Assembly (NCBI GenBank): GCA_028690035.1
Contig: JAQVCA010000003.1
Coordinates: forward strand, 266,710 to 330,709
Direction: 5' to 3'
From: Comamonas sp.
Lineage (GTDB): Bacteria; Pseudomonadota; Gammaproteobacteria; Burkholderiales; Burkholderiaceae_C
Length of the DNA stretch: 64,000 bases
This document shows, piece after piece, positions 1-64,000 of the stretch (positions are counted from its first letter, which is position 1; every line of letters starts with the position of its first letter). The notes beneath the pieces were generated by a model. The model ran no database searches. It saw nothing but the letters and a program-made list of their open reading frames with translations, and had not been told where the DNA came from. Made by a program: the position numbers and the translations under genes.

Positions 1-288
1 CAGGTGGAGCATGTCTCCGTCACCTTGGGTGATGGCCTGGGCTTTGATATTCGCTCCTTTGATCTGGCGGGCAACGAACAATGGATCGAAGTCAAAACCA
101 CCAGCTTTGCCAAGGACAGCCCATTTTTTGTCACTCGCAACGAGCTGCGCACTTCCCAGGCGCATGCCGACAAGTTCCACCTGTACCGCGTCTTTGAGTT
201 TCGCAAGCAGCCCAAATTCTTCGATTTGCCCGGCAGCATTGAGGCGCACTGCCTGCTCGATCCCGTGACGTACCGCGCTAGTTTTTGA
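1..288 (+). CDS. C-terminal part of a DUF3883-domain protein (5' end outside window)
   Basis: The frame is open from the first base, so the gene begins upstream and only about 95 C-terminal residues are visible. They carry the hallmarks of DUF3883: GFDIRSFD, WIEVKTT, FFVTRNEL and YRVFEF. The D...E-x-K arrangement resembles the core of PD-(D/E)xK nuclease-like folds. In known proteins this domain usually closes large helicase-like or ATPase proteins, often in accessory or defence loci; that role is an inference here because the N-terminal part is missing. The gene converges on comF with a short repeat between them. The apparent GTG at base 4 is only an internal codon. Confidence 0.75.
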   Translation, partial: QVEHVSVTLGDGLGFDIRSFDLAGNEQWIEVKTTSFAKDSPFFVTRNELRTSQAHADKFHLYRVFEFRKQPKFFDLPGSIEAHCLLDPVTYRASF

Positions 289-305
289 GGGTGGATGGTC
301 TCAGC

Positions 306-332
306 AAGCGCAAGCAGCTCTTTTATTAAGAG
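306..332 (-). repeat. Dispersed AGCTGCTnGCGCTT repeat, copy 1
   Basis: On the minus strand this reads AAGAGCTGCTTGCGCTT preceded by a small CTCTT/AAGAG hairpin. The same 27 bases occur without a mismatch at 53724-53750. It lies between the convergent DUF3883 gene and comF and ends just before the comF stop, so its hairpin may help end transcription. Confidence 0.7.
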
Positions 333-334
333 TT

Positions 335-1078
335 CTAAGGCGTGCGCGCCACGGCCAGTACGCTGATGTGCTGCGCGCCCGCTGCTTGCAGTGCGGTGCA
401 GGCGGCGCGCAAGGTGGCGCCGGTGGTGATGACATCGTCCACCACCAGCAGGCGCAGCCCGGCCAGATCGGCCCCGCTGCGCACGGTGAAGGCGCCGTGC
501 AGATTGCGCAGGCGCGCACTGCGCCCCAGGGTGCGTTGGGTGCGCTGGTGCTGGGGGCGCAGCAGCAGATCGGTGCGCGCATGCGGCCCGCCCTGGGGGT
601 GCTGCGCAAAATGGCGCGCCCAGTGCTGCGTCAGCTGCGCGGCCTGGTTGAAGCCGCGCTCGCGCAGGCGCTGGGGCGACAGGGGCAGGGGCAGCAGCAC
701 ATCGGCCTGCTGCAGGGCTTGGGCCAGGCGCGGGCTGGACAGCAGCCAGCGCGCCAGGTGGGCGGCCAGCGCGGGGTGTTGCTGCAGCTTCCAGCGTGCA
801 ATGAGGTCGGCCCAGGGGTAGCCGTAGTCCACCCACACATGGCAGTGCTGCCACGGTGGCGGCTGGCGCAGGCAGGCACCGCAGCGCGGTGGCGGTGGTT
901 CTGGCCACAGGCTTGCGGGCCAGGGCTGGCCGCAGCCGCTGCAGCGGGGCAGTTCGGGCGCAGGCGCAAAGCGTTGCATGCAGGCCGGGCACAGCGGGCC
1001 CCCCGGCCCCCAGCGGTGGCAGGCCAGGCATTGGCTGGGCAGGCGGTGCGATAGCCATGCGGCAAGGTTTGGCAGCAT
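335..1078 (-). CDS. comF: ComF family phosphoribosyltransferase-like protein
   Basis: A 247-residue protein of the ComF/GntX family, linked to DNA uptake and use in naturally competent bacteria. The N-terminus has the double zinc-ribbon cysteines (CLAC at 17-20, CPAC at 30-33, then CSGC near 46-49 and a further CGAC). The C-terminus has the type I phosphoribosyltransferase PRPP loop, LLVVDDVITTGAT. I start at the ATG at 1078 (MLPNLAAWL); the frame stays open further upstream but that stretch looks non-coding and would run into the divergent methyltransferase gene. The biochemical role of ComF is only partly known. Nothing nearby suggests a dedicated competence operon. Confidence 0.9.
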   Translation of the reverse strand: MLPNLAAWLSHRLPSQCLACHRWGPGGPLCPACMQRFAPAPELPRCSGCGQPWPASLWPEPPPPRCGACLRQPPPWQHCHVWVDYGYPWADLIARWKLQQHPALAAHLARWLLSSPRLAQALQQADVLLPLPLSPQRLRERGFNQAAQLTQHWARHFAQHPQGGPHARTDLLLRPQHQRTQRTLGRSARLRNLHGAFTVRSGADLAGLRLLVVDDVITTGATLRAACTALQAAGAQHISVLAVARTP

Positions 1079-1128
1079 CGAATCAATATACTGCGCGCGC
1101 CCCGTTGGGCTTGTTTTTTTGAGATTGC

Positions 1129-1983
1129 ATGACCGATTTTTTGCCCCCCACCATCGACCCGATTGCGGCCCAGCGCTGGCAGCGCAGCGCCCCGGCCACC
1201 ACGCCGTGGCTGCACGATGAAGTGGGCCAGCGCATGCAGCAGCGCCTGGACTGGATCGCCCAAAAACCACGCACCTGGTGCCACTGGCAGGCGGTGCGCG
1301 GTGGCCTGCACACCCATGCGCTGATTGCCCAGCGTTACCCCGAGGCCACCTGCCTGGTGGTGGAGCCATCGCCGCATATGCATGCCGTGGCGCAGCAGCA
1401 CTGGCGCCAGCCGTGGTGGCAGCGTTGGCGCGATGCGCCCGCCCAGGTGCTGGAGCAGGCCCCCGAGGGCAGTGCCGATCTGCTGTGGGGCAACATGCTG
1501 CTGCACACCCAGGCCGATCCGTTGGCGCTGCTGCGCCAGTGGCACAGTGCGCTGGCAGTGGAGGGCTGCCTGATGTTTTCCTGCCTGGGGCCCGACACGG
1601 TGCGCGAATTGCGCGCGCTGTACCAGCAGCTGGGCTGGCCTGCGCCCGGCCACGACCAAACCGATATGCACGATTGGGGCGATATGCTCATTCAGGCCGG
1701 GTTTGCCGATCCGGTGATGGATATGGAAACCATCACGTTGGGCTTTGCCAGTGCGCAGCGCTTGCTGGAGGAATTGCGTGGGCTGGGGCGCAATTTTCAC
1801 CCGCAGCGCTTTGCCGGGTTGCGTGGGCGCGGTTGGCTGGATCGGCTGCACGATGCGCTGCAGACCCATGCGCGTTTGCCGGATGGGCAGCTGGGTCTGC
1901 GCTTTGAAATTGTGTATGGTCACGCCTTCAAGGCCGCACCGCGGGGTGCGCGCCAGTGGAAAAAAAGCCGCGCCGACCGCTGA
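1129..1983 (+). CDS. BioC-like SAM-dependent methyltransferase with degenerate motif I
   Basis: A 284-residue class I methyltransferase-like protein. The middle resembles BioC (malonyl-ACP O-methyltransferase of biotin synthesis): the stretch MFSCLGPDTVRELRALY matches its FSTxGPxTLxELRxA signature, and an acidic residue (VVEPSPHM) follows beta-strand 2. The usual glycine-rich SAM motif I (xDxGxGxG) is not recognisable; the equivalent region reads WCHWQAVRGGLHTHAL. No other biotin gene is near. It is divergent from comF across 50 bases and followed by the SCO gene 31 bases downstream. Either it is a diverged BioC or a relative that has lost or changed SAM binding; I cannot decide. Confidence 0.7.
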   Translation: MTDFLPPTIDPIAAQRWQRSAPATTPWLHDEVGQRMQQRLDWIAQKPRTWCHWQAVRGGLHTHALIAQRYPEATCLVVEPSPHMHAVAQQHWRQPWWQRWRDAPAQVLEQAPEGSADLLWGNMLLHTQADPLALLRQWHSALAVEGCLMFSCLGPDTVRELRALYQQLGWPAPGHDQTDMHDWGDMLIQAGFADPVMDMETITLGFASAQRLLEELRGLGRNFHPQRFAGLRGRGWLDRLHDALQTHARLPDGQLGLRFEIVYGHAFKAAPRGARQWKKSRADR

Positions 1984-2014
1984 GGTGTGCGCCTGCGCGA
2001 GGGAGTCAAGAACG

Positions 2015-2617
2015 ATGACGATGCAACGCCGTACCGTCTGGCAAGCCGCTGCTGCCTGGGGGTTGTTGGGTTTGGTGGGCTGTGGCGCACAAGGCAGTGC
2101 CACATTTGCGGGCATGGACATGTCGGGCAGCCAGCAGGGCAAGGATGTCACCCCGCTGCGCGATGCCGATGGCCGCCCGCGCACCCTGGCCGATTTTGCG
2201 GGCAAGGTGGTGGTGGTGTTTTTTGGCTATGTGCAGTGCCCCGATGTCTGCCCCACCACGCTACAGGAGCTGGTTGAAGCCAAGGCCTTGCTGGGTGCGC
2301 AGGGCGATCGCCTGCAGGGGGTGTTCATCACCGTCGATCCCACGCGCGATACGCCGCAAGTGCTCAAGGCCTACACCCAGGCGTTTGCTGCCGACATGGT
2401 GGGCCTGACGGGCACGCCCGAAGAAATCGCCCAGGTGGCGCGCGACTTCAAGGTGTTTTACAAAAAAGTGCCGGGGAGCGATGAGGCCTCGTACACCATC
2501 GACCACTCGGCGGGCATGTACATGTACGACCCCCAAGGCAAGCTGCGCGTGTACCACCGCTACGGGCAGGGTGCCCAGGCGCTGGCGCAGGATGCCAAAA
2601 TTTTGCTGGCGCAGTAG
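2015..2617 (+). CDS. SCO1/SenC family copper chaperone lipoprotein
   Basis: A 200-residue thioredoxin-like SCO protein, which delivers copper to the CuA site of cytochrome c oxidase in the periplasm. It has a lipoprotein-type signal (hydrophobic run ending LLGLVGC), the metal-binding CPDVC motif, and the distal histidine in YTIDHSAGMYMYD. The start is the ATG at 2015, which has a GGGAG ribosome site 9 bases upstream; the longer open frame upstream lies inside the methyltransferase gene. No oxidase subunit genes are visible nearby. A strong terminator follows the stop codon. Confidence 0.92.
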   Translation: MTMQRRTVWQAAAAWGLLGLVGCGAQGSATFAGMDMSGSQQGKDVTPLRDADGRPRTLADFAGKVVVVFFGYVQCPDVCPTTLQELVEAKALLGAQGDRLQGVFITVDPTRDTPQVLKAYTQAFAADMVGLTGTPEEIAQVARDFKVFYKKVPGSDEASYTIDHSAGMYMYDPQGKLRVYHRYGQGAQALAQDAKILLAQ

Positions 2618-2663
2618 CCACCGCAGTCACCACCGCCAAGTGTGCGGCGCAGCGGCAAAAAGA

Positions 2664-2690
2664 AACCCGGCTGAAAGGCCGGGTTCTGTT
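2664..2690. terminator. Bidirectional rho-independent terminator between SCO gene and rpoH
   Basis: The stem AACCCGG / CCGGGTT (2664-2670 with 2679-2685) closes a short loop and is followed by CTGTTTT. On the other strand it is followed by TTTCTTTTTG. It can therefore stop both of the converging genes. Confidence 0.85.
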
Positions 2691-2733
2691 TTGGGAAGCA
2701 GGCAGCGCGCGCGGCGCACCGCTGCAAAAAAGC

Positions 2734-3675
2734 TTAGGCAAATTCGACCAGGGCTTTTTTCATCTTCTTCATGGCGGCCACTTCAATCTGGCGGATGCGC
2801 TCGGCGCTCACGCCGTATTCGGCGGCCAGTTCGTGCAGCGTCATGCCGCCCGAGCCATCGTCGTTGACCTGCAGCCAGCGCTGCTCGACGATGCGGCGGC
2901 TGCGCGCGTCCAGTCCCTCCAGGGCGTGGGTCAGGCCATCGCTGGCCAGCACGTCGCGCTGGTGCGATTCCAGGATGGCGGTGGGCTCGTGGCTGCGGTC
3001 GCTCAGGTAAGCGATGGGGCCAAAAGCGGCTTCCCCATCGTCGCTGGGGCTGGGGTCGAGCAGCACATCGCCACCGGACAGGCGCGCCTCCATTTCCATG
3101 ACCTCTTCGGGCTTGACGCCCAGCTTGCTGGCCATGGTGCCGATCTGCTCGGGCGTGAGGGTGTCGCGCAGGGTGGCGTCTTCGCCCATGGCCGCATCGG
3201 CCTGCATGCCTTGCTTCATGGAGCGCAGGTTGAAGAACAGCTTGCGCTGGGCTTTGGTGGTAGCCACCTTCACCATGCGCCAGTTCTTGATGATGTATTC
3301 GTGGATCTCGGCCTTGATCCAGTGCATGGCGTAACTGACCAGACGCACGCCCTGGTCGGGGTCAAAGCGTTTGACGGCTTTCATCAGGCCCACGTTGCCT
3401 TCCTGAATCAGGTCGCCGTGGGGCAGGCCGTAACCCAGATACTGGCGCGACAGCGAGATCACCAGCCGCAAGTGCGACAGGATCAGGCGGCCTGCGGCAT
3501 CCAGGTCGTTGTGGTCTTTGAGCTTGCGGGCGTACTCTTGCTCCTCTTCCAGAGTGAGCATGGGCATACGGTTGGCTGCACTGATGTAGGCATCCAGATT
3601 GCCCAAAGAAGGCAATACGGCCCAGGGATTGGTGGGTGCCAAGGTCGTTGCAGTGCAAGCAGGAGTGTGGTTCAT
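2734..3675 (-). CDS. rpoH: RNA polymerase heat-shock sigma factor RpoH (sigma-32)
   Basis: A 313-residue sigma factor. Region 2 includes the core-binding stretch GDLIQEGNVGLMKAVKRFDP; the RpoH box region reads TTKAQRKLFFNLR, diagnostic of sigma-32 and involved in DnaK/FtsH control. Region 4 ends with a helix-turn-helix (LHELAAEYGVSAERIRQIE). I chose ATG 3675 (MNHTPAC) because AAAGGA lies 8 bases upstream of it; the in-frame start seven codons earlier lacks such a site. A perfect CIRCE element lies 30 bases upstream, so HrcA probably represses this gene. It directs heat-shock genes, likely including hslVU in this window. Confidence 0.96.
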   Translation of the reverse strand: MNHTPACTATTLAPTNPWAVLPSLGNLDAYISAANRMPMLTLEEEQEYARKLKDHNDLDAAGRLILSHLRLVISLSRQYLGYGLPHGDLIQEGNVGLMKAVKRFDPDQGVRLVSYAMHWIKAEIHEYIIKNWRMVKVATTKAQRKLFFNLRSMKQGMQADAAMGEDATLRDTLTPEQIGTMASKLGVKPEEVMEMEARLSGGDVLLDPSPSDDGEAAFGPIAYLSDRSHEPTAILESHQRDVLASDGLTHALEGLDARSRRIVEQRWLQVNDDGSGGMTLHELAAEYGVSAERIRQIEVAAMKKMKKALVEFA

Positions 3676-3705
3676 CGCATTCGTCCTTTCATCCATTTCT
3701 GGATA

Positions 3706-3732
3706 TTAGCACTCGGTAGATGCGAGTGCTAA
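3706..3732. promoter_or_regulatory. CIRCE operator (HrcA site) upstream of rpoH
   Basis: The sequence is exactly TTAGCACTC-N9-GAGTGCTAA, the full CIRCE consensus with no mismatch. It sits 30 bases before the rpoH start codon. The repressor HrcA that binds CIRCE is encoded at 53912-54922. No groES/groEL genes lie here, so the operator can only serve rpoH. Confidence 0.95.
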
Positions 3733-3785
3733 GGCAGAAGTTCCCCGGGCTCAGGCGCTCAGGACGGTGGGCCGCTACGCGGGCA

Positions 3786-4706
3786 TCAGGCGGTGGGCAA
3801 GAAGCCTTCCACCGACAGGTAGCGCTCGCCCGTATCGTAGGCAAAGCCCAGCACCCGGCTGCCTGCAGGCAATTCGGGCAGCTTCTGGGCGATGGCCGCC
3901 AGCGTAGCACCCGAAGAAATCCCCACCAGCAAACCTTCTTCACGCGCCGCGCGGCGGGCGTATTCGCGGGCGTCTTCGGCCTCCACCTGAATGACGCCAT
4001 CGAGCAAGCCGGTATCCAGGTTTTTCGGGATAAAGCCAGCGCCAATGCCCTGGATGGCGTGCGGGCCAGGGTTGCCACCCGAAATCACAGGCGAATCCTT
4101 GGGCTCCACGGCAAACACCTTGAGCTGGGGGAACTTGGCTTTGAGCACCCGCGCCACGCCCGACAGATGCCCGCCGGTGCCCACGCCGGTGATGAGCGCA
4201 TCCAGCCCCTCGGGGAAGTCGGCCAAGATTTCTTGCGCCGTGGTCTGGGCGTGGATGTCGGCATTGGCCGGGTTCTCAAACTGCTGCGGAATCCAGGCGC
4301 CGGGCGTTTGCGCGGCCAGCTCTTCGGCGCGGGCGATGGCGCCTTTCATGCCTTTTTCGCGCGGCGTCAGGTCAAAGCTGGCACCGTAGGCCAGCATCAG
4401 GCGGCGGCGTTCGATGCTCATGCTGTCGGGCATCACCAGAATCAGCTTGTAGCCTTTGACGGCGGCCACCAGCGCCAGGCCGACGCCCGTATTGCCGCTG
4501 GTCGGCTCGATGATGGTGCCGCCGGGCTGGAGCTGGCCCGATTTTTCGGCGGCTTCGATCATGGCCAAGGCAATACGGTCTTTGATCGAACCGCCGGGGT
4601 TGCCGCGCTCGGACTTGACCCAAACGTTGGCTCCGGCACCCAACAGGCGGTTGATGCGGATGTGCGGCGTGTTGCCAATGCTGTGCAGAACGTTGTCGAA
4701 TTTCAT
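3786..4706 (-). CDS. cysK: O-acetylserine sulfhydrylase (cysteine synthase A)
   Basis: A 306-residue PLP-dependent enzyme that makes L-cysteine from O-acetylserine and sulfide. The PLP lysine is K42 in GGSIKDR, the substrate loop is TSGNT at 69-73, and the phosphate-binding glycine loop reads [10 protein letters not shown]. The start at 4706 ([14 protein letters not shown]) has AGGAGA five bases upstream; the longer open frame is not needed. Length and N-terminus fit CysK better than the thiosulfate-using CysM, but the two are close relatives and sequence alone does not fully separate them. It stands alone between rpoH and a methyltransferase gene. Confidence 0.9.
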
Positions 4707-4796
4707 GGCGTCTCCTGGAACGGGAAGGTGAAAAAAGGGTGGGCCATTCTGGCCCAGTTGTTCTGTCTCAGGCACATATGGATATGCCGGACTTGA

Positions 4797-4853
4797 TACC
4801 AAATCAGCCTCTAGCGCCCGCCCAGTAAGCGCAAGCAGCTATTAAATTCATAG
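4797..4853 (-). repeat. Dispersed AGCTGCTnGCGCTT repeat, copy 2 (full length)
   Basis: Read on the minus strand: AATAGCTGCTTGCGCTT, then ACTGGGCGGGCGCTAGAGGC and TGATTT. This is one of the most complete copies and shows the second half of the unit (GCGCTAGAGGC). It fills most of the gap between cysK and the next gene. Confidence 0.75.
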
Positions 4854-5492
4854 TTACGGCTTGTACCCTGTCATCAAAAACAGCGGGTAACTGCGGTCGT
4901 TGCCGCGCTGCACGCGCAGGATGTCGGTGAACGCGATGTCTTGCAGGCCCGCCTGTTCGGCCAGCGCCTGCAGGGCCTGGGGGTCAAAGCCCAAATGCTG
5001 CACACCCTTGGCGGCGTTGTCGCCGTGAAAGCTGCCGTCCTCGGCGTACAAATCCACCAGCGCCACGCGCCCGCCCGGGTGCAGCGCATCGGCAAAGACG
5101 CGCAGCAGCGTGCCGATGTCGGCCACATGGTGCAGCGCCATGCAGCTCACAATCGCGTGGTAACGCCCGGGCAGGCCGCTGGCCACGGCATCACCCACCT
5201 GCAGGCGCAGATTGGGCACGTTTTTGTCCTGCAGCACCTGCAGCATGGCGGACGAGCTGTCCAACGCCGTCATCTGCGCCACGCGCGGCGCCAAGGCGGC
5301 GGCCAGCAGTCCGGTGCCCGCGCCAAAGTCGAGCACTTCCTCGTGTGCCGACCAGGGCAAATGCTCCAAGAAATACGCAGGCACCGCCGCCAGTTGTTGC
5401 GACATGGGGCGCTGGTCCCACTGGGCGGCAGCGGCGTCGAAGTGCGACCGCTGGGTCGCCGAAGAAGATGGGGGTGTGGTGGTGGAAGGCAT
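4854..5492 (-). CDS. Class I SAM-dependent methyltransferase (UbiE/Coq5-like fold)
   Basis: A protein of about 212 residues with a clear SAM-binding motif I (VLDFGAGTGLLAAALAPR), a motif II acidic turn (MTALDSSS), and the post-motif region MALHHVADIGTLLR followed by GGRVALVDLY. Substrate unknown. I start at the ATG at 5492 (MPSTTT); a TTG at 5516 is possible, and neither has a convincing ribosome site. The stop falls inside the repeat zone downstream. It may be co-transcribed with the broken HD-GYP gene upstream on the same strand (55 bases apart). Confidence 0.8.
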   Translation of the reverse strand: MPSTTTPPSSSATQRSHFDAAAAQWDQRPMSQQLAAVPAYFLEHLPWSAHEEVLDFGAGTGLLAAALAPRVAQMTALDSSSAMLQVLQDKNVPNLRLQVGDAVASGLPGRYHAIVSCMALHHVADIGTLLRVFADALHPGGRVALVDLYAEDGSFHGDNAAKGVQHLGFDPQALQALAEQAGLQDIAFTDILRVQRGNDRSYPLFLMTGYKP

Positions 5493-5547
5493 CAGCAAAA
5501 AGTCCAAGGTTCTCAAAAAAACGGTGCGGCTGTGGCGGGCCTATGGC

Positions 5548-6808
5548 CTATACCAGTACATCGAAATGGCGCTGCACCATGCCGGTCAGCAGCGCTCGCG
5601 TACCGGCCTCGTCCAGCCCCTGCAATTGTGCGTACAGCGTGGGAGCCAGCCGGGTAAAGGTGTCGAGCACGCTGGGGTCGAAGTGGCTGCCTCGGCCCTC
5701 GTGCAAGATGGCCATTACTTTGTCAAACGGCAGCGGCTCTTTGTAGGGGCGGCGCGAACTGAGGGCATCGAACACATCGGCCACGGCAAAAATGCGCGCC
5801 GACAGCGGGATGGCCTCGCCCACCAGGCCGCGCGGGTAACCGCTGCCGTCCCATTTTTCATGGTGGCCGCCGACCACATCGCGCGCGCCATCGAGCCAGC
5901 CCGCGCCGGTGACGATGTCTTCGCCCAGCGCCACGTGGGTACGCATGGTGGCCATTTCGGCATCGTCCAGACGCCCGGGCTTGAGCAAGATGCCATCGGG
6001 GATGCCGATCTTTCCCGCGTCGTGCAAAAAGCTGCCCGCAATCAGCGACTGCATGGCCGCGCCCTGCAAGCCCAGCGCCTCGGCGGTGCGGGCGGCCAGC
6101 CAGGCCACGCGGTAGTTGTGCGCGCCGGTGTCCGAGTCGCGCTTGGCAATGGCGCGGCCCAGCGCTTCCATCATGGCAATGTGCGATTCGAGTACCTGTT
6201 GCGCCTTGTGCTCGTTCTCTTTCACCAGGTGCACCACCACCGGGTAAATCACACCGCCGCACACCAGCGAGGCCAGGCACACCATCAGGCTGACGATGAA
6301 GGCGTCCGACAAAATTTGCTGGTTCTGCCATTCAGGGATGGTGCGCACACCCTCAAAGTAGCCGGTGATGGGGCCGGAGGGCGTCTCGCGCAGCGGCACA
6401 AACACGCGCAGCGCCCATTCACCCCCGGGCAGCGGCAGGCTCTCGTACGAGGACTGTTGATAGCGCGGCGTGCCGTGCTTGGGCAACCGCTGCTCCAGCG
6501 CATGGCCAGCGGGCGTGACCGATTCGGCCAGCTTGCGGCCATCGGCGCCGTAAATTTCCGCAATCTCGAACAGCCCCCCCCGTGAGCAGCCGCGCCGCCT
6601 GCTGTGCCTGGGCGCCAGCCTGGGGGCCATCCAGGCGCACACTGCCTTGCCCGGCCAGCACGCGGCGCGATTCCTCCTGGGCAAAGGCTACCACCTCTTG
6701 TTCGGCGTTTTCGCGCGAGACCAGCCACGCCAGCGGACTGGCGCAGGCGGCCATCACCAGCGTGACGCCAGCGATGCGCCGGGCGGTTTTGCGTTGAAAC
6801 GTTGGCAT
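5548..6808 (-). pseudogene. Membrane HD-GYP cyclic-di-GMP phosphodiesterase, frameshifted at a G8 tract
   Basis: Two overlapping minus-strand frames together make one protein of about 419 residues. The first, from ATG 6808 (MPTFQRKTARR), has a membrane segment and periplasmic region and runs to a tract of eight G at 6574-6581. The second frame continues with LFEIAEIYGADGRK, a second membrane segment (SLMVCLASLVCGGVIYPVVV) and a complete HD-GYP domain: HDAGKIGIPD, then HHEKWDGSGYPRG. Seven G instead of eight would join them exactly. So the gene is either phase-variable, inactive, or carries a base-calling error. The downstream domain keeps all its metal and GYP residues, which argues against long-standing decay. 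Confidence 0.82.
6574..6581. repeat. Homopolymer G8/C8 tract at the HD-GYP frameshift
   Basis: Eight C on the plus strand (eight G in the coding strand). The frame shifts here by one base; a G7 tract would restore a full-length reading frame. Such tracts are prone to slipped-strand copying and to sequencing error. Confidence 0.9.
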
Positions 6809-6902
6809 GCTTCGCTTTCTTGGAACAAGAGGGGCACTATGCCCACAGAAAATGAACGCTCCCTGAAGAGTGGCTGGGGCAGGCAATGCAATAATCGCCA
6901 CC

Positions 6903-7336
6903 GTGAAGCCCACCAGACCGCCGCTGGTGCAATTGTGGAAACACAGCACTGGAGGAACGTCCGGACTGCATAGGGCAGCGTAGCAGCTAACGGCTGTCCA
7001 CCGTGAGGTGAGGATCAGAGCAACAGAGACGAGTCAGGTCGTTTTCTCAGCCACCAAGGGTGTTCTATGGGGGGCCAGTGCAAGCTGGCGCCGGCTGGCG
7101 CAAGCCAGACGCTCAGGCGCAAGCCTGAAGCCCATAGCCGCACAAGGCGCGGAACGCGACTTGGGTGAAACGGGCAATCTCTACGCGCAGCAACACCAAG
7201 TAGGCACACGTTGACGGGGCCCCCGGAGTGTGCGGGTAGGTGGCATCGAGCCGGTGGGGCGACCCCCGGCCCAGAGTAATGGCGGTCACGCCCAGGCAAC
7301 TGGGTGCACAGAATCCGGCTTATCGGTGGGCTTCAC
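6903..7336 (+). ncRNA. rnpB: RNase P RNA (bacterial type A)
   Basis: The catalytic RNA of RNase P, which trims tRNA 5' leaders. The conserved cores are present: GAGGAACGTCCGGACTGC near 6952, AGAGTAATGGCGGTCACGCC near 7274, and ACAGAATCCGGCTTATCGG near 7309. The ends are set by the P1 helix: GTGAAGCCCACC at 6903-6914 pairs perfectly with GGTGGGCTTCAC at 7325-7336. A weak AATAAT -10 box at 6890-6895 fits a start near 6903. Confidence 0.97.
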
Positions 7337-7454
7337 ACTTTTCACAGGTTTTTTGGGTCGCATGGACGGGCGGCCCTTGGCGCCCGCTGTAGTGCAACAG
7401 CGTGTCACTGCGGTGGCAGCATTTGCACCCCGGCCCGGGTCAATAATCGCAGCC

Positions 7455-9143
7455 ATGTTGCGATCCATCCCCCGCCCCCATTACCTCCTCCATCCCCAGC
7501 GCGCGCAAGCGCCTTTGTTGCATGCGGCCACCCTGCTCTTGCTGCGCGGCCTGCCCAGTGGCGGCTGGGAGGTGCTGATGACGCGCCGCTCCGACAAAGC
7601 GAGCTTTGTGCCCGGCGGTTATGTTTTCCCCGGTGGGGGGATCGAGGCCCAGGACGCCCAAGACGATCTGCCCGTGCTGGCGCGCCCAGATATGCCTGCC
7701 CACGAGCGCCAGGCCGCCGTTGCTGCCGTGCGCGAAACGTTTGAAGAAATGGGCCTGCTGCTGGCCGTGCATGCCGATGGCCGCGCCGCCACCCAGGCCG
7801 ATGTGGAGGCACTGGAGCGCCACGCTCCGTTGTGGCCGCAGCTGGCCGCGCGTGGTCTGCGCCTGGATGTGCGCGGCGTCTGGCAGCTGGCGCATTGGAC
7901 GGCCGACCCCAATGTGCCCAAGCGCTTTGCCGTACCGTTTTTTGTGGCACTGGCCCCCCAGGACCAAACCCCGGTGGCCGATGAAAGCGAGCAGTTTGAA
8001 CCCGTCTGGGTGCAAGCCCAGCAAGCGCTGGCACAGTACAACGCCGGGCAGATGCCCATGATTTACCCCACCCTGCGCACCCTGGAAAAGCTGGCGCCGT
8101 ACGCCAGTGCCCCGGCCCTGCTGGCCGCGGTGCAGCCCGGCCCGCTGTGGCGCACCATGCCGCGTTCGGGGCAACTACAGGGTGAGCTGTACCGGGTGAT
8201 GGAAGACGAAGCCCCCTATGGCGAAATCGCTCTGGTGTGCCCCGATGGCCAGTCGCTGCATGTTCTGGACTGGCAAAGCACCCAGGCCGTGCCCTTGCGC
8301 AAAAACCTGCTGCGCCTGACAGCGCCCAACACCAGCGTCATGACCGGCCCGGGCACCAACAGCTATCTGGTGGGCGAGGTGGCCACGGGCTACATCGCCA
8401 TCGACCCCGGCCCGGACGATGCCGCGCATGTGCAGCGCCTGTTTGACGCTGCGGGGGGCGATATTCGCCAGATTGTCTGTACCCATTCCCACCCCGACCA
8501 TGCTCCCGGCGCCTGGCTGCTGCAAGCGCTGTGCGTGCAGCAGGGGCGCACCAAGCCGCAGGTGTTGGGTTTGCCCTCAGGCCCACATGCGGCGGCCCAT
8601 AGCCAGTTCAGCCCCGATTTTGAGCTACAAGATGAGGAGCTGCTCACGCTTACTGGGCAAGGGGAAAGCGGCAAAATCACCCATACTTTGCAAGTGCTGC
8701 ACACGCCTGGCCATGCCAGCAACCACCTGTGCCTGCTGCTGGTGGAAGATGCCTTGCTTTTTACCGGCGACCACATCCTCAACGGCAGCACCACCATCAT
8801 CAACCCACCCGACGGCAACATGGCCGCCTACCTGGACAGCCTGCAGCGTCTGGATGCGGTGTGCGCTGCGCACCAGGTCGAGTTCTTGCTGCCCGCGCAC
8901 GGCTACGTGCTGGGCAGCGCCCGCGCCGTGATCGCCCAGCTGCGCGCGCACCGCCTGGCGCGCGAGGCCAAGGTGCTGGCCGCCATGCGCGCCCTGCCCC
9001 AGGGCAGTGAACAGGACTGGGTGGCGCTGGCCTACGCCGATACGCCCCAGCCCTTATGGCCGCTGGCCACCAGAAGCCTACAGGCGCATGTGGAGCGCAT
9101 ACATGCTTTAGGCTTGCTGGATGTCGCACACCCTCACCCTTAA
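7455..9143 (+). CDS. NUDIX hydrolase-metallo-beta-lactamase fold fusion protein
   Basis: A 562-residue two-domain protein. Residues ~20-220 are NUDIX-like: FVPGGYVFPGGGIE, then RETFEEMG at 93-100, with a longer spacer than the classic Nudix box. Residues ~280-540 are a metallo-beta-lactamase hydrolase with HSHPDH at 344-349, HTPGHASNH from 416 and TGDH at 437-440, as in LACTB2-type enzymes. The NUDIX half probably cleaves a nucleoside-diphosphate-linked or CoA-type substrate; the substrate is unknown. The ATG at 7455 fits the domain start; the frame is open upstream through rnpB but that is not coding. Residues ~394-409 are encoded by a copy of the dispersed repeat. Confidence 0.88.
   Translation: MLRSIPRPHYLLHPQRAQAPLLHAATLLLLRGLPSGGWEVLMTRRSDKASFVPGGYVFPGGGIEAQDAQDDLPVLARPDMPAHERQAAVAAVRETFEEMGLLLAVHADGRAATQADVEALERHAPLWPQLAARGLRLDVRGVWQLAHWTADPNVPKRFAVPFFVALAPQDQTPVADESEQFEPVWVQAQQALAQYNAGQMPMIYPTLRTLEKLAPYASAPALLAAVQPGPLWRTMPRSGQLQGELYRVMEDEAPYGEIALVCPDGQSLHVLDWQSTQAVPLRKNLLRLTAPNTSVMTGPGTNSYLVGEVATGYIAIDPGPDDAAHVQRLFDAAGGDIRQIVCTHSHPDHAPGAWLLQALCVQQGRTKPQVLGLPSGPHAAAHSQFSPDFELQDEELLTLTGQGESGKITHTLQVLHTPGHASNHLCLLLVEDALLFTGDHILNGSTTIINPPDGNMAAYLDSLQRLDAVCAAHQVEFLLPAHGYVLGSARAVIAQLRAHRLAREAKVLAAMRALPQGSEQDWVALAYADTPQPLWPLATRSLQAHVERIHALGLLDVAHPHP
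8636..8680 (+). repeat. Dispersed repeat copy read in frame inside the NUDIX-MBL gene
   Basis: GAGCTGCTCACGCTTACTGG followed by GCAAGGGG and GCGGCAAAATC aligns with the family consensus, especially with the copy at 35533. It encodes roughly ELLTLTGQGESGKIT between the MBL metal motifs, a place where related proteins have a variable loop. Confidence 0.55.
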
Positions 9144-10104
9144 AAAGAAACCTGCCCCGCCTGCAGCGGCCCCCGCCCCCAAGGCCCGGGCGGCCTCGGC
9201 ACCTGCTTCAGCGAAAACGTCCAAGCCCGCCCAACGGGCCACATCTTTCCAATCTGCCCAACCTTCCAAGGCGGGCACCGTGCCAGCGCGTGCAGACCGG
9301 TCTGGGCCCGTGCGCCGTACACCTGCTGCCGTGCGTTCGCCTGTGCCCGAGCCCGAAGGCGAGCGCCTGTCCAAGCGCGTGGCGCAGCTGCTCGATTGCT
9401 CACGCCGCGAGGCCGAGTGCTACATCGAAAACGGCGCCGTGCAGGTCGATGGCCAAATGGTGCAAATCGTCGGCCAGCGCGTGTTGGCACACCAGCAAAT
9501 TGCCATTGCCCCGGGCGCACGCCCCGAGCCAGTGCCCCCCGTCACCCTGCTGGTACACAAACCGGCCGGCTGGGCCTTTGCCGATGGCGCACGCCCTGTG
9601 CGCGGTGCGAAAGGCAACGCCTGGGAGCTGCTCACCCCCGAGCGCTGGAGCCAGGGCGATGCACCCGCGCCACTCAAGCTGCTGCTCAAGCATTTCCAGG
9701 GCCAGCAGCCGCTGCTGGTGCTGCCCGTGGCGGCCAGCGGCCTGTGCGTGCTCTCGCAAGAGCCGCGCACCATCCGCAAGCTGACCGACGATGCACTCTA
9801 TCTGGAGCAGGAAGTCATCGCCCAGGTGCAAGGCCGTGCGGGCATGGACCCCGAGGGCCTGCAGCGTTTGTGCGATGGCACGGCCATTGCGGGCAAGCGC
9901 CTGCCGCGCATCAAGGTCAGCTGGCAAAACGAAGAACGCCTGCGCTTTGCCCTGCAAGGCATTTTTGCGCATGAGGTGCAAGCCATGTGCCACGGCGTGG
10001 GGCTGCAGCTGGTGGGCCTCAAGCGCTTGCGCATTGGTCGCATTCCACTGGGTGCCTTGCCCGAAGGGCATTGGCGCTATTTGCAACCGTGGGAGCGCTT
10101 TTAG
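9121..10104 (+). CDS. S4-domain RNA-binding protein, degenerate RsuA/RluF-type pseudouridine synthase
   Basis: A 327-residue protein. The first ~75 residues are low-complexity and rich in Ala, Pro, Lys and Arg. An S4 RNA-binding domain follows (ERLSKRVAQLLDCSRREAE... at 81-128), then a domain like RsuA/RluB/RluF including HKPAG at 146-150. The catalytic motif of that family is GRLDxxTxGLLLLT; here the matching stretch is LVLPVAASGLCVLSQE at ~199-214, with no aspartate. It is therefore probably not an active pseudouridine synthase. The ATG overlaps the end of the NUDIX-MBL gene by 23 bases, suggesting coupled translation. Confidence 0.82.
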   Translation: MSHTLTLKKKPAPPAAAPAPKARAASAPASAKTSKPAQRATSFQSAQPSKAGTVPARADRSGPVRRTPAAVRSPVPEPEGERLSKRVAQLLDCSRREAECYIENGAVQVDGQMVQIVGQRVLAHQQIAIAPGARPEPVPPVTLLVHKPAGWAFADGARPVRGAKGNAWELLTPERWSQGDAPAPLKLLLKHFQGQQPLLVLPVAASGLCVLSQEPRTIRKLTDDALYLEQEVIAQVQGRAGMDPEGLQRLCDGTAIAGKRLPRIKVSWQNEERLRFALQGIFAHEVQAMCHGVGLQLVGLKRLRIGRIPLGALPEGHWRYLQPWERF

Positions 10105-10181
10105 CGCGGCGCCCCATGCTGGCGCCACGCGGTGGCGCTGGTCATAATTGCCCCTGTTTTGCCTCTCAGTGATACCTCAAC

Positions 10182-10886
10182 ATGCACACGAACGATTTCC
10201 CCGCGCTCACCGAGCAGCAGATCGCCCAGTACCTGCTGCTGCACCCCGAGTTTTTTGAACACCACGCCGAGCTGCTCACCCAGGTGCAGCTGGTCAGCAG
10301 CCACGACCAGCGCGTCGTCAGCCTGCAAGAGCGTCAGGCGCAAATGCTGCGCGAAAAAAATCGTTCCCTGGAGCTGCGCATTGCCGAGATGGTGCGCCAC
10401 AGCAGCGAGAACGCCAGCATCGCCCACAAAGTCCACCGCTGGAGCTGCGCTCTGGCGGCCGTGCCCGATGCGCGCGCCCTGCCCCACGTGATCAGCGAAG
10501 GCCTGCAGCGCGAGTTTGACGTGCCCCAGGTGGCCGTGCGCGTGTGGCAGGTGGCCGGGCCCTTCATGGGGCTGCCCTTCACGCTGGGCGTGAGCGAAGA
10601 CGCCAAGGCCTTTGCCACCTCGCTGACCATGCCGTTTTGCGGCCCCAACCTGGGCTTTGAACCCACCACCTGGCTGCCGCGCCCCGATGAGGTGCAGTCG
10701 CTGGCGCTTTTGACGCTGCGCGAAGGCCCCAACGACAGCCAGACCCCGGCGTTTGGCCTGCTGGTGCTGGGCTCGCCCGATCCGCTGCGCTTCGATGCCA
10801 CCATGGGCACCGAATTTTTGGCGCGCATTGCCGAGCAGGCCAGCGCCGCGCTGGCGCGTTTGCGCATCGGTGGCGGTGGCAACTGA
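10182..10886 (+). CDS. DUF484 family protein (GAF-like)
   Basis: A 234-residue DUF484 protein. The N-terminus has the family signature (QIAQYLLLHPEFFEHHAELL), followed by a coiled segment (VSLQERQAQMLREKNRSLELRI) and a GAF-like C-terminal half. Function unknown; in many proteobacteria the gene lies between dapF and xerC. Here neither partner is present and the next 215 bases hold a large inverted pair of dispersed repeats, which suggests local rearrangement. The start at 10182 follows directly on a short upstream gap. Confidence 0.88.
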   Translation: MHTNDFPALTEQQIAQYLLLHPEFFEHHAELLTQVQLVSSHDQRVVSLQERQAQMLREKNRSLELRIAEMVRHSSENASIAHKVHRWSCALAAVPDARALPHVISEGLQREFDVPQVAVRVWQVAGPFMGLPFTLGVSEDAKAFATSLTMPFCGPNLGFEPTTWLPRPDEVQSLALLTLREGPNDSQTPAFGLLVLGSPDPLRFDATMGTEFLARIAEQASAALARLRIGGGGN

Positions 10887-10944
10887 TGCGGCTTGGGCGC
10901 AGGCCTATCTGCTTGGCAAGAGGCGCGCAGACCGGGCCGCCCCG

Positions 10945-11042
10945 GTTGCTATTTTTATAAGAGTATTTGGCGCTGACTCTTTAAGGTTTTCAATGCATAT
11001 TTATATTGAAAGCCTTGATCTAAAAGCGCTACCAGCTATTGT
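10945..11042. repeat. Inverted pair of dispersed repeats between DUF484 gene and cobW-like gene
   Basis: The right half reads on the minus strand AATAGCTGGTAGCGCTTTT; the left half has TTTGGCGCTGACTC. The two meet in an inverted repeat with 12-base arms (10983-10994 and 11005-11016, 11 of 12 match) around a 10-base AT-rich spacer. The structure could fold into a long hairpin in RNA. Confidence 0.6.
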
Positions 11043-11101
11043 TTTTGCCGTTGTGCCCCATCCAGGCCCAGCGGCTTTGTGTTGCAGAAGGTGAATTTTC
11101 C

Positions 11102-12199
11102 ATGGCATTGATTCCAACCACCATCCTCACGGGCTTTTTGGGCGCGGGCAAAACCACGCTGCTCAAGCGCCTGCTCAGCGAAGCGCACGGCATGAAAATC
11201 GCCGTGATCGAAAACGAGTTTGGTGAAGAAAACATCGACACCGACATCCTGAAAACCGAATCCAAAGAGCAAATCCTGCAGATGAGCAACGGCTGCATCT
11301 GCTGCACCATCCGCGAAGACCTGCGCGAAACCTTGCAACTGCTGGCGGCCAAACGCCGCAAGGGCCTGGTGGAGTTTGACCGCATCGTCATCGAAACCAC
11401 CGGCCTGGCCGACCCCGGCCCGGTGGTGCAGACCTTTTTTATGGACGATGAGATTGCCGAGACCTATCTGGTCGATTCCATCCTCACCCTGGTCGATGCC
11501 AAACACGCGCAGCAGCAGCTGGACGACCGCCAGGAAGCGCGCCGCCAGGTGGGTTTTGCCGACCAGATTTTCCTGAGCAAGACCGACCTCATCAGCACGC
11601 AAGACAAAGAGGCGCTGATCCACCGCCTCAAGCACATGAACCCGCGCGCGCCCATCGAGGCGGTGCATTTTGGCCAGGTGGATTTGCACAAGGTGCTCGA
11701 TTTGCGCGGCTTTAACCTGAACGCCAAGCTGGAAGTCGATCCCGATTTTCTGCAAGCCGACGAGCACGACCACAGCCACTGTGACCACGCGCACAGCCAC
11801 TGTGACCATGACCACGGCCACTGCGATCACGATCACGGGCATGCCCATGAGCACGGGGCGCATTGCAAGCACCCGCACCACCATCACCACGACGATGATG
11901 TGAAGAGCTTTGTTTACCGTGCCACACGCCCGTTCGACCCGGCCAAGCTGGAGGATTTTTTGGGTGCCATCGTCAACATCTACGGCCCGCGCATGCTGCG
12001 CTACAAGGGCGTTCTCGATATGCAGGGCACCCAGCGCAAGGTGATTTTCCAGGGCGTACACCAGCTCATGGGCAGCGACCTGGGGCCAGAGTGGGCACCG
12101 GACGAACGCCGCGAAAGCCGCATGGTGTTCATTGGCATCGACCTGCCCCAGGACATCTTGCGCCAGGGCCTCGATCAGAGTCTGGTGGCGCAGGGGTAA
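11102..12199 (+). CDS. CobW/COG0523 family GTP-binding metallochaperone with His-rich tract
   Basis: A 365-residue G3E-family GTPase. Walker A is GFLGAGKTT at 11-19; the metal-binding CxCC motif is GCICC at 64-68; the guanine-specificity region is SKTD. Between the GTPase domain and the CobW C-terminal domain (from ~270) lies a tract of about 45 residues (219-264) made mostly of His, Asp and Cys, a likely zinc or nickel store. COG0523 proteins deliver zinc, cobalt or iron to client proteins; the client here is unknown. The start at 11102 has AAGGTG upstream. It precedes a DksA gene that lacks the usual zinc cysteines. Confidence 0.9.
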   Translation: MALIPTTILTGFLGAGKTTLLKRLLSEAHGMKIAVIENEFGEENIDTDILKTESKEQILQMSNGCICCTIREDLRETLQLLAAKRRKGLVEFDRIVIETTGLADPGPVVQTFFMDDEIAETYLVDSILTLVDAKHAQQQLDDRQEARRQVGFADQIFLSKTDLISTQDKEALIHRLKHMNPRAPIEAVHFGQVDLHKVLDLRGFNLNAKLEVDPDFLQADEHDHSHCDHAHSHCDHDHGHCDHDHGHAHEHGAHCKHPHHHHHDDDVKSFVYRATRPFDPAKLEDFLGAIVNIYGPRMLRYKGVLDMQGTQRKVIFQGVHQLMGSDLGPEWAPDERRESRMVFIGIDLPQDILRQGLDQSLVAQG

Positions 12200-12257
12200 G
12201 CGGCGTTGCGCGGTTGCGCGGTTGCGGGTTTACCCGTGGGTTGGCATTGGTTCGACC

Positions 12258-12284
12258 TTGACCAACCAAGCCGTGCGATATAAA
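12258..12284 (+). promoter_or_regulatory. Possible sigma-70 promoter of dksA
   Basis: TTGACC at 12258-12263 and TATAAA at 12279-12284 with a 15-base spacer, about 130 bases before dksA. The short spacer makes it a tentative call. The rest of the 215-base gap shows no gene. Confidence 0.35.
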
Positions 12285-12414
12285 GGCTGCCTTCGGCACG
12301 GGGGTCGATACAATCGCGCCCGCTTGTTCCGGCAGGGGCAGCCCGCAGCGGCGCACTCCTGCCACCCATCCATCACCCGGCAGCCTAGGCCGCCTCTGTT
12401 GTGACGCAAAAACT

Positions 12415-12909
12415 ATGACTACGACCATTTCCGCACCCCTCTCTCTGGTGGCTAAGCGCGACCCCAAGCTGGCCAACAACTGGAAGACCAAGCCCGTTGA
12501 GGAGCTGACCGATGCTGAAATCGTGGCCATGCCCGACAGCGAGTACATGAACGATGTACAGCTGGCCTATTTCCGCTTGAAACTGCAAAAACTCAAGCAG
12601 GACATGCACGCCAACGCGGGCGAGACGGCAGAAAACCTGCGCGAGGACACCGTGGTCGTGCCCGACCCGGCCGATCGCGCCACCATCGAAGAAGAGCATG
12701 CACTGGAGCTGCGCACACGCGACCGCGAGCGCAAGTTGCTGAAAAAGATCGAACAATCGATTGCCAGCATCGACAGCGGCGAATACGGCTACTGCGACGA
12801 GACGGGCGAGCCCATCGGCGTGCCCCGCCTGCTGGCGCGCCCCACAGCCACGCTGTCCCTAGAAGCGCAGCAGCGACGCGAATTGAAGCAAAAAATGTTT
12901 GGTGATTAA
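12415..12909 (+). CDS. dksA: RNA polymerase-binding transcription factor DksA, cysteine-poor type
   Basis: A 164-residue DksA. It enters the secondary channel of RNA polymerase and works with ppGpp. The coiled-coil tip keeps DPADRA (the DxxDA-type acidic tip). The globular part reads YGYCDETGEPIGVPRLLARP and then TATLSLEAQ: only one of the four zinc-ligand cysteines (near residue 127) remains. This form is common in alpha- and betaproteobacteria and resembles zinc-independent DksA2. It follows the COG0523 gene on the same strand, with its own probable promoter. Confidence 0.93.
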   Translation: MTTTISAPLSLVAKRDPKLANNWKTKPVEELTDAEIVAMPDSEYMNDVQLAYFRLKLQKLKQDMHANAGETAENLREDTVVVPDPADRATIEEEHALELRTRDRERKLLKKIEQSIASIDSGEYGYCDETGEPIGVPRLLARPTATLSLEAQQRRELKQKMFGD

Positions 12910-12947
12910 GCGATTACCGCAGCTGTGAGGCCGCTAGTATCAAGACC

Positions 12948-14540
12948 ATGAGCAACGAGGCTGGCACCCAGAAATCAGGCGGTTTTTTCTCCAAAGTTAT
13001 GCACCTGGTGCGTGGCAAGGAGGAAGGGTCGCTGGAGAGCGTGGGCGACACCCTCAGTCTGGATAGCCGCCAAGAGCTGCGCCAGACCATGCAGCGCAAG
13101 CGGCGCAACGATGCCATACGCCTGCAAGAGTTTGCCCAGCTGCGTCAAGCGCGCCTGCAAGGTGCGCAAGGCCAGCCGGTGCAGCCCATCCCCGCTCCCA
13201 TCCAGAGCTTTTTGCCGGCTGAAGAGCAGGAAAACACTCTGAAAAGCACGCAAACGTTGCGCAAGATCGATGTGATCGAGGCGCAAATGTCCAGCCAGTG
13301 GTGGGGCGATGGCCATGGCAACCGAACCCAACCTGCCGCCGGCACCTCTAGCGCCCAAGCGCGGCTCTTGCTCGGAGAAGACACCGATGCCCAGGCCGCT
13401 GCGGTTCCCACGTCTATCCAGGAGCGTCGTGCCGTGGAGTTTCAGCCACACCCCGATTTGGAAGAGCCCGCCATCCTGTTCGCCCATGGCGATGCAGCGG
13501 CGGCGCGTACCCGTTTGCTGGAGCATTTGGCCCAGGTGTTGGGCACCGAGCCCATTGATCCCCAGCAGGCAGCCGCCTTGTGGCATGCCGCGCTGGACCT
13601 GTGCCGTGCCACCGGCGATGAAGAAACCTTTGAGCCACTGGCCATCGACTACGCCGCGCACTTTGGGCGCTCGGCACCGCTGTGGACGTCGCTGCCCGCC
13701 CAGCTGGGTATGGCGCCGCTCTACGGCAACAAACAACAGCCCGCAGCACGCAAGGGGCAGTGGCAAAGCCCTGCGGGGCTGACCAGCGGCTCGGTCACTG
13801 CGCTGCAGGCGACCATTGCACGTGCCGCCGCGCCTTGGGGCATGTCGTGGCAGCGCCTGCACTCTATCGACGATGCCGCCTTGCCCGCTTTGGCCCAGCT
13901 GCTGCACCGCTGGGCCGAGCAAAAAGGCCAGTTTGTCTGGTCGCACGCCGGGGTCTTGCTGCAGTTGCTGCAGCAGCACACGGTGCCGGGACAAGCCGAT
14001 GTTTCGCCCCAGTGGTGGCTGCTGCGCATGGCGGTGCTGCGTTTTGTGCACCGCATGGATGAATACGAGCAGGTGGCACTGGATTACTGCATCACCTACG
14101 AGGTCTCGCCCCCGCAGTGGCAGGAGCCCCAGCACCAGTGCTTGGTGGAAGAAGAAGGAGAGGCCGACCTGACCACCCTGGACGACAGCAGCTTGCTCTC
14201 GGGCATGGACGCAGTCCCGGGCAGCCATTCCAAGGCCGCCGTGCCGCTGCAGCTGCCCATACTGGGCGATGGCCTGTTCGGCATTCTGGAGGGCGATGTG
14301 CAAGAACCCCTAGAGGCCATCGAGGCCAAGGCCGGTAGCACCCCCTGTGGGGTGGAGGTCGATTGCAGCCTGTTGATTCGCCTAGATTTTGTGGCGGCCG
14401 GCGGCCTGCTCAACTGGGCAGCCAGCATGCAGGGCAAGGGCTACCGCCTGCGCTTTGTCAATCTGCACCAGCTCACGGCGGCATTCATGCACGTCATTGG
14501 CGTGCAAGAGCACGCCAAGTTGATGCTGCGCGCGGTCTGA
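12948..14540 (+). CDS. Protein with C-terminal STAS-like domain, function unknown
   Basis: A 530-residue protein. The N-terminal ~110 residues are charged and probably flexible; residues ~170-400 look helical and contain Trp/Leu-rich repeats without a motif I know. The last ~75 residues (VEVDCSLLIRLDFVAAGGLL, then YRLRFVNLHQLTAAFMHVIG) resemble a STAS domain of the MlaB or anti-anti-sigma type, including the strand-loop-helix that normally bears the serine switch, here LDFVAAG. The position between dksA and hslV may be conserved in the family. No enzymatic motif is seen; a scaffold or sensor role is only a guess. Confidence 0.65.
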   Translation: MSNEAGTQKSGGFFSKVMHLVRGKEEGSLESVGDTLSLDSRQELRQTMQRKRRNDAIRLQEFAQLRQARLQGAQGQPVQPIPAPIQSFLPAEEQENTLKSTQTLRKIDVIEAQMSSQWWGDGHGNRTQPAAGTSSAQARLLLGEDTDAQAAAVPTSIQERRAVEFQPHPDLEEPAILFAHGDAAAARTRLLEHLAQVLGTEPIDPQQAAALWHAALDLCRATGDEETFEPLAIDYAAHFGRSAPLWTSLPAQLGMAPLYGNKQQPAARKGQWQSPAGLTSGSVTALQATIARAAAPWGMSWQRLHSIDDAALPALAQLLHRWAEQKGQFVWSHAGVLLQLLQQHTVPGQADVSPQWWLLRMAVLRFVHRMDEYEQVALDYCITYEVSPPQWQEPQHQCLVEEEGEADLTTLDDSSLLSGMDAVPGSHSKAAVPLQLPILGDGLFGILEGDVQEPLEAIEAKAGSTPCGVEVDCSLLIRLDFVAAGGLLNWAASMQGKGYRLRFVNLHQLTAAFMHVIGVQEHAKLMLRAV

Positions 14541-14596
14541 CTTTTTGCTGAAAGAAGCCCTTGTAATTGGACGCAGCGCCGTCACTTGTGGCCGCT

Positions 14597-15166
14597 ATGG
14601 AACAATTTCACGGCACCACCATCATCAGCGTGCGGCGGCAAACGCCGCAGGGCATGGAAGTCGCTATCGGCGGCGACGGGCAAGTCACTTTGGGGCATAT
14701 CGTTGTCAAAGGCAGTGCCCGCAAGGTACGCAAGCTGTACCACGGCAAGGTTCTGGCCGGCTTTGCCGGTGCCACCGCCGATGCCTTTACTTTGTTTGAG
14801 CGTTTTGAGGCCAAGCTGGAAAAGCACCAGGGCCACCTGATGCGCGCGGCCATCGAGCTGACCAAGGAGTGGCGCACCGATCGCGTGCTGCGCAAGCTCG
14901 AAGCCATGCTGGCGGTGGCCGATCACTCGGCCTCGCTCATCATCACCGGCAACGGCGATGTGCTCGAGCCCGAGCAGGGCATCGTGGCCATTGGTTCGGG
15001 TGGGGCGTATGCCCACTCGGCGGCCAAGGCGCTGCTCAACCACACCGAGTTGTCGGCCCAGGACATTGTGAAAAAGTCGCTGGAAATCGCCGGCGAGCTG
15101 TGCATCTACACCAACATGCACCACACCATCGAAACACTGCCACCTGTGGCAGACAGTCAAAAATAA
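14597..15166 (+). CDS. hslV: ATP-dependent protease HslVU (ClpQY), peptidase subunit
   Basis: A 189-residue proteasome-like subunit. The conserved N-terminus [14 protein letters not shown] indicates processing just before T7, the catalytic N-terminal threonine. Family stretches include [28 protein letters not shown] and [11 protein letters not shown] use ATG 14597; a TTG ten codons upstream is in frame but unlikely. HslV forms a double hexamer capped by HslU and degrades misfolded proteins and SulA. It is the first gene of the hslVU pair; I see no clear sigma-32 promoter in the short gap before it. Confidence 0.96.
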
Positions 15167-15212
15167 GAGCTGCTAGCGCTTACTGGATAAGCATTTTCAG
15201 CCATTTTTATGG
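15167..15212 (+). repeat. Dispersed repeat copy between hslV and hslU
   Basis: AGAGCTGCTAGCGCTTACTG then GATAAGCATTTTCAGCC and ATTTTTATGG; close to consensus. It begins right after the hslV stop and fills the intergenic gap, so it is transcribed within the operon. Confidence 0.75.
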
Positions 15213-15219
15213 ATAAACC

Positions 15220-16539
15220 ATGTCGTCCATGACCCCCCAAGAAATTGTCAGTGAACTCGATCGCCACATCGTCGGCCAGCAAGGGGCCAAGCGTGCGGTG
15301 GCGATTGCGCTGCGCAACCGCTGGCGCCGTCAGCAGGTCGATGAGGCCCTGCGCCCCGAGATCACCCCGAAAAACATTCTCATGATTGGCCCCACGGGCG
15401 TGGGCAAGACCGAAATTGCCCGCCGCCTGGCACGCCTGGCCGATGCGCCCTTCATCAAGATCGAGGCCACCAAGTTCACCGAAGTGGGCTACGTGGGCAA
15501 GGATGTGGACACCATCATCCGCGACCTGGCCGAGGTGGCCATCAAGCAGGCGCGCGAGTCCGAGATCAAAAAGCAGCGCATGCGCGCTGAGGATGCTGCC
15601 GAAGAGCGTATCTTGGACGTGCTGCTGCCCCCGGCACGCACCAACGACACGCAGCCTGCCGACAATGCCACGCGCCAGGTGTTTCGCAAGAAGCTGCGCG
15701 AAGGACAGCTGGACGATAAAGAAATTGACATCGACCTGCTCGATGCGCGCCCGCAAGTGGAAATCATGGGCCCGCAAGGCATGGAAGAGATGGCCGAGCA
15801 GCTGCGCGGGTTGTTTAGCCAAATGGGCCAGGAGCGGCGCAAGACGCGCAAGCTCAAGATCAAGGAAGCGCTCAAGCTGTTGGTCGATGAAGAAGCGGCC
15901 AAGCTGGTCAACGAAGAAGACCTGAAGACCCGCGCCATTCACAATCTGGAGCAAAACGGCATCGTCTTTCTCGATGAGATCGACAAGGTCGCTTCGCGCC
16001 AGGAAAGTGGCGGCGCTGAAGTTTCGCGCCAAGGCGTGCAGCGCGATTTGCTGCCGCTGGTGGAGGGCACTACGGTTTCGACCAAGTACGGCATGGTCAA
16101 AACCGACCACATTTTGTTCATCGCCTCGGGCGCGTTCCATCTGGCCAAGCCCAGCGATCTGATTCCTGAGCTGCAGGGGCGCTTTCCGATTCGCGTGGAA
16201 CTGGACAGCCTGTCGGTGCAGGACTTTGAGGCCATCCTCACGCAAACCCATGCCAGCCTGGTCAAGCAGTACCAGGCGCTGCTGGCCACCGAGGGCGTGG
16301 CGCTGGAATTCACCCCCGAAGGCATCACGCGCCTGGCGCACACCGCGTTCACGGTGAACGAGCGCACCGAAAACATCGGCGCGCGGCGCCTGTCCACCGT
16401 GATGGAGCGCTTGCTCGATGAGGTGAGCTTCGATGCGGTCAAGCACCAAGGCCAGACGGTGGTGATCGACGCGGCGTACGTGGATGCGCGTCTGGAGCAG
16501 CTCAGTCAGGACGAGGATTTGTCGCGCTATATTCTTTGA
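15220..16539 (+). CDS. hslU: ATP-dependent protease HslVU, ATPase subunit HslU
   Basis: A 439-residue AAA+ unfoldase that feeds HslV. Walker A is GPTGVGKT at 57-64, the substrate-gripping pore loop is GYVG at 90-93, Walker B is VFLDEID near 248-254, and the insertion I-domain spans about 110-240. The C-terminus ends in LSRYIL, the tail that docks into HslV. Length matches the family (about 440). A strong terminator 47 bases after the stop codon ends the operon. Confidence 0.97.
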
Positions 16540-16585
16540 CGTCCACATGCGCCGCTATGGATGGGGCGCTCGCTTAAAATGCCCA

Positions 16586-16623
16586 CCCCTGGCAGGTGAC
16601 CCTGCCGGGGGTTTTTCTTTTTT
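16586..16623 (+). terminator. Strong rho-independent terminator between hslU and rsmH
   Basis: Bases 16586-16596 pair with 16601-16611 to give an 11-base-pair stem with one U-G pair and a 4-base loop (TGAC), followed by TTTTTCTTTTTT. It ends the hslVU transcript. It lies only 18 bases before the rsmH start, so rsmH must have a promoter inside or close to it, or transcription must read through. Confidence 0.9.
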
Positions 16624-16640
16624 CCGTTCGGGGCTGCGTT

Positions 16641-17570
16641 TTGAATCCACCGTTAAAACACATCACGGTTTTGTTGCATGAGGCCGTGGATGCATTGCTT
16701 GGCCATGCCCAGGCCCGTCCTGCGGGCACGTGGGTGGACGCCACGTTTGGGCGCGGTGGGCACACCCGTCTGGGCCTGAGTCGTCTGGGGCCGCAGGCGC
16801 ACTGGATCGCCTTCGATAAAGACCCCCAGGCCATTGCCCAGGCCGAGCAGATACAGGATGCGCGCTTTTCTATCCGCCACGAAGGCTTTCGGCACATTGC
16901 CGATCTGCCGCCTGCCAGTGTGGACGGCATTTTGATGGACTTGGGCGTCAGCTCGCCGCAGATCGATACGCCCGAACGGGGCTTCAGTTTTCGCTTCGAT
17001 GGCCCCCTGGACATGCGCATGGACACCAGCCGGGGCATGGGTGTGGCCGAGTGGCTGCGCGATGCTGAAGTGCAGCAGATCACCGATGTGATCCGCGACT
17101 ATGGCGAAGAGCGTTTTGCCTTTGCCATCGCCAAAGCCATCGTCGCCCAGCGCGAGGCCCAGGGGCCGCTGCAGACCACCTCCGAGCTGGCCAACTTGGT
17201 GGCGCGCGTGGTCAAAACGCGCGAAGCCGGGCAGCACCCGGCGACACGCACCTTTCAGGCGCTGCGCATTTTCATCAATGCAGAGCTGCAAGAGCTGCAA
17301 GAGGCGTTGGCGGCCAGTCTGGCGGTGCTCAAGCCCGGTGGACGGCTGGTGGTGATCAGCTTTCATTCGCTGGAAGACCGCATCGTCAAGCAGTTCATTG
17401 CCGAGCACGCCAAGGAAACCTACGACCGGCGTGCGCCCTTTGCACCGCCCAAGCCCATGCGCCTGCAGGCGCTGGCGCGCACCAAGCCCAGCGCAGCCGA
17501 GGTGGCCACCAACCCACGCGCGCGCAGTGCCGTGATGCGCGTGGCCGAGCGCACCGACGTGCCGATCTGA
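16641..17570 (+). CDS. rsmH: 16S rRNA (cytosine-1402-N4)-methyltransferase RsmH (MraW)
   Basis: A 309-residue methyltransferase that makes m4Cm1402 in the ribosomal P site. The N-terminus [16 protein letters not shown] matches the family start (KHTTVLLxEAV), followed by the SAM motif [10 protein letters not shown] and the hallmark [11 protein letters not shown]. The most likely start is the TTG at 16641; a GTG at 16596 lies inside the terminator stem and would add 15 unusual residues. It is the first gene of the dcw cluster; mraZ, normally just upstream, is absent. Confidence 0.93.
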
Positions 17571-17601
17571 CACCATCACCACCACACAAGGGAAGCAGGC
17601 C

Positions 17602-17898
17602 GTGCTGCGCATTCAGTTGCTTTTGCTGCTGGCAGTGATTGCCAGTGCCCTGTATCTGGTGCATACCCAGTACGAGTCGCGGCGTTTGTTCACCGAGCTG
17701 GACCGTGCCATTGCGCAGGGCCGCCAGCTCGAAACCGAACGCCAGCGTCTGCAGGTGGAAAAGCGCGCCCAGTCAGCACCCTCGCGCATTGAGCACCTGG
17801 CCCAGACGCAGGGCTTGCAGCCGGTGACGCCCGCGCTCACCCACTATGTGCGCGACGACCGTGGCATTGGCGGCACGGGCGCGCCGGGAGAGCCGTGA
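17602..17898 (+). CDS. ftsL: Cell division protein FtsL
   Basis: A 98-residue bitopic inner-membrane protein. One N-terminal membrane helix (residues ~3-22, IQLLLLLAVIASALYLV) is followed by a periplasmic coiled coil (ESRRLFTELDRAIAQGRQ). It joins FtsB and FtsQ in the divisome and activates FtsWI. GTG start at 17602 with AAGGGAAG upstream. It overlaps the ftsI start by one base. Identification rests on position and architecture as FtsL sequences diverge strongly. Confidence 0.9.
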   Translation: MLRIQLLLLLAVIASALYLVHTQYESRRLFTELDRAIAQGRQLETERQRLQVEKRAQSAPSRIEHLAQTQGLQPVTPALTHYVRDDRGIGGTGAPGEP

Positions 17899-19640
17899 TG
17901 GGGCGTGGCCTTTCGTACAGCTCCAGCCCGCTGCTGGCGCACAAGACCCAGCTGTGGCGCAGCCGTCTGGTCATGATGCTGGTGGCCCTGGGCTTTGCCG
18001 GACTGGCTGGGCGCGCCGCCTATGTGCAGCTGATCGGTAACGATTTCTTTTTGCGCCAGGGCGAGGTGCGCTTTGCCCGCACGCTGGAGCTGCCCGCCAA
18101 CCGGGGGCGCATTCTGGATCGCAATGGTTTGATCTTGGCGTCGAGCATTCCGGCAGCCAGTATTTGGGCCATTCCCGACGAGGTGGAACAAAACGACGCC
18201 GCCACGCTGGCCAAGTTGCCCGAGCTGGCCAAGCTGATGGACATGAGTCTGGCGCAGTTGCAGCAAAAGCTCGATTCGGACAAATCGTTTGTCTGGATCA
18301 AGCGCCAGCTCGATTGGGACGTGGGTCAGCAGATCAAGGCCTTGGGTATCAAGGGCATCCACCAAAACCGCGAGTACCGGCGCGAGTACCCCGAAGGCGA
18401 GTCTTCCGCGCACGTGGTCGGCTTTACCAACGTCGAAGACAAGGGCCAGGAGGGCATGGAGCTGGCGTTTGAAAACGATCTGGCTGGGCGCCCGGGCTCG
18501 CGCCGCGTGCTCAAAGACCGCCTGGGCCGGGTCATCGAGGGCGTGGGCGAGATCATCCCGCCGATGGATGGACGCGACATCCAGTTGTCCATCGACAGCA
18601 AGATTCAGTTTTTTGCCTACCAGAAACTCAAGGAACAGGTGTTGGCACACAAGGCCGTGGGTGGCACGGTGGTGGTCATGGATGCGCGTACTGGCGAGCT
18701 GCTGGCCCTGGCCAATTACCCCAGCTACGACCCAGCCAACCGCAAAAAACTCACGGGCGAGCAGCTGCGCAACCGCGCCCTGACCGATGTGTTTGAACCG
18801 GGCTCCACCATCAAGCCCATCACCGTGGCCATCGGCCTAGAGGCAGGCCTCTACAAACCCGAAACGATAGTGGATACCACCCCAGGGCGCATGACGATCA
18901 CGGGCTCGACCATCTCGGACACCAAAAACCACGGCGCTTTGACGGTGGCGGGCGTGATCCAGAAATCCAGCAACGTGGGGACAGCCAAGCTGGCCCAGCA
19001 GCTGTCGGCGCAGCAGATGTGGGAGACTTTCTCGGCCGTGGGCTTTGGCCAAAAGCCACAGCTGGCGTTTCCGGGCGTGGCCAGTGGCCGTTTGCGCCCC
19101 TACAAGAGCTGGCGCCCCATTGAGCAGGCCACCATGTCGTACGGCTATGGCCTGTCGGCCAGCTTGTTGCAGATGACGCGCTCGTACACCGTGTTTTCCA
19201 ACGATGGTCGGGTGATTCCTGCTTCCATCCTCAAACTGGACAAGCCCCCGGTGGGAGTGCCCATTTTTTCGATCAAAACCGCCGATGCGGTGCGCCAGAT
19301 GCTGGCGCTGGCCACTGGGCCAGGAGGCACGGGCCAGCGCGCCCAGACAGAGGGTTACTCCGTGGGCGGCAAATCCGGCACAGCCCGCAAGCAGGTGGGC
19401 AAGCACTATGCGGTAGGCAAATACCGTGCCTGGTTCACCGGCATGGCCCCCATCGAGGAGCCACGCATCATCGTGTCGGTGATGGTCGATGAGCCCAGCA
19501 ATGGCGTGTACTACGGCGGCGCTGTGGCCGCGCCGGTATTCAGTACGGTGGTGCAGCAAAGTCTGCGCCTAATGGGCGTGGCCCCCGATCTGGCGGTGCA
19601 GCCGCAGATCGTGGCCAACCCGGTGGAGGAGTCTTTATGA
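17898..19640 (+). CDS. ftsI: Septal peptidoglycan D,D-transpeptidase FtsI (PBP3)
   Basis: A 580-residue class B penicillin-binding protein that cross-links septal peptidoglycan. A membrane anchor (~25-45) is followed by the PBP dimer domain (RGRILDRNG region) and the transpeptidase domain. Active-site motifs: SxxK at S303-TIK in EPGSTIKP, SSN (QKSSNVGTAKLAQ), and KSGT from K492. Start is taken at ATG 17898, seven bases after GGGAG; a GTG one codon earlier is possible. The gene overlaps ftsL by one base and murE by four (ATGA), typical of this cluster. Confidence 0.97.
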   Translation: MGRGLSYSSSPLLAHKTQLWRSRLVMMLVALGFAGLAGRAAYVQLIGNDFFLRQGEVRFARTLELPANRGRILDRNGLILASSIPAASIWAIPDEVEQNDAATLAKLPELAKLMDMSLAQLQQKLDSDKSFVWIKRQLDWDVGQQIKALGIKGIHQNREYRREYPEGESSAHVVGFTNVEDKGQEGMELAFENDLAGRPGSRRVLKDRLGRVIEGVGEIIPPMDGRDIQLSIDSKIQFFAYQKLKEQVLAHKAVGGTVVVMDARTGELLALANYPSYDPANRKKLTGEQLRNRALTDVFEPGSTIKPITVAIGLEAGLYKPETIVDTTPGRMTITGSTISDTKNHGALTVAGVIQKSSNVGTAKLAQQLSAQQMWETFSAVGFGQKPQLAFPGVASGRLRPYKSWRPIEQATMSYGYGLSASLLQMTRSYTVFSNDGRVIPASILKLDKPPVGVPIFSIKTADAVRQMLALATGPGGTGQRAQTEGYSVGGKSGTARKQVGKHYAVGKYRAWFTGMAPIEEPRIIVSVMVDEPSNGVYYGGAVAAPVFSTVVQQSLRLMGVAPDLAVQPQIVANPVEESL

Positions 19641-21127
19641 ATGCTGTATGTGAAGTGCTGCCCGATGTGGCCCATGCACTGCAGTGGCTGCATGCACGTG
19701 GCGCAGGCCTATTGCGTACCGACAGTCGCCAAGTCCAGCCGGGCGATGCTTTCATTGCCTGGCCCGGCGCCAGTACCGATGGCCGTGCCCATGTGCCTGC
19801 GGCCTTGGCGCGTGGCGCCGTGGCCTGTCTGGTCGAGGCGCAGGGCGCGCAGGCGTTTGATCTGGCCGGGCCGCAGATGGCCGCACTGCATGGGCTCAAA
19901 GCAGCCACCGGCCCGCTGGCCGCACAGTGGTACGGCCAGCCCGGCCAGCAGCTCAAAGTGCTGGCCGTAACCGGCACCAACGGCAAGACCAGCAGCGCTT
20001 GGTGGCTGGCGCATGCCCTGCCGCGCTGTGCCATGGTGGGCACCCTGGGGGTGGGGGTACCACCGCACTTTGTCGGCACCGGCATGACCACGCCCGACCC
20101 GGTGCTGCTGCAGTCCGCGCTGGCCGATTTTGTCGCCCGGGGCGTGCAGCACTGCGCCATCGAGGCCTCGTCCATCGGCATCATGGAGCAGCGCCTGGCG
20201 GGGCTGCCCATCGACACCGCCCTCTTCACCAACCTGACGCAAGACCACTTGGATTACCACGGCAGCATGCAGGCCTACGGACAGGCCAAGGCGCAGCTGT
20301 TCGACTGGCCCGGTTTGCGCGTGGCAGTGGTGAATGTGGACGACGCCTATGGCCAGCAACTGGCCGCACGGCTGCAGCAGCGCCCCGATCTGGATCTGTG
20401 GACGGTGGCGGTGGAGCGCCCGGCGCGCCTGCGCGCGCTTGAGGTGCGCTACGGCGCGCACGGGCTGGCGTTCACGCTGCAAGAAGGCGAAGGCGCGCGC
20501 GCACAGCGCCTGCCCATGCAGACCGCGCTGATTGGCCAGTACAACATCAGCAACTTGCTGGGCGTGCTGGCGGCTTTGCGGGCCCAAGGGCTGGAACTGG
20601 CCCAAGCGGTGCAGGCCTGTGCCCAGTTGCAGCCCGTGCCCGGACGCATGCAGCAAATCGCCTTGCCTGGCCAGCCCCTGGTGGCGGTGGACTATGCCCA
20701 CACCCCCGATGCCTTGGCGCAGGCTTTGGCAGCGCTGCGCCCATTGGCCCAGGCCCGTGGCGGGCGCTTGTGGTGCGTGTTTGGCTGCGGTGGCAACCGC
20801 GATGCCAGCAAGCGCCCCTTGATGGGCCAGGCGGCCCAGCAGGCCGCCGATGTGGTGCTGGTGACCAGCGACAACCCGCGCCTGGAAGCACCCGAAGCGA
20901 TTGCCCGGGACATTCTGGCGGGCATGCGTGCGGGCACGCCCTGCGTGCTCGACCGCGCCCAGGCCATTGCCCAAGCCATTGCCCAGGCCGATGCCTGCGA
21001 TGTGCTGCTGCTGGCAGGCAAGGGCCACGAGGATTACCAAGACATACAAGGCGTCAAGCGCCCGTTTTCTGACCAAGAGCAGGCACAGCAGGCATTGCTG
21101 CTGCGCCAAGAAAGCACCACACCGTGA
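19637..21127 (+). CDS. murE: UDP-MurNAc-L-Ala-D-Glu:meso-diaminopimelate ligase MurE
   Basis: A 496-residue Mur ligase adding the third residue of the peptidoglycan stem peptide. ATP loop VTGTNGKT at ~111-118; the motif DNPR at ~412-415 (TSDNPRLEAPE) indicates specificity for meso-diaminopimelate rather than lysine. The N-terminal domain contains LRTDSRQVQPGDAF, typical for binding the UDP-sugar. It starts inside the ftsI stop (ATGA) and its own stop overlaps the murF start by one base, so the three genes are probably translationally coupled. Confidence 0.97.
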   Translation: MNAVCEVLPDVAHALQWLHARGAGLLRTDSRQVQPGDAFIAWPGASTDGRAHVPAALARGAVACLVEAQGAQAFDLAGPQMAALHGLKAATGPLAAQWYGQPGQQLKVLAVTGTNGKTSSAWWLAHALPRCAMVGTLGVGVPPHFVGTGMTTPDPVLLQSALADFVARGVQHCAIEASSIGIMEQRLAGLPIDTALFTNLTQDHLDYHGSMQAYGQAKAQLFDWPGLRVAVVNVDDAYGQQLAARLQQRPDLDLWTVAVERPARLRALEVRYGAHGLAFTLQEGEGARAQRLPMQTALIGQYNISNLLGVLAALRAQGLELAQAVQACAQLQPVPGRMQQIALPGQPLVAVDYAHTPDALAQALAALRPLAQARGGRLWCVFGCGGNRDASKRPLMGQAAQQAADVVLVTSDNPRLEAPEAIARDILAGMRAGTPCVLDRAQAIAQAIAQADACDVLLLAGKGHEDYQDIQGVKRPFSDQEQAQQALLLRQESTTP

Positions 21128-22536
21128 TGATGACTTTAGAACAGGCCCATGCCTGGATTGCCCGCAGCGTGCCCGAGGCACAGCTGCACGGCCCTGGCGC
21201 CACGGCGCTGGCCCGGGTACACACCGACAGCCGCAGCCTGCAGGCCGGTGATTTGTTTGTGGCCCTGCGTGGTGAGCGCATGGATGGGCACGATTTTTTG
21301 CCCCAGGCGCACAGCCAGGGCGCAGTGGCCGCCATCGTGGAAACGGGGCGCAGCCAACCGGGCTTGGCCTGCATTGAGGTGCCCGACACCACCCAAGGCC
21401 TGGGCGCTCTGGCCGCAGGCTGGCGCAGTCAATTTGCGCTGCCGCTGATTGCCGTGACCGGCAGCAATGGCAAGACCACCGTCACACAGATGCTGGCCAG
21501 CATCTTGCAGGCACACGCCGGTGAAGCCAGCTTGGCCACGCGCGGCAACTTCAACAACGCCATTGGCGTGCCGCTGACGCTGCTGCGCCTGCGCGCCGAG
21601 CACCGCATTGCCGTGGTCGAGCTGGGCATGAACCACCCGGGCGAGATCGCCGCCCTGGCGCAGATGGCCCAGCCCACCGTGGCGCTGGTCAACAACGCCC
21701 AGCGCGAGCACCAAGAATTCATGCACACCGTGCAGGCCGTGGCCGAGGAAAACGGCAGCGTCATCTCCAGCCTGCCCGCCGATGGCGTGGCAGTGTTCCC
21801 GGCGCACGATACGTTCACCCCCTTATGGCGCCAGCTGGCGGGCACACGCCCCGTGCTGACTTTTGCCGCTGAGCAGGCCGACGTCTGGGCACGCAGTGCG
21901 CAGTGGCAGCAAGGTGCCTGGCAGGTGGACATCGTGACGCCGCAAGGTGCCATGCAGGTGCGCCTGGACATTGCCGGGCGCCACAACGTGCTCAATGCCT
22001 TGGCGGCAACCGCCTGCGCTTTGGCCGCCGGTGTGCCGCTGGCGGCCATCGCCCAAGGCTTGCAGGCCTTTGCGCCCGTCCATGGCCGCTCGCGCGCGCT
22101 GGTGCTGCCCTGGGCAGCGGGGCGCACGGTGCAGGTGATTGACGACAGCTACAACGCCAACCCCGATTCGGTGCAAGCGGCGATTGCCATGCTCGCCGAG
22201 CTGCCCGCGCCGCGCCTGCTGGTGCTGGGCGATATGGCCGAGGTGGGCAGCAATGGCCCGGCGTTTCATGCTGAGGTGGGCGCCAGCGCCCAGGCAGCAG
22301 GTATTGCGCACCTGATTGCCTACGGCACGCAAAGCGCGCACACCGTGGCGGCATGTGGCGCCGGGGCGCAGCATGCCGCGGACAAAGCCGCCGCTTGCTC
22401 GGCAGCGCTGGCGCTGGTGCAAGCCGGGGTGGCCAGCGTGCTGGTCAAAGGTTCGCGCAGCATGGGCATGGAAGTCGTGGTGCAAGCGCTGCAACAAGCC
22501 GCTGCCACCCACACACAGGAGGGCGCAGCATGCTGA
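21127..22536 (+). CDS. murF: UDP-MurNAc-tripeptide:D-Ala-D-Ala ligase MurF
   Basis: A 469-residue Mur ligase that adds D-Ala-D-Ala to finish the UDP-MurNAc pentapeptide. It has the ATP loop [16 protein letters not shown] stretch ([10 protein letters not shown]), the middle-domain LGMNHPGEI motif and the C-terminal DSYNANPDS motif characteristic of MurF. Three overlapping start codons exist (GTG 21124, ATG 21127, ATG 21130); I use 21127, which shares one base with the murE stop. The end overlaps mraY by seven bases. Confidence 0.96.
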
Positions 22537-23708
22537 TCTGGCTGGCGCAATGGCTGCAGACGCTGCAGCCCGATTGGACGTTTTTGCGCGTGGTGCAGTA
22601 CATCACCTTCCGCGCGGTGATGGCCGCTTTGACGGCCCTGGTCGTGGGCCTGTGGATCGGCCCCAAGGCCATTCGCATGCTCACGGCGCTCAAAGTGGGG
22701 CAGCCCATTCGCGGCTATGCCATGCAGACGCACCTGGTCAAAAGCGGCACGCCCACCATGGGCGGGGTGCTGATTCTGTTTGCCATTGCCTTGTCCACGC
22801 TGCTGTGGTTTGAGCCGAGCAACCGCTTTGTCTGGATCACGTTGATTGTGACGCTGGGCTTTGGCGCCATTGGCTGGGTGGACGACTGGCGCAAGGTGGT
22901 CAACAAAGACCCCGAGGGCATGCGCTCGCGCGAGAAGTATTTCTGGCAGTCGGTGATTGGTCTGGTGGCGGCGCTGGCGCTGGTGTTCAGCATTGCCGAA
23001 TCGTCCAACGCGCGCGCCTGGGCGCTGTTCCTGCAGTGGGTGCAGTCGGGGTTTGCGCTCGATTTGCCTGCCCAAGCCGGGCTGATGCTGCCGTTTTTCA
23101 AGCAGGTCAGCTACCCGCTGGGCGTGCTGGGGTTTGTCGTGCTCACCTACCTGGTGATCGTGGGTGCCAGCAACGCCGTCAATTTGACCGACGGCCTGGA
23201 CGGCCTGGCCATCATGCCCGTGATTCTGGTGGGCGCTTCGCTGGGCATTTTTGCCTATGTGACCGGCAGCAGCACCTACGCACGCTATCTGCACCTGCCG
23301 CACATTCCCGGCACGGGCGAGCTGCTGGTGTTTTGCGGCGCCATGGCCGGGGCGGGGCTGGCGTTCTTGTGGTTCAACGCGCACCCGGCGCAAATTTTTA
23401 TGGGCGATGTGGGCGCGCTGGCCCTGGGCGGCGCGCTGGGCACGATTGCCGTGATCGTGCGCCAAGAGATGGTGCTGGCCATCATGGGCGGTATTTTTGT
23501 CGTCGAGGCGCTGTCGGTGATGCTGCAGGTCAGCTACTTCAAATACACCAAAAAACGCTACGGCGAAGGGCGGCGCCTGCTGAAAATGGCGCCGCTGCAC
23601 CACCACTTTGAAAAGAGCGGCTGGAAAGAGACCCAGGTCGTCACGCGCTTTTGGATCATCACCATGCTGCTGTGCCTGATTGGCCTGTCCACCCTGAAAC
23701 TGCGTTGA
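22530..23708 (+). CDS. mraY: Phospho-MurNAc-pentapeptide transferase MraY
   Basis: A 392-residue integral membrane enzyme with about ten membrane helices. It moves phospho-MurNAc-pentapeptide onto undecaprenyl phosphate to form lipid I. Signatures: GTPTMGG, the Asp pair in [21 protein letters not shown], the catalytic Asp in [12 protein letters not shown], and the histidine loop APLHHHFE. The ATG at 22530 has AGGAGGG upstream and overlaps the murF end by seven bases, which supports coupling. Confidence 0.97.
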
Positions 23709-23728
23709 GCCCGGGTAAAGTCCTTGCC

Positions 23729-25558
23729 ATGTCCGACGATGTAAAAAACATAGCTGCTTGCGCTGATGAAGAGCCAGTTTCAAATATGAATGATACTGAA
23801 AACTTTGTGGAGCAAGCGGTAACAGCTACTGAAAAAGAAGCTAAAACCATCTCTAGCATCCCCAGCCTCGACAGCCTGCACGCGGCGCGCGATGCCGCAG
23901 CCTTTGTGGCGCAAATCTTTGCCCAGAGCGAAACGCCCGAAGCGGCCCCTGCGGAAGCCCCACCAGCACTGGCACCGCAGACGCCGCCAGAACCGAGCCT
24001 GCCCCCCGTGCCGCACGACTGGCCGCATGGCGCGCAGCAGCACCTGCGCGGCCAGCGCGTGCTGGTGCTGGGGTTGGGCGCTTCGGGCCTGGCCATGGCG
24101 CGCTGGTGCGCCCGTGCGGGCGCGCTGGTGACGGTGGCCGACACGCGCAGCGCCCCGCCGCAATTGGCCACGTTGCAGGCCGAGCTGCCCGAGGTGCGCT
24201 TTGTCGCCGGGCCACTGGGTGCCGATCTGGTGCAGGGCCAGAACCTCACCAGCGTGTACCACTCGCCCGGTCTGGCGCCGCAGGACATTGCCGCGGTGGT
24301 CGATGCCGCCCGCGCCATCGGTCTGCCGGTGGGCGGCGAGCTGGACTTGTTTGCCCGCGCCCTGCAGGCGCTGGCGCAGCAGCACGGCTACGCGCCCAAG
24401 GTGCTGGCCATCACCGGCACCAATGGCAAAACCACCGTCACCAGCCTGACCAGCCAGCTGCTGCAGCACGCGGGCTGGAGCGTGGCCACGGCGGGCAACA
24501 TTGGCCCGACGCTGCTGGACACGCTGACCGCACACATCACCGCCCAGCACCTGCCCCAGGCCTGGGTGCTGGAGCTGTCGAGCTTTCAGCTCGATGGCGT
24601 GCAAGGCTTCAATCCCACCGCAGCGGTGGTGCTCAACGTCACGCAAGACCATCTGGACTGGCACGGCAGCATGGCGGCCTATGCCGCAGCCAAGGCGCGC
24701 ATTTTTGGCGACCAGGCGCTGATGGTGCTCAACCGCGAGGACGATCGGGTCATGGCCATGCTGCCCGCGCCCGTCAAGCCCAAGGGCGGCAAGCTGCAGC
24801 AGCGTGCCCATGTCACCTTTGGCACCGGTTTGCCGCAGCAACCGGGTGACTTGGGCCTGGAAGAAGTCAACGGCATGCGCTGGCTGGTGCGCGCGCACAG
24901 CGAGGGGGATGCGGGCAGCCCGCGCCCAGCCCAGCAAGGGCCGCAGCCCGTACACATTCAGCGCCTGATGCCCGCCGATGCGCTGCGCATTCGCGGCCAG
25001 CACAACGCCTGCAACGCGCTGGCGGCGCTGGCACTGGCGCACGCCGCAGGTTGCGCGCTGGCGCCGCTGCTGTATGGCCTGCGCGAGTACCGGGGCGAAC
25101 CGCACCGTGTGCAGTCCATCGGCCTGGTGCAGGGCGTGGAGTATTTCGACGACAGCAAGGGCACCAACGTGGGCGCCACCGTGGCGGCGCTGCAGGGTCT
25201 GGGGCCGCAGCAGCGCATCGTGCTCATTCTGGGCGGGCTGGGCAAGGGCCAGGACTTTGCGCCGCTGGCCGATCCGGTGGCGCGCTATGGCCGCGCCGTG
25301 GTGCTGATCGGGCGCGATGCGCCGCAGATTCGCGCCGCGCTGGCCGATGTCGGCATCCCACTGCTCGATGCCGCCGACATGGCGCAGGCCGTGCAACGGG
25401 CCAGCAGCCAGGCGCAATCGGGCGATGCGGTGCTGCTCTCGCCCGCCTGCGCCAGCATGGACATGTTTCGCGATTACGCGCACCGCGCCCAGGCGTTTGT
25501 CGATGCGGTGCAAGCCTTGGCCGATGACGCTGGGCAAGTGCTGGAGGGCGCTGGCTGA
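23729..25558 (+). CDS. murD: UDP-MurNAc-L-alanine:D-glutamate ligase MurD with long N-terminal extension
   Basis: A 609-residue MurD, about 170 longer than the E. coli enzyme. The conserved protein begins near residue 105 ([20 protein letters not shown]), with the ATP loop ITGTNGKTT, the Mg site region and C-terminal [12 protein letters not shown] and [12 protein letters not shown]. Residues 1-~40 come from an inverted pair of dispersed repeats read in frame ([17 protein letters not shown]...); residues 45-105 are Ala/Pro-rich. Starts further in cannot be excluded, but the ATG at 23729 sits 20 bases after the mraY stop and no other start has a better site. The stop overlaps the ftsW ATG by one base. 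Confidence 0.94.
23738..23835. repeat. Two inverted copies of the dispersed repeat inside the murD 5' coding region
   Basis: First copy, plus strand: ACATAGCTGCTTGCGCTGAT then GAAGAGCCAGTTTCAAATATG. Second copy, minus strand: AGTAGCTGTTACCGCTTGCT then CCACAAAGTTTTCAG. They face each other and encode the first ~40 residues of MurD. Confidence 0.6.
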
Positions 25559-26853
25559 TGGCGCGCATATTTGGCCCCGACTCTGGCGGCGCGCGCTGGC
25601 AGGCGCTGCGCGCGCTGCTGCAGCGCTGGCTGCATGGCCCGCAGGACAAGCCTGTGGACGTACTGCCCGTGCGCGTGGGTGCCACCGACTACCGCAGCAA
25701 GGCCGTGCCGCCCACCGCGCTGGGCCTGGACCAAGCGCTGCTCTGGGTGGTGATTGGTTTGCTGGCCTGGGGGCTGGTGATGGTGTATTCCGCCTCGATC
25801 GCCATGTCGGACAACCCGCGCTTTGGCAAGATCGCCTCGTACCACTTTGCCCTGCGCCATGCGATTGCGTTGGGCGTGGGCTTTGTTGGTGCGCTGCTGG
25901 CCTTTCAGGTGCCCATGGCGGTCTGGCAGAAGATGGCACCGCGTATTTTTTTGCTGGCGTTGGTGCTGCTGTTTCTGGTACTGGTGCCCGGGGTGGGGCT
26001 GGTGGTCAATGGCTCGCGGCGCTGGCTGCCGCTGGGGGTGATGAATTTTCAGCCTTCGGAGCTGGCCAAATTTGCCGTGCTGCTCTACGCCGCCGATTAC
26101 ATGGTGCGGCGCATGGATGTGAAGGAGCGCTTTTTCCGTGCCGTCGTGCCCATGGGCGTGGCCGTGGGGTTTGTGGGCGCGCTGCTGCTGGCCGAGCCCG
26201 ATATGGGTGCGTTTTTGGTGATTGTCGTCATCGCCATGGGCATTCTGTTTCTGGGGGGGGTCAATGCCGGCATGTTCTTTGGCATGGGCGCGCTGGTGGT
26301 CATGGCGTTTGTGGCGATCATCATCTCTTCGCCCTGGCGGCGCGAACGCATCTTTGCCTACCTCGACCCTTGGTCTATGGAGCACGCGCTGGGCAAGGGC
26401 TACCAGCTCACCCACGCGCTGATTGCGATTGGCCGGGGCGAGTTTTCCGGCGTGGGCCTGGGGCGCAGCGTGGAAAAACTGCACTGGCTGCCCGAGGCGC
26501 ACACCGACTTTCTGCTCTCGGTGATTGGCGAGGAGTTTGGTTTTGTCGGCCTGATGCTGCTCATCATCGCCTTCTACTGGCTCATGCGCCGCATGACGCT
26601 GATCGGGCGCGAGGCGATTTTGCTGGAGCGGGTGTTTTCCGGTCTGGTGGCCCAAGGCGTTGCCATCTGGATGGGGTTTCAGGCCTTTATCAACATGGGC
26701 GTGAACCTGGGCGTGCTGCCCACCAAGGGGCTGACGCTGCCGCTGATGAGCTTTGGCGGCTCGGCGGCGCTTTTCAATTTGATTGCCATTGCGGTGGTGC
26801 TGCGTATCGATTACGAAAACAAGCAACTGCAAAACCCAAGGATGCGCGCGTGA
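25558..26853 (+). CDS. ftsW: Septal peptidoglycan glycosyltransferase FtsW (SEDS)
   Basis: A 431-residue SEDS polymerase with about ten membrane helices; it polymerises lipid II at the septum together with FtsI. Family stretches: [37 protein letters not shown], and [18 protein letters not shown] containing the catalytic-loop region, then [17 protein letters not shown]. The cytoplasmic N-terminus of ~60 residues is somewhat longer than in E. coli. ATG 25558 overlaps the murD stop; the end overlaps murG by four bases. Confidence 0.97.
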
Positions 26854-27917
26854 CACAGAAAAAAACCGCTCTGGTGATGGCCGGAGGCACTGGCGGGCAT
26901 ATCTTCCCCGGCCTGGCCGTGGCGCAGGCACTGCGCGATCAGGGCTGGCAGGTGCATTGGCTGGGCGCGCCCGCCAGCATGGAGGCACGCTTGGTGCCCG
27001 AGCACGGCTTTGCCCTGCACACCATCGATTTTGGCGGCGTGCGCGGCAAAGGCGCCCTGACGCTGGCGCTGCTGCCGCTGCGCCTCTTGAAGGCCTTTGC
27101 GCAGGCCTGGGGCGTGGTGCGCCGCGTGCAGCCGCAGGTGGTGATCGGCCTGGGCGGCTACATCAGCTTTCCGGGGGGCACCATGGCGGTGCTGGCGGGC
27201 AAGCCGCTGGTGCTGCACGAGCAAAACTCGGTCGCTGGCATGGCCAACAAGCTGCTGGCCCACATTGCCGACCGCGTGTTCACCGCCTTCCCTAATGTGT
27301 TGCCCCGCGCCCAGTGGGTGGGCAATCCGCTGCGTGCGGCGTTTTTGCAGCAGCCGCCCCCGCGCGAACGCTTTGCCGGGCGCAGTGGCCCGCTGCAGGT
27401 GCTGGTGGTGGGCGGCAGTCTGGGCGCGCAGGCGCTCAACGAGGTGGTGCCCCAGGCGCTGGCCTTGTTGGCGCCCGAGCAGCGCCCCCAGGTGCTGCAC
27501 CAAAGCGGCGCCAAGCAGATCGATGCCCTGCGGGCCCATTACGCTGCCGCCGGTGTGCAGGCCGAGTTAACCCCATTTATCGATGACACCGCGCAGGCCT
27601 TTGCCCAGGCCGATCTGGTCATTTGCCGCGCCGGGGCCAGCACCGTCACCGAGATTGCCGCCATTGGCGCTGCGGCCATCTATGTGCCGTTTCCGCATGC
27701 GGTGGACGACCACCAGACCACCAACGCGCGCTTCATGGTCGATGCCGGGGCGGGCTGGCTGCTGCCCCAAAGCCAGCTGACAGCGCACAAGCTGGCGCAA
27801 ATGCTTCAAAATATGCAGCGCTCAACGCTGGTAGATATTGCCGAAAAGGCCAAAAACATGCAAAAAATCCAAGCCACCGCGCTGGTGGTTGCAGCCTGCC
27901 AGGAGCTGGCTGCATGA
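26850..27917 (+). CDS. murG: UDP-GlcNAc:lipid I N-acetylglucosaminyltransferase MurG
   Basis: A 355-residue GT-B glycosyltransferase that makes lipid II at the inner face of the membrane. Motifs: [16 protein letters not shown] (G-loop 1), [11 protein letters not shown] (G-loop 2), [13 protein letters not shown] (G-loop 3), and the UDP-GlcNAc pocket [17 protein letters not shown] start at 26850 with AAGGA about 8 bases upstream, overlapping the ftsW stop. The C-terminal ~25 residues are unusual and the DNA there weakly resembles the dispersed repeat. The stop overlaps the murC start (ATGA). Confidence 0.96.
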
Positions 27918-29317
27918 AACACGTCATCCAGAACATTCACTTTGTGGGCATTGGCGGCTCGGGCATGAGCGGCATCGCCGAGGTGCTGCACAACCTGGGC
28001 TACACCGTCTCGGGCTCTGACCTGGCCGACAGCGCCACGCTGCAACGCCTCAAAGGCTTGGGCATTGCCACCTATGTGGGCCATGCGGCGCAGCAGGTGC
28101 AGGGCGCGCAGGTGATCGTCACCTCCACCGCTGTGCGCGCCGACAACCCCGAGGTGCTGCAGGCACGCGCCAGCCACATCCCCGTGGTGCCGCGTGCGCT
28201 GATGCTCGCCGAGCTGATGCGCTTCAAAAACGGCATCGCCATTGCAGGGGCACATGGCAAAACCACCACCACCAGCCTGGTCACCAGCGTGCTGGCCGAG
28301 GCCGGGCTGGACCCCACCTTTGTCATTGGCGGCAAGCTCAACAGCGCCGGCGCCAATGCCCAGTTGGGCCAGGGCGACTACATCGTGGTCGAGGCCGACG
28401 AGTCCGACGCATCGTTCCTCAACCTGCTGCCCATGATGGCGGTGGTGACCAACATCGACGCCGACCACATGGAAACCTACGGCCACGACTTTGGCCGTTT
28501 GCAGCAGGCGTTCATCGACTTTCTGCACCGCATGCCCTTCTATGGCCGCGCCATTGTGTGTGCCGACGACCCGGCGGTGCGCGCCATCCTGCCCGCGCTG
28601 GCGCGCCCGGTGACCACCTACGGCATGAATGAGGGCGTGCAGGTGCGCGCCGTGGACGTGCGTGCCCAGCAGGGCCAGATGTGCTTTACCGTGCTGCGCC
28701 AGAACGGGCGCAGCTACCCGCCCCTGCCGGTGAGGCTGAGCCTGCCCGGCGAGCACAACGTGCTCAACGCCCTGGCCGCCGTGGCCGTGGCCATGGAGCT
28801 GGAGCTGGACGACGCCGCCTTGCTGCGCGCGCTGGAAGGCTTCAAGGGCGTGGGGCGGCGCTTTCAGCGCTACGGGGATCTGCCCTGCCGCACGCAAGCG
28901 GGGCAGTTCACGCTGATCGACGACTACGGCCACCACCCCGTGGAAATGCGTGCCACGCTGGCGGCGGCCCGTGGCGCCTTCCCGGGGCAACGCCTGGTGC
29001 TGGCCTTTCAGCCGCACCGCTTCACGCGCACGCGCGATTGCTTTGAGGATTTTGTCCAGGTGCTGGGCCAGGCCGATGCCGTGCTGCTCACCGAGGTCTA
29101 TGCCGCCGGCGAAGACCCGATCCAGGCCGCCGATGGCCGCGCCCTGACGCGTGCGCTGCGCGTGGCCGGCAAGGTCGAACCCGTGTTTGTCGCGCAGGTG
29201 GCCGATCTGGCCCAGACCATCGTGGACAATGCGCGTCCCGGCGATGTGGTGCTGTGCATGGGAGCGGGCTCGATCGGCAATGTGCCTGCACAGGTGCTGC
29301 AGTTGCTCTCTAAATAA
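27914..29317 (+). CDS. murC: UDP-N-acetylmuramate:L-alanine ligase MurC
   Basis: A 467-residue Mur ligase that adds the first amino acid to UDP-MurNAc. Motifs: [20 protein letters not shown] at the N-terminus, ATP loop [21 protein letters not shown] and the C-terminal DDYGHHPVE and FQPHRFTRT stretches. Length is normal. It starts in the murG stop (ATGA overlap) and is followed 29 bases later by ddlB, the gap being a degraded repeat copy. Confidence 0.97.
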
Positions 29318-29346
29318 TAGCTTTTACCGCACGCTGGTAGTAATTT
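29312..29346 (+). repeat. Degenerate dispersed-repeat remnant between murC and ddlB
   Basis: AATAATAGCTTTTACCGCAC then GCTGGTAGTAATTT keeps only the outline of the consensus (AATAGCT, CCGC, CTGG). Low-confidence copy. Confidence 0.35.
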
Positions 29347-30336
29347 ATGAGTACAGAACCTTCTAAAAATGATATGAGTATGGCGGCTTCAGCTATTGGA
29401 AAAGTAGCAGTGCTGCTGGGCGGGCGCTCCTCGGAGCGCGAGGTGTCGCTGATGTCCGGCCAGGGCGTGCTGCAGGCGCTGCGCGCCCAGGGCGTGGATG
29501 CGCACCCCTTCGATCCGGCCGAGCAACCGCTGTGCGCGCTCAAGGAACAAGGCTTTGCGCGCTGCTTCATCGCCCTGCATGGTCGCCATGGCGAGGACGG
29601 CACGGTGCAAGGCGCGCTGGAGCTGCTGGGCATCCCCTACACCGGCTCGGGCGTGATGGCATCGAGCATCGCCATGGACAAGGTGATGACCAAGCGCATC
29701 TGGCGCTTTGAAGGTTTGCCCACGCCCGACTGGCGCCTGGTGGCCAGCGTGCCAGACACCGAGGCGGCCTTTGCCGCCCTGGGCAGCCCGATGATCGTCA
29801 AACCCGCGCGCGAAGGCTCCACCATTGGCCTGACCAAGGTGACCGACGCCGCGCAGTGCGCCCAGGCCTATGCCCTGGCCGCGCGCTACGACCCCGAGGT
29901 GCTGTGCGAGCAGTTCATTGATGGCGACGAAACCACCTGCCCCGTGCTGGGCGAGGGCGCCAGCGCGCAGGCGCTGCCCGTGATCCGCATCGTGGCCCCT
30001 GGTGGTAATTACGATTACCAGAACAAATACTTCACCGACGACACGCAGTACCACTGCCCCAGTGGCCTGCCCGCCAACGAAGAGCAGGCCATTCAGGACT
30101 TGGTGGTGCGTGCGTACCGCACCCTGGGTTGTCGCGGCTGGGCGCGCGCCGATGTGATGATCCGTCGCAGCGACCGCCAGCCGTTCCTGCTGGAGATCAA
30201 CACTTCGCCGGGCATGACTGGCCACTCCTTGGTGCCCATGGCTGCGCGTGCGCAGGGCATCAGTTACGAACAGCTGTGCCTGCAGCTGCTGGCCAGCGCC
30301 ACCCTAGACGGCGGCCCGGCCACGACCCAGGGCTAG
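29347..30336 (+). CDS. ddlB: D-alanine:D-alanine ligase
   Basis: A 329-residue ATP-grasp ligase making the D-Ala-D-Ala used by MurF. Signatures: [49 protein letters not shown], and the metal-binding C-terminus [16 protein letters not shown]. The start at 29347 gives a short extra N-terminus ([18 protein letters not shown]); a start at a later ATG (MSMAAS) is also possible. It is placed as in other dcw clusters, between murC and ftsQ. Confidence 0.95.
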
Positions 30337-30370
30337 GCACGCTGCCGTCCAAAAACTCCTGAAAGACTCC

Positions 30371-31222
30371 ATGCGCCCGCTGAGCCTGAACATCCCTTTG
30401 GATGTGCGCCTCATGAACGTGACGGCTTCGTTCATGTTCGGAGGCGTGTGCCTGCTGGTCATGGTGATGGTGGTGGGCTGGGTGCTGCGCCACCCGGTGT
30501 TTTCCATCTCGCGCATCGTGGTCGAAGGCGAGCTGGTACACAACAACGCCGTGACGCTGCGTGCCAACGTGGCGCCGCACCTGGCAGGCAACTTCTTCAC
30601 CATCGACCTGGCGCAGGCGCAGGACGTGTTCGAGCAGGTGCCCTGGGTACGCAAAGCGCAGGTGCGCCGTGCCTACCCCAACAGCCTGCGCGTGATTTTG
30701 TACGAGCATGTGGCCCAGGCCTATTGGGGCGAGGAGAGTGGCGCGGCCATGGTCAACACGCACGGCGAGGTGTTCGAGGCCAATCTGGGCGAACTGGAGC
30801 GCGAAGGCATGCCTCGCCTGATGGGGCCGTCGGGATCGGCCCCAGAGGTGCTGCGCATGCTTTACGCTCTGGAGCCGCTGCTGGGGGCGCTGGAGCGCAA
30901 GATTGATGCGCTCACGCTGCGCGACCGTGGCAGTTGGGAGCTGGTGCTGGACAATGGCGCGCGCATTGAGCTGGGTGCCGGTGGCGTCGAAGAGGTACTG
31001 CAGCGTGTGCAACGCCTAGCGCGCACCTTGCCGGGGGTGTTGCACGAATACCAGCGCAGCAGCGAAGCATTGGAATACGCCGATTTGCGCTACCCCGATG
31101 GTTATGCTCTGCGCTTGAGCGGGGTGGCCACGATTTCGCGTGAAGCGGCCAAGGCAATGGCGGCGCGAGCAGCTGCGGCCGCTCGGAAACAGGACAAGAA
31201 GAACCACTTGCGTACACAGTAG
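30371..31222 (+). CDS. ftsQ: Cell division protein FtsQ
   Basis: A 283-residue bitopic divisome protein. A cytoplasmic stub is followed by a membrane helix (~18-38, FMFGGVCLLVMVMVVGWVL), a POTRA domain (SISRIVVEGELVHNNAVTLR...) and a beta domain. It recruits FtsL/FtsB. The C-terminal tail is basic and Ala-rich. ATG 30371 lies 34 bases after ddlB; ftsA follows 11 bases downstream. Confidence 0.95.
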   Translation: MRPLSLNIPLDVRLMNVTASFMFGGVCLLVMVMVVGWVLRHPVFSISRIVVEGELVHNNAVTLRANVAPHLAGNFFTIDLAQAQDVFEQVPWVRKAQVRRAYPNSLRVILYEHVAQAYWGEESGAAMVNTHGEVFEANLGELEREGMPRLMGPSGSAPEVLRMLYALEPLLGALERKIDALTLRDRGSWELVLDNGARIELGAGGVEEVLQRVQRLARTLPGVLHEYQRSSEALEYADLRYPDGYALRLSGVATISREAAKAMAARAAAAARKQDKKNHLRTQ

Positions 31223-31233
31223 GCACGGGATAT

Positions 31234-32463
31234 ATGGCAAGAGAATACAAAGATGTGGTTGTGGGTCTGGATATCGGTACCTCCAAGGTCATGGCGGTGG
31301 TGGCCGAGGTGCTGCCCAGTGGCGAGCTCAAACTCGCCGGCTTGGGTGTGGCCTCCAGCAACGGGCTCAAGCGTGGCGTGGTGGTGAACATCGAGGCCAC
31401 GGTGCAAAGCATCCAGCAGGCGCTCAAAGAGGCCGAGCTCATGGCCGACTGCAAAATTCAGCGCGTCTATACCGGCATCACGGGCAACCATATCCGGGGG
31501 CTCAACCAAAGCGGGGTGGTGGCAATCAAGGACAAGGAAGTCTCGCCCACCGACGTGGCGCGCGTCATTGAAACGGCCAAGGCCGTGAGCATCTCTTCCG
31601 ACCAGCGCCTGCTGCTGGTCGAGCCGCAAGAGTTCGTCATCGATGGCCAAGATGTCAAAGAGCCGATCGGCATGAGCGGCATTCGCCTAGAAGCCAAGGT
31701 ACACATCGTCACCGGTGCGCAAAGTGCGGCAGAAAACATTATCAAATGCGTGCGCCGCTGCGGTCTGGAGGTGGAGCAGCTACTGCTCAACCCGCTGGCG
31801 GCCAGCCAGGCCGTGCTCACCGACGATGAGCGCGAGCTGGGCGTGGTGCTGGTTGATATTGGTGCTGGCACCACCGATGTGGCGATTTTTACGGGCGGAG
31901 CGATTCGTCACACCGCCGTGATTCCGATTGCCGGCGACTTGATCACCAGCGACATCGCCATGGCACTGCGCACCCCCACCAAAGACGCCGAAGACATCAA
32001 GGTGGAAAGTGGCTATGCCAAGCAGCTGCTGGCCGACCCCGATGCCCAGGTAGAAGTGCCGGGCCTGGGCGATCGCGGCCCGCGCATGATCAGCAAGCAG
32101 GCGCTGGCCGGGGTCATCGAGCCGCGCGTGGAAGAAATTTTTGCTCTGGTGCACCAGGTGGTGCGCGAATCGGGCTACGAAGAGGTGCTCTCGTCGGGCA
32201 TCGTGCTGACGGGCGGCAGCTCGGTCATGCCGGGCATGGTGGAGCTGGGCGAGGACATTTTCCTCAAGCCTGTGCGCCGGGGCGTGCCCAAGTATTCCAG
32301 CGCCCTGGCCGACATGGTGGCCCAGCCGCGTTCGGCCACCGTGATGGGTTTGCTGGAGGAAGCGCGTCTGGCACGCCTGCGCGGCTTCAAAGTGGCGCAA
32401 AAAAGTAGCTCCATGAAAACCGCTTTAGGCCGATTCAGGGACTTTATTGTGGGAAACTTCTAG
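31234..32463 (+). CDS. ftsA: Cell division protein FtsA (actin-like membrane tether of FtsZ)
   Basis: A 409-residue actin-fold ATPase. Phosphate-binding stretches are VVGLDIGTSKVMAVV and VLVDIGAGTTDVAIFTGG; the 1C domain follows the first. The C-terminal amphipathic helix (LGRFRDFIVGNF) anchors it to the membrane. It tethers FtsZ and recruits later divisome proteins. It is the second to last gene of the cluster; a 131-base gap separates it from ftsZ. Confidence 0.97.
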   Translation: MAREYKDVVVGLDIGTSKVMAVVAEVLPSGELKLAGLGVASSNGLKRGVVVNIEATVQSIQQALKEAELMADCKIQRVYTGITGNHIRGLNQSGVVAIKDKEVSPTDVARVIETAKAVSISSDQRLLLVEPQEFVIDGQDVKEPIGMSGIRLEAKVHIVTGAQSAAENIIKCVRRCGLEVEQLLLNPLAASQAVLTDDERELGVVLVDIGAGTTDVAIFTGGAIRHTAVIPIAGDLITSDIAMALRTPTKDAEDIKVESGYAKQLLADPDAQVEVPGLGDRGPRMISKQALAGVIEPRVEEIFALVHQVVRESGYEEVLSSGIVLTGGSSVMPGMVELGEDIFLKPVRRGVPKYSSALADMVAQPRSATVMGLLEEARLARLRGFKVAQKSSSMKTALGRFRDFIVGNF

Positions 32464-32594
32464 CTACGTGAGTCCATCGCCAGCAGCGTACGTTTTGATT
32501 GCGATCGTTTGTGCTTAATCCAGTTGCAGACAGCGACCGTCTTCCTAAAAAATACTAGCTTTGAATGTTTGAAAAGGTTTCCAGGAGTTCCAGC

Positions 32595-33851
32595 ATGCCC
32601 ACCATCGAAATGATAGACGCCGAAAAATTTAACCAAGGAACCCAGATCAAAGTGATCGGAGTGGGCGGCGGCGGTGGTAACGCGGTGGAGCACATGATTG
32701 CCCATGCCGTACAGGGCGTAGAGTTTGTCTGCGCCAACACCGATGCACAGGCACTGATCCGCAGCAATGCCAACCGCACCATTCAGTTGGGACAAAGCGG
32801 TTTGGGGGCTGGCAGCAAGCCAGAAAAGGGTCGTGAAGCTGCAGAAGCCGCTGAGGACGACATTCGTGCTGCCATCGACGGCGCACACATGCTGTTCATC
32901 ACGGCAGGTATGGGTGGCGGCACAGGCACGGGCGCAGCACCTGTCATTGCCCGGGTTGCCAAGGAGATGGGCATTCTGACCGTGGGCGTGGTCACCAAGC
33001 CCTTCGACTGGGAAGGGGGCCGACGCATGAAGAATGCAGACGAGGGCCTGACCGAGTTGGAGGCCAATGTCGATTCGCTCATCGTGGTGCTCAACGAAAA
33101 GCTGCTGGAAGTGCTGGGCGACGATGTCTCCCAAGAAGAAGCCTTTGCCCAGGCCAACGACGTGCTGCGCAACGCCGTGGGCGGCATTGCCGAGGTGATC
33201 AACGAATACGGCCATGTGAACGTGGACTTTGAAGACGTGCGCACCGTGATGGGCGAGCCCGGCAAGGCGATGATGGGCACCGCCCGCGCCAGTGGCCCCG
33301 ATCGCGCACGCATTGCGGCCGAACAGGCGGTGGCTTGCCCACTGCTAGAGGGCATCGACCTGTCTGGCGCCAAGGGCGTGCTGGTGTTGGTCACCGCCGC
33401 GCGCGGCAGCCTGAAACTGGCCGAGTCGCGCCAAGCCATGAACACCATCAAGGCCTACGCCTCGGACGATGCCCATGTGATCTACGGCGCCGCCTACGAT
33501 GATGGCCTGGGTGACGACATCCGCGTGACCGTGGTGGCTACGGGTCTGTCGCGCCCTGGCGCGCGGCGCCAGGCCATGTCCGTGGTGCAAGGCGGTCTGC
33601 GCACAGGCACCGACAACCTGAGCATCGCGCCCCAGCCAGTGACAGCACTGGGTGGCGCTGGCTTGGCCGGTGGCATGGCAGCGCCTGCCTCCATGGGCAA
33701 TGCAACGCCCGGCGCCTACAGTGGCGATACCTCGGTGCCCAGCGTCTGGCGCACCAACCGCACCCATGCCGGCGCGCGTGTGGATGCGCTGGCCTCGGGC
33801 GGCATGGATGAGCTGGAAATCCCCGCCTTCTTGCGCAAACAAGCCGATTAA
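32595..33851 (+). CDS. ftsZ: Cell division GTPase FtsZ
   Basis: A 418-residue tubulin-like GTPase that forms the Z ring. The G-loop is GMGGGTGTGAAP, the T7 loop NVDFEDVRTVM, and the conserved C-terminal peptide DELEIPAFLRKQAD binds FtsA. The linker is rich in Gly, Ala, Met and Pro. The start is ATG 32595 (MPTIEMID), preceded by CAGGAG; a longer frame from 32565 lacks support. The 131-base gap before it probably holds ftsZ promoters (for example TTGCAG with an AT-rich region ~16 bases on near 32523-32550), but I cannot fix one. Confidence 0.98.
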   Translation: MPTIEMIDAEKFNQGTQIKVIGVGGGGGNAVEHMIAHAVQGVEFVCANTDAQALIRSNANRTIQLGQSGLGAGSKPEKGREAAEAAEDDIRAAIDGAHMLFITAGMGGGTGTGAAPVIARVAKEMGILTVGVVTKPFDWEGGRRMKNADEGLTELEANVDSLIVVLNEKLLEVLGDDVSQEEAFAQANDVLRNAVGGIAEVINEYGHVNVDFEDVRTVMGEPGKAMMGTARASGPDRARIAAEQAVACPLLEGIDLSGAKGVLVLVTAARGSLKLAESRQAMNTIKAYASDDAHVIYGAAYDDGLGDDIRVTVVATGLSRPGARRQAMSVVQGGLRTGTDNLSIAPQPVTALGGAGLAGGMAAPASMGNATPGAYSGDTSVPSVWRTNRTHAGARVDALASGGMDELEIPAFLRKQAD

Positions 33852-33869
33852 ATTTTTTCTGCTTACCCT

Positions 33870-33899
33870 CCGTGCAATCGCTGATTGCGTATTGCACGG
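33870..33899. other. Perfect 9-base-pair inverted repeat between ftsZ and lpxC
   Basis: CCGTGCAAT (33870-33878) and ATTGCACGG (33891-33899) flank a 12-base loop. No T-run follows, so it is not a standard terminator. It may be a processing or stability hairpin in the ftsZ mRNA or a protein-binding site for lpxC. The 131-base gap shows no gene. Confidence 0.55.
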
Positions 33900-33983
33900 C
33901 AATAGATACCACCCATGGTCGCGATGGCAATTTCTATCGTCAGGCTTTGGGTGGTTTTTCATATCTATCTTTAGAATTTCCCC

Positions 33984-34907
33984 ATGCTAGAGCAACGAAC
34001 CATTAAAACTTTGACCCGTGCCGTAGGCATGGGGTTGCACAGTGGCCGGCGGGTGGAAATGACGCTGCGCCCCGCACCGCCTGATACGGGTATCGTTTTT
34101 CGCCGTGTTGATTTGCCTGAGCCGGTGGATATTGCCATTTCGGCCCAATCGGTGGTGGATACGCGCATGGCATCGACCATCGGTGCGCAGGGCGCCAAAG
34201 TGCATACCGTCGAGCATTTGATGTCGGCGCTGTGTGGCCTGGGCATCGACAACATCGTGATCGATATCACAGCCGAGGAAGTGCCGATTCTGGACGGCTC
34301 GTCATCGTCGTTTGTCTTTCTGTTGCAAAGCGCAGGTGTGCAGCGGCAAAAAGCCCCCAAAAAATTCATCCGAGTACTACAACCCGTCGAGGTGCGCGAA
34401 GGCGAGGGCAACCAGCTCAAATGGGCGCGCTTTGTGCCTTACCACGGTTTCAAATTGCGCTTTGAAATCGACTTTGCCCACCCGGCAGTGGACTCTACGG
34501 GCCAGAGTTTCGAGTTCGATTGGGGCCAAGGCGATTACGTGCGCGACATCGCGCGCGCGCGCACTTTCGGCTTTACGCGCGATGTGGAAATGCTGCGCAC
34601 CCACGGCCTGGCTTTGGGTGGGGGGCTGGACAATGCCATCGTGATGGACGATTACAAAGTGCTCAATAGCGATGGCCTGCGCTATGGCGATGAGTTCGTG
34701 AAGCACAAAATCCTGGACGCGATTGGCGACCTGTACCTGATTGGCCATCCCATCCTGGGGGCATACAGCGCATTTCGCTCGGGCCATGCCATGAACAACC
34801 AATTGCTGCGCGCACTTCTGGCCCAAGAAGGCGCCTGGGAACTGGTGACCTTTGACAACGTGCGCAAGGCACCTGCCGGCTTCGATCAGATGGCTGCAGC
34901 CTGGTAG
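33984..34907 (+). CDS. lpxC: UDP-3-O-acyl-N-acetylglucosamine deacetylase LpxC
   Basis: A 307-residue zinc enzyme for the committed step of lipid A synthesis. Zinc and catalytic motifs: [17 protein letters not shown] (first zinc His), [26 protein letters not shown] (second zinc His and Asp), and the general acid-base His in [13 protein letters not shown]. The position directly after ftsZ is conserved in many proteobacteria. It is probably driven by its own promoter near 33940-33975 (AT-rich). Confidence 0.97.
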
Positions 34908-34968
34908 CGCTGGGCCGAACGGCAAAGAGCAAAGTACAGACGGCAGAACATAGGACGGGTCTGACGTG

Positions 34969-35526
34969 TCAGTACACCCGGCCTGCCTTGAGCATGGCAT
35001 GCTGGCGCCGCTGCAAGGGACTGGCGCTGTGCAGGCGTTGCAGCATCGGGGCGGCGTGGGCGTGGGTGATGGCCAGACCCAGTGCATCGGCTGCATCGGG
35101 GCCCGGCAATCCGGGTAACTGCAGCATGTGCTGCACCATGGCCTGCACCTGCGCCTTGGCAGCGCGGCCATTGCCGGTCATGGCTTTTTTCATTTGCAGT
35201 GCGGTGTACTCAGCCACCGCCAGGTCGTGCGTGACCAAGGCTGTCAGTGCTGCCCCGCGCGCCTGCCCCAGCAACAGGGTCGATTGCGGGTTGACGTTGA
35301 CGAACACGATCTCCACCACCGCCTGCGTGGGTTGGTAGTGCTGCACCACCTCGGTGATGCCCTGAAACAAAATTTTCAGCCGGGCCGGTAAATCGCCCAG
35401 CTCCACACCAGGTGTGCGTGTGGTACGGATGGTGCCACTGGCCACATAGCGCAGCTGCGCGCCTTGACAGTCGATCACGCCAAAACCGGTGGTTTGCAGA
35501 CCAGGGTCAATCCCAAGAATACGCAT
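34969..35526 (-). CDS. ruvC: Holliday junction resolvase RuvC
   Basis: A 185-residue RNase H-fold endonuclease that cuts Holliday junctions. Acidic active-site residues lie in [15 protein letters not shown] (D7), [20 protein letters not shown] (E) and [16 protein letters not shown] (two D). The ATG at 35526 has no Shine-Dalgarno; its upstream bases are TTATTTTTTT from the adjoining repeat copy. RuvA and RuvB are not in the window. It converges on lpxC. Confidence 0.95.
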
Positions 35527-35532
35527 AAAAAA

Positions 35533-37966
<2,434 letters not shown>

Positions 37967-38091
37967 CGCTGTTGGCCGCGTAACCACAGCGGGCCCCTAG
38001 TTGCGAGACCCAACCCCCATGGTGTGGCGCAAGATGCGACCGCTTGGAAAGCACGGTGTGGGCATAGGGCGGTCATAACCCTGGGCAGGCT

Positions 38092-38817
38092 TTACGGAAT
38101 CGCCGTGCCTGCCATGCGCGCAGCGATGGTGCGTGCCCGAGCCTGCAGGTAGGGCGATGCCGGGCGGCTTTCGTAATAGCGCGGGTTGGGCAGCATCACT
38201 GCCAGGCGTGCCGCTTCGCTGCGCGTGAGCTGGTGGGCAGATTTGCCAAAGTAGTGCTGCGCAGCGGCCTGTACGCCAAAAATGCCTCGACCCCATTCAG
38301 CATGGTTCAGGTACAGCTCCAAGATGCGGCATTTGTCCAGCAGCAGCTCCAGCGCGTGGGTCAAGGCCAGCTCCTGACCCTTGCGCAGCAGGCTGCGTTC
38401 CCCCGACAGCAGCAAATTCTTGGCCAGCTGCTGGGTGATGGTGGAGCCGCCATAGACCCGAGGCGTGCGCTGGCTATTGGCCGCCTGGGCCTGCGCTTTT
38501 TGGTTGCGCTGCCAGGCTTTTTCGATGGCCTGCCACTGCACACCGCTGTGTTCGGTGAAGGTGTCGTCCTCGGCGGTGAGCACCGCCTGTTTGACGGCGG
38601 GGGCGATCTGGTCGTAGTCCACCCACTGCTGGCGCCAGGCGAGGGTGTTGGCTGTGGGCTGCCAGTGTTGCCACAACTGGCTGCGCTCAAAGCTGGTGGA
38701 CGCCGGGTTCCACCACGCCATCAGCGCAATGCGCAGCACAAAAAACAGCTGCAAGACCACAGCGGCTGCCACCACCCACGCCAGCCACTGGGCGGCAGCG
38801 CGCCGCCATGTGCTCAT
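38092..38817 (-). CDS. mtgA: Monofunctional biosynthetic peptidoglycan transglycosylase MtgA
   Basis: A 241-residue GT51 glycosyltransferase with one N-terminal membrane helix (WLAWVVAAAVVLQLFFVLRI). It polymerises lipid II into glycan chains. Catalytic motifs: TAEDDTFTEHSGV (E of EDxxFxxH), GGSTITQQLAKNLLLS, and RKGQELALTHALELLLDK, ILELYLNHAEWGRGIFG. The start overlaps the aroE stop (ATGA) on the minus strand, so it is likely translated from the aroE message. Confidence 0.95.
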   Translation of the reverse strand: MSTWRRAAAQWLAWVVAAAVVLQLFFVLRIALMAWWNPASTSFERSQLWQHWQPTANTLAWRQQWVDYDQIAPAVKQAVLTAEDDTFTEHSGVQWQAIEKAWQRNQKAQAQAANSQRTPRVYGGSTITQQLAKNLLLSGERSLLRKGQELALTHALELLLDKCRILELYLNHAEWGRGIFGVQAAAQHYFGKSAHQLTRSEAARLAVMLPNPRYYESRPASPYLQARARTIAARMAGTAIP

Positions 38818-39713
38818 GCGCTGGCCGGGGCCGCAGAGGCAGGGGTATTCAAGAGGACCCGCAGCTCCTGCAGCACTTGCGCAGCGGGTGGGGAGATACC
38901 GCGCCACAGGGCAAAGGCCGCAGCGGCCTGCTCCACCAGCATGCCCAGCCCGTCGCGCGGCTGGGCACCATGCTGAGCGGCCCAGTCCAGAAAGCCCTGG
39001 GCGGCCGGGCCATACATCATGTCGTAGGCCAGACTGCCAGGGCGCAGCACCTGGGCCGGCACCGGGCTGCCCGCACCCTGCAAGCTGGCTGCTGTGGCGT
39101 TGATGATGATAGAGAAATCACCGTCTAACGCTTGCTGGTCTTGCGCTTGCAGCTCTACTTTTTGTTGCTCTGCCAGCCCCTGGTGGCCGGCCACCAAAGC
39201 CTGTGCCTTGACCGCCGTGCGGTTGCACACCACCAGGCGGCGTGGCTGCTGCTCCAGCAGGGGGCCCAAGACACCGGCGGCAGCGCCACCCGCCCCGACC
39301 AGCAGCACATCCTGCCCCGCCAGGCTGCGCCCGGCGTTGCGCGTGATGTCGGCCACCAGGCCCAAGCCATCGGTGTTGTCGGCATGGATCTGGCCTTGGG
39401 CATCGATCACCAAGGTGTTGGCCGCTCCTGCCAATTGCACACGGGCGCTGACATGGTGCGCGCAGGCCGCAGCTTCGTGCTTAAAGGGCACGGTCACATT
39501 GCACCCACGCCCGCCTTCGGCAATGAAGGCGTGCAGGCTGGCACGAAAGCCATCCAGCGGTGCCAGACGTGCTTGGTAGTCCACTGGCTCGCCCGACAGG
39601 GCCGCAAAGCGGGCGTGGATCCAGGGGGAGCGGCTGTGTGCCACCGGGTGGCCAATCACGCAGTAGCGATCGGGGGACAAGACAGACGGTGAGGACAAAG
39701 GCGAGGTGCTCAT
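38814..39713 (-). CDS. aroE: Shikimate dehydrogenase AroE
   Basis: A 299-residue NADP-dependent enzyme reducing 3-dehydroshikimate to shikimate. Substrate-site stretches: GHPVAHSRSPWIHARF, NVTVPFKHEA and NTDGLGLVADI; the cofactor loop is VLLVGAGGAAAGVLGPL. Residues around VELQAQDQQALDGDFS, just before IIINATA, are encoded by a copy of the dispersed repeat, in a position that varies between homologues. With aroG (50.4 kb) it belongs to the same pathway but not the same operon. It lies in a minus-strand run with tonB-like, rnb and mtgA. Confidence 0.94.
   Translation of the reverse strand: MSTSPLSSPSVLSPDRYCVIGHPVAHSRSPWIHARFAALSGEPVDYQARLAPLDGFRASLHAFIAEGGRGCNVTVPFKHEAAACAHHVSARVQLAGAANTLVIDAQGQIHADNTDGLGLVADITRNAGRSLAGQDVLLVGAGGAAAGVLGPLLEQQPRRLVVCNRTAVKAQALVAGHQGLAEQQKVELQAQDQQALDGDFSIIINATAASLQGAGSPVPAQVLRPGSLAYDMMYGPAAQGFLDWAAQHGAQPRDGLGMLVEQAAAAFALWRGISPPAAQVLQELRVLLNTPASAAPASA
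39109..39162 (-). repeat. Dispersed repeat copy read in frame inside aroE
   Basis: On the minus strand: GTAGAGCTGCAAGCGCAAGA, then CCAGCAAGCGTTAGACGG and TGATTTC. It matches the full-length copy at 4797 along both halves and codes for about 17 residues of AroE. Confidence 0.6.
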
Positions 39714-39742
39714 GGCAGCAAAGGAGGCAGGCCCACGTGGGC

Positions 39743-40597
39743 TTACTGCACGTTGGTCTCTAGGGTTTGTTCATGCGTGAAGGCAAAGCGTGCCACCACC
39801 GCGATCTGATCGGCCTTGGCGCGCATGGGCGCACTGAAGTCACCAAAAGGCCCGGCAGCATAGGCAATCGCCTGGGCGCGGCGATCGAGTTGCGGATTGC
39901 CTGAGCTTTGCACCACCTCGGTCTCGAGCACGCGCCCATCGTGGTTGATGGTCAGGATCATGACCAGTTGGCCATACAGCTTGCTGCCCTGGTGCTCGGG
40001 GAAATTGCTCGTGCCTTTTTCCTCCACCTTGTGGCGCAAGGCGGTGTAGTACAAGGCAAACGCTTCTTCGCGCGTGGCGGGGCTGATGTAGCGCTTTTTA
40101 GGGCGGGCGTTTTCTTCGTTAATGCGCTTTTCGATCTCGGCCAGCAGCTTGAGCAGTTGCTTGCGCTTGGCTTCCTGCTGCTCGCGGTCTTGCTGCTGCG
40201 AGACCTCGCGCGGGTCAAACTCGGGCAGCTGCGCCACCTGCTGGCGCAGCTGGGTCAGCAAGGTGGTTTGCTGTTCCTGCAGGGCATCGAGCTGGCGTTG
40301 GCGCTCTTCAAACTCGTCGCCCACGCTGGTCAGCGCCGAATAAGGCATCGGGCTGCTGGCGCGCCCCTGCGCGGCATCGCCACCACCGGCCAGCGAAGCC
40401 TGGGCAATGGCCTGCGGGGTTTCAGGCTGCTCTTGGCTGCGCGTGTTCACCAAAATTACCTCCAGGGGGGTGTCCTGGAAGATGCGATTGAACTGCTGGG
40501 GGGCCACAAAGCGCACACTCAGCAGCACCAAATGCACAGCCAACGAGATGGTCAGGGCAAGCGTCAGGGGGGAGGCGCTACGCAGCGCGGTAGGCAT
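39743..40597 (-). CDS. TonB-like energy transducer protein
   Basis: A 284-residue protein with an N-terminal membrane helix (LTLALTISLAVHLVLLSV), a periplasmic coiled coil rich in Gln and Glu (~85-150) instead of the usual Pro-rich spacer, and a C-terminal TonB domain (LYGQLVMILTINHDGRVLETEVVQSSG). It may transmit proton-motive force to outer-membrane receptors, though no exbB/exbD or receptor genes are near. I start at ATG 40597, two bases from the rnb stop; GTG 40603 is an alternative. Related genes occupy this spot beside aroE in other Burkholderiales (from memory). Confidence 0.85.
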   Translation of the reverse strand: MPTALRSASPLTLALTISLAVHLVLLSVRFVAPQQFNRIFQDTPLEVILVNTRSQEQPETPQAIAQASLAGGGDAAQGRASSPMPYSALTSVGDEFEERQRQLDALQEQQTTLLTQLRQQVAQLPEFDPREVSQQQDREQQEAKRKQLLKLLAEIEKRINEENARPKKRYISPATREEAFALYYTALRHKVEEKGTSNFPEHQGSKLYGQLVMILTINHDGRVLETEVVQSSGNPQLDRRAQAIAYAAGPFGDFSAPMRAKADQIAVVARFAFTHEQTLETNVQ

Positions 40598-40599
40598 TT

Positions 40600-42681
40600 T
40601 CACGGGGCAGCAGGGGTGGGGTCAGGAGGGCTGTCGGTGTCGTTCAGATCGACGGCGATGGCAATCGGGCCGGCAACGGTGCTCGTGTCTTCGCTGTCCT
40701 CATCGTCCAGAGGGGCATCGTCGCTCGGGTCTTGGGGATCGTCGAGTCGGGCCGTGATGGTGCCGTGAATATCCAAGCTGATCAAGTCGGCCTGGCCCAG
40801 CTTGACGCGCACGCGCGCACCACGGGCCATACCTTGCGCACCCAGCACGTTGACGACCAGGGGCAGATGGTCGGCGCGCACCAAGGCACCACCAGCGGCA
40901 TCGTCGCGAATCAGCGCACCGTCGATCTCGGTGATGCCGTTTTGCTCCAGGTAGCGCAGCGTCCAGTAGCGCTCCATGCCCGCCTGGTAGCCGTTGTAAG
41001 CGCTGTAGGTGCCGTCAAAGCTGCTGATGATGGAGAACAGGTCGGCATCCTTGGGCTTGAAGGGCGCGGCCAGCGCAGCGGTGGCACCGTGGCGCGCGCA
41101 GGCGATGATCTGCCACTGGTTGACCAAGTCCACATAGCGGCGCAGCGGTGATGTGGCCCAGACATAGCAGGGCACGCCCATGCCCGCGTGCGGCAGGGCT
41201 TTGGTGCTCATGCGCACCTTGACGCCTGGGGCCATGCTCGCCTGGCTGCGATAAATGCCGGGCACGCCGTACTCGGCCAGCAGCTGGCCCCAGGTGCTGT
41301 TGGCCACGATCGCGGCCTCGGCCACGATCAGATCCAGCGGCGCGCCGCGCTTGCGCGTGCTGATCTGCACCACTTCGTGGCCCGTGGGCACGTCTTTGCC
41401 GTTGCCTTCCAGGCGGAAGCTGTAATCGGGGCGCGAGAAGTTCTCGGGCTTGCCGCGCACCTCTTCACGCCGCATCTTCAAGTGCTGCGCCAGACGGTGC
41501 AAAAATGCGAGCTGCTCGCGCACGCCCAGCAAGTCTTGGGGCGTGTTTTCTATCTGAATTTCCGGGTTACCCAGCCATTCGGCGGTGACGATGTGGTCCA
41601 GCTGGTCGTGGCGCAGGTTGTGCGCCACCGGCACCCGCTCCAGGCGCGTGGTTTTGTTCCGTACCTCCAGCGTGGCCTCGTCGTAGGTCACGTACAACGA
41701 CACCGCCGGGTTGCTGCGCCCGGCGTCCAGCGTGTAGGTCTGCACCACGGCATCGGGCAGCATGGTGATTTTGTAACCGGGCATGTACACCGTGGACAGG
41801 CGGTTGCGCCCCAGCTTGTCCAGCTCGGAGCCAGGCGCAATCGCCAGCCCGGGCGCGGCAATGTGGATGCCCACCGTCACCTGCCCGCTGCCCAGGCCGG
41901 TGACCGAGAGGGCATCGTCGATCTCGGTGGTTTGCGAATCGTCGATGGAGTAGGCCTGCACATCGGCCAGCGGCAAATCATCGGGGGGCTGGGGCGCGGG
42001 CAGGTCGGCAAAGCCCGTGCCCTTGGGAAAGTGGTCCAGCAAGAAGCGCTGCCAGTGAAATTCGTAGGCCGAGGCAATCGCCCCCGCCTGCTGCAGCAGC
42101 TGCAAGGGCGCTTGCTGGGCCTGGCGGCTGGCTTCCACCACGGCCTTGTATTCGGGCGCGTTCTTGTCGGGGCGAAACAAAATTTTGTACAGCTGCTCGC
42201 GGATGGGCGCCGGGCATTGGCCACTGACCAGCTCCTGCGCCCAGGTATCGATTTGCGCCTGCAGCTGCTTTTTCTTTTCGATGGCGGCCAGCGCCTGTTG
42301 CAGGATTTCTGCGGGGGCTTTCTTGAAGCGCCCCTTGCCCGCACGGCGGAAGTAGTGCGGTGCCCCAAACACGGCCAGCAGCATGGCCGCCTGCTCCACC
42401 AACGTGGCCTGCGCCGAGAAGTACTCGCGCGCGATGTCGGCAAAACCAAAATCGTCCTCGGGGGCAAATTCCCAGGCCAAGTCCAGGTCGATCTCGGCGG
42501 CCTGCGCTTGCGCCTGCGCGAGCAAATCCGCCGGGCTGGGCTTGTCGAACTTGAGCAGGATATTGGCGGCCTTGACCTTGACCCGCTTGCCCGAGTCCAG
42601 CTCAATCTGGGAAGAGGCATCGGCCTCGGAAAGGATACGGCCAGCAAAGAACTTGCCAGCGTCTTCAAACAGTGCGTGCAT
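40600..42681 (-). CDS. RNase II/RNase R family exoribonuclease (RNB domain)
   Basis: A 693-residue RNB-domain protein. The catalytic Asp cluster is in YSIDDSQTTEIDDALSV; other family stretches are GIHIAAPG, STVYMPGYKITMLP and YVWATSPLRRYVDLVNQWQ. It would degrade single-stranded RNA 3' to 5'. The N-terminal cold-shock part is divergent and the C-terminal S1-like region is short, ending in an acidic tail (DDPQDPSDDAPLDDEDSED). So it is neither a typical RNase II nor a typical RNase R. First gene of the run leading to tonB-like, aroE and mtgA. Confidence 0.9.
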   Translation of the reverse strand: MHALFEDAGKFFAGRILSEADASSQIELDSGKRVKVKAANILLKFDKPSPADLLAQAQAQAAEIDLDLAWEFAPEDDFGFADIAREYFSAQATLVEQAAMLLAVFGAPHYFRRAGKGRFKKAPAEILQQALAAIEKKKQLQAQIDTWAQELVSGQCPAPIREQLYKILFRPDKNAPEYKAVVEASRQAQQAPLQLLQQAGAIASAYEFHWQRFLLDHFPKGTGFADLPAPQPPDDLPLADVQAYSIDDSQTTEIDDALSVTGLGSGQVTVGIHIAAPGLAIAPGSELDKLGRNRLSTVYMPGYKITMLPDAVVQTYTLDAGRSNPAVSLYVTYDEATLEVRNKTTRLERVPVAHNLRHDQLDHIVTAEWLGNPEIQIENTPQDLLGVREQLAFLHRLAQHLKMRREEVRGKPENFSRPDYSFRLEGNGKDVPTGHEVVQISTRKRGAPLDLIVAEAAIVANSTWGQLLAEYGVPGIYRSQASMAPGVKVRMSTKALPHAGMGVPCYVWATSPLRRYVDLVNQWQIIACARHGATAALAAPFKPKDADLFSIISSFDGTYSAYNGYQAGMERYWTLRYLEQNGITEIDGALIRDDAAGGALVRADHLPLVVNVLGAQGMARGARVRVKLGQADLISLDIHGTITARLDDPQDPSDDAPLDDEDSEDTSTVAGPIAIAVDLNDTDSPPDPTPAAP

Positions 42682-42722
42682 GGGGGCGGATTGTCACACG
42701 GCCTGCCCACACAGTTGAAAAA

Positions 42723-43316
42723 TTAAGCCAGCTCTAAAAACCCCATCAGCACCGGCAGGTGCTGCTCGAAGCCGCTGATGGCATGGTCGCCGCCTTCGAT
42801 GATGTGCTGCTGCGCGTGCGGGTAGCGCTGCACCATGTCGCGCCAGTTCAGTACCTCGTCGCCGGTGCAGAAGATGCCCAGCTCGGGCCCTGCTGGGGGC
42901 AGATCGCGCACACTTAGGGTGCGCAGCTCGTCGATGTATTCGGGGCGAAAGAAGATGGCTTGCTCGGGCGCATGCCACAGGGGCTGCTGGCCCACGTAGC
43001 TGGCCAGGGTCTGGTCGGGTGCGACCGAGGGGTTGAGCAAGGCGCTTTTGCAGCGCTTGTGCTGCGCCACGTAGCTGGCGTAGTAGCCGCCCAGCGAAGA
43101 GCCGATCACCGCCATCTGTGCGCTGGGCCAATCGGCAACCGCTTGTAAAACTGCGCGCATTGCAGCAGCAGGCGAGGCGGGCAGCTGCGGACACAGCCAC
43201 ACCACCTGCGGGTGGTGCTGGCGCACATAGTCGGCCACCAGGCGGGCTTTGGTCGATTGGGGCGAGGAGCGAAAACCGTGCAGGTAGAGCAGATGGGTGG
43301 TGGGCATGGTGGGCAT
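42723..43316 (-). CDS. YqiA/YcfP-family alpha/beta-hydrolase (esterase)
   Basis: A 197-residue small esterase. The N-terminal LLYLHGFRSSPQSTKA, nucleophile elbow GSSLGGYYA, Asp in CTGDEVLNWRDM and His in EGGDHAISGFE make a full catalytic triad as in YqiA. Substrate unknown. Start at 43316 (MPTMPTTH) or three codons later; neither has a strong ribosome site. Divergent from rodA across 80 bases. Confidence 0.88.
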   Translation of the reverse strand: MPTMPTTHLLYLHGFRSSPQSTKARLVADYVRQHHPQVVWLCPQLPASPAAAMRAVLQAVADWPSAQMAVIGSSLGGYYASYVAQHKRCKSALLNPSVAPDQTLASYVGQQPLWHAPEQAIFFRPEYIDELRTLSVRDLPPAGPELGIFCTGDEVLNWRDMVQRYPHAQQHIIEGGDHAISGFEQHLPVLMGFLELA

Positions 43317-43396
43317 AACAGGGCAATCACGCAAGATGGGGGCTGTAGCGGGCGCAAGCGCACCGCGCAAGCGAGGGCGCAGGATAATCGCGCTCT

Positions 43397-44569
43397 ATGT
43401 CTGCTGAATTTGACAAGCCCTCGCCGCTGCGGCGCATTCTGCCCATGTTCCAGGGCTTCGACTGGCTGCTGTTGCTGGTGATCGCATTTTTGGCGGGGCT
43501 GGGCCTGCTGGCCATGTACTCTGCCGGTTACGACCACGGCACGCGTTTTGTGGATCATGCGCGCAACATGCTGTTGGCTGCAGCCATCCTGTTTGTCGTG
43601 GCCCAGGTGCCACCGCAAAAAATCATGTTGGCGGCGGTGCCGCTGTATGGCGTGGGGGTGGCGCTGCTGGTGGCGGTGCTGCTATTTGGCATCACCAAAA
43701 AGGGCGCTACGCGCTGGGTGAATATGGGCGTAGTGATCCAGCCATCGGAGCTCCTCAAAATCGCCATGCCGCTGATGCTGGCGTGGTGGTTTCAGCGCCG
43801 CGAGGGACAGATCCGCGCCTGGGATTTTGTGATCGCCTTTGGCATTCTGGCCCTGCCGACGGCGCTGATTTTGAAACAGCCCGACCTGGGCACCTCACTG
43901 CTGGTGCTGGCTTCGGGTTTGGCAGTGATCTTTTTTGCTGGCTTACCCTGGAAGCTGGTGCTACCCCCGGTGCTGTTGGGGGCGGTGGGCATTGCGTTGC
44001 TGATTGCCAATGAAGAGTCGCTGTGCGCTGATGGCGTGAGCTGGTACTTGTTGCACGATTACCAGCGCACGCGTGTGTGCACCTTGCTCGATCCCATGCG
44101 CGACCCTTTGGGCAAGGGATTTCACATCATCCAGGGCATGATTGCCATTGGCTCAGGCGGCGTGTGGGGCAAAGGGTTTATGGCGGGCACACAGACCCAT
44201 TTGGAATTTATCCCCGAGCGCACCACCGACTTCATTTTTGCCGCCTATGCCGAAGAGTTCGGGCTGGTGGGCGGGTTGTGCCTGATTGTGGGTTTTTTGC
44301 TGCTGGTCTGGCGTGCCCTGGCGATTGGTTTGCAGGCCAATACGTTGTTTGGCCGCTTGATAGCTACGGCAGTAGCTATGATTTTCTTTACCTATGCCTT
44401 TGTCAACATGGGCATGGTCAGTGGCATCCTGCCCGTGGTGGGCGTGCCCCTGCCGTTCATCAGCTATGGCGGCACGGCCATGGTCACGCTGGGGCTGGCT
44501 CTGGGCATTTTGATGTCGGTTTCGCGCGCGCAGCGTCTGGCCGTGCGCGCGGCGCGGCGCAGCCTGTAG
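43397..44569 (+). CDS. rodA: Rod-shape SEDS glycosyltransferase RodA (MrdB)
   Basis: A 390-residue SEDS polymerase with about ten membrane helices, partner of PBP2 in lateral wall synthesis. Family stretches: LLAMYSAGYDHGT, NMGVVIQPSELLKIAMP, LKQPDLGTSLLVLASG, EFIPERTTDFIFAAYAEEFG and LPFISYGGTAM. The usual neighbours mreBCD and mrdA are not present here. A 20-base palindrome inside the gene encodes LIATAVAM within a membrane helix. Start at 43397 (MSAEFDKPS). Confidence 0.96.
   Translation: MSAEFDKPSPLRRILPMFQGFDWLLLLVIAFLAGLGLLAMYSAGYDHGTRFVDHARNMLLAAAILFVVAQVPPQKIMLAAVPLYGVGVALLVAVLLFGITKKGATRWVNMGVVIQPSELLKIAMPLMLAWWFQRREGQIRAWDFVIAFGILALPTALILKQPDLGTSLLVLASGLAVIFFAGLPWKLVLPPVLLGAVGIALLIANEESLCADGVSWYLLHDYQRTRVCTLLDPMRDPLGKGFHIIQGMIAIGSGGVWGKGFMAGTQTHLEFIPERTTDFIFAAYAEEFGLVGGLCLIVGFLLLVWRALAIGLQANTLFGRLIATAVAMIFFTYAFVNMGMVSGILPVVGVPLPFISYGGTAMVTLGLALGILMSVSRAQRLAVRAARRSL
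44359..44385. repeat. Repeat-like palindrome inside rodA
   Basis: ATAGCTAC (44360-44367) and GTAGCTAT (44372-44379) flank GGCA; the sequence starts GATAGCT and ends CTATGATTTT as repeat copies do. It is a short or remnant copy placed in frame in a membrane helix. Confidence 0.45.
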
Positions 44570-44593
44570 GCGCCCTCTCTACAATCGCTCCCC

Positions 44594-46054
44594 ATGATTT
44601 CACGCGAACCCACTATTGAGCGCTTGGCCACGGCCAGGCAGTTGTTGCTTGAGCCGTTTGGCTTGGACGAAAGCCACCTGGCGCAGGCGCTGGCCGCCAT
44701 CCGCGCCCATGAGGTGGACGATGCCGACCTGTACTTCCAGTACACCCGTGCCGAAGGCTGGAGCCTGGAAGAAGGCATCGTCAAAACAGGCTCGTTCTCC
44801 ATCGACCAGGGCGTGGGCGTGCGCGCCGTCAGCGGCGAAAAAACCGCCTTTGCCTATTCCGACGACTTGTCGGCGGCCTCGCTCATGGATGCAGCGCACA
44901 CCGTGCGCGCCATTGGCAGTGCGGGCAAAAGCGCCAAGGTGCGTATCCCCAAGACCAAAATCGCCCCCAGCCGCAGCCTGTACCCAGCGCTGGATCCCAT
45001 CGCCACGCTGGGCAGCACCGACAAGGTGGCGCTGCTGGGCCGCGTGGAAGCGCTGGCGCGTGCGCAAGACCCGCGCATCGTGCAGGTGATGGCCGGTTTG
45101 GCCAGCGAGTACGACGTGGTGCTGGTGGCGCGCGCCGATGGCACGCTGGCCGCCGATGTGCGCCCGCTGGTGCGCCTGTCGGTCACCGTGATTGCCGAGC
45201 AGGGCGGACGGCGCGAAGTGGGCTCATCGGGCGGCGGTGGACGCTTTGGTTTGGCCTACTTTGACGATGCACTGATCGCGGAATACGTGGGCGAGGCCGT
45301 GCGCCAGGCCCTGACCAATCTGGACGCACGCCCCGCCCCGGCGGGCGAGATGACTGTGGTGCTGGGCGCAGGCTGGCCCGGTGTGCTGCTGCACGAAGCC
45401 GTAGGCCATGGCCTGGAAGGCGACTTCAACCGCAAAGGCTCCAGTGCCTTCAGTGGCCGTCTGGGCCAGCGCGTGGCGGCCAAGGGCGTCACCATCTTGG
45501 ACGACGGCACCCTGCCCGATCGACGCGGCTCGCTCAATATCGACGACGAAGGCCACGCCACCCAGGCCAATGTGCTGATTGAAGACGGGATTTTGGTCGG
45601 CTACATGCAAGACGCCCTGAACGCCCGACTGATGGGCGTGGCGCCCACCGGCAATGGCCGCCGTGAAAGCTACGCCAGCTTGCCGCTGCCGCGCATGACC
45701 AACACCTACATGCTGGGTGGCGACAAAGACCCGCGCGAGATCGTGGCCAGCATCAAGAAGGGCCTGTACGCCACCAACTTTGGCGGTGGGCAGGTGGACA
45801 TTACCAGCGGCAAATTTGTGTTCTCGGCCAGCCAGGCCTTCTGGGTGGAAAACGGCAAGATCCAGTACCCCGTCAAAGGTGCCACCTTGGTGGGCAATGG
45901 CCCCGAGTGCATGAAAAAGGTCAGCCTGATCGGCAACGACATGCGCCTGGACAGCGGCGTGGGCACCTGCGGCAAGGAAGGCCAGAGCGTACCCGTGGGC
46001 GTGGGCCAGCCCACCATGCGCATTGACGGGCTGACCGTGGGTGGTACCGCTTGA
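44594..46054 (+). CDS. tldD: Metalloprotease TldD
   Basis: A 486-residue TldD. With PmbA (TldE) it forms a zinc protease that processes peptides such as microcin precursors and antitoxins. The zinc motif [16 protein letters not shown] (HExxxH) is intact. The C-terminal part has [20 protein letters not shown] and [16 protein letters not shown]. The partner pmbA gene is not in the window. Start at 44594 ([11 protein letters not shown]), 24 bases after rodA. A repeat copy begins just after the stop. Confidence 0.96.
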
Positions 46055-46056
46055 TT

Positions 46057-46106
46057 TTGATAGCTGCTACCGCTTGCCTGGCAAGGGTTTAGTGCCATTT
46101 TTATCC
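46057..46106 (+). repeat. Dispersed repeat copy after tldD
   Basis: GATAGCTGCTACCGCTTGCC then TGGCAAGGGTTTAGTGCC and ATTTTTATCC; nearly full length. It ends about 35 bases before the terminator. Confidence 0.75.
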
Positions 46107-46140
46107 AAATAATTACCCGGCAATTCAGCGGGTGCTCAAT

Positions 46141-46171
46141 AAAAAAGGGATGCTTAGAGCATCCCTTTTTT
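46141..46171. terminator. Bidirectional terminator between tldD and the thiosulfate dehydrogenase gene
   Basis: AAAAAAGGGATGC (46141-46153) pairs perfectly with GCATCCCTTTTTT (46159-46171) around the loop TTAGA. The T-run on both strands lets it end both converging genes. Confidence 0.95.
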
Positions 46172-46187
46172 ATGGCAGATGAACTGC

Positions 46188-47225
46188 TTACTTGGCGCCA
46201 GCCTCTTGGGCTTTCGCACGCTCTGCCGCGCCCAAGGCTTTGAGTTCTGCAGCCATGGCGCGCTGCTTTTCCACCAGCGGTGGGTAAGGGCCATAGCGGT
46301 GCTGATCGGCCGAGGCACCCAGCACATAGGGAGGGAAGGCCGAGTCCACGGGCTTGTTGTAGCGCGCAGGGAAATCCACTTCCAGGTTGGCCTTTTGCGG
46401 ACGGGGTTGGGAGAGCATGTAGGCGGCCACGTCGTAGGCCTCATCGTCCGAGAGCTGCGGGGCATCAAACGTGCTGCCCTGGGGCATGTTGTGCTTGACA
46501 AAGCGCGTGGCCATGATCAAGCGGTTCATACCAGCGCCGTTGTTGAAGGTGTCATCGCCCCACAGCGGCGGGAAGATGTAGCCCTGCGCATCACCCAGTT
46601 TGCCTACGCGCATGCCCTGGCCATCGGCGCCGTGGCACATGGAGCACTTGGCTTCGTACACCTTGGCACCGGCCTGTACATCGGCACGGCGGTTGGGCAT
46701 CTTGCTTTGCACTATGCCAGAGCCTTCGACGGTGGCCCCCACCGGAATGCCACGCGATAAGAACGAGATGTAGGTCACGTAGGCTTTCATCTCGCGCGAA
46801 TCCAGGGGCAGGGCCTTGCCGTTCATGCTGCGCTCCATGCAGCCGTTGACGCGCTCCTCGACGGTGCTGATGTCGTCCTCGCGCCCACGGTACTGGGGGA
46901 AGGTGGCGCTCACGCCCGTCCAGGGCATGGCAAACGGTTTGGTCGCCGCTTCTTGGTGGCACGAGGCGCAGGCCAAGTTATTGCCTGCAAAACGCTTGCG
47001 CAGGTCTTGCACCTCGGGGCCTATGTGCTCGAAAGTGCGTACCGTGAGCTGATGGCCGTATTCAACCAGGTCGCGGTAGGGGCCAGGGGGCAGCTGCTGG
47101 ATATCGGGCACAGCGCGCCCAGCCAGTTGGACAACGGCTGGCGCATCGGCAGCGTGCGCACTGGCGCTCACCAGTGCCGACATGGCGACCAGCATGAGAG
47201 AAGGGATGGGGCAGAATTTCATCAT
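46188..47225 (-). CDS. tsdA: TsdA-type diheme cytochrome c, probable thiosulfate dehydrogenase
   Basis: A 345-residue exported diheme c-type cytochrome. A Sec signal ends near ASAHA|ADAPA. Heme sites are C86-ASCH and C194-SMCH. Between them come TsdA-typical stretches: KPFAMPWTGVSATFPQYRGR and VEERVNGCMERSMNGKALP, where C129 lies 43 residues after the first heme cysteine, the place of the unusual axial Cys ligand in TsdA as I remember it. Then FPPLWGDDTFNNGAGM and HNMPQG (candidate Met ligand). It probably converts thiosulfate to tetrathionate in the periplasm, or the reverse. It is divergent from a TtrS/TtrR-like pair. Start 47225, or 47222. Confidence 0.85.
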   Translation of the reverse strand: MMKFCPIPSLMLVAMSALVSASAHAADAPAVVQLAGRAVPDIQQLPPGPYRDLVEYGHQLTVRTFEHIGPEVQDLRKRFAGNNLACASCHQEAATKPFAMPWTGVSATFPQYRGREDDISTVEERVNGCMERSMNGKALPLDSREMKAYVTYISFLSRGIPVGATVEGSGIVQSKMPNRRADVQAGAKVYEAKCSMCHGADGQGMRVGKLGDAQGYIFPPLWGDDTFNNGAGMNRLIMATRFVKHNMPQGSTFDAPQLSDDEAYDVAAYMLSQPRPQKANLEVDFPARYNKPVDSAFPPYVLGASADQHRYGPYPPLVEKQRAMAAELKALGAAERAKAQEAGAK

Positions 47226-47279
47226 GCGCCAATCGTAGAAAGGCCCGAGCGGTTCGCCTATGCTCTCTATCAGGGACAG

Positions 47280-47301
47280 GCCTAGCCGAAATCGGTTAGG
47301 C
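47280..47301. promoter_or_regulatory. Palindrome between tsdA and the sensor kinase gene, candidate regulator site
   Basis: GCCTAGCCGA-AA-TCGGTTAGGC is a 22-base imperfect palindrome in the 139-base divergent gap. A third half-site, CCTAACGG, follows at about 47311-47318. The placement suits binding by the adjacent response regulator; that is an inference. A TATATT box at 47353-47358 may serve the kinase gene. Confidence 0.55.
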
Positions 47302-47364
47302 GCTCTTCCCCTAACGGTCCGGGTGCAGCAAGGCTTTGGGGGATCACTTTGCTATATTTTTTCC

Positions 47365-49401
47365 ATGCCACGCCACCCTTTCTTCAGCATTACCGCCCAT
47401 TGGCTGATCAGCGCCGCTATGCAGGCGCTGCGCCATGTCGTCTGCTGGGTGGGCAAGGCCTTGGTGCTGTGGCAGTGCGCCCTGGGCATGCAGGCCCAAG
47501 CTGCCGATCACGAGGCGATGGCCCCGGTGGTGCGCCTGGGGGCCTTGTCGGTGGTGGACGAGGCCGATGCCCTGCGCCGCTGGCAGCCGTTGGCGCAGTA
47601 CCTGCAGACCGCACTGGGGCTGCCGGTAGCTTTGCAAGTACACGATCTGGCGGCTTTGGAGCATGCGGTGGCACAGGGAACGCTGGATTTTGTGGTCACC
47701 AACCCGGGGCAGTATGTGCTGCTGGAGGCGCGCTATGGCGCCACGCGCATTGCCACCCTCTCCGCCGCACAAGGCAACCCTGCGCATGTGGTGGGCTCGG
47801 CCGTGGTGGTGCGGGCGCAGGGCGATTTCGCACAGGCGCTGCCCACGGCGCTGGAGCAGCTGCGCGGGTTGCGCCTGGCAGCGGTGGCACAGGACGCTTT
47901 TGGCGGCTACCAGTTGGCAGCCGCTGCCTGGCTGCGCCAAGGCGTGGATCTGCAAAATGGTGCGATGCCGCACCTGTTCACCGGCTACCCCATGCAGCGT
48001 GTGGCCCAGGCGGTACTGAGCGGGCAGGCCGATGTCGGGATCGTGCGCACCTGCCTGCTGGAGCAATGGGAGCGCGATGGCGTGGTGCCACTCGGTGCGT
48101 TGTATGTGGTGCCCGCAGCGGCGTCGGCCCAGGAGGGCGCAGCGCCAGACGCAGTGCCCGAAACAGCACCAGGGATGCACGTCTGCCGCAGTTCGACGCC
48201 CCTCTACCCAGGCTGGGCGTTTGCGGCCTTGCCAGCGGCAGCGCCCGAGCGGTCGCGTCAGGTGCTGCTGGCGCTGCTCAACCAGCCCGCCCAGCCGGTG
48301 GCCAGGGCTGCCGCGATGGATGCAGAGCTGGAGGTGCCCGGCGTGTGGAGCGTGCCCGCCGATTACCACGCTGTACACGATGTGCTGCGCCAACTGCAGG
48401 TACCGCCCTATGCCTTTTTGCGGGACACATCCATGCCCGCCTTGCTGCGCCGCCACTGGGGCTGGGTGGCTGCGGTGTTGGGTGTACTCTTGGTTGGAGC
48501 GGCCTACCTGCTGCACGTGGAGGTCTTGGTCAAGCGCCGCACGGCGCAGTTGACCCACAGCCTGCAAGAGCGCGAACGTCTGGCACGCCAGAATGCACAG
48601 CACCAGGAGGCGCTGGGCCATCTCTCGCGCCTTTCCATCCTGGGTGAGCTGTCGGCAATGCTGGCACACGAGCTGAACCACCCCCTGGCCACCATCAGCA
48701 ACTATGCGGCTGGGTTGCGCCGCCGGGTGGCACAAGGGCAGCTGACGCCGCAGGCTCTGGAACAGGCCTTAGAGGACATTGCCCAGGAAAGCGAACGCGC
48801 CGCTCGCGTGATAGGCAGTGTGCGCGCATTGGCGCGCAAGCGCGTACCAGAGCGCAGACCAGTGGCCCCGCTGGTGCTGGCACAGCAGGCGCTGGATTTG
48901 CTCAGGGGCGGGCAGCACACCGAGATCCAGCTGCACAGCGCCTGCGGCGCAGAGCACTGGCGCGTGCAGGGCGATGCCCAGCAACTGCTGCAAGTGCTGC
49001 TGAACCTGCTGCAGAATGCGCGCGACGTACACCGCCAGTGCGGCTGTGAAGGCCAGGCCATCGAGCTGGAAATCGCCACCGAAGACGGCCAATTGGCCCT
49101 GGCCGTGCGTGACCACGGCCCCCCGCTGTCGCCCGAGGCGCTGGCGCAGCTGTTCACCCCGTTTCATACCACCAAACCCGATGGACTGGGCCTGGGCTTG
49201 TCCATCAGCCGAGGTATTGCCGAAGCCCACGGTGGCGCTTTGCGTGCCTGCACGGTGGCGGCTCAGGACGGTGGTGGCATGCGCATGGTGCTGCTGTTGC
49301 CACTGGCCGATGCCGATCCTGCAAGCGCGATGACCCCTGTTTTGACGACTCTGGCGTATGAACGACGATACCTTACCGCCTTGCATTCATGTGGTGGATG
49401 A
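47365..49401 (+). CDS. TtrS-like sensor histidine kinase with PhnD-type periplasmic domain
   Basis: A 678-residue kinase. After an N-terminal membrane/signal segment, residues ~50-345 form a PhnD-like periplasmic binding domain (VRLGALSVVDEADALRRWQP... DFVVTNPGQYVLLEARYGA), the design of TtrS, the tetrathionate sensor. A membrane helix (~370-390, WGWVAAVLGVLLVGAAYLL) leads to a HisKA domain with H435 in AMLAHELNHPLATISNYAAG and an HATPase domain (LLNLLQNARD, GLGLGLSISRGIAEAHGG). It probably senses tetrathionate or a related sulfur oxyanion. ATG 47365 is preferred, but MQALRH at 47419 is possible. It overlaps the response-regulator gene by 44 bases. Confidence 0.85.
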   Translation: MPRHPFFSITAHWLISAAMQALRHVVCWVGKALVLWQCALGMQAQAADHEAMAPVVRLGALSVVDEADALRRWQPLAQYLQTALGLPVALQVHDLAALEHAVAQGTLDFVVTNPGQYVLLEARYGATRIATLSAAQGNPAHVVGSAVVVRAQGDFAQALPTALEQLRGLRLAAVAQDAFGGYQLAAAAWLRQGVDLQNGAMPHLFTGYPMQRVAQAVLSGQADVGIVRTCLLEQWERDGVVPLGALYVVPAAASAQEGAAPDAVPETAPGMHVCRSSTPLYPGWAFAALPAAAPERSRQVLLALLNQPAQPVARAAAMDAELEVPGVWSVPADYHAVHDVLRQLQVPPYAFLRDTSMPALLRRHWGWVAAVLGVLLVGAAYLLHVEVLVKRRTAQLTHSLQERERLARQNAQHQEALGHLSRLSILGELSAMLAHELNHPLATISNYAAGLRRRVAQGQLTPQALEQALEDIAQESERAARVIGSVRALARKRVPERRPVAPLVLAQQALDLLRGGQHTEIQLHSACGAEHWRVQGDAQQLLQVLLNLLQNARDVHRQCGCEGQAIELEIATEDGQLALAVRDHGPPLSPEALAQLFTPFHTTKPDGLGLGLSISRGIAEAHGGALRACTVAAQDGGGMRMVLLLPLADADPASAMTPVLTTLAYERRYLTALHSCGG

Positions 49402-50005
49402 CGATGCCCATTTTTTGCGCTCTGTGCTGTTTTTGATTCAAGGCCTGGGCTTTGAGGCCGTGGGCTATCCCAGCGCAGAAGATTTTTTACAGATGGCCCC
49501 CATCCCGGTACCCCAGGGATGCTGTCTGCTGCTGGACATCCGCATGCCCCGAATGAGTGGTCTGGAGCTGCAGCGGCGCTTGCTGGAGCAGACCACCACG
49601 GGGAGCATGCCCCTCGTCTTTATGACAGGGCATGGCGATATCGATCAGGCCGTGCAGGCCTTGCGCAGTGGCGCCACCGATTTTTTGCAAAAGCCCTTCA
49701 GTGAACAGACTTTGCTCGATGCCCTCAACCGAGCGGTGGCTGCCAGTGCCCAAGCCCAGCGCCAGCAGGCACGCCAAACACAGGCCTTGCAGATGCTGCA
49801 GCGCCTGACGCCGCGCGAGCGCGATGTGGCGCGTCTGCTGGCGCTGGGCCACAGCAACAAAGAGGTGGCCCGTGTGCTGGACATCAGCGATCACACCGTG
49901 CACGTACACCGCCAGGGCATCACCCGAAAAATTGGCTCTGGCCATGCCGCCGACCTAGCGCGGCTGATTCTGCGCGCCGCCCCCCAGGAGCTGGACGACG
50001 GCTGA
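49358..50005 (+). CDS. TtrR-like response regulator, FixJ/NarL type
   Basis: A 215-residue response regulator. The receiver domain has the acidic pocket D14-D16, phospho-acceptor D60 (LLLDIRMP), T90 and K112 (LQKPF). The C-terminal LuxR-type helix-turn-helix reads LTPRERDVARLLALGHSNKE then VARVLDISDHTVHVHR. The overlap with the kinase gene supports a cognate pair. Likely targets are the divergent tsdA promoter and its own operon. The order and fold match TtrS/TtrR, but no tetrathionate reductase genes (ttrABC) are present. Confidence 0.87.
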   Translation: MNDDTLPPCIHVVDDDAHFLRSVLFLIQGLGFEAVGYPSAEDFLQMAPIPVPQGCCLLLDIRMPRMSGLELQRRLLEQTTTGSMPLVFMTGHGDIDQAVQALRSGATDFLQKPFSEQTLLDALNRAVAASAQAQRQQARQTQALQMLQRLTPRERDVARLLALGHSNKEVARVLDISDHTVHVHRQGITRKIGSGHAADLARLILRAAPQELDDG

Positions 50006-50185
50006 GTGCGCGACCATTACATAGATGCATAAAATCCATGAAAACGCATTCTTCATGCGTTAAATAAAAATTTACAAATCAAAAATTGCTTTGAATTGGT
50101 TTTTTTATAGATTTTTGCAGTTTTATTGATTTCCGAATATGACTTATTTTGCAATGCAGCAAAAGTAGTGCTACATTGCTCGGCT
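50006..50185. other. AT-rich intergenic stretch before the aroG leader
   Basis: About 180 bases, much richer in A+T than the surroundings. It contains an AACGCAT/ATGCGTT hairpin (50043-50061) without a T-run on the plus strand, the probable aroG promoter, and a GCAATG...CATTGC inverted repeat (50151-50156 with 50174-50179) enclosing GTAG-TG-CTAC. The last could be a 5' mRNA hairpin or an operator. No gene seen. Confidence 0.6.
50115..50143 (+). promoter_or_regulatory. Probable sigma-70 promoter of the aroG leader transcript
   Basis: TTGCAG at 50115-50120 and TATGAC at 50138-50143 with the ideal 17-base spacer, in AT-rich DNA. Transcription would start near 50150, about 36 bases before the leader-peptide start. 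Confidence 0.5.
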
Positions 50186-50245
50186 ATGACTTCAGTGCGC
50201 CGCGCTTTTTATTTTTATTTTTGGTTCTCTGTCCAAGGCGGATGA
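50186..50245 (+). CDS. Aromatic-rich leader peptide of the aroG attenuator
   Basis: A 19-residue open frame reading MTSVRRAFYFYFWFSVQGG, then TGA. It contains seven consecutive aromatic residues (Phe-Tyr-Phe-Tyr-Phe-Trp-Phe), far beyond chance, directly upstream of the first gene of aromatic amino-acid synthesis. Such peptides make ribosomes stall when the charged tRNA is scarce, as for trpL and pheL. The ribosome-binding site is weak (nothing better than CTCGG), which is the main weakness of the call. It has no homologue that I can name. Confidence 0.65.
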   Translation: MTSVRRAFYFYFWFSVQGG

Positions 50246-50322
50246 GAGGCAAGCGCTCGCACGAAAACGAACACCCAACCTCCCAACAACCGCCGCAGCT
50301 GCACCAGCCCGGCGGTTTTTTT
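50237..50322 (+). promoter_or_regulatory. Transcription attenuator of aroG (antiterminator and terminator segments)
   Basis: The terminator is CCGCCG (50290-50295) with CGGCGG (50310-50315), plus an inner GCTG/CAGC helix, followed by seven T (50316-50322). A competing antiterminator can form from GGCGG at 50237-50241 with CCGCC at 50290-50294 and GAGG at 50246-50249 with CCTC at 50279-50282. CGCC at 50198-50201, within the leader codons, can pair with GGCG at 50237-50240 to block the antiterminator. This is the classical 1-2-3-4 layout. Confidence 0.7.
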
Positions 50323-50381
50323 GTACCCGGTTTTTCCTTCCAGCTTGCTCCAAGCATTTTTACAACACACGAGGCCGACAT

Positions 50382-51548
50382 ATGACCGCTCAACATTCTT
50401 CCTCCAGCGATTCCTGGTACCGCAGCGCTGCCCCCAAGACTGGACAGACCGACGACGAACGTATCAAGGACATCACTGTGTTACCCCCTCCCGAGCACCT
50501 CATCCGCTTTTTCCCCATCCAGGGCACCCCGGCAGAAACCCTGGTCAGCCAAACGCGCAGCCACATCCAGCGCATCATGCGCAATGAGGACGATCGTCTG
50601 CTGGTCATCGTGGGCCCTTGCTCCATCCACGATCCGCATGCCGCCATCGACTACGCCCGCCGCCTGGCCGACGTGCGCGAGCAATACAAAGACACGCTGG
50701 AAATCGTCATGCGTGTGTACTTTGAAAAGCCCCGCACCACCGTCGGCTGGAAAGGCCTGATCAACGACCCCTACTTGGATGGCAGCTACCGCATCGACGA
50801 GGGCCTGCGCATTGCGCGCCAGTTGCTCATCGACATCAACCGCCTGGGCGTGCCGGCCGGCAGCGAATTTTTGGATGTGATCTCGCCCCAGTACATTGGC
50901 GACCTCATCAGCTGGGGCGCCATTGGTGCGCGCACGACTGAGAGCCAAGTCCACCGCGAGCTGGCCTCGGGCATCTCGGCGCCGATTGGCTTTAAGAACG
51001 GCACCGACGGCAACATCCGCATCGCCACCGATGCCATCCAGTCGGCCAGCCGGGGCCACCACTTTTTGTCGGTACACAAAAACGGCCAGGTGGCCATCGT
51101 ACACACCGCGGGCAACCAAGATTGCCACGTCATCCTGCGCGGCGGCAAGGCACCCAACTACGACGCGGCGCATGTGGCTGCGGCCTGCGCCGATCTGGAG
51201 AAAGCCGGGCTGCCGCCCACGCTGATGGTCGATTGCAGCCACGCCAACAGCAACAAGCAGCACGAGCGCCAAAAAGACGTGGCCGCCGACATCGCGGCGC
51301 AGATCGCCGCTGGTTCACGCCAAATTTTTGGCCTGATGTTGGAAAGCCACTTGGTGGCAGGCGCACAAAAATTCAGCGCGGGCCAAGACGATGTGTGCCA
51401 GCTGGCCTACGGCCAAAGCATCACCGACGCCTGCATTGGCTGGCAGGACACCGTGGCCGTGATAGAGCAGCTGTCCCAAGCCGTGCAAGCCCGCCGCGCC
51501 CAGACTGCGCAAGAGCGCGCCAGCACCGCAGCAACGCTGACAGCCTAA
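50382..51548 (+). CDS. aroG: 3-deoxy-7-phosphoheptulonate (DAHP) synthase, class I
   Basis: A 388-residue DAHP synthase, first enzyme of the shikimate pathway, joining phosphoenolpyruvate and erythrose-4-phosphate. Conserved stretches: LLVIVGPCSIHDPHAAIDYA, RVYFEKPRTTVGWKGLINDP, PAGSEFLDVISPQYIGDLIS, GFKNGTDGN and DCSHANSNKQ with metal ligands. It is of the AroF/G/H type, usually feedback-inhibited by an aromatic amino acid; which one cannot be read here. An attenuator precedes it, which suggests control by aromatic aminoacyl-tRNA levels. A terminator follows 74 bases after the stop. Confidence 0.96.
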   Translation: MTAQHSSSSDSWYRSAAPKTGQTDDERIKDITVLPPPEHLIRFFPIQGTPAETLVSQTRSHIQRIMRNEDDRLLVIVGPCSIHDPHAAIDYARRLADVREQYKDTLEIVMRVYFEKPRTTVGWKGLINDPYLDGSYRIDEGLRIARQLLIDINRLGVPAGSEFLDVISPQYIGDLISWGAIGARTTESQVHRELASGISAPIGFKNGTDGNIRIATDAIQSASRGHHFLSVHKNGQVAIVHTAGNQDCHVILRGGKAPNYDAAHVAAACADLEKAGLPPTLMVDCSHANSNKQHERQKDVAADIAAQIAAGSRQIFGLMLESHLVAGAQKFSAGQDDVCQLAYGQSITDACIGWQDTVAVIEQLSQAVQARRAQTAQERASTAATLTA

Positions 51549-51621
51549 GCACATCGTGGCCTGCGCTGGGTCCACCTTGGGTGCATTGTCTTTAAGGTGA
51601 CTTTTACGGGCTATGGCTTAT

Positions 51622-51648
51622 GGGAGCTACGTTGTTAGCTCCCTTTTT
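51622..51648 (+). terminator. Rho-independent terminator of aroG
   Basis: GGGAGCTA (51622-51629) pairs with TAGCTCCC (51636-51643) around a 6-base loop and is followed by five T. Confidence 0.9.
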
Positions 51649-51772
51649 ATTGTTGTTTTTCTCCCATTTTGCTGACAATCCCCAGGTTTCAGGGCCACGG
51701 GTCTGGGGTATGCTGCCGCCGTTGTGATGTTTGTCATGTACGACGCTGTCGTCGATATTTTGTGAGGATCGT

Positions 51773-52084
51773 ATGCATCAAGAAGTCATCGTGCGCCTGT
51801 CGGGCGACAAGGAATACCACGTAGAACTGGCGCGCCTGGAACCCATGGGCATGGAAGATGCGCGCCGCTGGTTGGACGAGCAGTTCACCGCCCTCGACTG
51901 CGAGCCTCTGCGTGCCAGCGGCAAGGTGCTGCTGGCCGACAAGGTGCTGGTGGTGGCGCAGGCTGCTGGCGAGCGTCTGCTGAACGATGAGGCCTGGTTG
52001 CACACCTACGCCCGCGCCACCCACGCTGTGCTCACCAAGCCGATGATCACGGTGGATGTCAGCGCCATGGCCGTCACCTACTGA
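51773..52084 (+). CDS. Conserved-looking small protein of unknown function
   Basis: A 103-residue protein starting MHQEVIVRLSGDKEYHVELA. It has good codon use, a GAGGAT ribosome site upstream of ATG 51773, and its own terminator downstream. I see no signal peptide, membrane helix or known motif. It is acidic to neutral with one Cys and an Arg-Trp-Leu segment (DARRWLDEQF). I do not recognise the family. It stands alone between aroG and mpl, so context gives no function. Confidence 0.75.
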   Translation: MHQEVIVRLSGDKEYHVELARLEPMGMEDARRWLDEQFTALDCEPLRASGKVLLADKVLVVAQAAGERLLNDEAWLHTYARATHAVLTKPMITVDVSAMAVTY

Positions 52085-52130
52085 GTTGCTGCGGCCCCTC
52101 CTGCGCTTGCTGGCTGCCTAGACCCAAACA

Positions 52131-52158
52131 AAACGCCGATCATGCGATCGGCGTTTTT
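52131..52158 (+). terminator. Rho-independent terminator after the 103-residue gene
   Basis: AAACGCCGATC (52131-52141) pairs with GATCGGCGTTT (52146-52156) around the loop ATGC, followed by T. On the minus strand the AAA/TTT arms also give a T-run, so it may stop mpl as well. Confidence 0.9.
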
Positions 52159-52191
52159 CATAGATACAGCCTGCGTAGCCAGCTATTTAAT

Positions 52192-53592
52192 TTATCCAGA
52201 AAATTTCTCGGCCAGCGCCTGCAGCAGCTGGGCGTGGATGCCACCAAAGCCGCCATTGCTCATGCACACAATCTGGTCGCCCGGCTGCGCCGTGGCCACC
52301 ACCTGCTGCACCAAGGTGGCGATATCGCCCAGCGCATGACCAGCCTCGCCCAGGGGCGCCAGGGCCTGGGCCACGTCCCAGTCCAGGCCTGCGGTGTGGC
52401 AAAACGCCACATCGGCCTCTTTGAGCGACCAGGGCAGCTGCGCCTTCATGGTGCCCAGCTTCATGGTGTTGCTGCGCGGCTCAAACACCGCCAGGATGCG
52501 CCGCTGCTGGCCCACTTGGGCGCGCAGGCCATCGAGCGTGGTGCGGATGGCGGTGGGGTGGTGGGCAAAATCGTCGTACACCGCAATATCGGCCACCGTG
52601 CCGCGCAACTCCATGCGCCGACGCACGTTCTGAAACCGCCCCAGCGCCGCACACGCCACGGCAGGATCCACGCCCACATGCTCTGCCGCCGCAATCGCGG
52701 CCAGCGCGTTGAGCTGGTTGTGCGCGCCGCTCAGGCTCCATTGCACGCGGCCCACCGGGCGGCCTTGCTGCAGCACATCGAAGGCGTGGTGCTCGCCGCG
52801 TGCGGTGAAATCGCTCACCGCCGCGCCAAAGCTACGCACCTCGCTCCAGCAGCCCTGGTGCAGCACGCGCGCCAGCGCCTCTTCCAGACCATTGCTCACC
52901 ACCCGGCCCGAGGCAGGTACGGTGCGCAGCAGGTGGTGGAACTGGCGTTCAATCGCAGCCAGATCGGGGAAGATGTCCGCATGGTCGAACTCCAGGTTGT
53001 TCAGCACGGCGGTGCGCGGGCGGTAATGCACAAACTTGCTGCGCTTGTCGAAAAACGCGGTGTCGTACTCGTCGGCCTCGATCACAAACAGCGGGCGCTC
53101 CTGCCCGGCGGCCCGCTGACCCAGACGCGCCGAGACGCCAAAGTCCAGCGGCACACCCCCGACCAAAAAGCCTGGCGTCAGCCCGGCGCATTCCAAAATC
53201 CAGGCCAGCATCGAGGTGGTGGTCGTCTTGCCGTGCGTGCCCGCCACGGCCAGCACATGGCGGTCTTGCAGCACATGCTCACTGAGCCACTGCGGTCCGC
53301 TGGTGTAGGGCAGGCCACAATCCAAAATGGCCTCCATCAGCGGGAATTTGGGCGTGCCATCGGCCAGGTGCGCACGGCTGACCACGTTGCCCACGACAAA
53401 CATGTCGGGCTGCAGGCTCAGCTGCTCGGTGCCATAGCCCTCGATCAACTCAATACCCAGGGCACGCAGCTGGTCGCTCATGGGCGGGTACACACCCGCA
53501 TCGCAACCCGTCACCGTATGCCCCGCCTCGCGCGCCAGCGCCGCCACGCCACCCATGAAGGTGCCGCAAATGCCCAAGATATGTATATGCAT
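52192..53592 (-). CDS. mpl: UDP-MurNAc:L-Ala-gamma-D-Glu-meso-DAP ligase Mpl (murein recycling)
   Basis: A 466-residue Mur-ligase relative that rejoins recycled tripeptide to UDP-MurNAc. The Mpl start HIHILGICGTFMGGVAALAR is distinctive; the ATP loop is [13 protein letters not shown]; other stretches are IEADEYDTAFFDKRSKF and the C-terminal VYDDFAHHPTAI. I use ATG 53592 (MHIHILG); the frame is open ten codons further. Stop lies near a weakly repeat-like AGCTATTTAA segment. Together with the dcw cluster it shows both synthesis and recycling of the wall in this window. Confidence 0.95.
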   Translation of the reverse strand: MHIHILGICGTFMGGVAALAREAGHTVTGCDAGVYPPMSDQLRALGIELIEGYGTEQLSLQPDMFVVGNVVSRAHLADGTPKFPLMEAILDCGLPYTSGPQWLSEHVLQDRHVLAVAGTHGKTTTTSMLAWILECAGLTPGFLVGGVPLDFGVSARLGQRAAGQERPLFVIEADEYDTAFFDKRSKFVHYRPRTAVLNNLEFDHADIFPDLAAIERQFHHLLRTVPASGRVVSNGLEEALARVLHQGCWSEVRSFGAAVSDFTARGEHHAFDVLQQGRPVGRVQWSLSGAHNQLNALAAIAAAEHVGVDPAVACAALGRFQNVRRRMELRGTVADIAVYDDFAHHPTAIRTTLDGLRAQVGQQRRILAVFEPRSNTMKLGTMKAQLPWSLKEADVAFCHTAGLDWDVAQALAPLGEAGHALGDIATLVQQVVATAQPGDQIVCMSNGGFGGIHAQLLQALAEKFSG

Positions 53593-53646
53593 GGGCGCAG
53601 ATTGTAGAGCGCAGGCTGCCACAGCCAGGTCGGGGAAAAAATTGAA

Positions 53647-53700
53647 TGCTATTTAAACAATAGCTTTTAGCGCTTATTCACAAAGGTTTTTGCAATATAA
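53647..53700 (+). repeat. Dispersed repeat copy upstream of mpl
   Basis: CAATAGCTTTTAGCGCTTAT then TCACAAAGGTTTTTGCAA; moderately diverged. It is followed 24 bases on by an opposite copy (53724-53750), so the two form a loose inverted pair. Confidence 0.6.
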
Positions 53701-53723
53701 ACCATGTAAAAGTCTTATAAGAA

Positions 53724-53750
53724 AAGCGCAAGCAGCTCTTTTATTAAGAG
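53724..53750 (-). repeat. Dispersed repeat copy identical to that at 306
   Basis: 27 bases identical to 306-332. It includes the perfect GCTCTT/AAGAGC hairpin with loop TTATT. It lies downstream of the tRNA gene on the tRNA's strand and might end its transcript. Confidence 0.7.
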
Positions 53751-53812
53751 CATTCCAAAACATCCCTGATCCCCACACAGCCGGCCTGTGCTGTCTAGAG
53801 CGCTTGGTGCAT

Positions 53813-53891
<79 letters not shown>

Positions 53892-53911
53892 AGAGCGGCG
53901 CATTGTAATGG

Positions 53912-54922
53912 CTAGCGGTGGTGGCTCAAGGCATTGCTCACCAGCTTGGAGGTGATATCCACAATCTGGATCACCTTGTCGTAGGGCATGCGCGTGGGGC
54001 CAATGACGCCCAGGGTGCCCACGACCTTGCCATCCACTTCATAGGGGGCACTGACCACCGACAGCTCTTGCAGCGGCACCACCTGGCTTTCGCCGCCGAT
54101 GAAAATGCGCACGCCCTCTGCCTTGCTGGAAAAGTCCAGCAAACGCAGGATTTGCGCTTTTTGTTCAAACAGATCGAACGCGCGGCGCAGGTGGTTCATG
54201 TCGTGCGAAAAATCGCTCACGGCCAGCAAGTTGCGCTGGCCAGAGATGACGACCTGCTCGGTGGCATCGTCATCCAGGCCCTCGGCGCTCAGGTTGATGG
54301 CTGCCTGCATCAGCTCGGCCACCCGACCGCGCAGCTGTTCGACTTCGCCTGTGAGGCGTTCGCGCACCTGCTCGATATCCAGGCCCGCACAGTGCGCGTT
54401 CAGGTAGTTGGCCGCTTGGATCAATTGACTGGAATCGATCTGCGCATCGGTGAAGATCACGCGGTTTTGCACATCGCCATCGGGGCTGACCATGATGACG
54501 AGCACGCGCAGCTCGGAGAGCTTGACGAACTCAATGTGCTTGAACACCGAACTGCGTCTGGGCGCCATGACCACGCCGACAAACTGCGACAGGCTGGAGA
54601 GCAGGTTGGCCGCGTGGGCAATGACTTTTTGCGGTTGCTCAGCCGGCAGCTCTTCGGGCGCCAACAACTCGCCGCGTTGCACCGTGAGCAAGGTATCGAC
54701 AAACAGCCGATAGCCGCGCGCCGTGGGGATGCGCCCTGCCGAGGTGTGCGGGCTGGTGATCAGCCCCAGCTCTTCCAGATCGGCCATGGCATTGCGGATG
54801 GTGGCCGGTGACAGCTCCAAGCCCGAAGCGCGCGACAGCGTGCGCGAGCCGACGGGTTGACCGTCGGCGATATAGCGCTCGACCAGCGCTTTGAGCAATA
54901 ACTTGGCACGATCATCCAACAT
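53912..54922 (-). CDS. hrcA: Heat-inducible transcription repressor HrcA
   Basis: A 336-residue repressor that binds CIRCE operators. The N-terminal winged helix reads [40 protein letters not shown]; then the linker [19 protein letters not shown] and the GAF-like domain with its inserted dimerising region. The C-terminus has [20 protein letters not shown]. In this window its only visible target is the CIRCE site before rpoH. It has no CIRCE of its own in the 30-base gap to the divergent nadK. The GrpE/DnaK genes are not adjacent. Confidence 0.97.
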
Positions 54923-54952
54923 GCTTGCATTTTAATGATGTAATTTCCGGCC

Positions 54953-55861
54953 ATGAGTCCCAAGTTCCGCCACGTTGCCCTGATCGGGAAGTACCACCCG
55001 CTTGCAGGCCACAACGCTCCTGCCAACCCCGCACACCAGCCGCTGGCTGAGATTGCCGAATTTCTGCACGCCAAGGGCTGCGAGGTGATGGTGGAGACCG
55101 ATACCGCCCTGCACACAGGGTTGCACCACCGCTTTCCGACGCTGAGCGTTGATGAATTGGGATCGTTGTGCAGTCTGGCGGTCGTCGTGGGGGGCGACGG
55201 CACGATGCTGGGCATCAGCCGCCATTTGGCCAAATACGGCACGGCGCTGGTGGGCATCAACCAAGGGCGCTTAGGGTTTGTCACGGACATTCCACTAAGC
55301 TCCTACCGCGAAACACTGTTCCCCATATTGCTGGGTGAGTACGACGAAGACACGCGCCCGCTCATGCATGCGCGCGTGGAACGCGGCGGTACCTGCGTCT
55401 TTGAAACCCTGGCCGTCAACGACGTGGTGGTCAACCGCGGGGCTACTGCCGGGATGCTGGAGTTGCGCGTGGAGGTGGACGGGCGCTTTCTGTCCAACCA
55501 ACGCGCCGACGGCTTGATTGTGGCCACGCCCACAGGCTCGACCGCCTATGCGCTGTCGGCAGGTGGGCCGATGATGCACCCCAGCACGCCCGCCTGGGTG
55601 ATTGCGCCGATTGCCCCACACACGCTGTCCAACCGGCCCATCGTGATCCCGGACAACACCGAGGTGATGCTGGAAGTGATCGGCGGGCGCGACATGAGCG
55701 CCAACTTCGACATGCAATCGCTCTCGACCATCTTGTTCGGCGACCGTATCTATGTGCGCCGCTCCGAGCACAGCGTGCGCTTTCTGCACCCCAAAGGCTG
55801 GAATTACTTTGCCACCCTGCGCAAGAAGCTGGGCTGGAACGAACAAGGCACCCGCTCATGA
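54953..55861 (+). CDS. nadK: NAD kinase
   Basis: A 302-residue kinase making NADP from NAD. The GGDGT motif is in [16 protein letters not shown]; other conserved stretches are [26 protein letters not shown] and [20 protein letters not shown]. Length normal. Start at 54953 is an ATG closely following the divergent hrcA. The stop overlaps the recN ATG by four bases (ATGA), so nadK-recN-rapZ form one operon. Confidence 0.97.
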
Positions 55862-57552
55862 GCTTGCGGCGCATTGTGCTGCGGGACTTTGTCATCGTGC
55901 CCGCGCTGGAGCTGGATTTTGCGCCGGGCTTTACCGTACTGACCGGCGAAACCGGTGCGGGCAAATCCATTTTGATCGACGCGCTGCAGCTGGTACTGGG
56001 CGCACGCGCTGATACCAGCGTAGTGCGCGAAGGCGCCACCCAAGCGGACATCTGCGCCGAATTTGATACCCCCGCCCAAGCCGAGCCCTGGTTGGAGGCT
56101 GCTGGCTTTGCCCCCGAAGACGCTCTGCTGCTGCGCCGGGTGATCGACACCCAGGGGCGCAGCCGTGCCTGGATCAACGGCAGCCCGGCCACCGCCACCC
56201 AGCTGCGCCATCTGGGCGCGCTGCTGTTGGACATCCACGGCCAGCACGCTTGGCAAAGCCTGATGCACGCCGACTCGGTGCGCGCCTTGCTGGACGACTA
56301 CGCGGGCATCCAATCCGACACCGTGCAGCGGCGCTGGCAGGCTTGGCGCACGGCCAGCACCACGCTGGCCCAGGCCCAGGCCGCGCAGGCCAGTCTGCAG
56401 CAAGAGCGCGAGCGCCTGCTGTGGCAACTTGAAGAGCTGGACAAGCTGTCCCCCGGCGCCGACGAATGGGAACAACTCAACCACCAACACACCCGCCTTT
56501 CGCATGCCCAGGCATTGCTGGAGACCGCACAAAACGCCTTGCGCCAGCTGGACGATGACGACGTGGGCGCAGACCGCCCACTGCGCCGCAGCCTGCAACA
56601 ACTGCAAAACCATGCCCATCTGGAGCCCGAGTTTGGCTCTATCGCCGCCGTGTTGCACGATTGCCTGGCCCATCTGGCCGATGCCCAGCACAGCCTGCAG
56701 CACTACCTGGATAAGGCCGAGCCCGACCCGCAGCAGCTGGCCGAGCTGGATATCCGCCTGACGCTGTGGATGCAGCTGGCCCGGCGCTATCGGCGCGCCC
56801 CACAAGAACTACCCCAGCTGCAACAGGCTTGGCAGGCACAGTTGCAGGCGCTGGATGCCGCAGCCGATCTGCCCCGCCTGATGCAACAGGCCGAGCAAGC
56901 GCAGGCCGCCTACATGGAAGCCGCACAAGCCTTGGCACAACAACGCCGCGAGGCAGCGCCACGCCTGGCACATGCCATTACCGAGGCCATGCAGTCCCTG
57001 GGCATGCAAGGCGGGCGCTTCGCCGTCCATATCCACGCGCTGGCCGAGCCCGGCGCCCAAGGCCTGGACGACGTGCAGTTTCGGGTGGCAGGCCACCCCG
57101 GCGCCACCCCGCGCCCACTGGGCAAAGTGGCCTCGGGGGGCGAGCTGTCGCGCCTGTCGCTGGCCATTGCCGTGGCCACCAGCGCGCTGGGCAGCGCAGG
57201 CACGCTGATCTTTGACGAGGTGGATTCTGGCGTGGGCGGTGCTGTGGCCGATACCGTCGGACGCCTGATGCACCAACTGGGCCAGCAGCGCCAGGTGCTG
57301 TGCGTCACGCACCTGCCGCAGGTCGCGGCCTATGCCGACCAACATTACGTGGTCAGCAAAAAGCGCAGCAAATCCGGCACCAGCAGCACCGTTTCCCCCA
57401 GTAGCGACGAAGCACGCACCCACGAGCTGGCGCGCATGCTGGGCGGAGAAAATATTTCTGCCACCACCCTGGCCCATGCCCGCGAAATGCTGGCACACGC
57501 GCACAGCAGCCGCAGCGCACACCCATCGACTGAGGAGGAACCCCCTGTATGA
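55858..57552 (+). CDS. recN: DNA repair protein RecN (SMC-like)
   Basis: A 564-residue SMC-family ATPase of double-strand-break repair. Walker A is [21 protein letters not shown] near the N-terminus; two coiled-coil arms lie at ~150-380; the C-terminal half has the signature [20 protein letters not shown] and Walker [21 protein letters not shown]. It overlaps nadK and rapZ by four bases each. SOS control by LexA is usual for recN; I see no LexA box because the gene has no upstream gap. Confidence 0.96.
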
Positions 57553-58442
57553 CCCTGGACGTGGTGCTCATCACCGGCATGTCTGGCTCTGGCAAATCGG
57601 TGGCCTTGAATGCCCTGGAAGACCTAGGCTACTACTGCGTGGACAACCTGCCCCCGGAACTGTTGCCCGCTTTTGTGCGCCTGCAACACGCCCGCCAGGG
57701 CACACGCGTGGCAGTGGCCATTGACGCACGCAGCGCCACCAGCCTGCCCAACCTGCCCCAACAGCTACGAAGATTGAGCCAGTGGCGCGATCGCGGGGTG
57801 CAACTGCATGTCCTGTTTCTGGATGCCAACACCGCCACCTTGGTGCGGCGCTTCTCTGAAACACGTCGGCGCCACCCCCTCTCGCAGGCCGAAGCGCTGG
57901 ATGGCGGCGCACTGGCCGACATCATCGAACACGAGCGTGCCCTGCTCAGCCAGTTGCGTGAGCACGCGCATGTGATCGACACCAGCAACATCCGCGGGGC
58001 GCAGCTGCAAAGTTACGTCAAGGCCCTGATTCGCACCCCGGCGCAGCAGCTCACGCTGGTGTTCCAGTCGTTTGGCTTCAAGCACGGTCTGCCCCTGGAT
58101 GCAGACTACGTGTTCGACGTGCGCATGCTGCCCAACCCCTATTACGACGAGGTACTGCGCCCGCTCACCGGCAAGGATGCACCAGTGCAGGACTTTTTAC
58201 GCCAGCAGGACGATGTGCAAGCCATGCAAGCGCACATCGCGCAGTTTCTGGATCGCTGGCTGCCCGCCCTGGAAGCCAACCACCGCAGCTATGTGACGGT
58301 GGCCATTGGTTGTACCGGTGGGCAACACCGCTCGGTGTATCTGGTGGAGCAGCTCAGCCAGCACTACCGCCAGCGCTGGCAGACCCTGTTGCGCCACCGC
58401 GAGATGGATGCTCGCGACCTCAAGACCACCCAGCATCCCTGA
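57549..58442 (+). CDS. rapZ: RNase adapter protein RapZ (YvcJ family P-loop protein)
   Basis: A 297-residue protein. Walker A is [20 protein letters not shown]; then [12 protein letters not shown] and DARS; the C-terminal domain has [20 protein letters not shown] and [19 protein letters not shown]. In E. coli RapZ controls GlmS and so amino-sugar supply for the wall by guiding RNase E to an sRNA; whether that holds here is unknown. In many betaproteobacteria it sits with hprK and ptsN; here it is last in nadK-recN-rapZ. Confidence 0.95.
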
Positions 58443-58462
58443 CGCACGCCAGCAATCGTCGG

Positions 58463-59185
58463 CTACTTCTTGGCGAGGCTGGCCGCCTGTAGGCGTTTTT
58501 CGATCTCCGCCGTACCAATCGCACCGGGCACGCGCGTGCCATCGGCAAAAATCACCGTGGGCGTGCCCGTGATCTTGTGCTGGCGCCCCAGGGCCAGATT
58601 GCGCCCAATCGCATCGCTGTTGCAGCTGGCGGCTGCGGGCTTTTCGTCCTTGAGCATGTAGTTCTGCCACGCGCTGGCCGGGTGCTTGGCGCACCAGATG
58701 TTGTGCGATTTCTCGGCCGAATCGGGGCTCAGGATCGGGTACAGAAACAGGTGTACGGTGACGTTGTCCACCTTTTGCAAATCGCGCTCAAAGCGCTTGC
58801 AGTAACCGCAATTGGGGTCGGCAAACACTGCCAGGTGGCGCTCGCCCTTGCCCTGCACCACCGTGATCGCATCCTGCAGCGGCAGCTTGTCGAACTGAAT
58901 GGCTGTCAGTGCCTTGATACGGTCTTCGGTCACATTGCGCCGCGCCTGGGTGTCGATCAACTCCCCCTGAATCAGATAGTTGCCCTGGGCGTCGGAATAG
59001 AACACATCCGTACCCACGCGCACCTCGTACAACCCCTTCATCGCCGTGGGCTGGATCTCATCGATCTGCGCCAGCTGCGGAATGCGCTCGGCCAGAACTT
59101 TGCGAATCGTGTCTTGCGGCGCAGCGGCCCAGGCGTTGGCACAGGCTGTCAGGGCGAGCAGTGCGGTAGTGGCAAAAAATTTCAT
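58463..59185 (-). CDS. dsbC: Thiol:disulfide interchange protein DsbC
   Basis: A 240-residue periplasmic disulfide isomerase. A signal peptide (MKFFATTALLALTACANAWA) is followed by the dimerisation domain (~25-90), and a thioredoxin domain with active site CGYC in FADPNCGYCKRFE and the cis-Pro loop GTPTVIF. A second cysteine pair (WCAKHP, ASCNSD) is as in the family. Start ATG 59185; the longer frame upstream is unlikely. It lies downstream of the Ubi hydroxylase gene on the same strand, 168 bases apart, with a small GCCAGC tandem repeat in the gap. Confidence 0.94.
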   Translation of the reverse strand: MKFFATTALLALTACANAWAAAPQDTIRKVLAERIPQLAQIDEIQPTAMKGLYEVRVGTDVFYSDAQGNYLIQGELIDTQARRNVTEDRIKALTAIQFDKLPLQDAITVVQGKGERHLAVFADPNCGYCKRFERDLQKVDNVTVHLFLYPILSPDSAEKSHNIWCAKHPASAWQNYMLKDEKPAAASCNSDAIGRNLALGRQHKITGTPTVIFADGTRVPGAIGTAEIEKRLQAASLAKK

Positions 59186-59353
59186 GCAATATTTCCGTAA
59201 TAAATGACCATCGAAGTAGCCGTGGACGTGGAAGTCGCCATGGGAGGGAGCCAACACCGCCAGCGCCAGCGCCAGCGCCACAGCCAGCCCAGGCCTGGGT
59301 TTGGCACAACGCGCGTTTAGGCCACGGCGCAGTGGCAAGGTTCCCTGCGCTGC

Positions 59354-60547
59354 CTACAGGCCCATGGCTTGGCGCACGGCCCAGTGCTTGAGGGGGCCGC
59401 TGCGCTCAAACTGATTCATCCCCCAGTTGCGCAGCACCTGCACCTTGCCCTCGGGTCGGGCAAACAGCTGCTGAATGCCATCCATCACCCACCCCAGGGG
59501 CAGCAAGGACGCCTTGCGTGCGCGCTCATAACGGCGCAGCAGCTTCAGATCGCCTGCGCTGCGCCAGGCGCCACGCTGCGCCAACAGTTGCGCCAAGGCG
59601 CTGGCATCGGCCAGGCCCAAGTTCAGCCCCTGTCCGGCCAAAGGGTGTACGTTGTGCGCCGCATCGCCCAGCAGCACCCAGCTGCCCGGGTCGGCGGCGC
59701 GGCCCTCCTGCATCGGCACTTGTGGCACCTGTGGCGCCTGTGTTGGGGGCCAAACACCACACCAGCGCTGTGCCATCGCCTGTTGCAGCGGCCAGGCCCG
59801 GCGTGCGCCTTGCAACTCCAAGGCCCCCTGGGCGCCGTGGCTCAGGCTGTCCAGCATGTCCACAAAATCGGGGGCATCGGCATGCAGCCACTGCGCCACC
59901 ATGCTCTGGGGCAACGACCACACCACCGCCACCTCCTGCCCCTGTTCGCCGCCCAAGGGCAAGAACGCCAGAATGCCCAGCGCACTGAACCACTGGCGGG
60001 CGATTTGTTCATGCGGGCGCTCACAGCGCAGGCGCGTGGCAATCGCCGTTTGCGCATAGGGCTGCACGTCAAACTCCACGCCCAGCTCCTGGCGCGTACT
60101 GCTGGCGCGGCCTTCGCAGATGGCGGTCAGCGGTGCTGCCACCTGTGCCTGCACCACCTCGATCAGCGGCTGATAGCCCACGGCCTGGGCCAGGCGCTCT
60201 TCCAGCGCAGGCACATCAACGATCCAGGCCAGCGCATCGACCTCATGGGCAGCGGCAGCAAACTGCACACAGCTGTCGCCATCGCCATGCACCTGCATCT
60301 GGCGCACCGCAGTGACCTGGCCTGCCTGCGGCCACACGCGCAGCGCTTGCAGCAACTGGGCCGAGGCTGCATTCAATGCATAGGCGCGCACATCGGCCTG
60401 ATCGGCCTCAGCGCCAGGCTGCGCCGACACGCTGGGCGCGGACGATTCCACCAGCGCCACGCGCAAGCGCTCGCGCGCCAACAGCAAAGCCAAAGTCCGG
60501 CCCACAATGCCGGCCCCACGGATACATATATCGAAGTTTTGCGCCAT
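59354..60547 (-). CDS. UbiH/UbiF/Coq6-family FAD-dependent monooxygenase
   Basis: A 397-residue flavoprotein hydroxylase, probably one of the ring hydroxylases of ubiquinone synthesis. FAD motifs: DICIRGAGIVGRTLALLLAR at the N-terminus and LLGDAAHNVHPLAGQGLNLG (the GD motif) near 280-300. Which ring position it hydroxylates cannot be told. I use ATG 60547 (MAQNFD). It is divergent from ychF. Confidence 0.9.
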   Translation of the reverse strand: MAQNFDICIRGAGIVGRTLALLLARERLRVALVESSAPSVSAQPGAEADQADVRAYALNAASAQLLQALRVWPQAGQVTAVRQMQVHGDGDSCVQFAAAAHEVDALAWIVDVPALEERLAQAVGYQPLIEVVQAQVAAPLTAICEGRASSTRQELGVEFDVQPYAQTAIATRLRCERPHEQIARQWFSALGILAFLPLGGEQGQEVAVVWSLPQSMVAQWLHADAPDFVDMLDSLSHGAQGALELQGARRAWPLQQAMAQRWCGVWPPTQAPQVPQVPMQEGRAADPGSWVLLGDAAHNVHPLAGQGLNLGLADASALAQLLAQRGAWRSAGDLKLLRRYERARKASLLPLGWVMDGIQQLFARPEGKVQVLRNWGMNQFERSGPLKHWAVRQAMGL

Positions 60548-60612
60548 CCGGGCATTGTAGAAGCGCCAGAGCACAGGCACAGTGGCTCATTACAATCGCC
60601 GCGTTCCAGTCC

Positions 60613-60640
60613 AAACGCTGCCAAGGCAGCGTTTTGCTTT
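60613..60640 (+). terminator. Terminator-like hairpin in the ychF leader
   Basis: AAACGCTGC (60613-60621) pairs with GCAGCGTTT (60626-60634) around CAAG, followed by TGCTTTAT. It lies 62-89 bases before the ychF start, with no plus-strand gene upstream that it could terminate. It may be an attenuator or a stabilising 5' hairpin. Confidence 0.55.
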
Positions 60641-60701
60641 ATCTACCCGCCACTTTTTAACCACCGCGCCGCTGGCCGCGCGGTTTGAAGGAAAACCTCC
60701 C

Positions 60702-61796
60702 ATGAGCCTCAAATGCGGCATCGTCGGTCTGCCCAACGTGGGCAAGTCCACCCTGTTCAACGCCCTGACCAAAGCGGGCATTGCTGCAGAAAACTACCCT
60801 TTCTGCACCATCGAACCCAACACCGGCGTCGTCGAAGTGCCCGACCCGCGCCTGCAGCAGCTGGCGCAGATCATCCAGCCCGAGCGCATCGTGCCCGCCA
60901 TCGTCGAGTTTGTGGACATCGCCGGTCTGGTCGCTGGTGCCAGCAAGGGCGAAGGCCTGGGCAACCAGTTTCTGGCGCACATCCGCGAAACCGACGCCAT
61001 CGTCAACGTGGTGCGCTGCTTTGAAGACCCCAACGTGGTACACGTTGCTGGCAAGGTCGATCCGATTGCCGACATTGAAGTCATCCAAACCGAGCTGTGC
61101 CTGGCCGACCTGGGCACCGTCGATAAGGCACTGACGCGCTACAGCAAAGCCGCCAAATCGGGCAACGACAAAGACGCTGCCGCCATGCTCAAGGTGCTCG
61201 AACCCGTGCAGGCCGCGCTCAACGAAGGCAAGCCCGTGCGCGCGCTGCACCTGAGCGCTGAAGAACGCGCCCTGCTCAAACCCCTGTGCCTGATCACCGC
61301 CAAGCCTGCCATGTTTGTCGGCAACGTGGCCGAAGACGGCTTTGAGAACAACCCCCTGCTTGAACGCCTGCAGCAGTACGCCGCCGAGCAAAACGCGCCC
61401 GTGGTGGCCATCTGCGCCAAGATCGAAGCCGAAATGGCCGAGATGGACGACGAAGACCGCGACATGTTCCTGCAAGAAATGGGCCTGGAAGAACCGGGCC
61501 TGAACCGCCTGATTCGCGCTGGCTTCAAGCTGCTGGGCCTGCAAACCTACTTCACCGCCGGCGTAAAAGAAGTGCGCGCCTGGACCATTCGCATAGGCGA
61601 CACCGCGCCCCAAGCCGCTGGCGTTATCCACGGTGACTTTGAGCGCGGCTTCATCCGTGCACAAACCATTGCCTTTGACGACTTCATCGCACACAAAGGC
61701 GAACAAGGCGCCAAGGACGCGGGCAAGATGCGCGCCGAGGGCAAGGAGTACGTGGTCAAAGACGGCGACGTGCTGAATTTCCTGTTCAACGTCTGA
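60702..61796 (+). CDS. ychF: Redox-regulated ATPase YchF (Obg family)
   Basis: A 364-residue Obg-family P-loop protein that prefers ATP and binds ribosomes. G1 is [18 protein letters not shown], then [12 protein letters not shown] (switch I) and [20 protein letters not shown] (switch II); the C-terminal TGS domain holds [20 protein letters not shown]. Start at 60702 (MSLKCGIVG) has GAAGGAAAA upstream. In many bacteria ychF follows pth; here it has its own leader and is followed by a repeat pair and the integrase. Confidence 0.96.
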
Positions 61797-61810
61797 CCGC
61801 TCATCTCCAT

Positions 61811-61898
61811 AAAGATAGCTGCCCGCGCTTGCTGGTATTGGTTTTCAGGTCAAAAATACCCTAAAACCTTTTCCAGATAAGCGCCGGCAGCTATCTTT
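61811..61898. repeat. Inverted pair of dispersed repeats between ychF and the integrase
   Basis: AAAGATAGCTGCCCGCGCTT (61811-61830) and its near-exact reverse complement at 61879-61898 (19 of 20) enclose two facing repeat units including GGTTTTCAGG and CCCTAAAACC. The whole can fold as one long hairpin and lies between two convergent genes, so it probably ends both transcripts. Confidence 0.8.
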
Positions 61899-61899
61899 T

Positions 61900-63078
61900 C
61901 TATAAGGCTGTGTATGGCCCCAGCATCACCGTGCCTACGGCCTTGGTGGCGGCATTGGCGGCCTCCAGCAACGTTTCCTGGCTCAGATGGGCGTAGCGCT
62001 GCGTGGTCTTGATCTGCGTATGCCCCAGCAAGTGCTGCACCTCGTACAGCGTGCGCCCGCTGTTCACCAGCAAACTGGCAAACGAATGGCGCAAATCATG
62101 GATGCGCACATCCGCCAGCCCCGCCCTGGTGCGTGCCGTGTTCCACGCATAAAAAATCGACACAAACGGCTTGCGCGTGGCCGGATTGGCAAACACCCAG
62201 GCACAGTCGCTGAGCCTGGGCACCAGCTGCAGCACCTGCAGCGCACCATCGGACAGCGGCACATGCCGCGCCTTGCCGCTTTTGGTCATCGCAATGCGCC
62301 AGCGCCGGTTGACCACATCCAAATCCTCCCAGCGCGCATCGAGCACCTCGCGCTTTCGGGCGCCGGTCAGAATCAGCATGGGCACGATGTAGCGCAGCAT
62401 CGGGCTTTCGCTGGCGCACACGGCGCGGTACAGGCGCTGCGCCTCCTCGCTGGACAGATAACGATCGCGCTGGTTGTTCTCCTCGTACAGCGGCACGCCC
62501 TGGGTCGGGTTCGCTACCAGGTGGGGCACCTCCCAGCGCAGCGCCAGGTTGAACATGTACCGCATCATGATCAGCAGTCGATTGGCGCTGCCGGGCTTGG
62601 CCCCCTCCTCCAGCCGCGTGCGGTGCATGCGCAGCACATCGTCGCGCGTGATCTCATCGAGGTACTTCTTGCCAAAACGCGGCAGCAGGTGATTGCGCAG
62701 CAACGACTCATCCGTCTGCCACGAGCGTTTGTAGCCCCGCACAAACTCCAGATACCGGGCGGCAAACTGCGCAAAGGTGGGCACGGCCTTGACGGCGGCC
62801 TTCTCCTCGCACGGGTCCACGCCCATGGCAATCTTGTTGCGCGCTTTGTCAGCAAGCTGGCGGGCCTGCGCCAAAGTCAAAACACCGGCATCTCCCAACG
62901 TCAAACACCTTCGCGTTCTGCCGTCCAACCCTGTGTAGCGCAAACGCCAAGTGCCTTTGCCCGGAGCCAAGCGCTCCAGCTGCAACCCGCGACTTTTGCT
63001 GTCGCTGACGGACTGCTTACCGTCTTGGCTAAGAAATTGATCCACCTGGGCTTGGGTGGCAAGGGTTCCTGTACGCAT
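61900..63078 (-). CDS. Tyrosine-type site-specific integrase
   Basis: A 392-residue phage/island integrase. An N-terminal DUF4102-like DNA-binding part (WRLRYTGLDGRTRRCLTLGD) is followed by a SAM-like core-binding domain (~110-200), and the catalytic domain with all active residues: Arg in GARKREVL, HDLRHSF, and HTQIKTTQRY with the Tyr nucleophile. It looks active. Its start codon abuts an AT-rich operator-like palindrome. The island it serves probably extends beyond the window; I see no attachment-site pair. Confidence 0.94.
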   Translation of the reverse strand: MRTGTLATQAQVDQFLSQDGKQSVSDSKSRGLQLERLAPGKGTWRLRYTGLDGRTRRCLTLGDAGVLTLAQARQLADKARNKIAMGVDPCEEKAAVKAVPTFAQFAARYLEFVRGYKRSWQTDESLLRNHLLPRFGKKYLDEITRDDVLRMHRTRLEEGAKPGSANRLLIMMRYMFNLALRWEVPHLVANPTQGVPLYEENNQRDRYLSSEEAQRLYRAVCASESPMLRYIVPMLILTGARKREVLDARWEDLDVVNRRWRIAMTKSGKARHVPLSDGALQVLQLVPRLSDCAWVFANPATRKPFVSIFYAWNTARTRAGLADVRIHDLRHSFASLLVNSGRTLYEVQHLLGHTQIKTTQRYAHLSQETLLEAANAATKAVGTVMLGPYTAL

Positions 63079-63152
63079 ATTTAATCCACAAAATGTTGAT
63101 TAAATTATTTTAGCCAACAAATTGTTTTCTAATAAATAGCCGAAAAATTGTT
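63079..63152. promoter_or_regulatory. Divergent regulatory region between integrase and XRE regulator
   Basis: A palindrome at 63079-63105 (ATTTAATCCACA-AAA-TGTTGATTAAAT, 11 of 12 arm positions match) abuts the integrase start. A direct repeat TAGCCrAnAAATTGTT occurs at 63111-63126 and 63137-63152, 26 bases apart. Both are plausible sites for the adjacent XRE protein. The region is AT-rich compared with the chromosome. Confidence 0.6.
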
Positions 63153-63173
63153 GCCAGTCTGAGGGTGCAACAT

Positions 63174-63635
63174 ATGCGTTCAAAATGGCGCCCCATGCGG
63201 ATCCACCATGAGAAAGACCTAGAAAAATCGATACATCAAGCGCACCTCTGTTCGATGTACGCGGCATATGTTCGAGGCAGCAGGCATGCCCTGGGTATCA
63301 ACCAAACCACGCTGGCAGAGCTTCTGGGGGTCAACCGATCCACGCTGGTGCGTCTGGAAAAAGGCGATCCACCACTCAAACAGACCTTGGTCATGGCGGC
63401 CATCGATGTGCTGGAGCAATTGGGCGCACGCATGGACGACGTACTGGCCCCCGAACAGGCTGTTGAGCTGAAATTCTCCGTATCGCTAGAAAAAGTGCGC
63501 CAGATCGGCGCCGTCGGCTCAGATAAGGAAGGGCCGCAAGACCTGCTGCACGCCCTCTTGCCCGCAGATTTCAAACCGCCCCTAAAAGAAAGCCCGCTGC
63601 GTAAAGACAAACCCAAGCCAGCGGATCGCCATTGA
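63174..63635 (+). CDS. XRE-family helix-turn-helix transcriptional regulator
   Basis: A 153-residue regulator. The Cro/CI-type helix-turn-helix reads YVRGSRHALGINQTTLAELL then GVNRSTLVRLEKGDPPLK at ~35-75. The C-terminal ~70 residues are charged (KPPLKESPLRKDKPKPADRH) and have no known domain. ATG 63174 has GAGGG eight bases upstream; GTG 63165 is in frame too. It is divergent from the integrase and likely controls it and itself. No partner toxin (HipA-like) gene follows within the window. Confidence 0.82.
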   Translation: MRSKWRPMRIHHEKDLEKSIHQAHLCSMYAAYVRGSRHALGINQTTLAELLGVNRSTLVRLEKGDPPLKQTLVMAAIDVLEQLGARMDDVLAPEQAVELKFSVSLEKVRQIGAVGSDKEGPQDLLHALLPADFKPPLKESPLRKDKPKPADRH

Positions 63636-63645
63636 GCCCCCCTTC

Positions 63646-63667
63646 TTGTACGACGCTTGTACGACGC
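63646..63667 (+). repeat. Tandem TTGTACGACGC, two exact copies
   Basis: TTGTACGACGC at 63646-63656 and again at 63657-63667, just after the XRE gene. The 8-base core TGTACGAC returns twice with the same 11-base period at 63899-63906 and 63910-63917. Confidence 0.85.
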
Positions 63668-63734
63668 TGCGTGCAGCGTCAGGCCCGGCTGCCCAGCCTG
63701 ACATGCCCACCTCCCCCCATACAGGCAGCCACAC

Positions 63735-63826
63735 AGCAAGCGCTTTCATAGCTCCTTAATCAATAGCTGCTCGCGCTTGCTACATAAGCGCAAAAGCCCG
63801 TTTTTATTATGAAATTTGGCGCTGCC
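63735..63826. repeat. Composite dispersed repeat in the island edge
   Basis: A minus-strand copy (GCAAGCGCTTTCATAGCTCC) is followed by a plus-strand copy (CAATAGCTGCTCGCGCTTGC, then TACATAAGCGCAAAAGCCCG). The presence of the family beside the integrase shows it is not limited to core genes. Confidence 0.7.
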
Positions 63827-64000
63827 TCTATGGAAGCGCTGTCGCGTCTGCGTCTGCAACGGTGCTGGCTAGAACCCAGACACCCGAGCGCTGATCTGTG
63901 TACGACTGATGTACGACGGCTTGGTTTTTGGGCGAAATTAGGCCGTTAAGTATTTGTTTTTTTATATGTTTTTTATGTGTGCGAACTATTTTGCTCACTG

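Follow-up and report, generated by a model that had tools for sequence, protein, structure and literature searches.

In transcription attenuation, the position of the ribosome on the leader decides which of the alternative helices forms. Multivalent leaders are known for the branched-chain amino acids, and to our knowledge no multivalent leader for Phe, Tyr and Trp is known. The leader analyzed here, found upstream of aroG in Comamonas sp., shares control codons, three predicted alternative helices, a Rho-independent terminator and a stop codon at segment 2 with the enterobacterial trp, pheA and ilvGMEDA attenuators, which are listed in PMC1183508. Unlike these enterobacterial attenuators, the aroG leader targets the entry enzyme of the pathway, encodes three aromatic amino acids and has no Shine-Dalgarno sequence. 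In E. coli, TyrR and TrpR control genes of aromatic biosynthesis, aroF and aroH for DAHP synthase among them; a comparative study reports that both regulators are missing from the proteobacterial classes outside Gammaproteobacteria (PMC5343134).

A documented precedent for a leaderless layout is trpLE(G) of Sinorhizobium meliloti, an operon whose transcript starts at the leader ATG and which is reported not to be subject to repression (PMC7298713); it differs from the aroG leader in that it is a Trp leader, belongs to an alphaproteobacterium and lies before trpE(G). For a DAHP synthase gene, control by a leader peptide has already been proposed in Acholeplasma, where uORFC-13-1, located before aroF (DAHP synthase), is likewise a predicted leader-peptide attenuator (PMC8632094). 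The 24 representatives of uORFC-13-1, from Acholeplasma and environmental sequences, carry at least one Phe codon and, as reported in the same source, have a ribosome binding site; their likeness to the aroG leader is one of description. Similar leader peptides are also encoded by two candidate uORFs with Phe and Tyr codons at shikimate genes, which come from a five-genome survey (PMC6429828); HIMB5, T. lienii, Arcobacter and Baumannia, which are named there, are not betaproteobacteria. Given these prior proposals at DAHP synthase and shikimate genes, the aroG leader would be a variation on known attenuation. Among the matches listed in a search of titles and the starts of abstracts of open-licence PMC papers, none described a betaproteobacterial aroG leader, an absence that is not proof of novelty.

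The leader frame and terminator upstream of aroG

The locus lies in a window of 64,000 nucleotides (the whole stretch of DNA analyzed); coordinates below are positions in this window, and the leader, its promoter, its helices and aroG all lie on the plus strand. The leader frame, MTSVRRAFYFYFWFSVQGG including the stop, spans 50186..50245 (19 codons; ATG at 50186, TGA at 50243-50245), and its codons 8-14 read F Y F Y F W F (50207..50227). It is followed by an intrinsic terminator hairpin with seven T (50289..50322), in which the arms ACCGCCG (50289-50295) and CGGCGGT (50310-50316) run into the T stretch at 50316-50322. The aroG ATG, at 50382, lies 59 nt beyond this T run and is preceded by GAGG (50371..50374), the likely Shine-Dalgarno sequence of aroG. 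The gene itself (50382..51548) encodes a class I 3-deoxy-7-phosphoheptulonate (DAHP) synthase, as identified by TIGR00034 (E 5.5e-162; score 538.3 bits, cut-off 173.2), and the score of its product against the AroG equivalog NF006723 is 554.7 bits, under the cut-off of 568. The 19-codon frame with its seven consecutive aromatic codons and the terminator with seven T had been described in an earlier note on this DNA, and every coordinate given there was reproduced.

The observation of an aromatic leader followed by a terminator was confirmed as real and well past chance. An ATG frame with at least seven aromatic codons in nine arose in 8/5000 dinucleotide shuffles of 50006-50381, and a 9-codon window with seven Phe, Tyr or Trp codons occurs only in this aromatic run within the 64 kb, both strands included. 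Folding of the leader region, which the earlier note had suggested as a check, gave a z-score of -2.20, with 6/200 shuffles equally or more stable. The possibility of a chance frame was rejected on the shuffle count and on the conservation of the frame with aroG described below. A known Rfam leader was likewise rejected, as no leader or T-box family matched among the Rfam covariance models, either at the gathering threshold in the whole window or at E<=10 in 50000-50400. Elsewhere in the window, the class A RNase P RNA was found at 6905-7338 (Rfam RF00010).

A predicted leaderless start

The earlier note had overlooked that the leader ATG lies right behind a conserved predicted -10 box and has no Shine-Dalgarno sequence. 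The predicted promoter consists of an extended -10 element, TGC-TACATT (TGCTACATT, 50169..50177), for which both sequence and conservation speak, and a predicted -35 element, TTGCAA (50149..50154), placed 17 nt from the -10. A second short aromatic-rich frame, MNWFFYRFLQFY, with a TTG start, is found at 50091-50130 in the AT-rich stretch 5' of the predicted promoter.

Across the host's family, 103/108 loci carry a TAnAnT hexamer ending 6-9 nt 5' of the leader ATG, most often 7 nt; the other five comprise one locus with an odd promoter (L014) and four for which the script had picked an earlier start codon. The positions T4, G5, T7, A8 and T12 of the -10 region are invariant across the 58 rows of the family alignment. 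Some near relatives, such as L031, L033 and L048, have TTGCAC or TTGCAA at a distance of 16-17 nt upstream of the -10, a motif that is not evident in distant ones. Transcription from sigma-70 promoters starts about 7 nt past the -10 box, and this spacing would put the transcription start at 50184..50186, at or just 5' of the AUG and at most 2 nt from it. A Shine-Dalgarno-like 4-mer at 3-16 nt before the start codon was found in 0/108 leaders, compared to 95/109 aroG starts. Because the conserved -10 box directly precedes the ATG and no Shine-Dalgarno sequence is present, we predict a leaderless mRNA that is read from the AUG at its 5' end. Leaderless mRNAs have been reported in Burkholderia and Cupriavidus (PMC4603805, PMC7563307), and the main text of these transcription start site papers contains neither aroG nor words beginning with attenuat-.

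Conservation within the family

Conservation was assessed in the host's family (GTDB Burkholderiaceae_C, called Comamonadaceae here) at 110 aroG loci collected with AroG, 30 from one family genome set and 80 from a second that includes Comamonas, Delftia, Acidovorax, Limnohabitans, Polaromonas, Variovorax, Ramlibacter, Hydrogenophaga, Rhodoferax and Curvibacter; the same organism is present more than once among the 110. The leader was found 5' of aroG in 108/110 loci, and the remaining two, L060 and L109, have just 31 and 175 nt of upstream DNA, too little sequence to be included in the leader counts. Codons for Phe, Tyr and Trp are all present in 106/108 leaders (L058 and L103 lack Trp), in agreement with the proposal of mixed Phe/Tyr/Trp codons made for the Comamonas leader alone, and Phe is the commonest aromatic amino acid in all 108. 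The order of the aromatic residues varies among relatives (FYFYFWF, FYFWFF, FYFWFYF, YFFYFWF), with the Trp and Tyr codons changing position, and there are 82 distinct peptides among the 108 loci. Order thus shifts while composition is kept, as expected under selection on codons rather than on one peptide. In every one of the 108 leaders, the stop codon falls 6-31 nt beyond the first base of GGCGG, and 23 nt or more separate it from CCGCC downstream. Conservation of the aromatic run and of GGCGG/CCGCC in relatives had been put forward as a test of the earlier reading, and the presence of the leader in 108/110 loci bears out the attenuator part of that reading.

A covariance model (R1) was built from 58 family leaders, and the family alignment (A1) comprises 58 of the 108 leaders, chosen below 88% identity. 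When searched against 120 genera representing an even draw of the family, R1 matched 116; since 29 of its 58 source sequences come from these same 120 genomes, the independent matches amount to 87/91. The four genomes that were missed are G043 (80% complete), G055 and G074 (90%) and G093 (55%), and neither G055 nor G074 has an aroG match at 1e-100. In all 111 cases with leader and listed aroG row on one contig, the leader lies 21-132 nt 5' of aroG on the same strand, and the remaining five R1 matches sit on contigs for which no aroG row was listed.

Distribution outside the family

Among 399 genomes of the host's order, R1 matched 99, of which 12 belong to the family. Of the 87 non-family genomes that were positive, 51 were inspected, and the match precedes aroG in 50 of them. 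The resulting set of 50 non-family leaders derives from 18 loci plus 33/34 loci, with one place counted twice; L174 (no aroG) and L180 (the same place as L139) were dropped. A wider model (R2) gave, at E<=1e-6, 104 full-length matches in 103/399 order genomes (counted by eye), representing all 12 family genomes of the draw and 91/387 other order genomes, a count that includes genomes on which R2 was trained. Matches weaker than about 1e-5, mostly fragments over the terminator end of the model, were not counted. Twelve order genomes without a strong R2 match were also tested; eight have aroG, and no such leader was found at their 12 aroG-like loci, one of which (L197), with 6 aromatic codons in 9 beside the terminator of another gene, was judged by eye to be unrelated. 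The leader is therefore not universal within the order.

The leader is also rare outside the order: in a class-wide draw of 369 genomes, four from outside the order (G674, G782, G522, G783) reached E<=1e-6 with R2. All four matches precede aroG, three of them with an ATG leader encoding Phe, Tyr and Trp and the fourth (L190) with a GTG frame, VNTPCARFYRWYYFPKPPAEEGVRAF.

The non-family leaders encode Phe and Tyr in 48/50 cases and Trp in 24/50, and a TAnnnT box is found 5-10 nt before the ATG in 26/50. Sensing of all three aromatic amino acids and leaderlessness are therefore not universal among these leaders. In one non-family group (L125, L126, L135, L150, L151), a terminator pair has changed from A-U to G-C (AGCCGCC..GGCGGCT); the leaders of this group encode Phe and Tyr and no Trp.

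Predicted competing helices

The earlier note had named all four segments of classical attenuation, and its segments 2, 3 and 4 were retained while its segment 1 was not. Segment 2 (50237..50249) combines GGCGG (50237-50241) with GAGAGG, holds the leader stop codon and could pair with either segment 1 or segment 3. Segment 3 (50279..50294) combines CCTC (50279-50282) with CCGCC (50290-50294) and could pair with segment 2, as the antiterminator, or with segment 4, as the terminator. The predicted 2:3 helix joins GGCGG with CCGCC and is extended by a helper pairing of GAGG (50246-50249) with CCUC, both as claimed in the earlier note. When segment 4 was omitted, the 5'-most five nucleotides of segment 2 paired with segment 3 in all 58 family folds. 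As segment 1, CGCC at 50198-50201 had been named; a CGCC between the ATG and the aromatic run is found in just 7/108 leaders, and in the minimum-energy fold of the Comamonas leader the bases around it pair with bases near 50251-50263 as an outer stem. Segment 1 was reassigned to the conserved UUCUC plus GUCC at 50225..50234, which overlaps the last aromatic codon: UUCUC (50225-50229) would pair with GAGAG (50244-50248) and GUCC (50231-50234) with GGAU (50240-50243), as indicated by folds and pair counts.

Across the 58 family sequences, the mean energies are -10.1 (1:2), -17.1 (2:3) and -16.5 (3:4) kcal/mol, and the terminator is more stable than the antiterminator in 26/58. The 2:3 pairing is GGCGG:CCGCC in 54 of these sequences, GGUGG:CCGCC in one and GACGG:CCGUC in three. 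In these last three (L015, L018, L098), segment 1 reads CGUC, so that with GACGG in segment 2 and CCGUC in segment 3 both alternative pairings are kept, and 3:4 persists with a U-G pair; this compensated change in three strands is probably a single event. L100 has CGUC in segment 1 with an unaltered GGCGG, a point against the attenuator model. RNAalifold on the family alignment found the terminator alone and no covariation, since GGCGG/CCGCC hardly varies within the family.

More variation was available in a set of 47 sequences (38 of the 50 non-family leaders plus 9 from the family's 108). For 3:4, 95.7% of the cells were paired and 25 were doubly changed, a number reached by 0/500 shuffles; the number of doubly changed pairs was matched by 27/500 shuffles and the number of pair types by 500/500. 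For 2:3, 86.0% of the cells were paired (reached by 25/500 shuffles) and 12 were doubly changed (1/500), and the two outer flanking pairs do not form in 19 and 20 of the sequences. When the inner 2:3 arms were swapped between species, 14/5000 permutations were as stable as the native combination. For 1:2 plus 2:3 on the 58 family sequences, 97.2% of the cells were paired, with five doubly changed cells (0/500 shuffles); sliding the pairing by +1 or +2 columns gave covariation scores of 0.057 and 0.066 versus 0.057, but with about half of the cells paired. UUCUC and GAGAG were paired in 94.5% of cells and two of their pairs showed a double change, but the between-species swap test for 1:2 (298/5000) was not significant. 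Taken together, the paired changes support the predicted terminator and antiterminator, and less so the 1:2 hairpin.

Proposed mechanism and alternatives

Conservation, codon content and helices make it highly probable that the aroG leader is a ribosome-mediated transcription attenuator, leaderless, which would sense charged tRNA-Phe, tRNA-Tyr and tRNA-Trp together. Sequence comparison establishes the frame, its aromatic composition, the -10/ATG layout without a Shine-Dalgarno sequence and paired changes in the potential helices; the initiation point, the ribosome stall, which amino acids are sensed and the direction of control are inferred in the course predicted here. Transcription would begin at or beside the leader AUG. 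With Phe, Tyr and Trp all ample, the ribosome would reach the UGA in segment 2 and cover GGCGG, leaving segments 3 and 4 to form the terminator. When any one of the three is scarce, the ribosome would stall in the F-Y-F-W-F stretch and cover segment 1, and the free segment 2 would pair with segment 3 (GGCGG:CCGCC plus GAGG:CCUC), so that no terminator forms and aroG is transcribed. If the leader is not translated, 1:2 and 3:4 could coexist and transcription would stop. The ribosome footprint extends about 12-13 nt beyond the start of the A-site codon. A stall at W13 would therefore cover 50225-50234 and leave 50237 onward free, and stalls at F10-F14 would likewise mask segment 1, releasing segment 2. 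By the same footprint, ribosomes stalled at F8 or Y9 would fall short of segment 1, suggesting that the earliest aromatic codons are too far 5' for a stalled ribosome to cover it. The codons and this geometry suggest that aroG would respond to shortage of any of Phe, Tyr and Trp.

It is conceivable that the attenuator is real and senses Phe and Tyr alone, the Trp codon being tolerated and unused; the prevalence of Phe in every family leader and the non-family composition, with Trp in half as many leaders as Phe and Tyr, would fit such a reading. Against this, Trp is kept in 106/108 family leaders while its position moves, and it often lies just 5' of segment 1, where by the geometry set out above a stall would cover segment 1 and free GGCGG. 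We consider this alternative unlikely, although it deserves some weight. Nascent chains are able to arrest ribosomes, and an arrest by the leader peptide, in the manner of a TnaC-like sensor of free aromatic amino acids, could replace slow decoding. The residues after the aromatic run, S-V-P-G-G, indeed look conserved in many relatives, but their codons overlap segments 1 and 2 and this overlap can account for their conservation, while the order and number of aromatic residues vary (82 peptides in 108 loci) and the C-termini of the leaders diverge (GG, ADER, REASA). Arrest by the nascent peptide is very unlikely.

A role in trans, alongside attenuation or in its place, might be played by the terminated leader RNA or by the peptide of 19 residues, as has been reported for rnTrpL and peTrpL of S. 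meliloti (PMC7298713). The layout resembles that of rnTrpL in that a small mRNA is predicted from the ATG to the terminator, yet peptide composition is conserved more than sequence, and we hold action in trans to be quite improbable. Finally, the hairpin might be the terminator of the upstream gene, accompanied by a chance aromatic frame. That gene (49358-50005) shares the strand of aroG and resembles FixJ/TtrR-type response regulators, its best NCBIfam scores being below cut-off; it is, though, separated from the terminator by about 280 nt, with the conserved -10 box in between. The conservation of the frame with aroG in 108/110 loci refutes this explanation, to which we give practically no credence. 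Attenuation by a ribosome that would respond to all three aromatic amino acids is the reading followed below.

Related leaders at trpE and leuA

A Trp leader (..GAWPWRKP..) was found before trpE in all 30 family loci inspected; a trpE match was present in 55/60 family genomes, from which these 30 loci were taken. In the host genome, this leader (L209) is located at G000:C17, upstream of trpE at 134762-136159:-, and its relatives are L212-L240. A TTTGCTACACT-like box lies 6-10 nt before the ATG of the trpE leader, as placed by a script that favored starts with a TAnnnT box, and the trpE leader is also predicted to be leaderless. Leu leaders (e.g., MFTQATTLLLGMSIGQSQ) were found in the host genome (L184, G000:C14:232474-232493) and in five relatives (L144-L148). 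All six have the same -10/ATG layout plus a terminator and precede 2-isopropylmalate synthase genes (leuA), an identity checked for two of the six loci, L184 and L146. A pattern search of the host genome returned two places, both of them such leaders, and a reversed control pattern also returned two.

The second DAHP synthase gene of this genome, 58% identical, has no such leader and closely follows another gene, and no aromatic leader was found at the prephenate dehydratase gene. TrpR (TIGR01321) and the TyrR-type HTH domain (TIGR04381) had no match in the genome.

It seems fairly probable that Comamonadaceae use leaderless attenuators for aromatic amino acid and leucine synthesis, with a tri-aromatic leader at aroG and single-amino-acid leaders at trpE and leuA, in each case on an mRNA that would start with the AUG and need no Shine-Dalgarno sequence. 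The conserved aroG leader would offer many natural variants in which to study how leaderless initiation is coupled to transcription termination, and relatives lacking the whole leader, its Trp codon or its leaderless layout would serve as controls. A conserved tri-aromatic attenuator would explain how entry into the shikimate pathway is matched to three end products by a single cis element and, if the proposal is true, these leaders would be the transcriptional sensors of the shikimate pathway in bacteria that lack both TrpR and TyrR.
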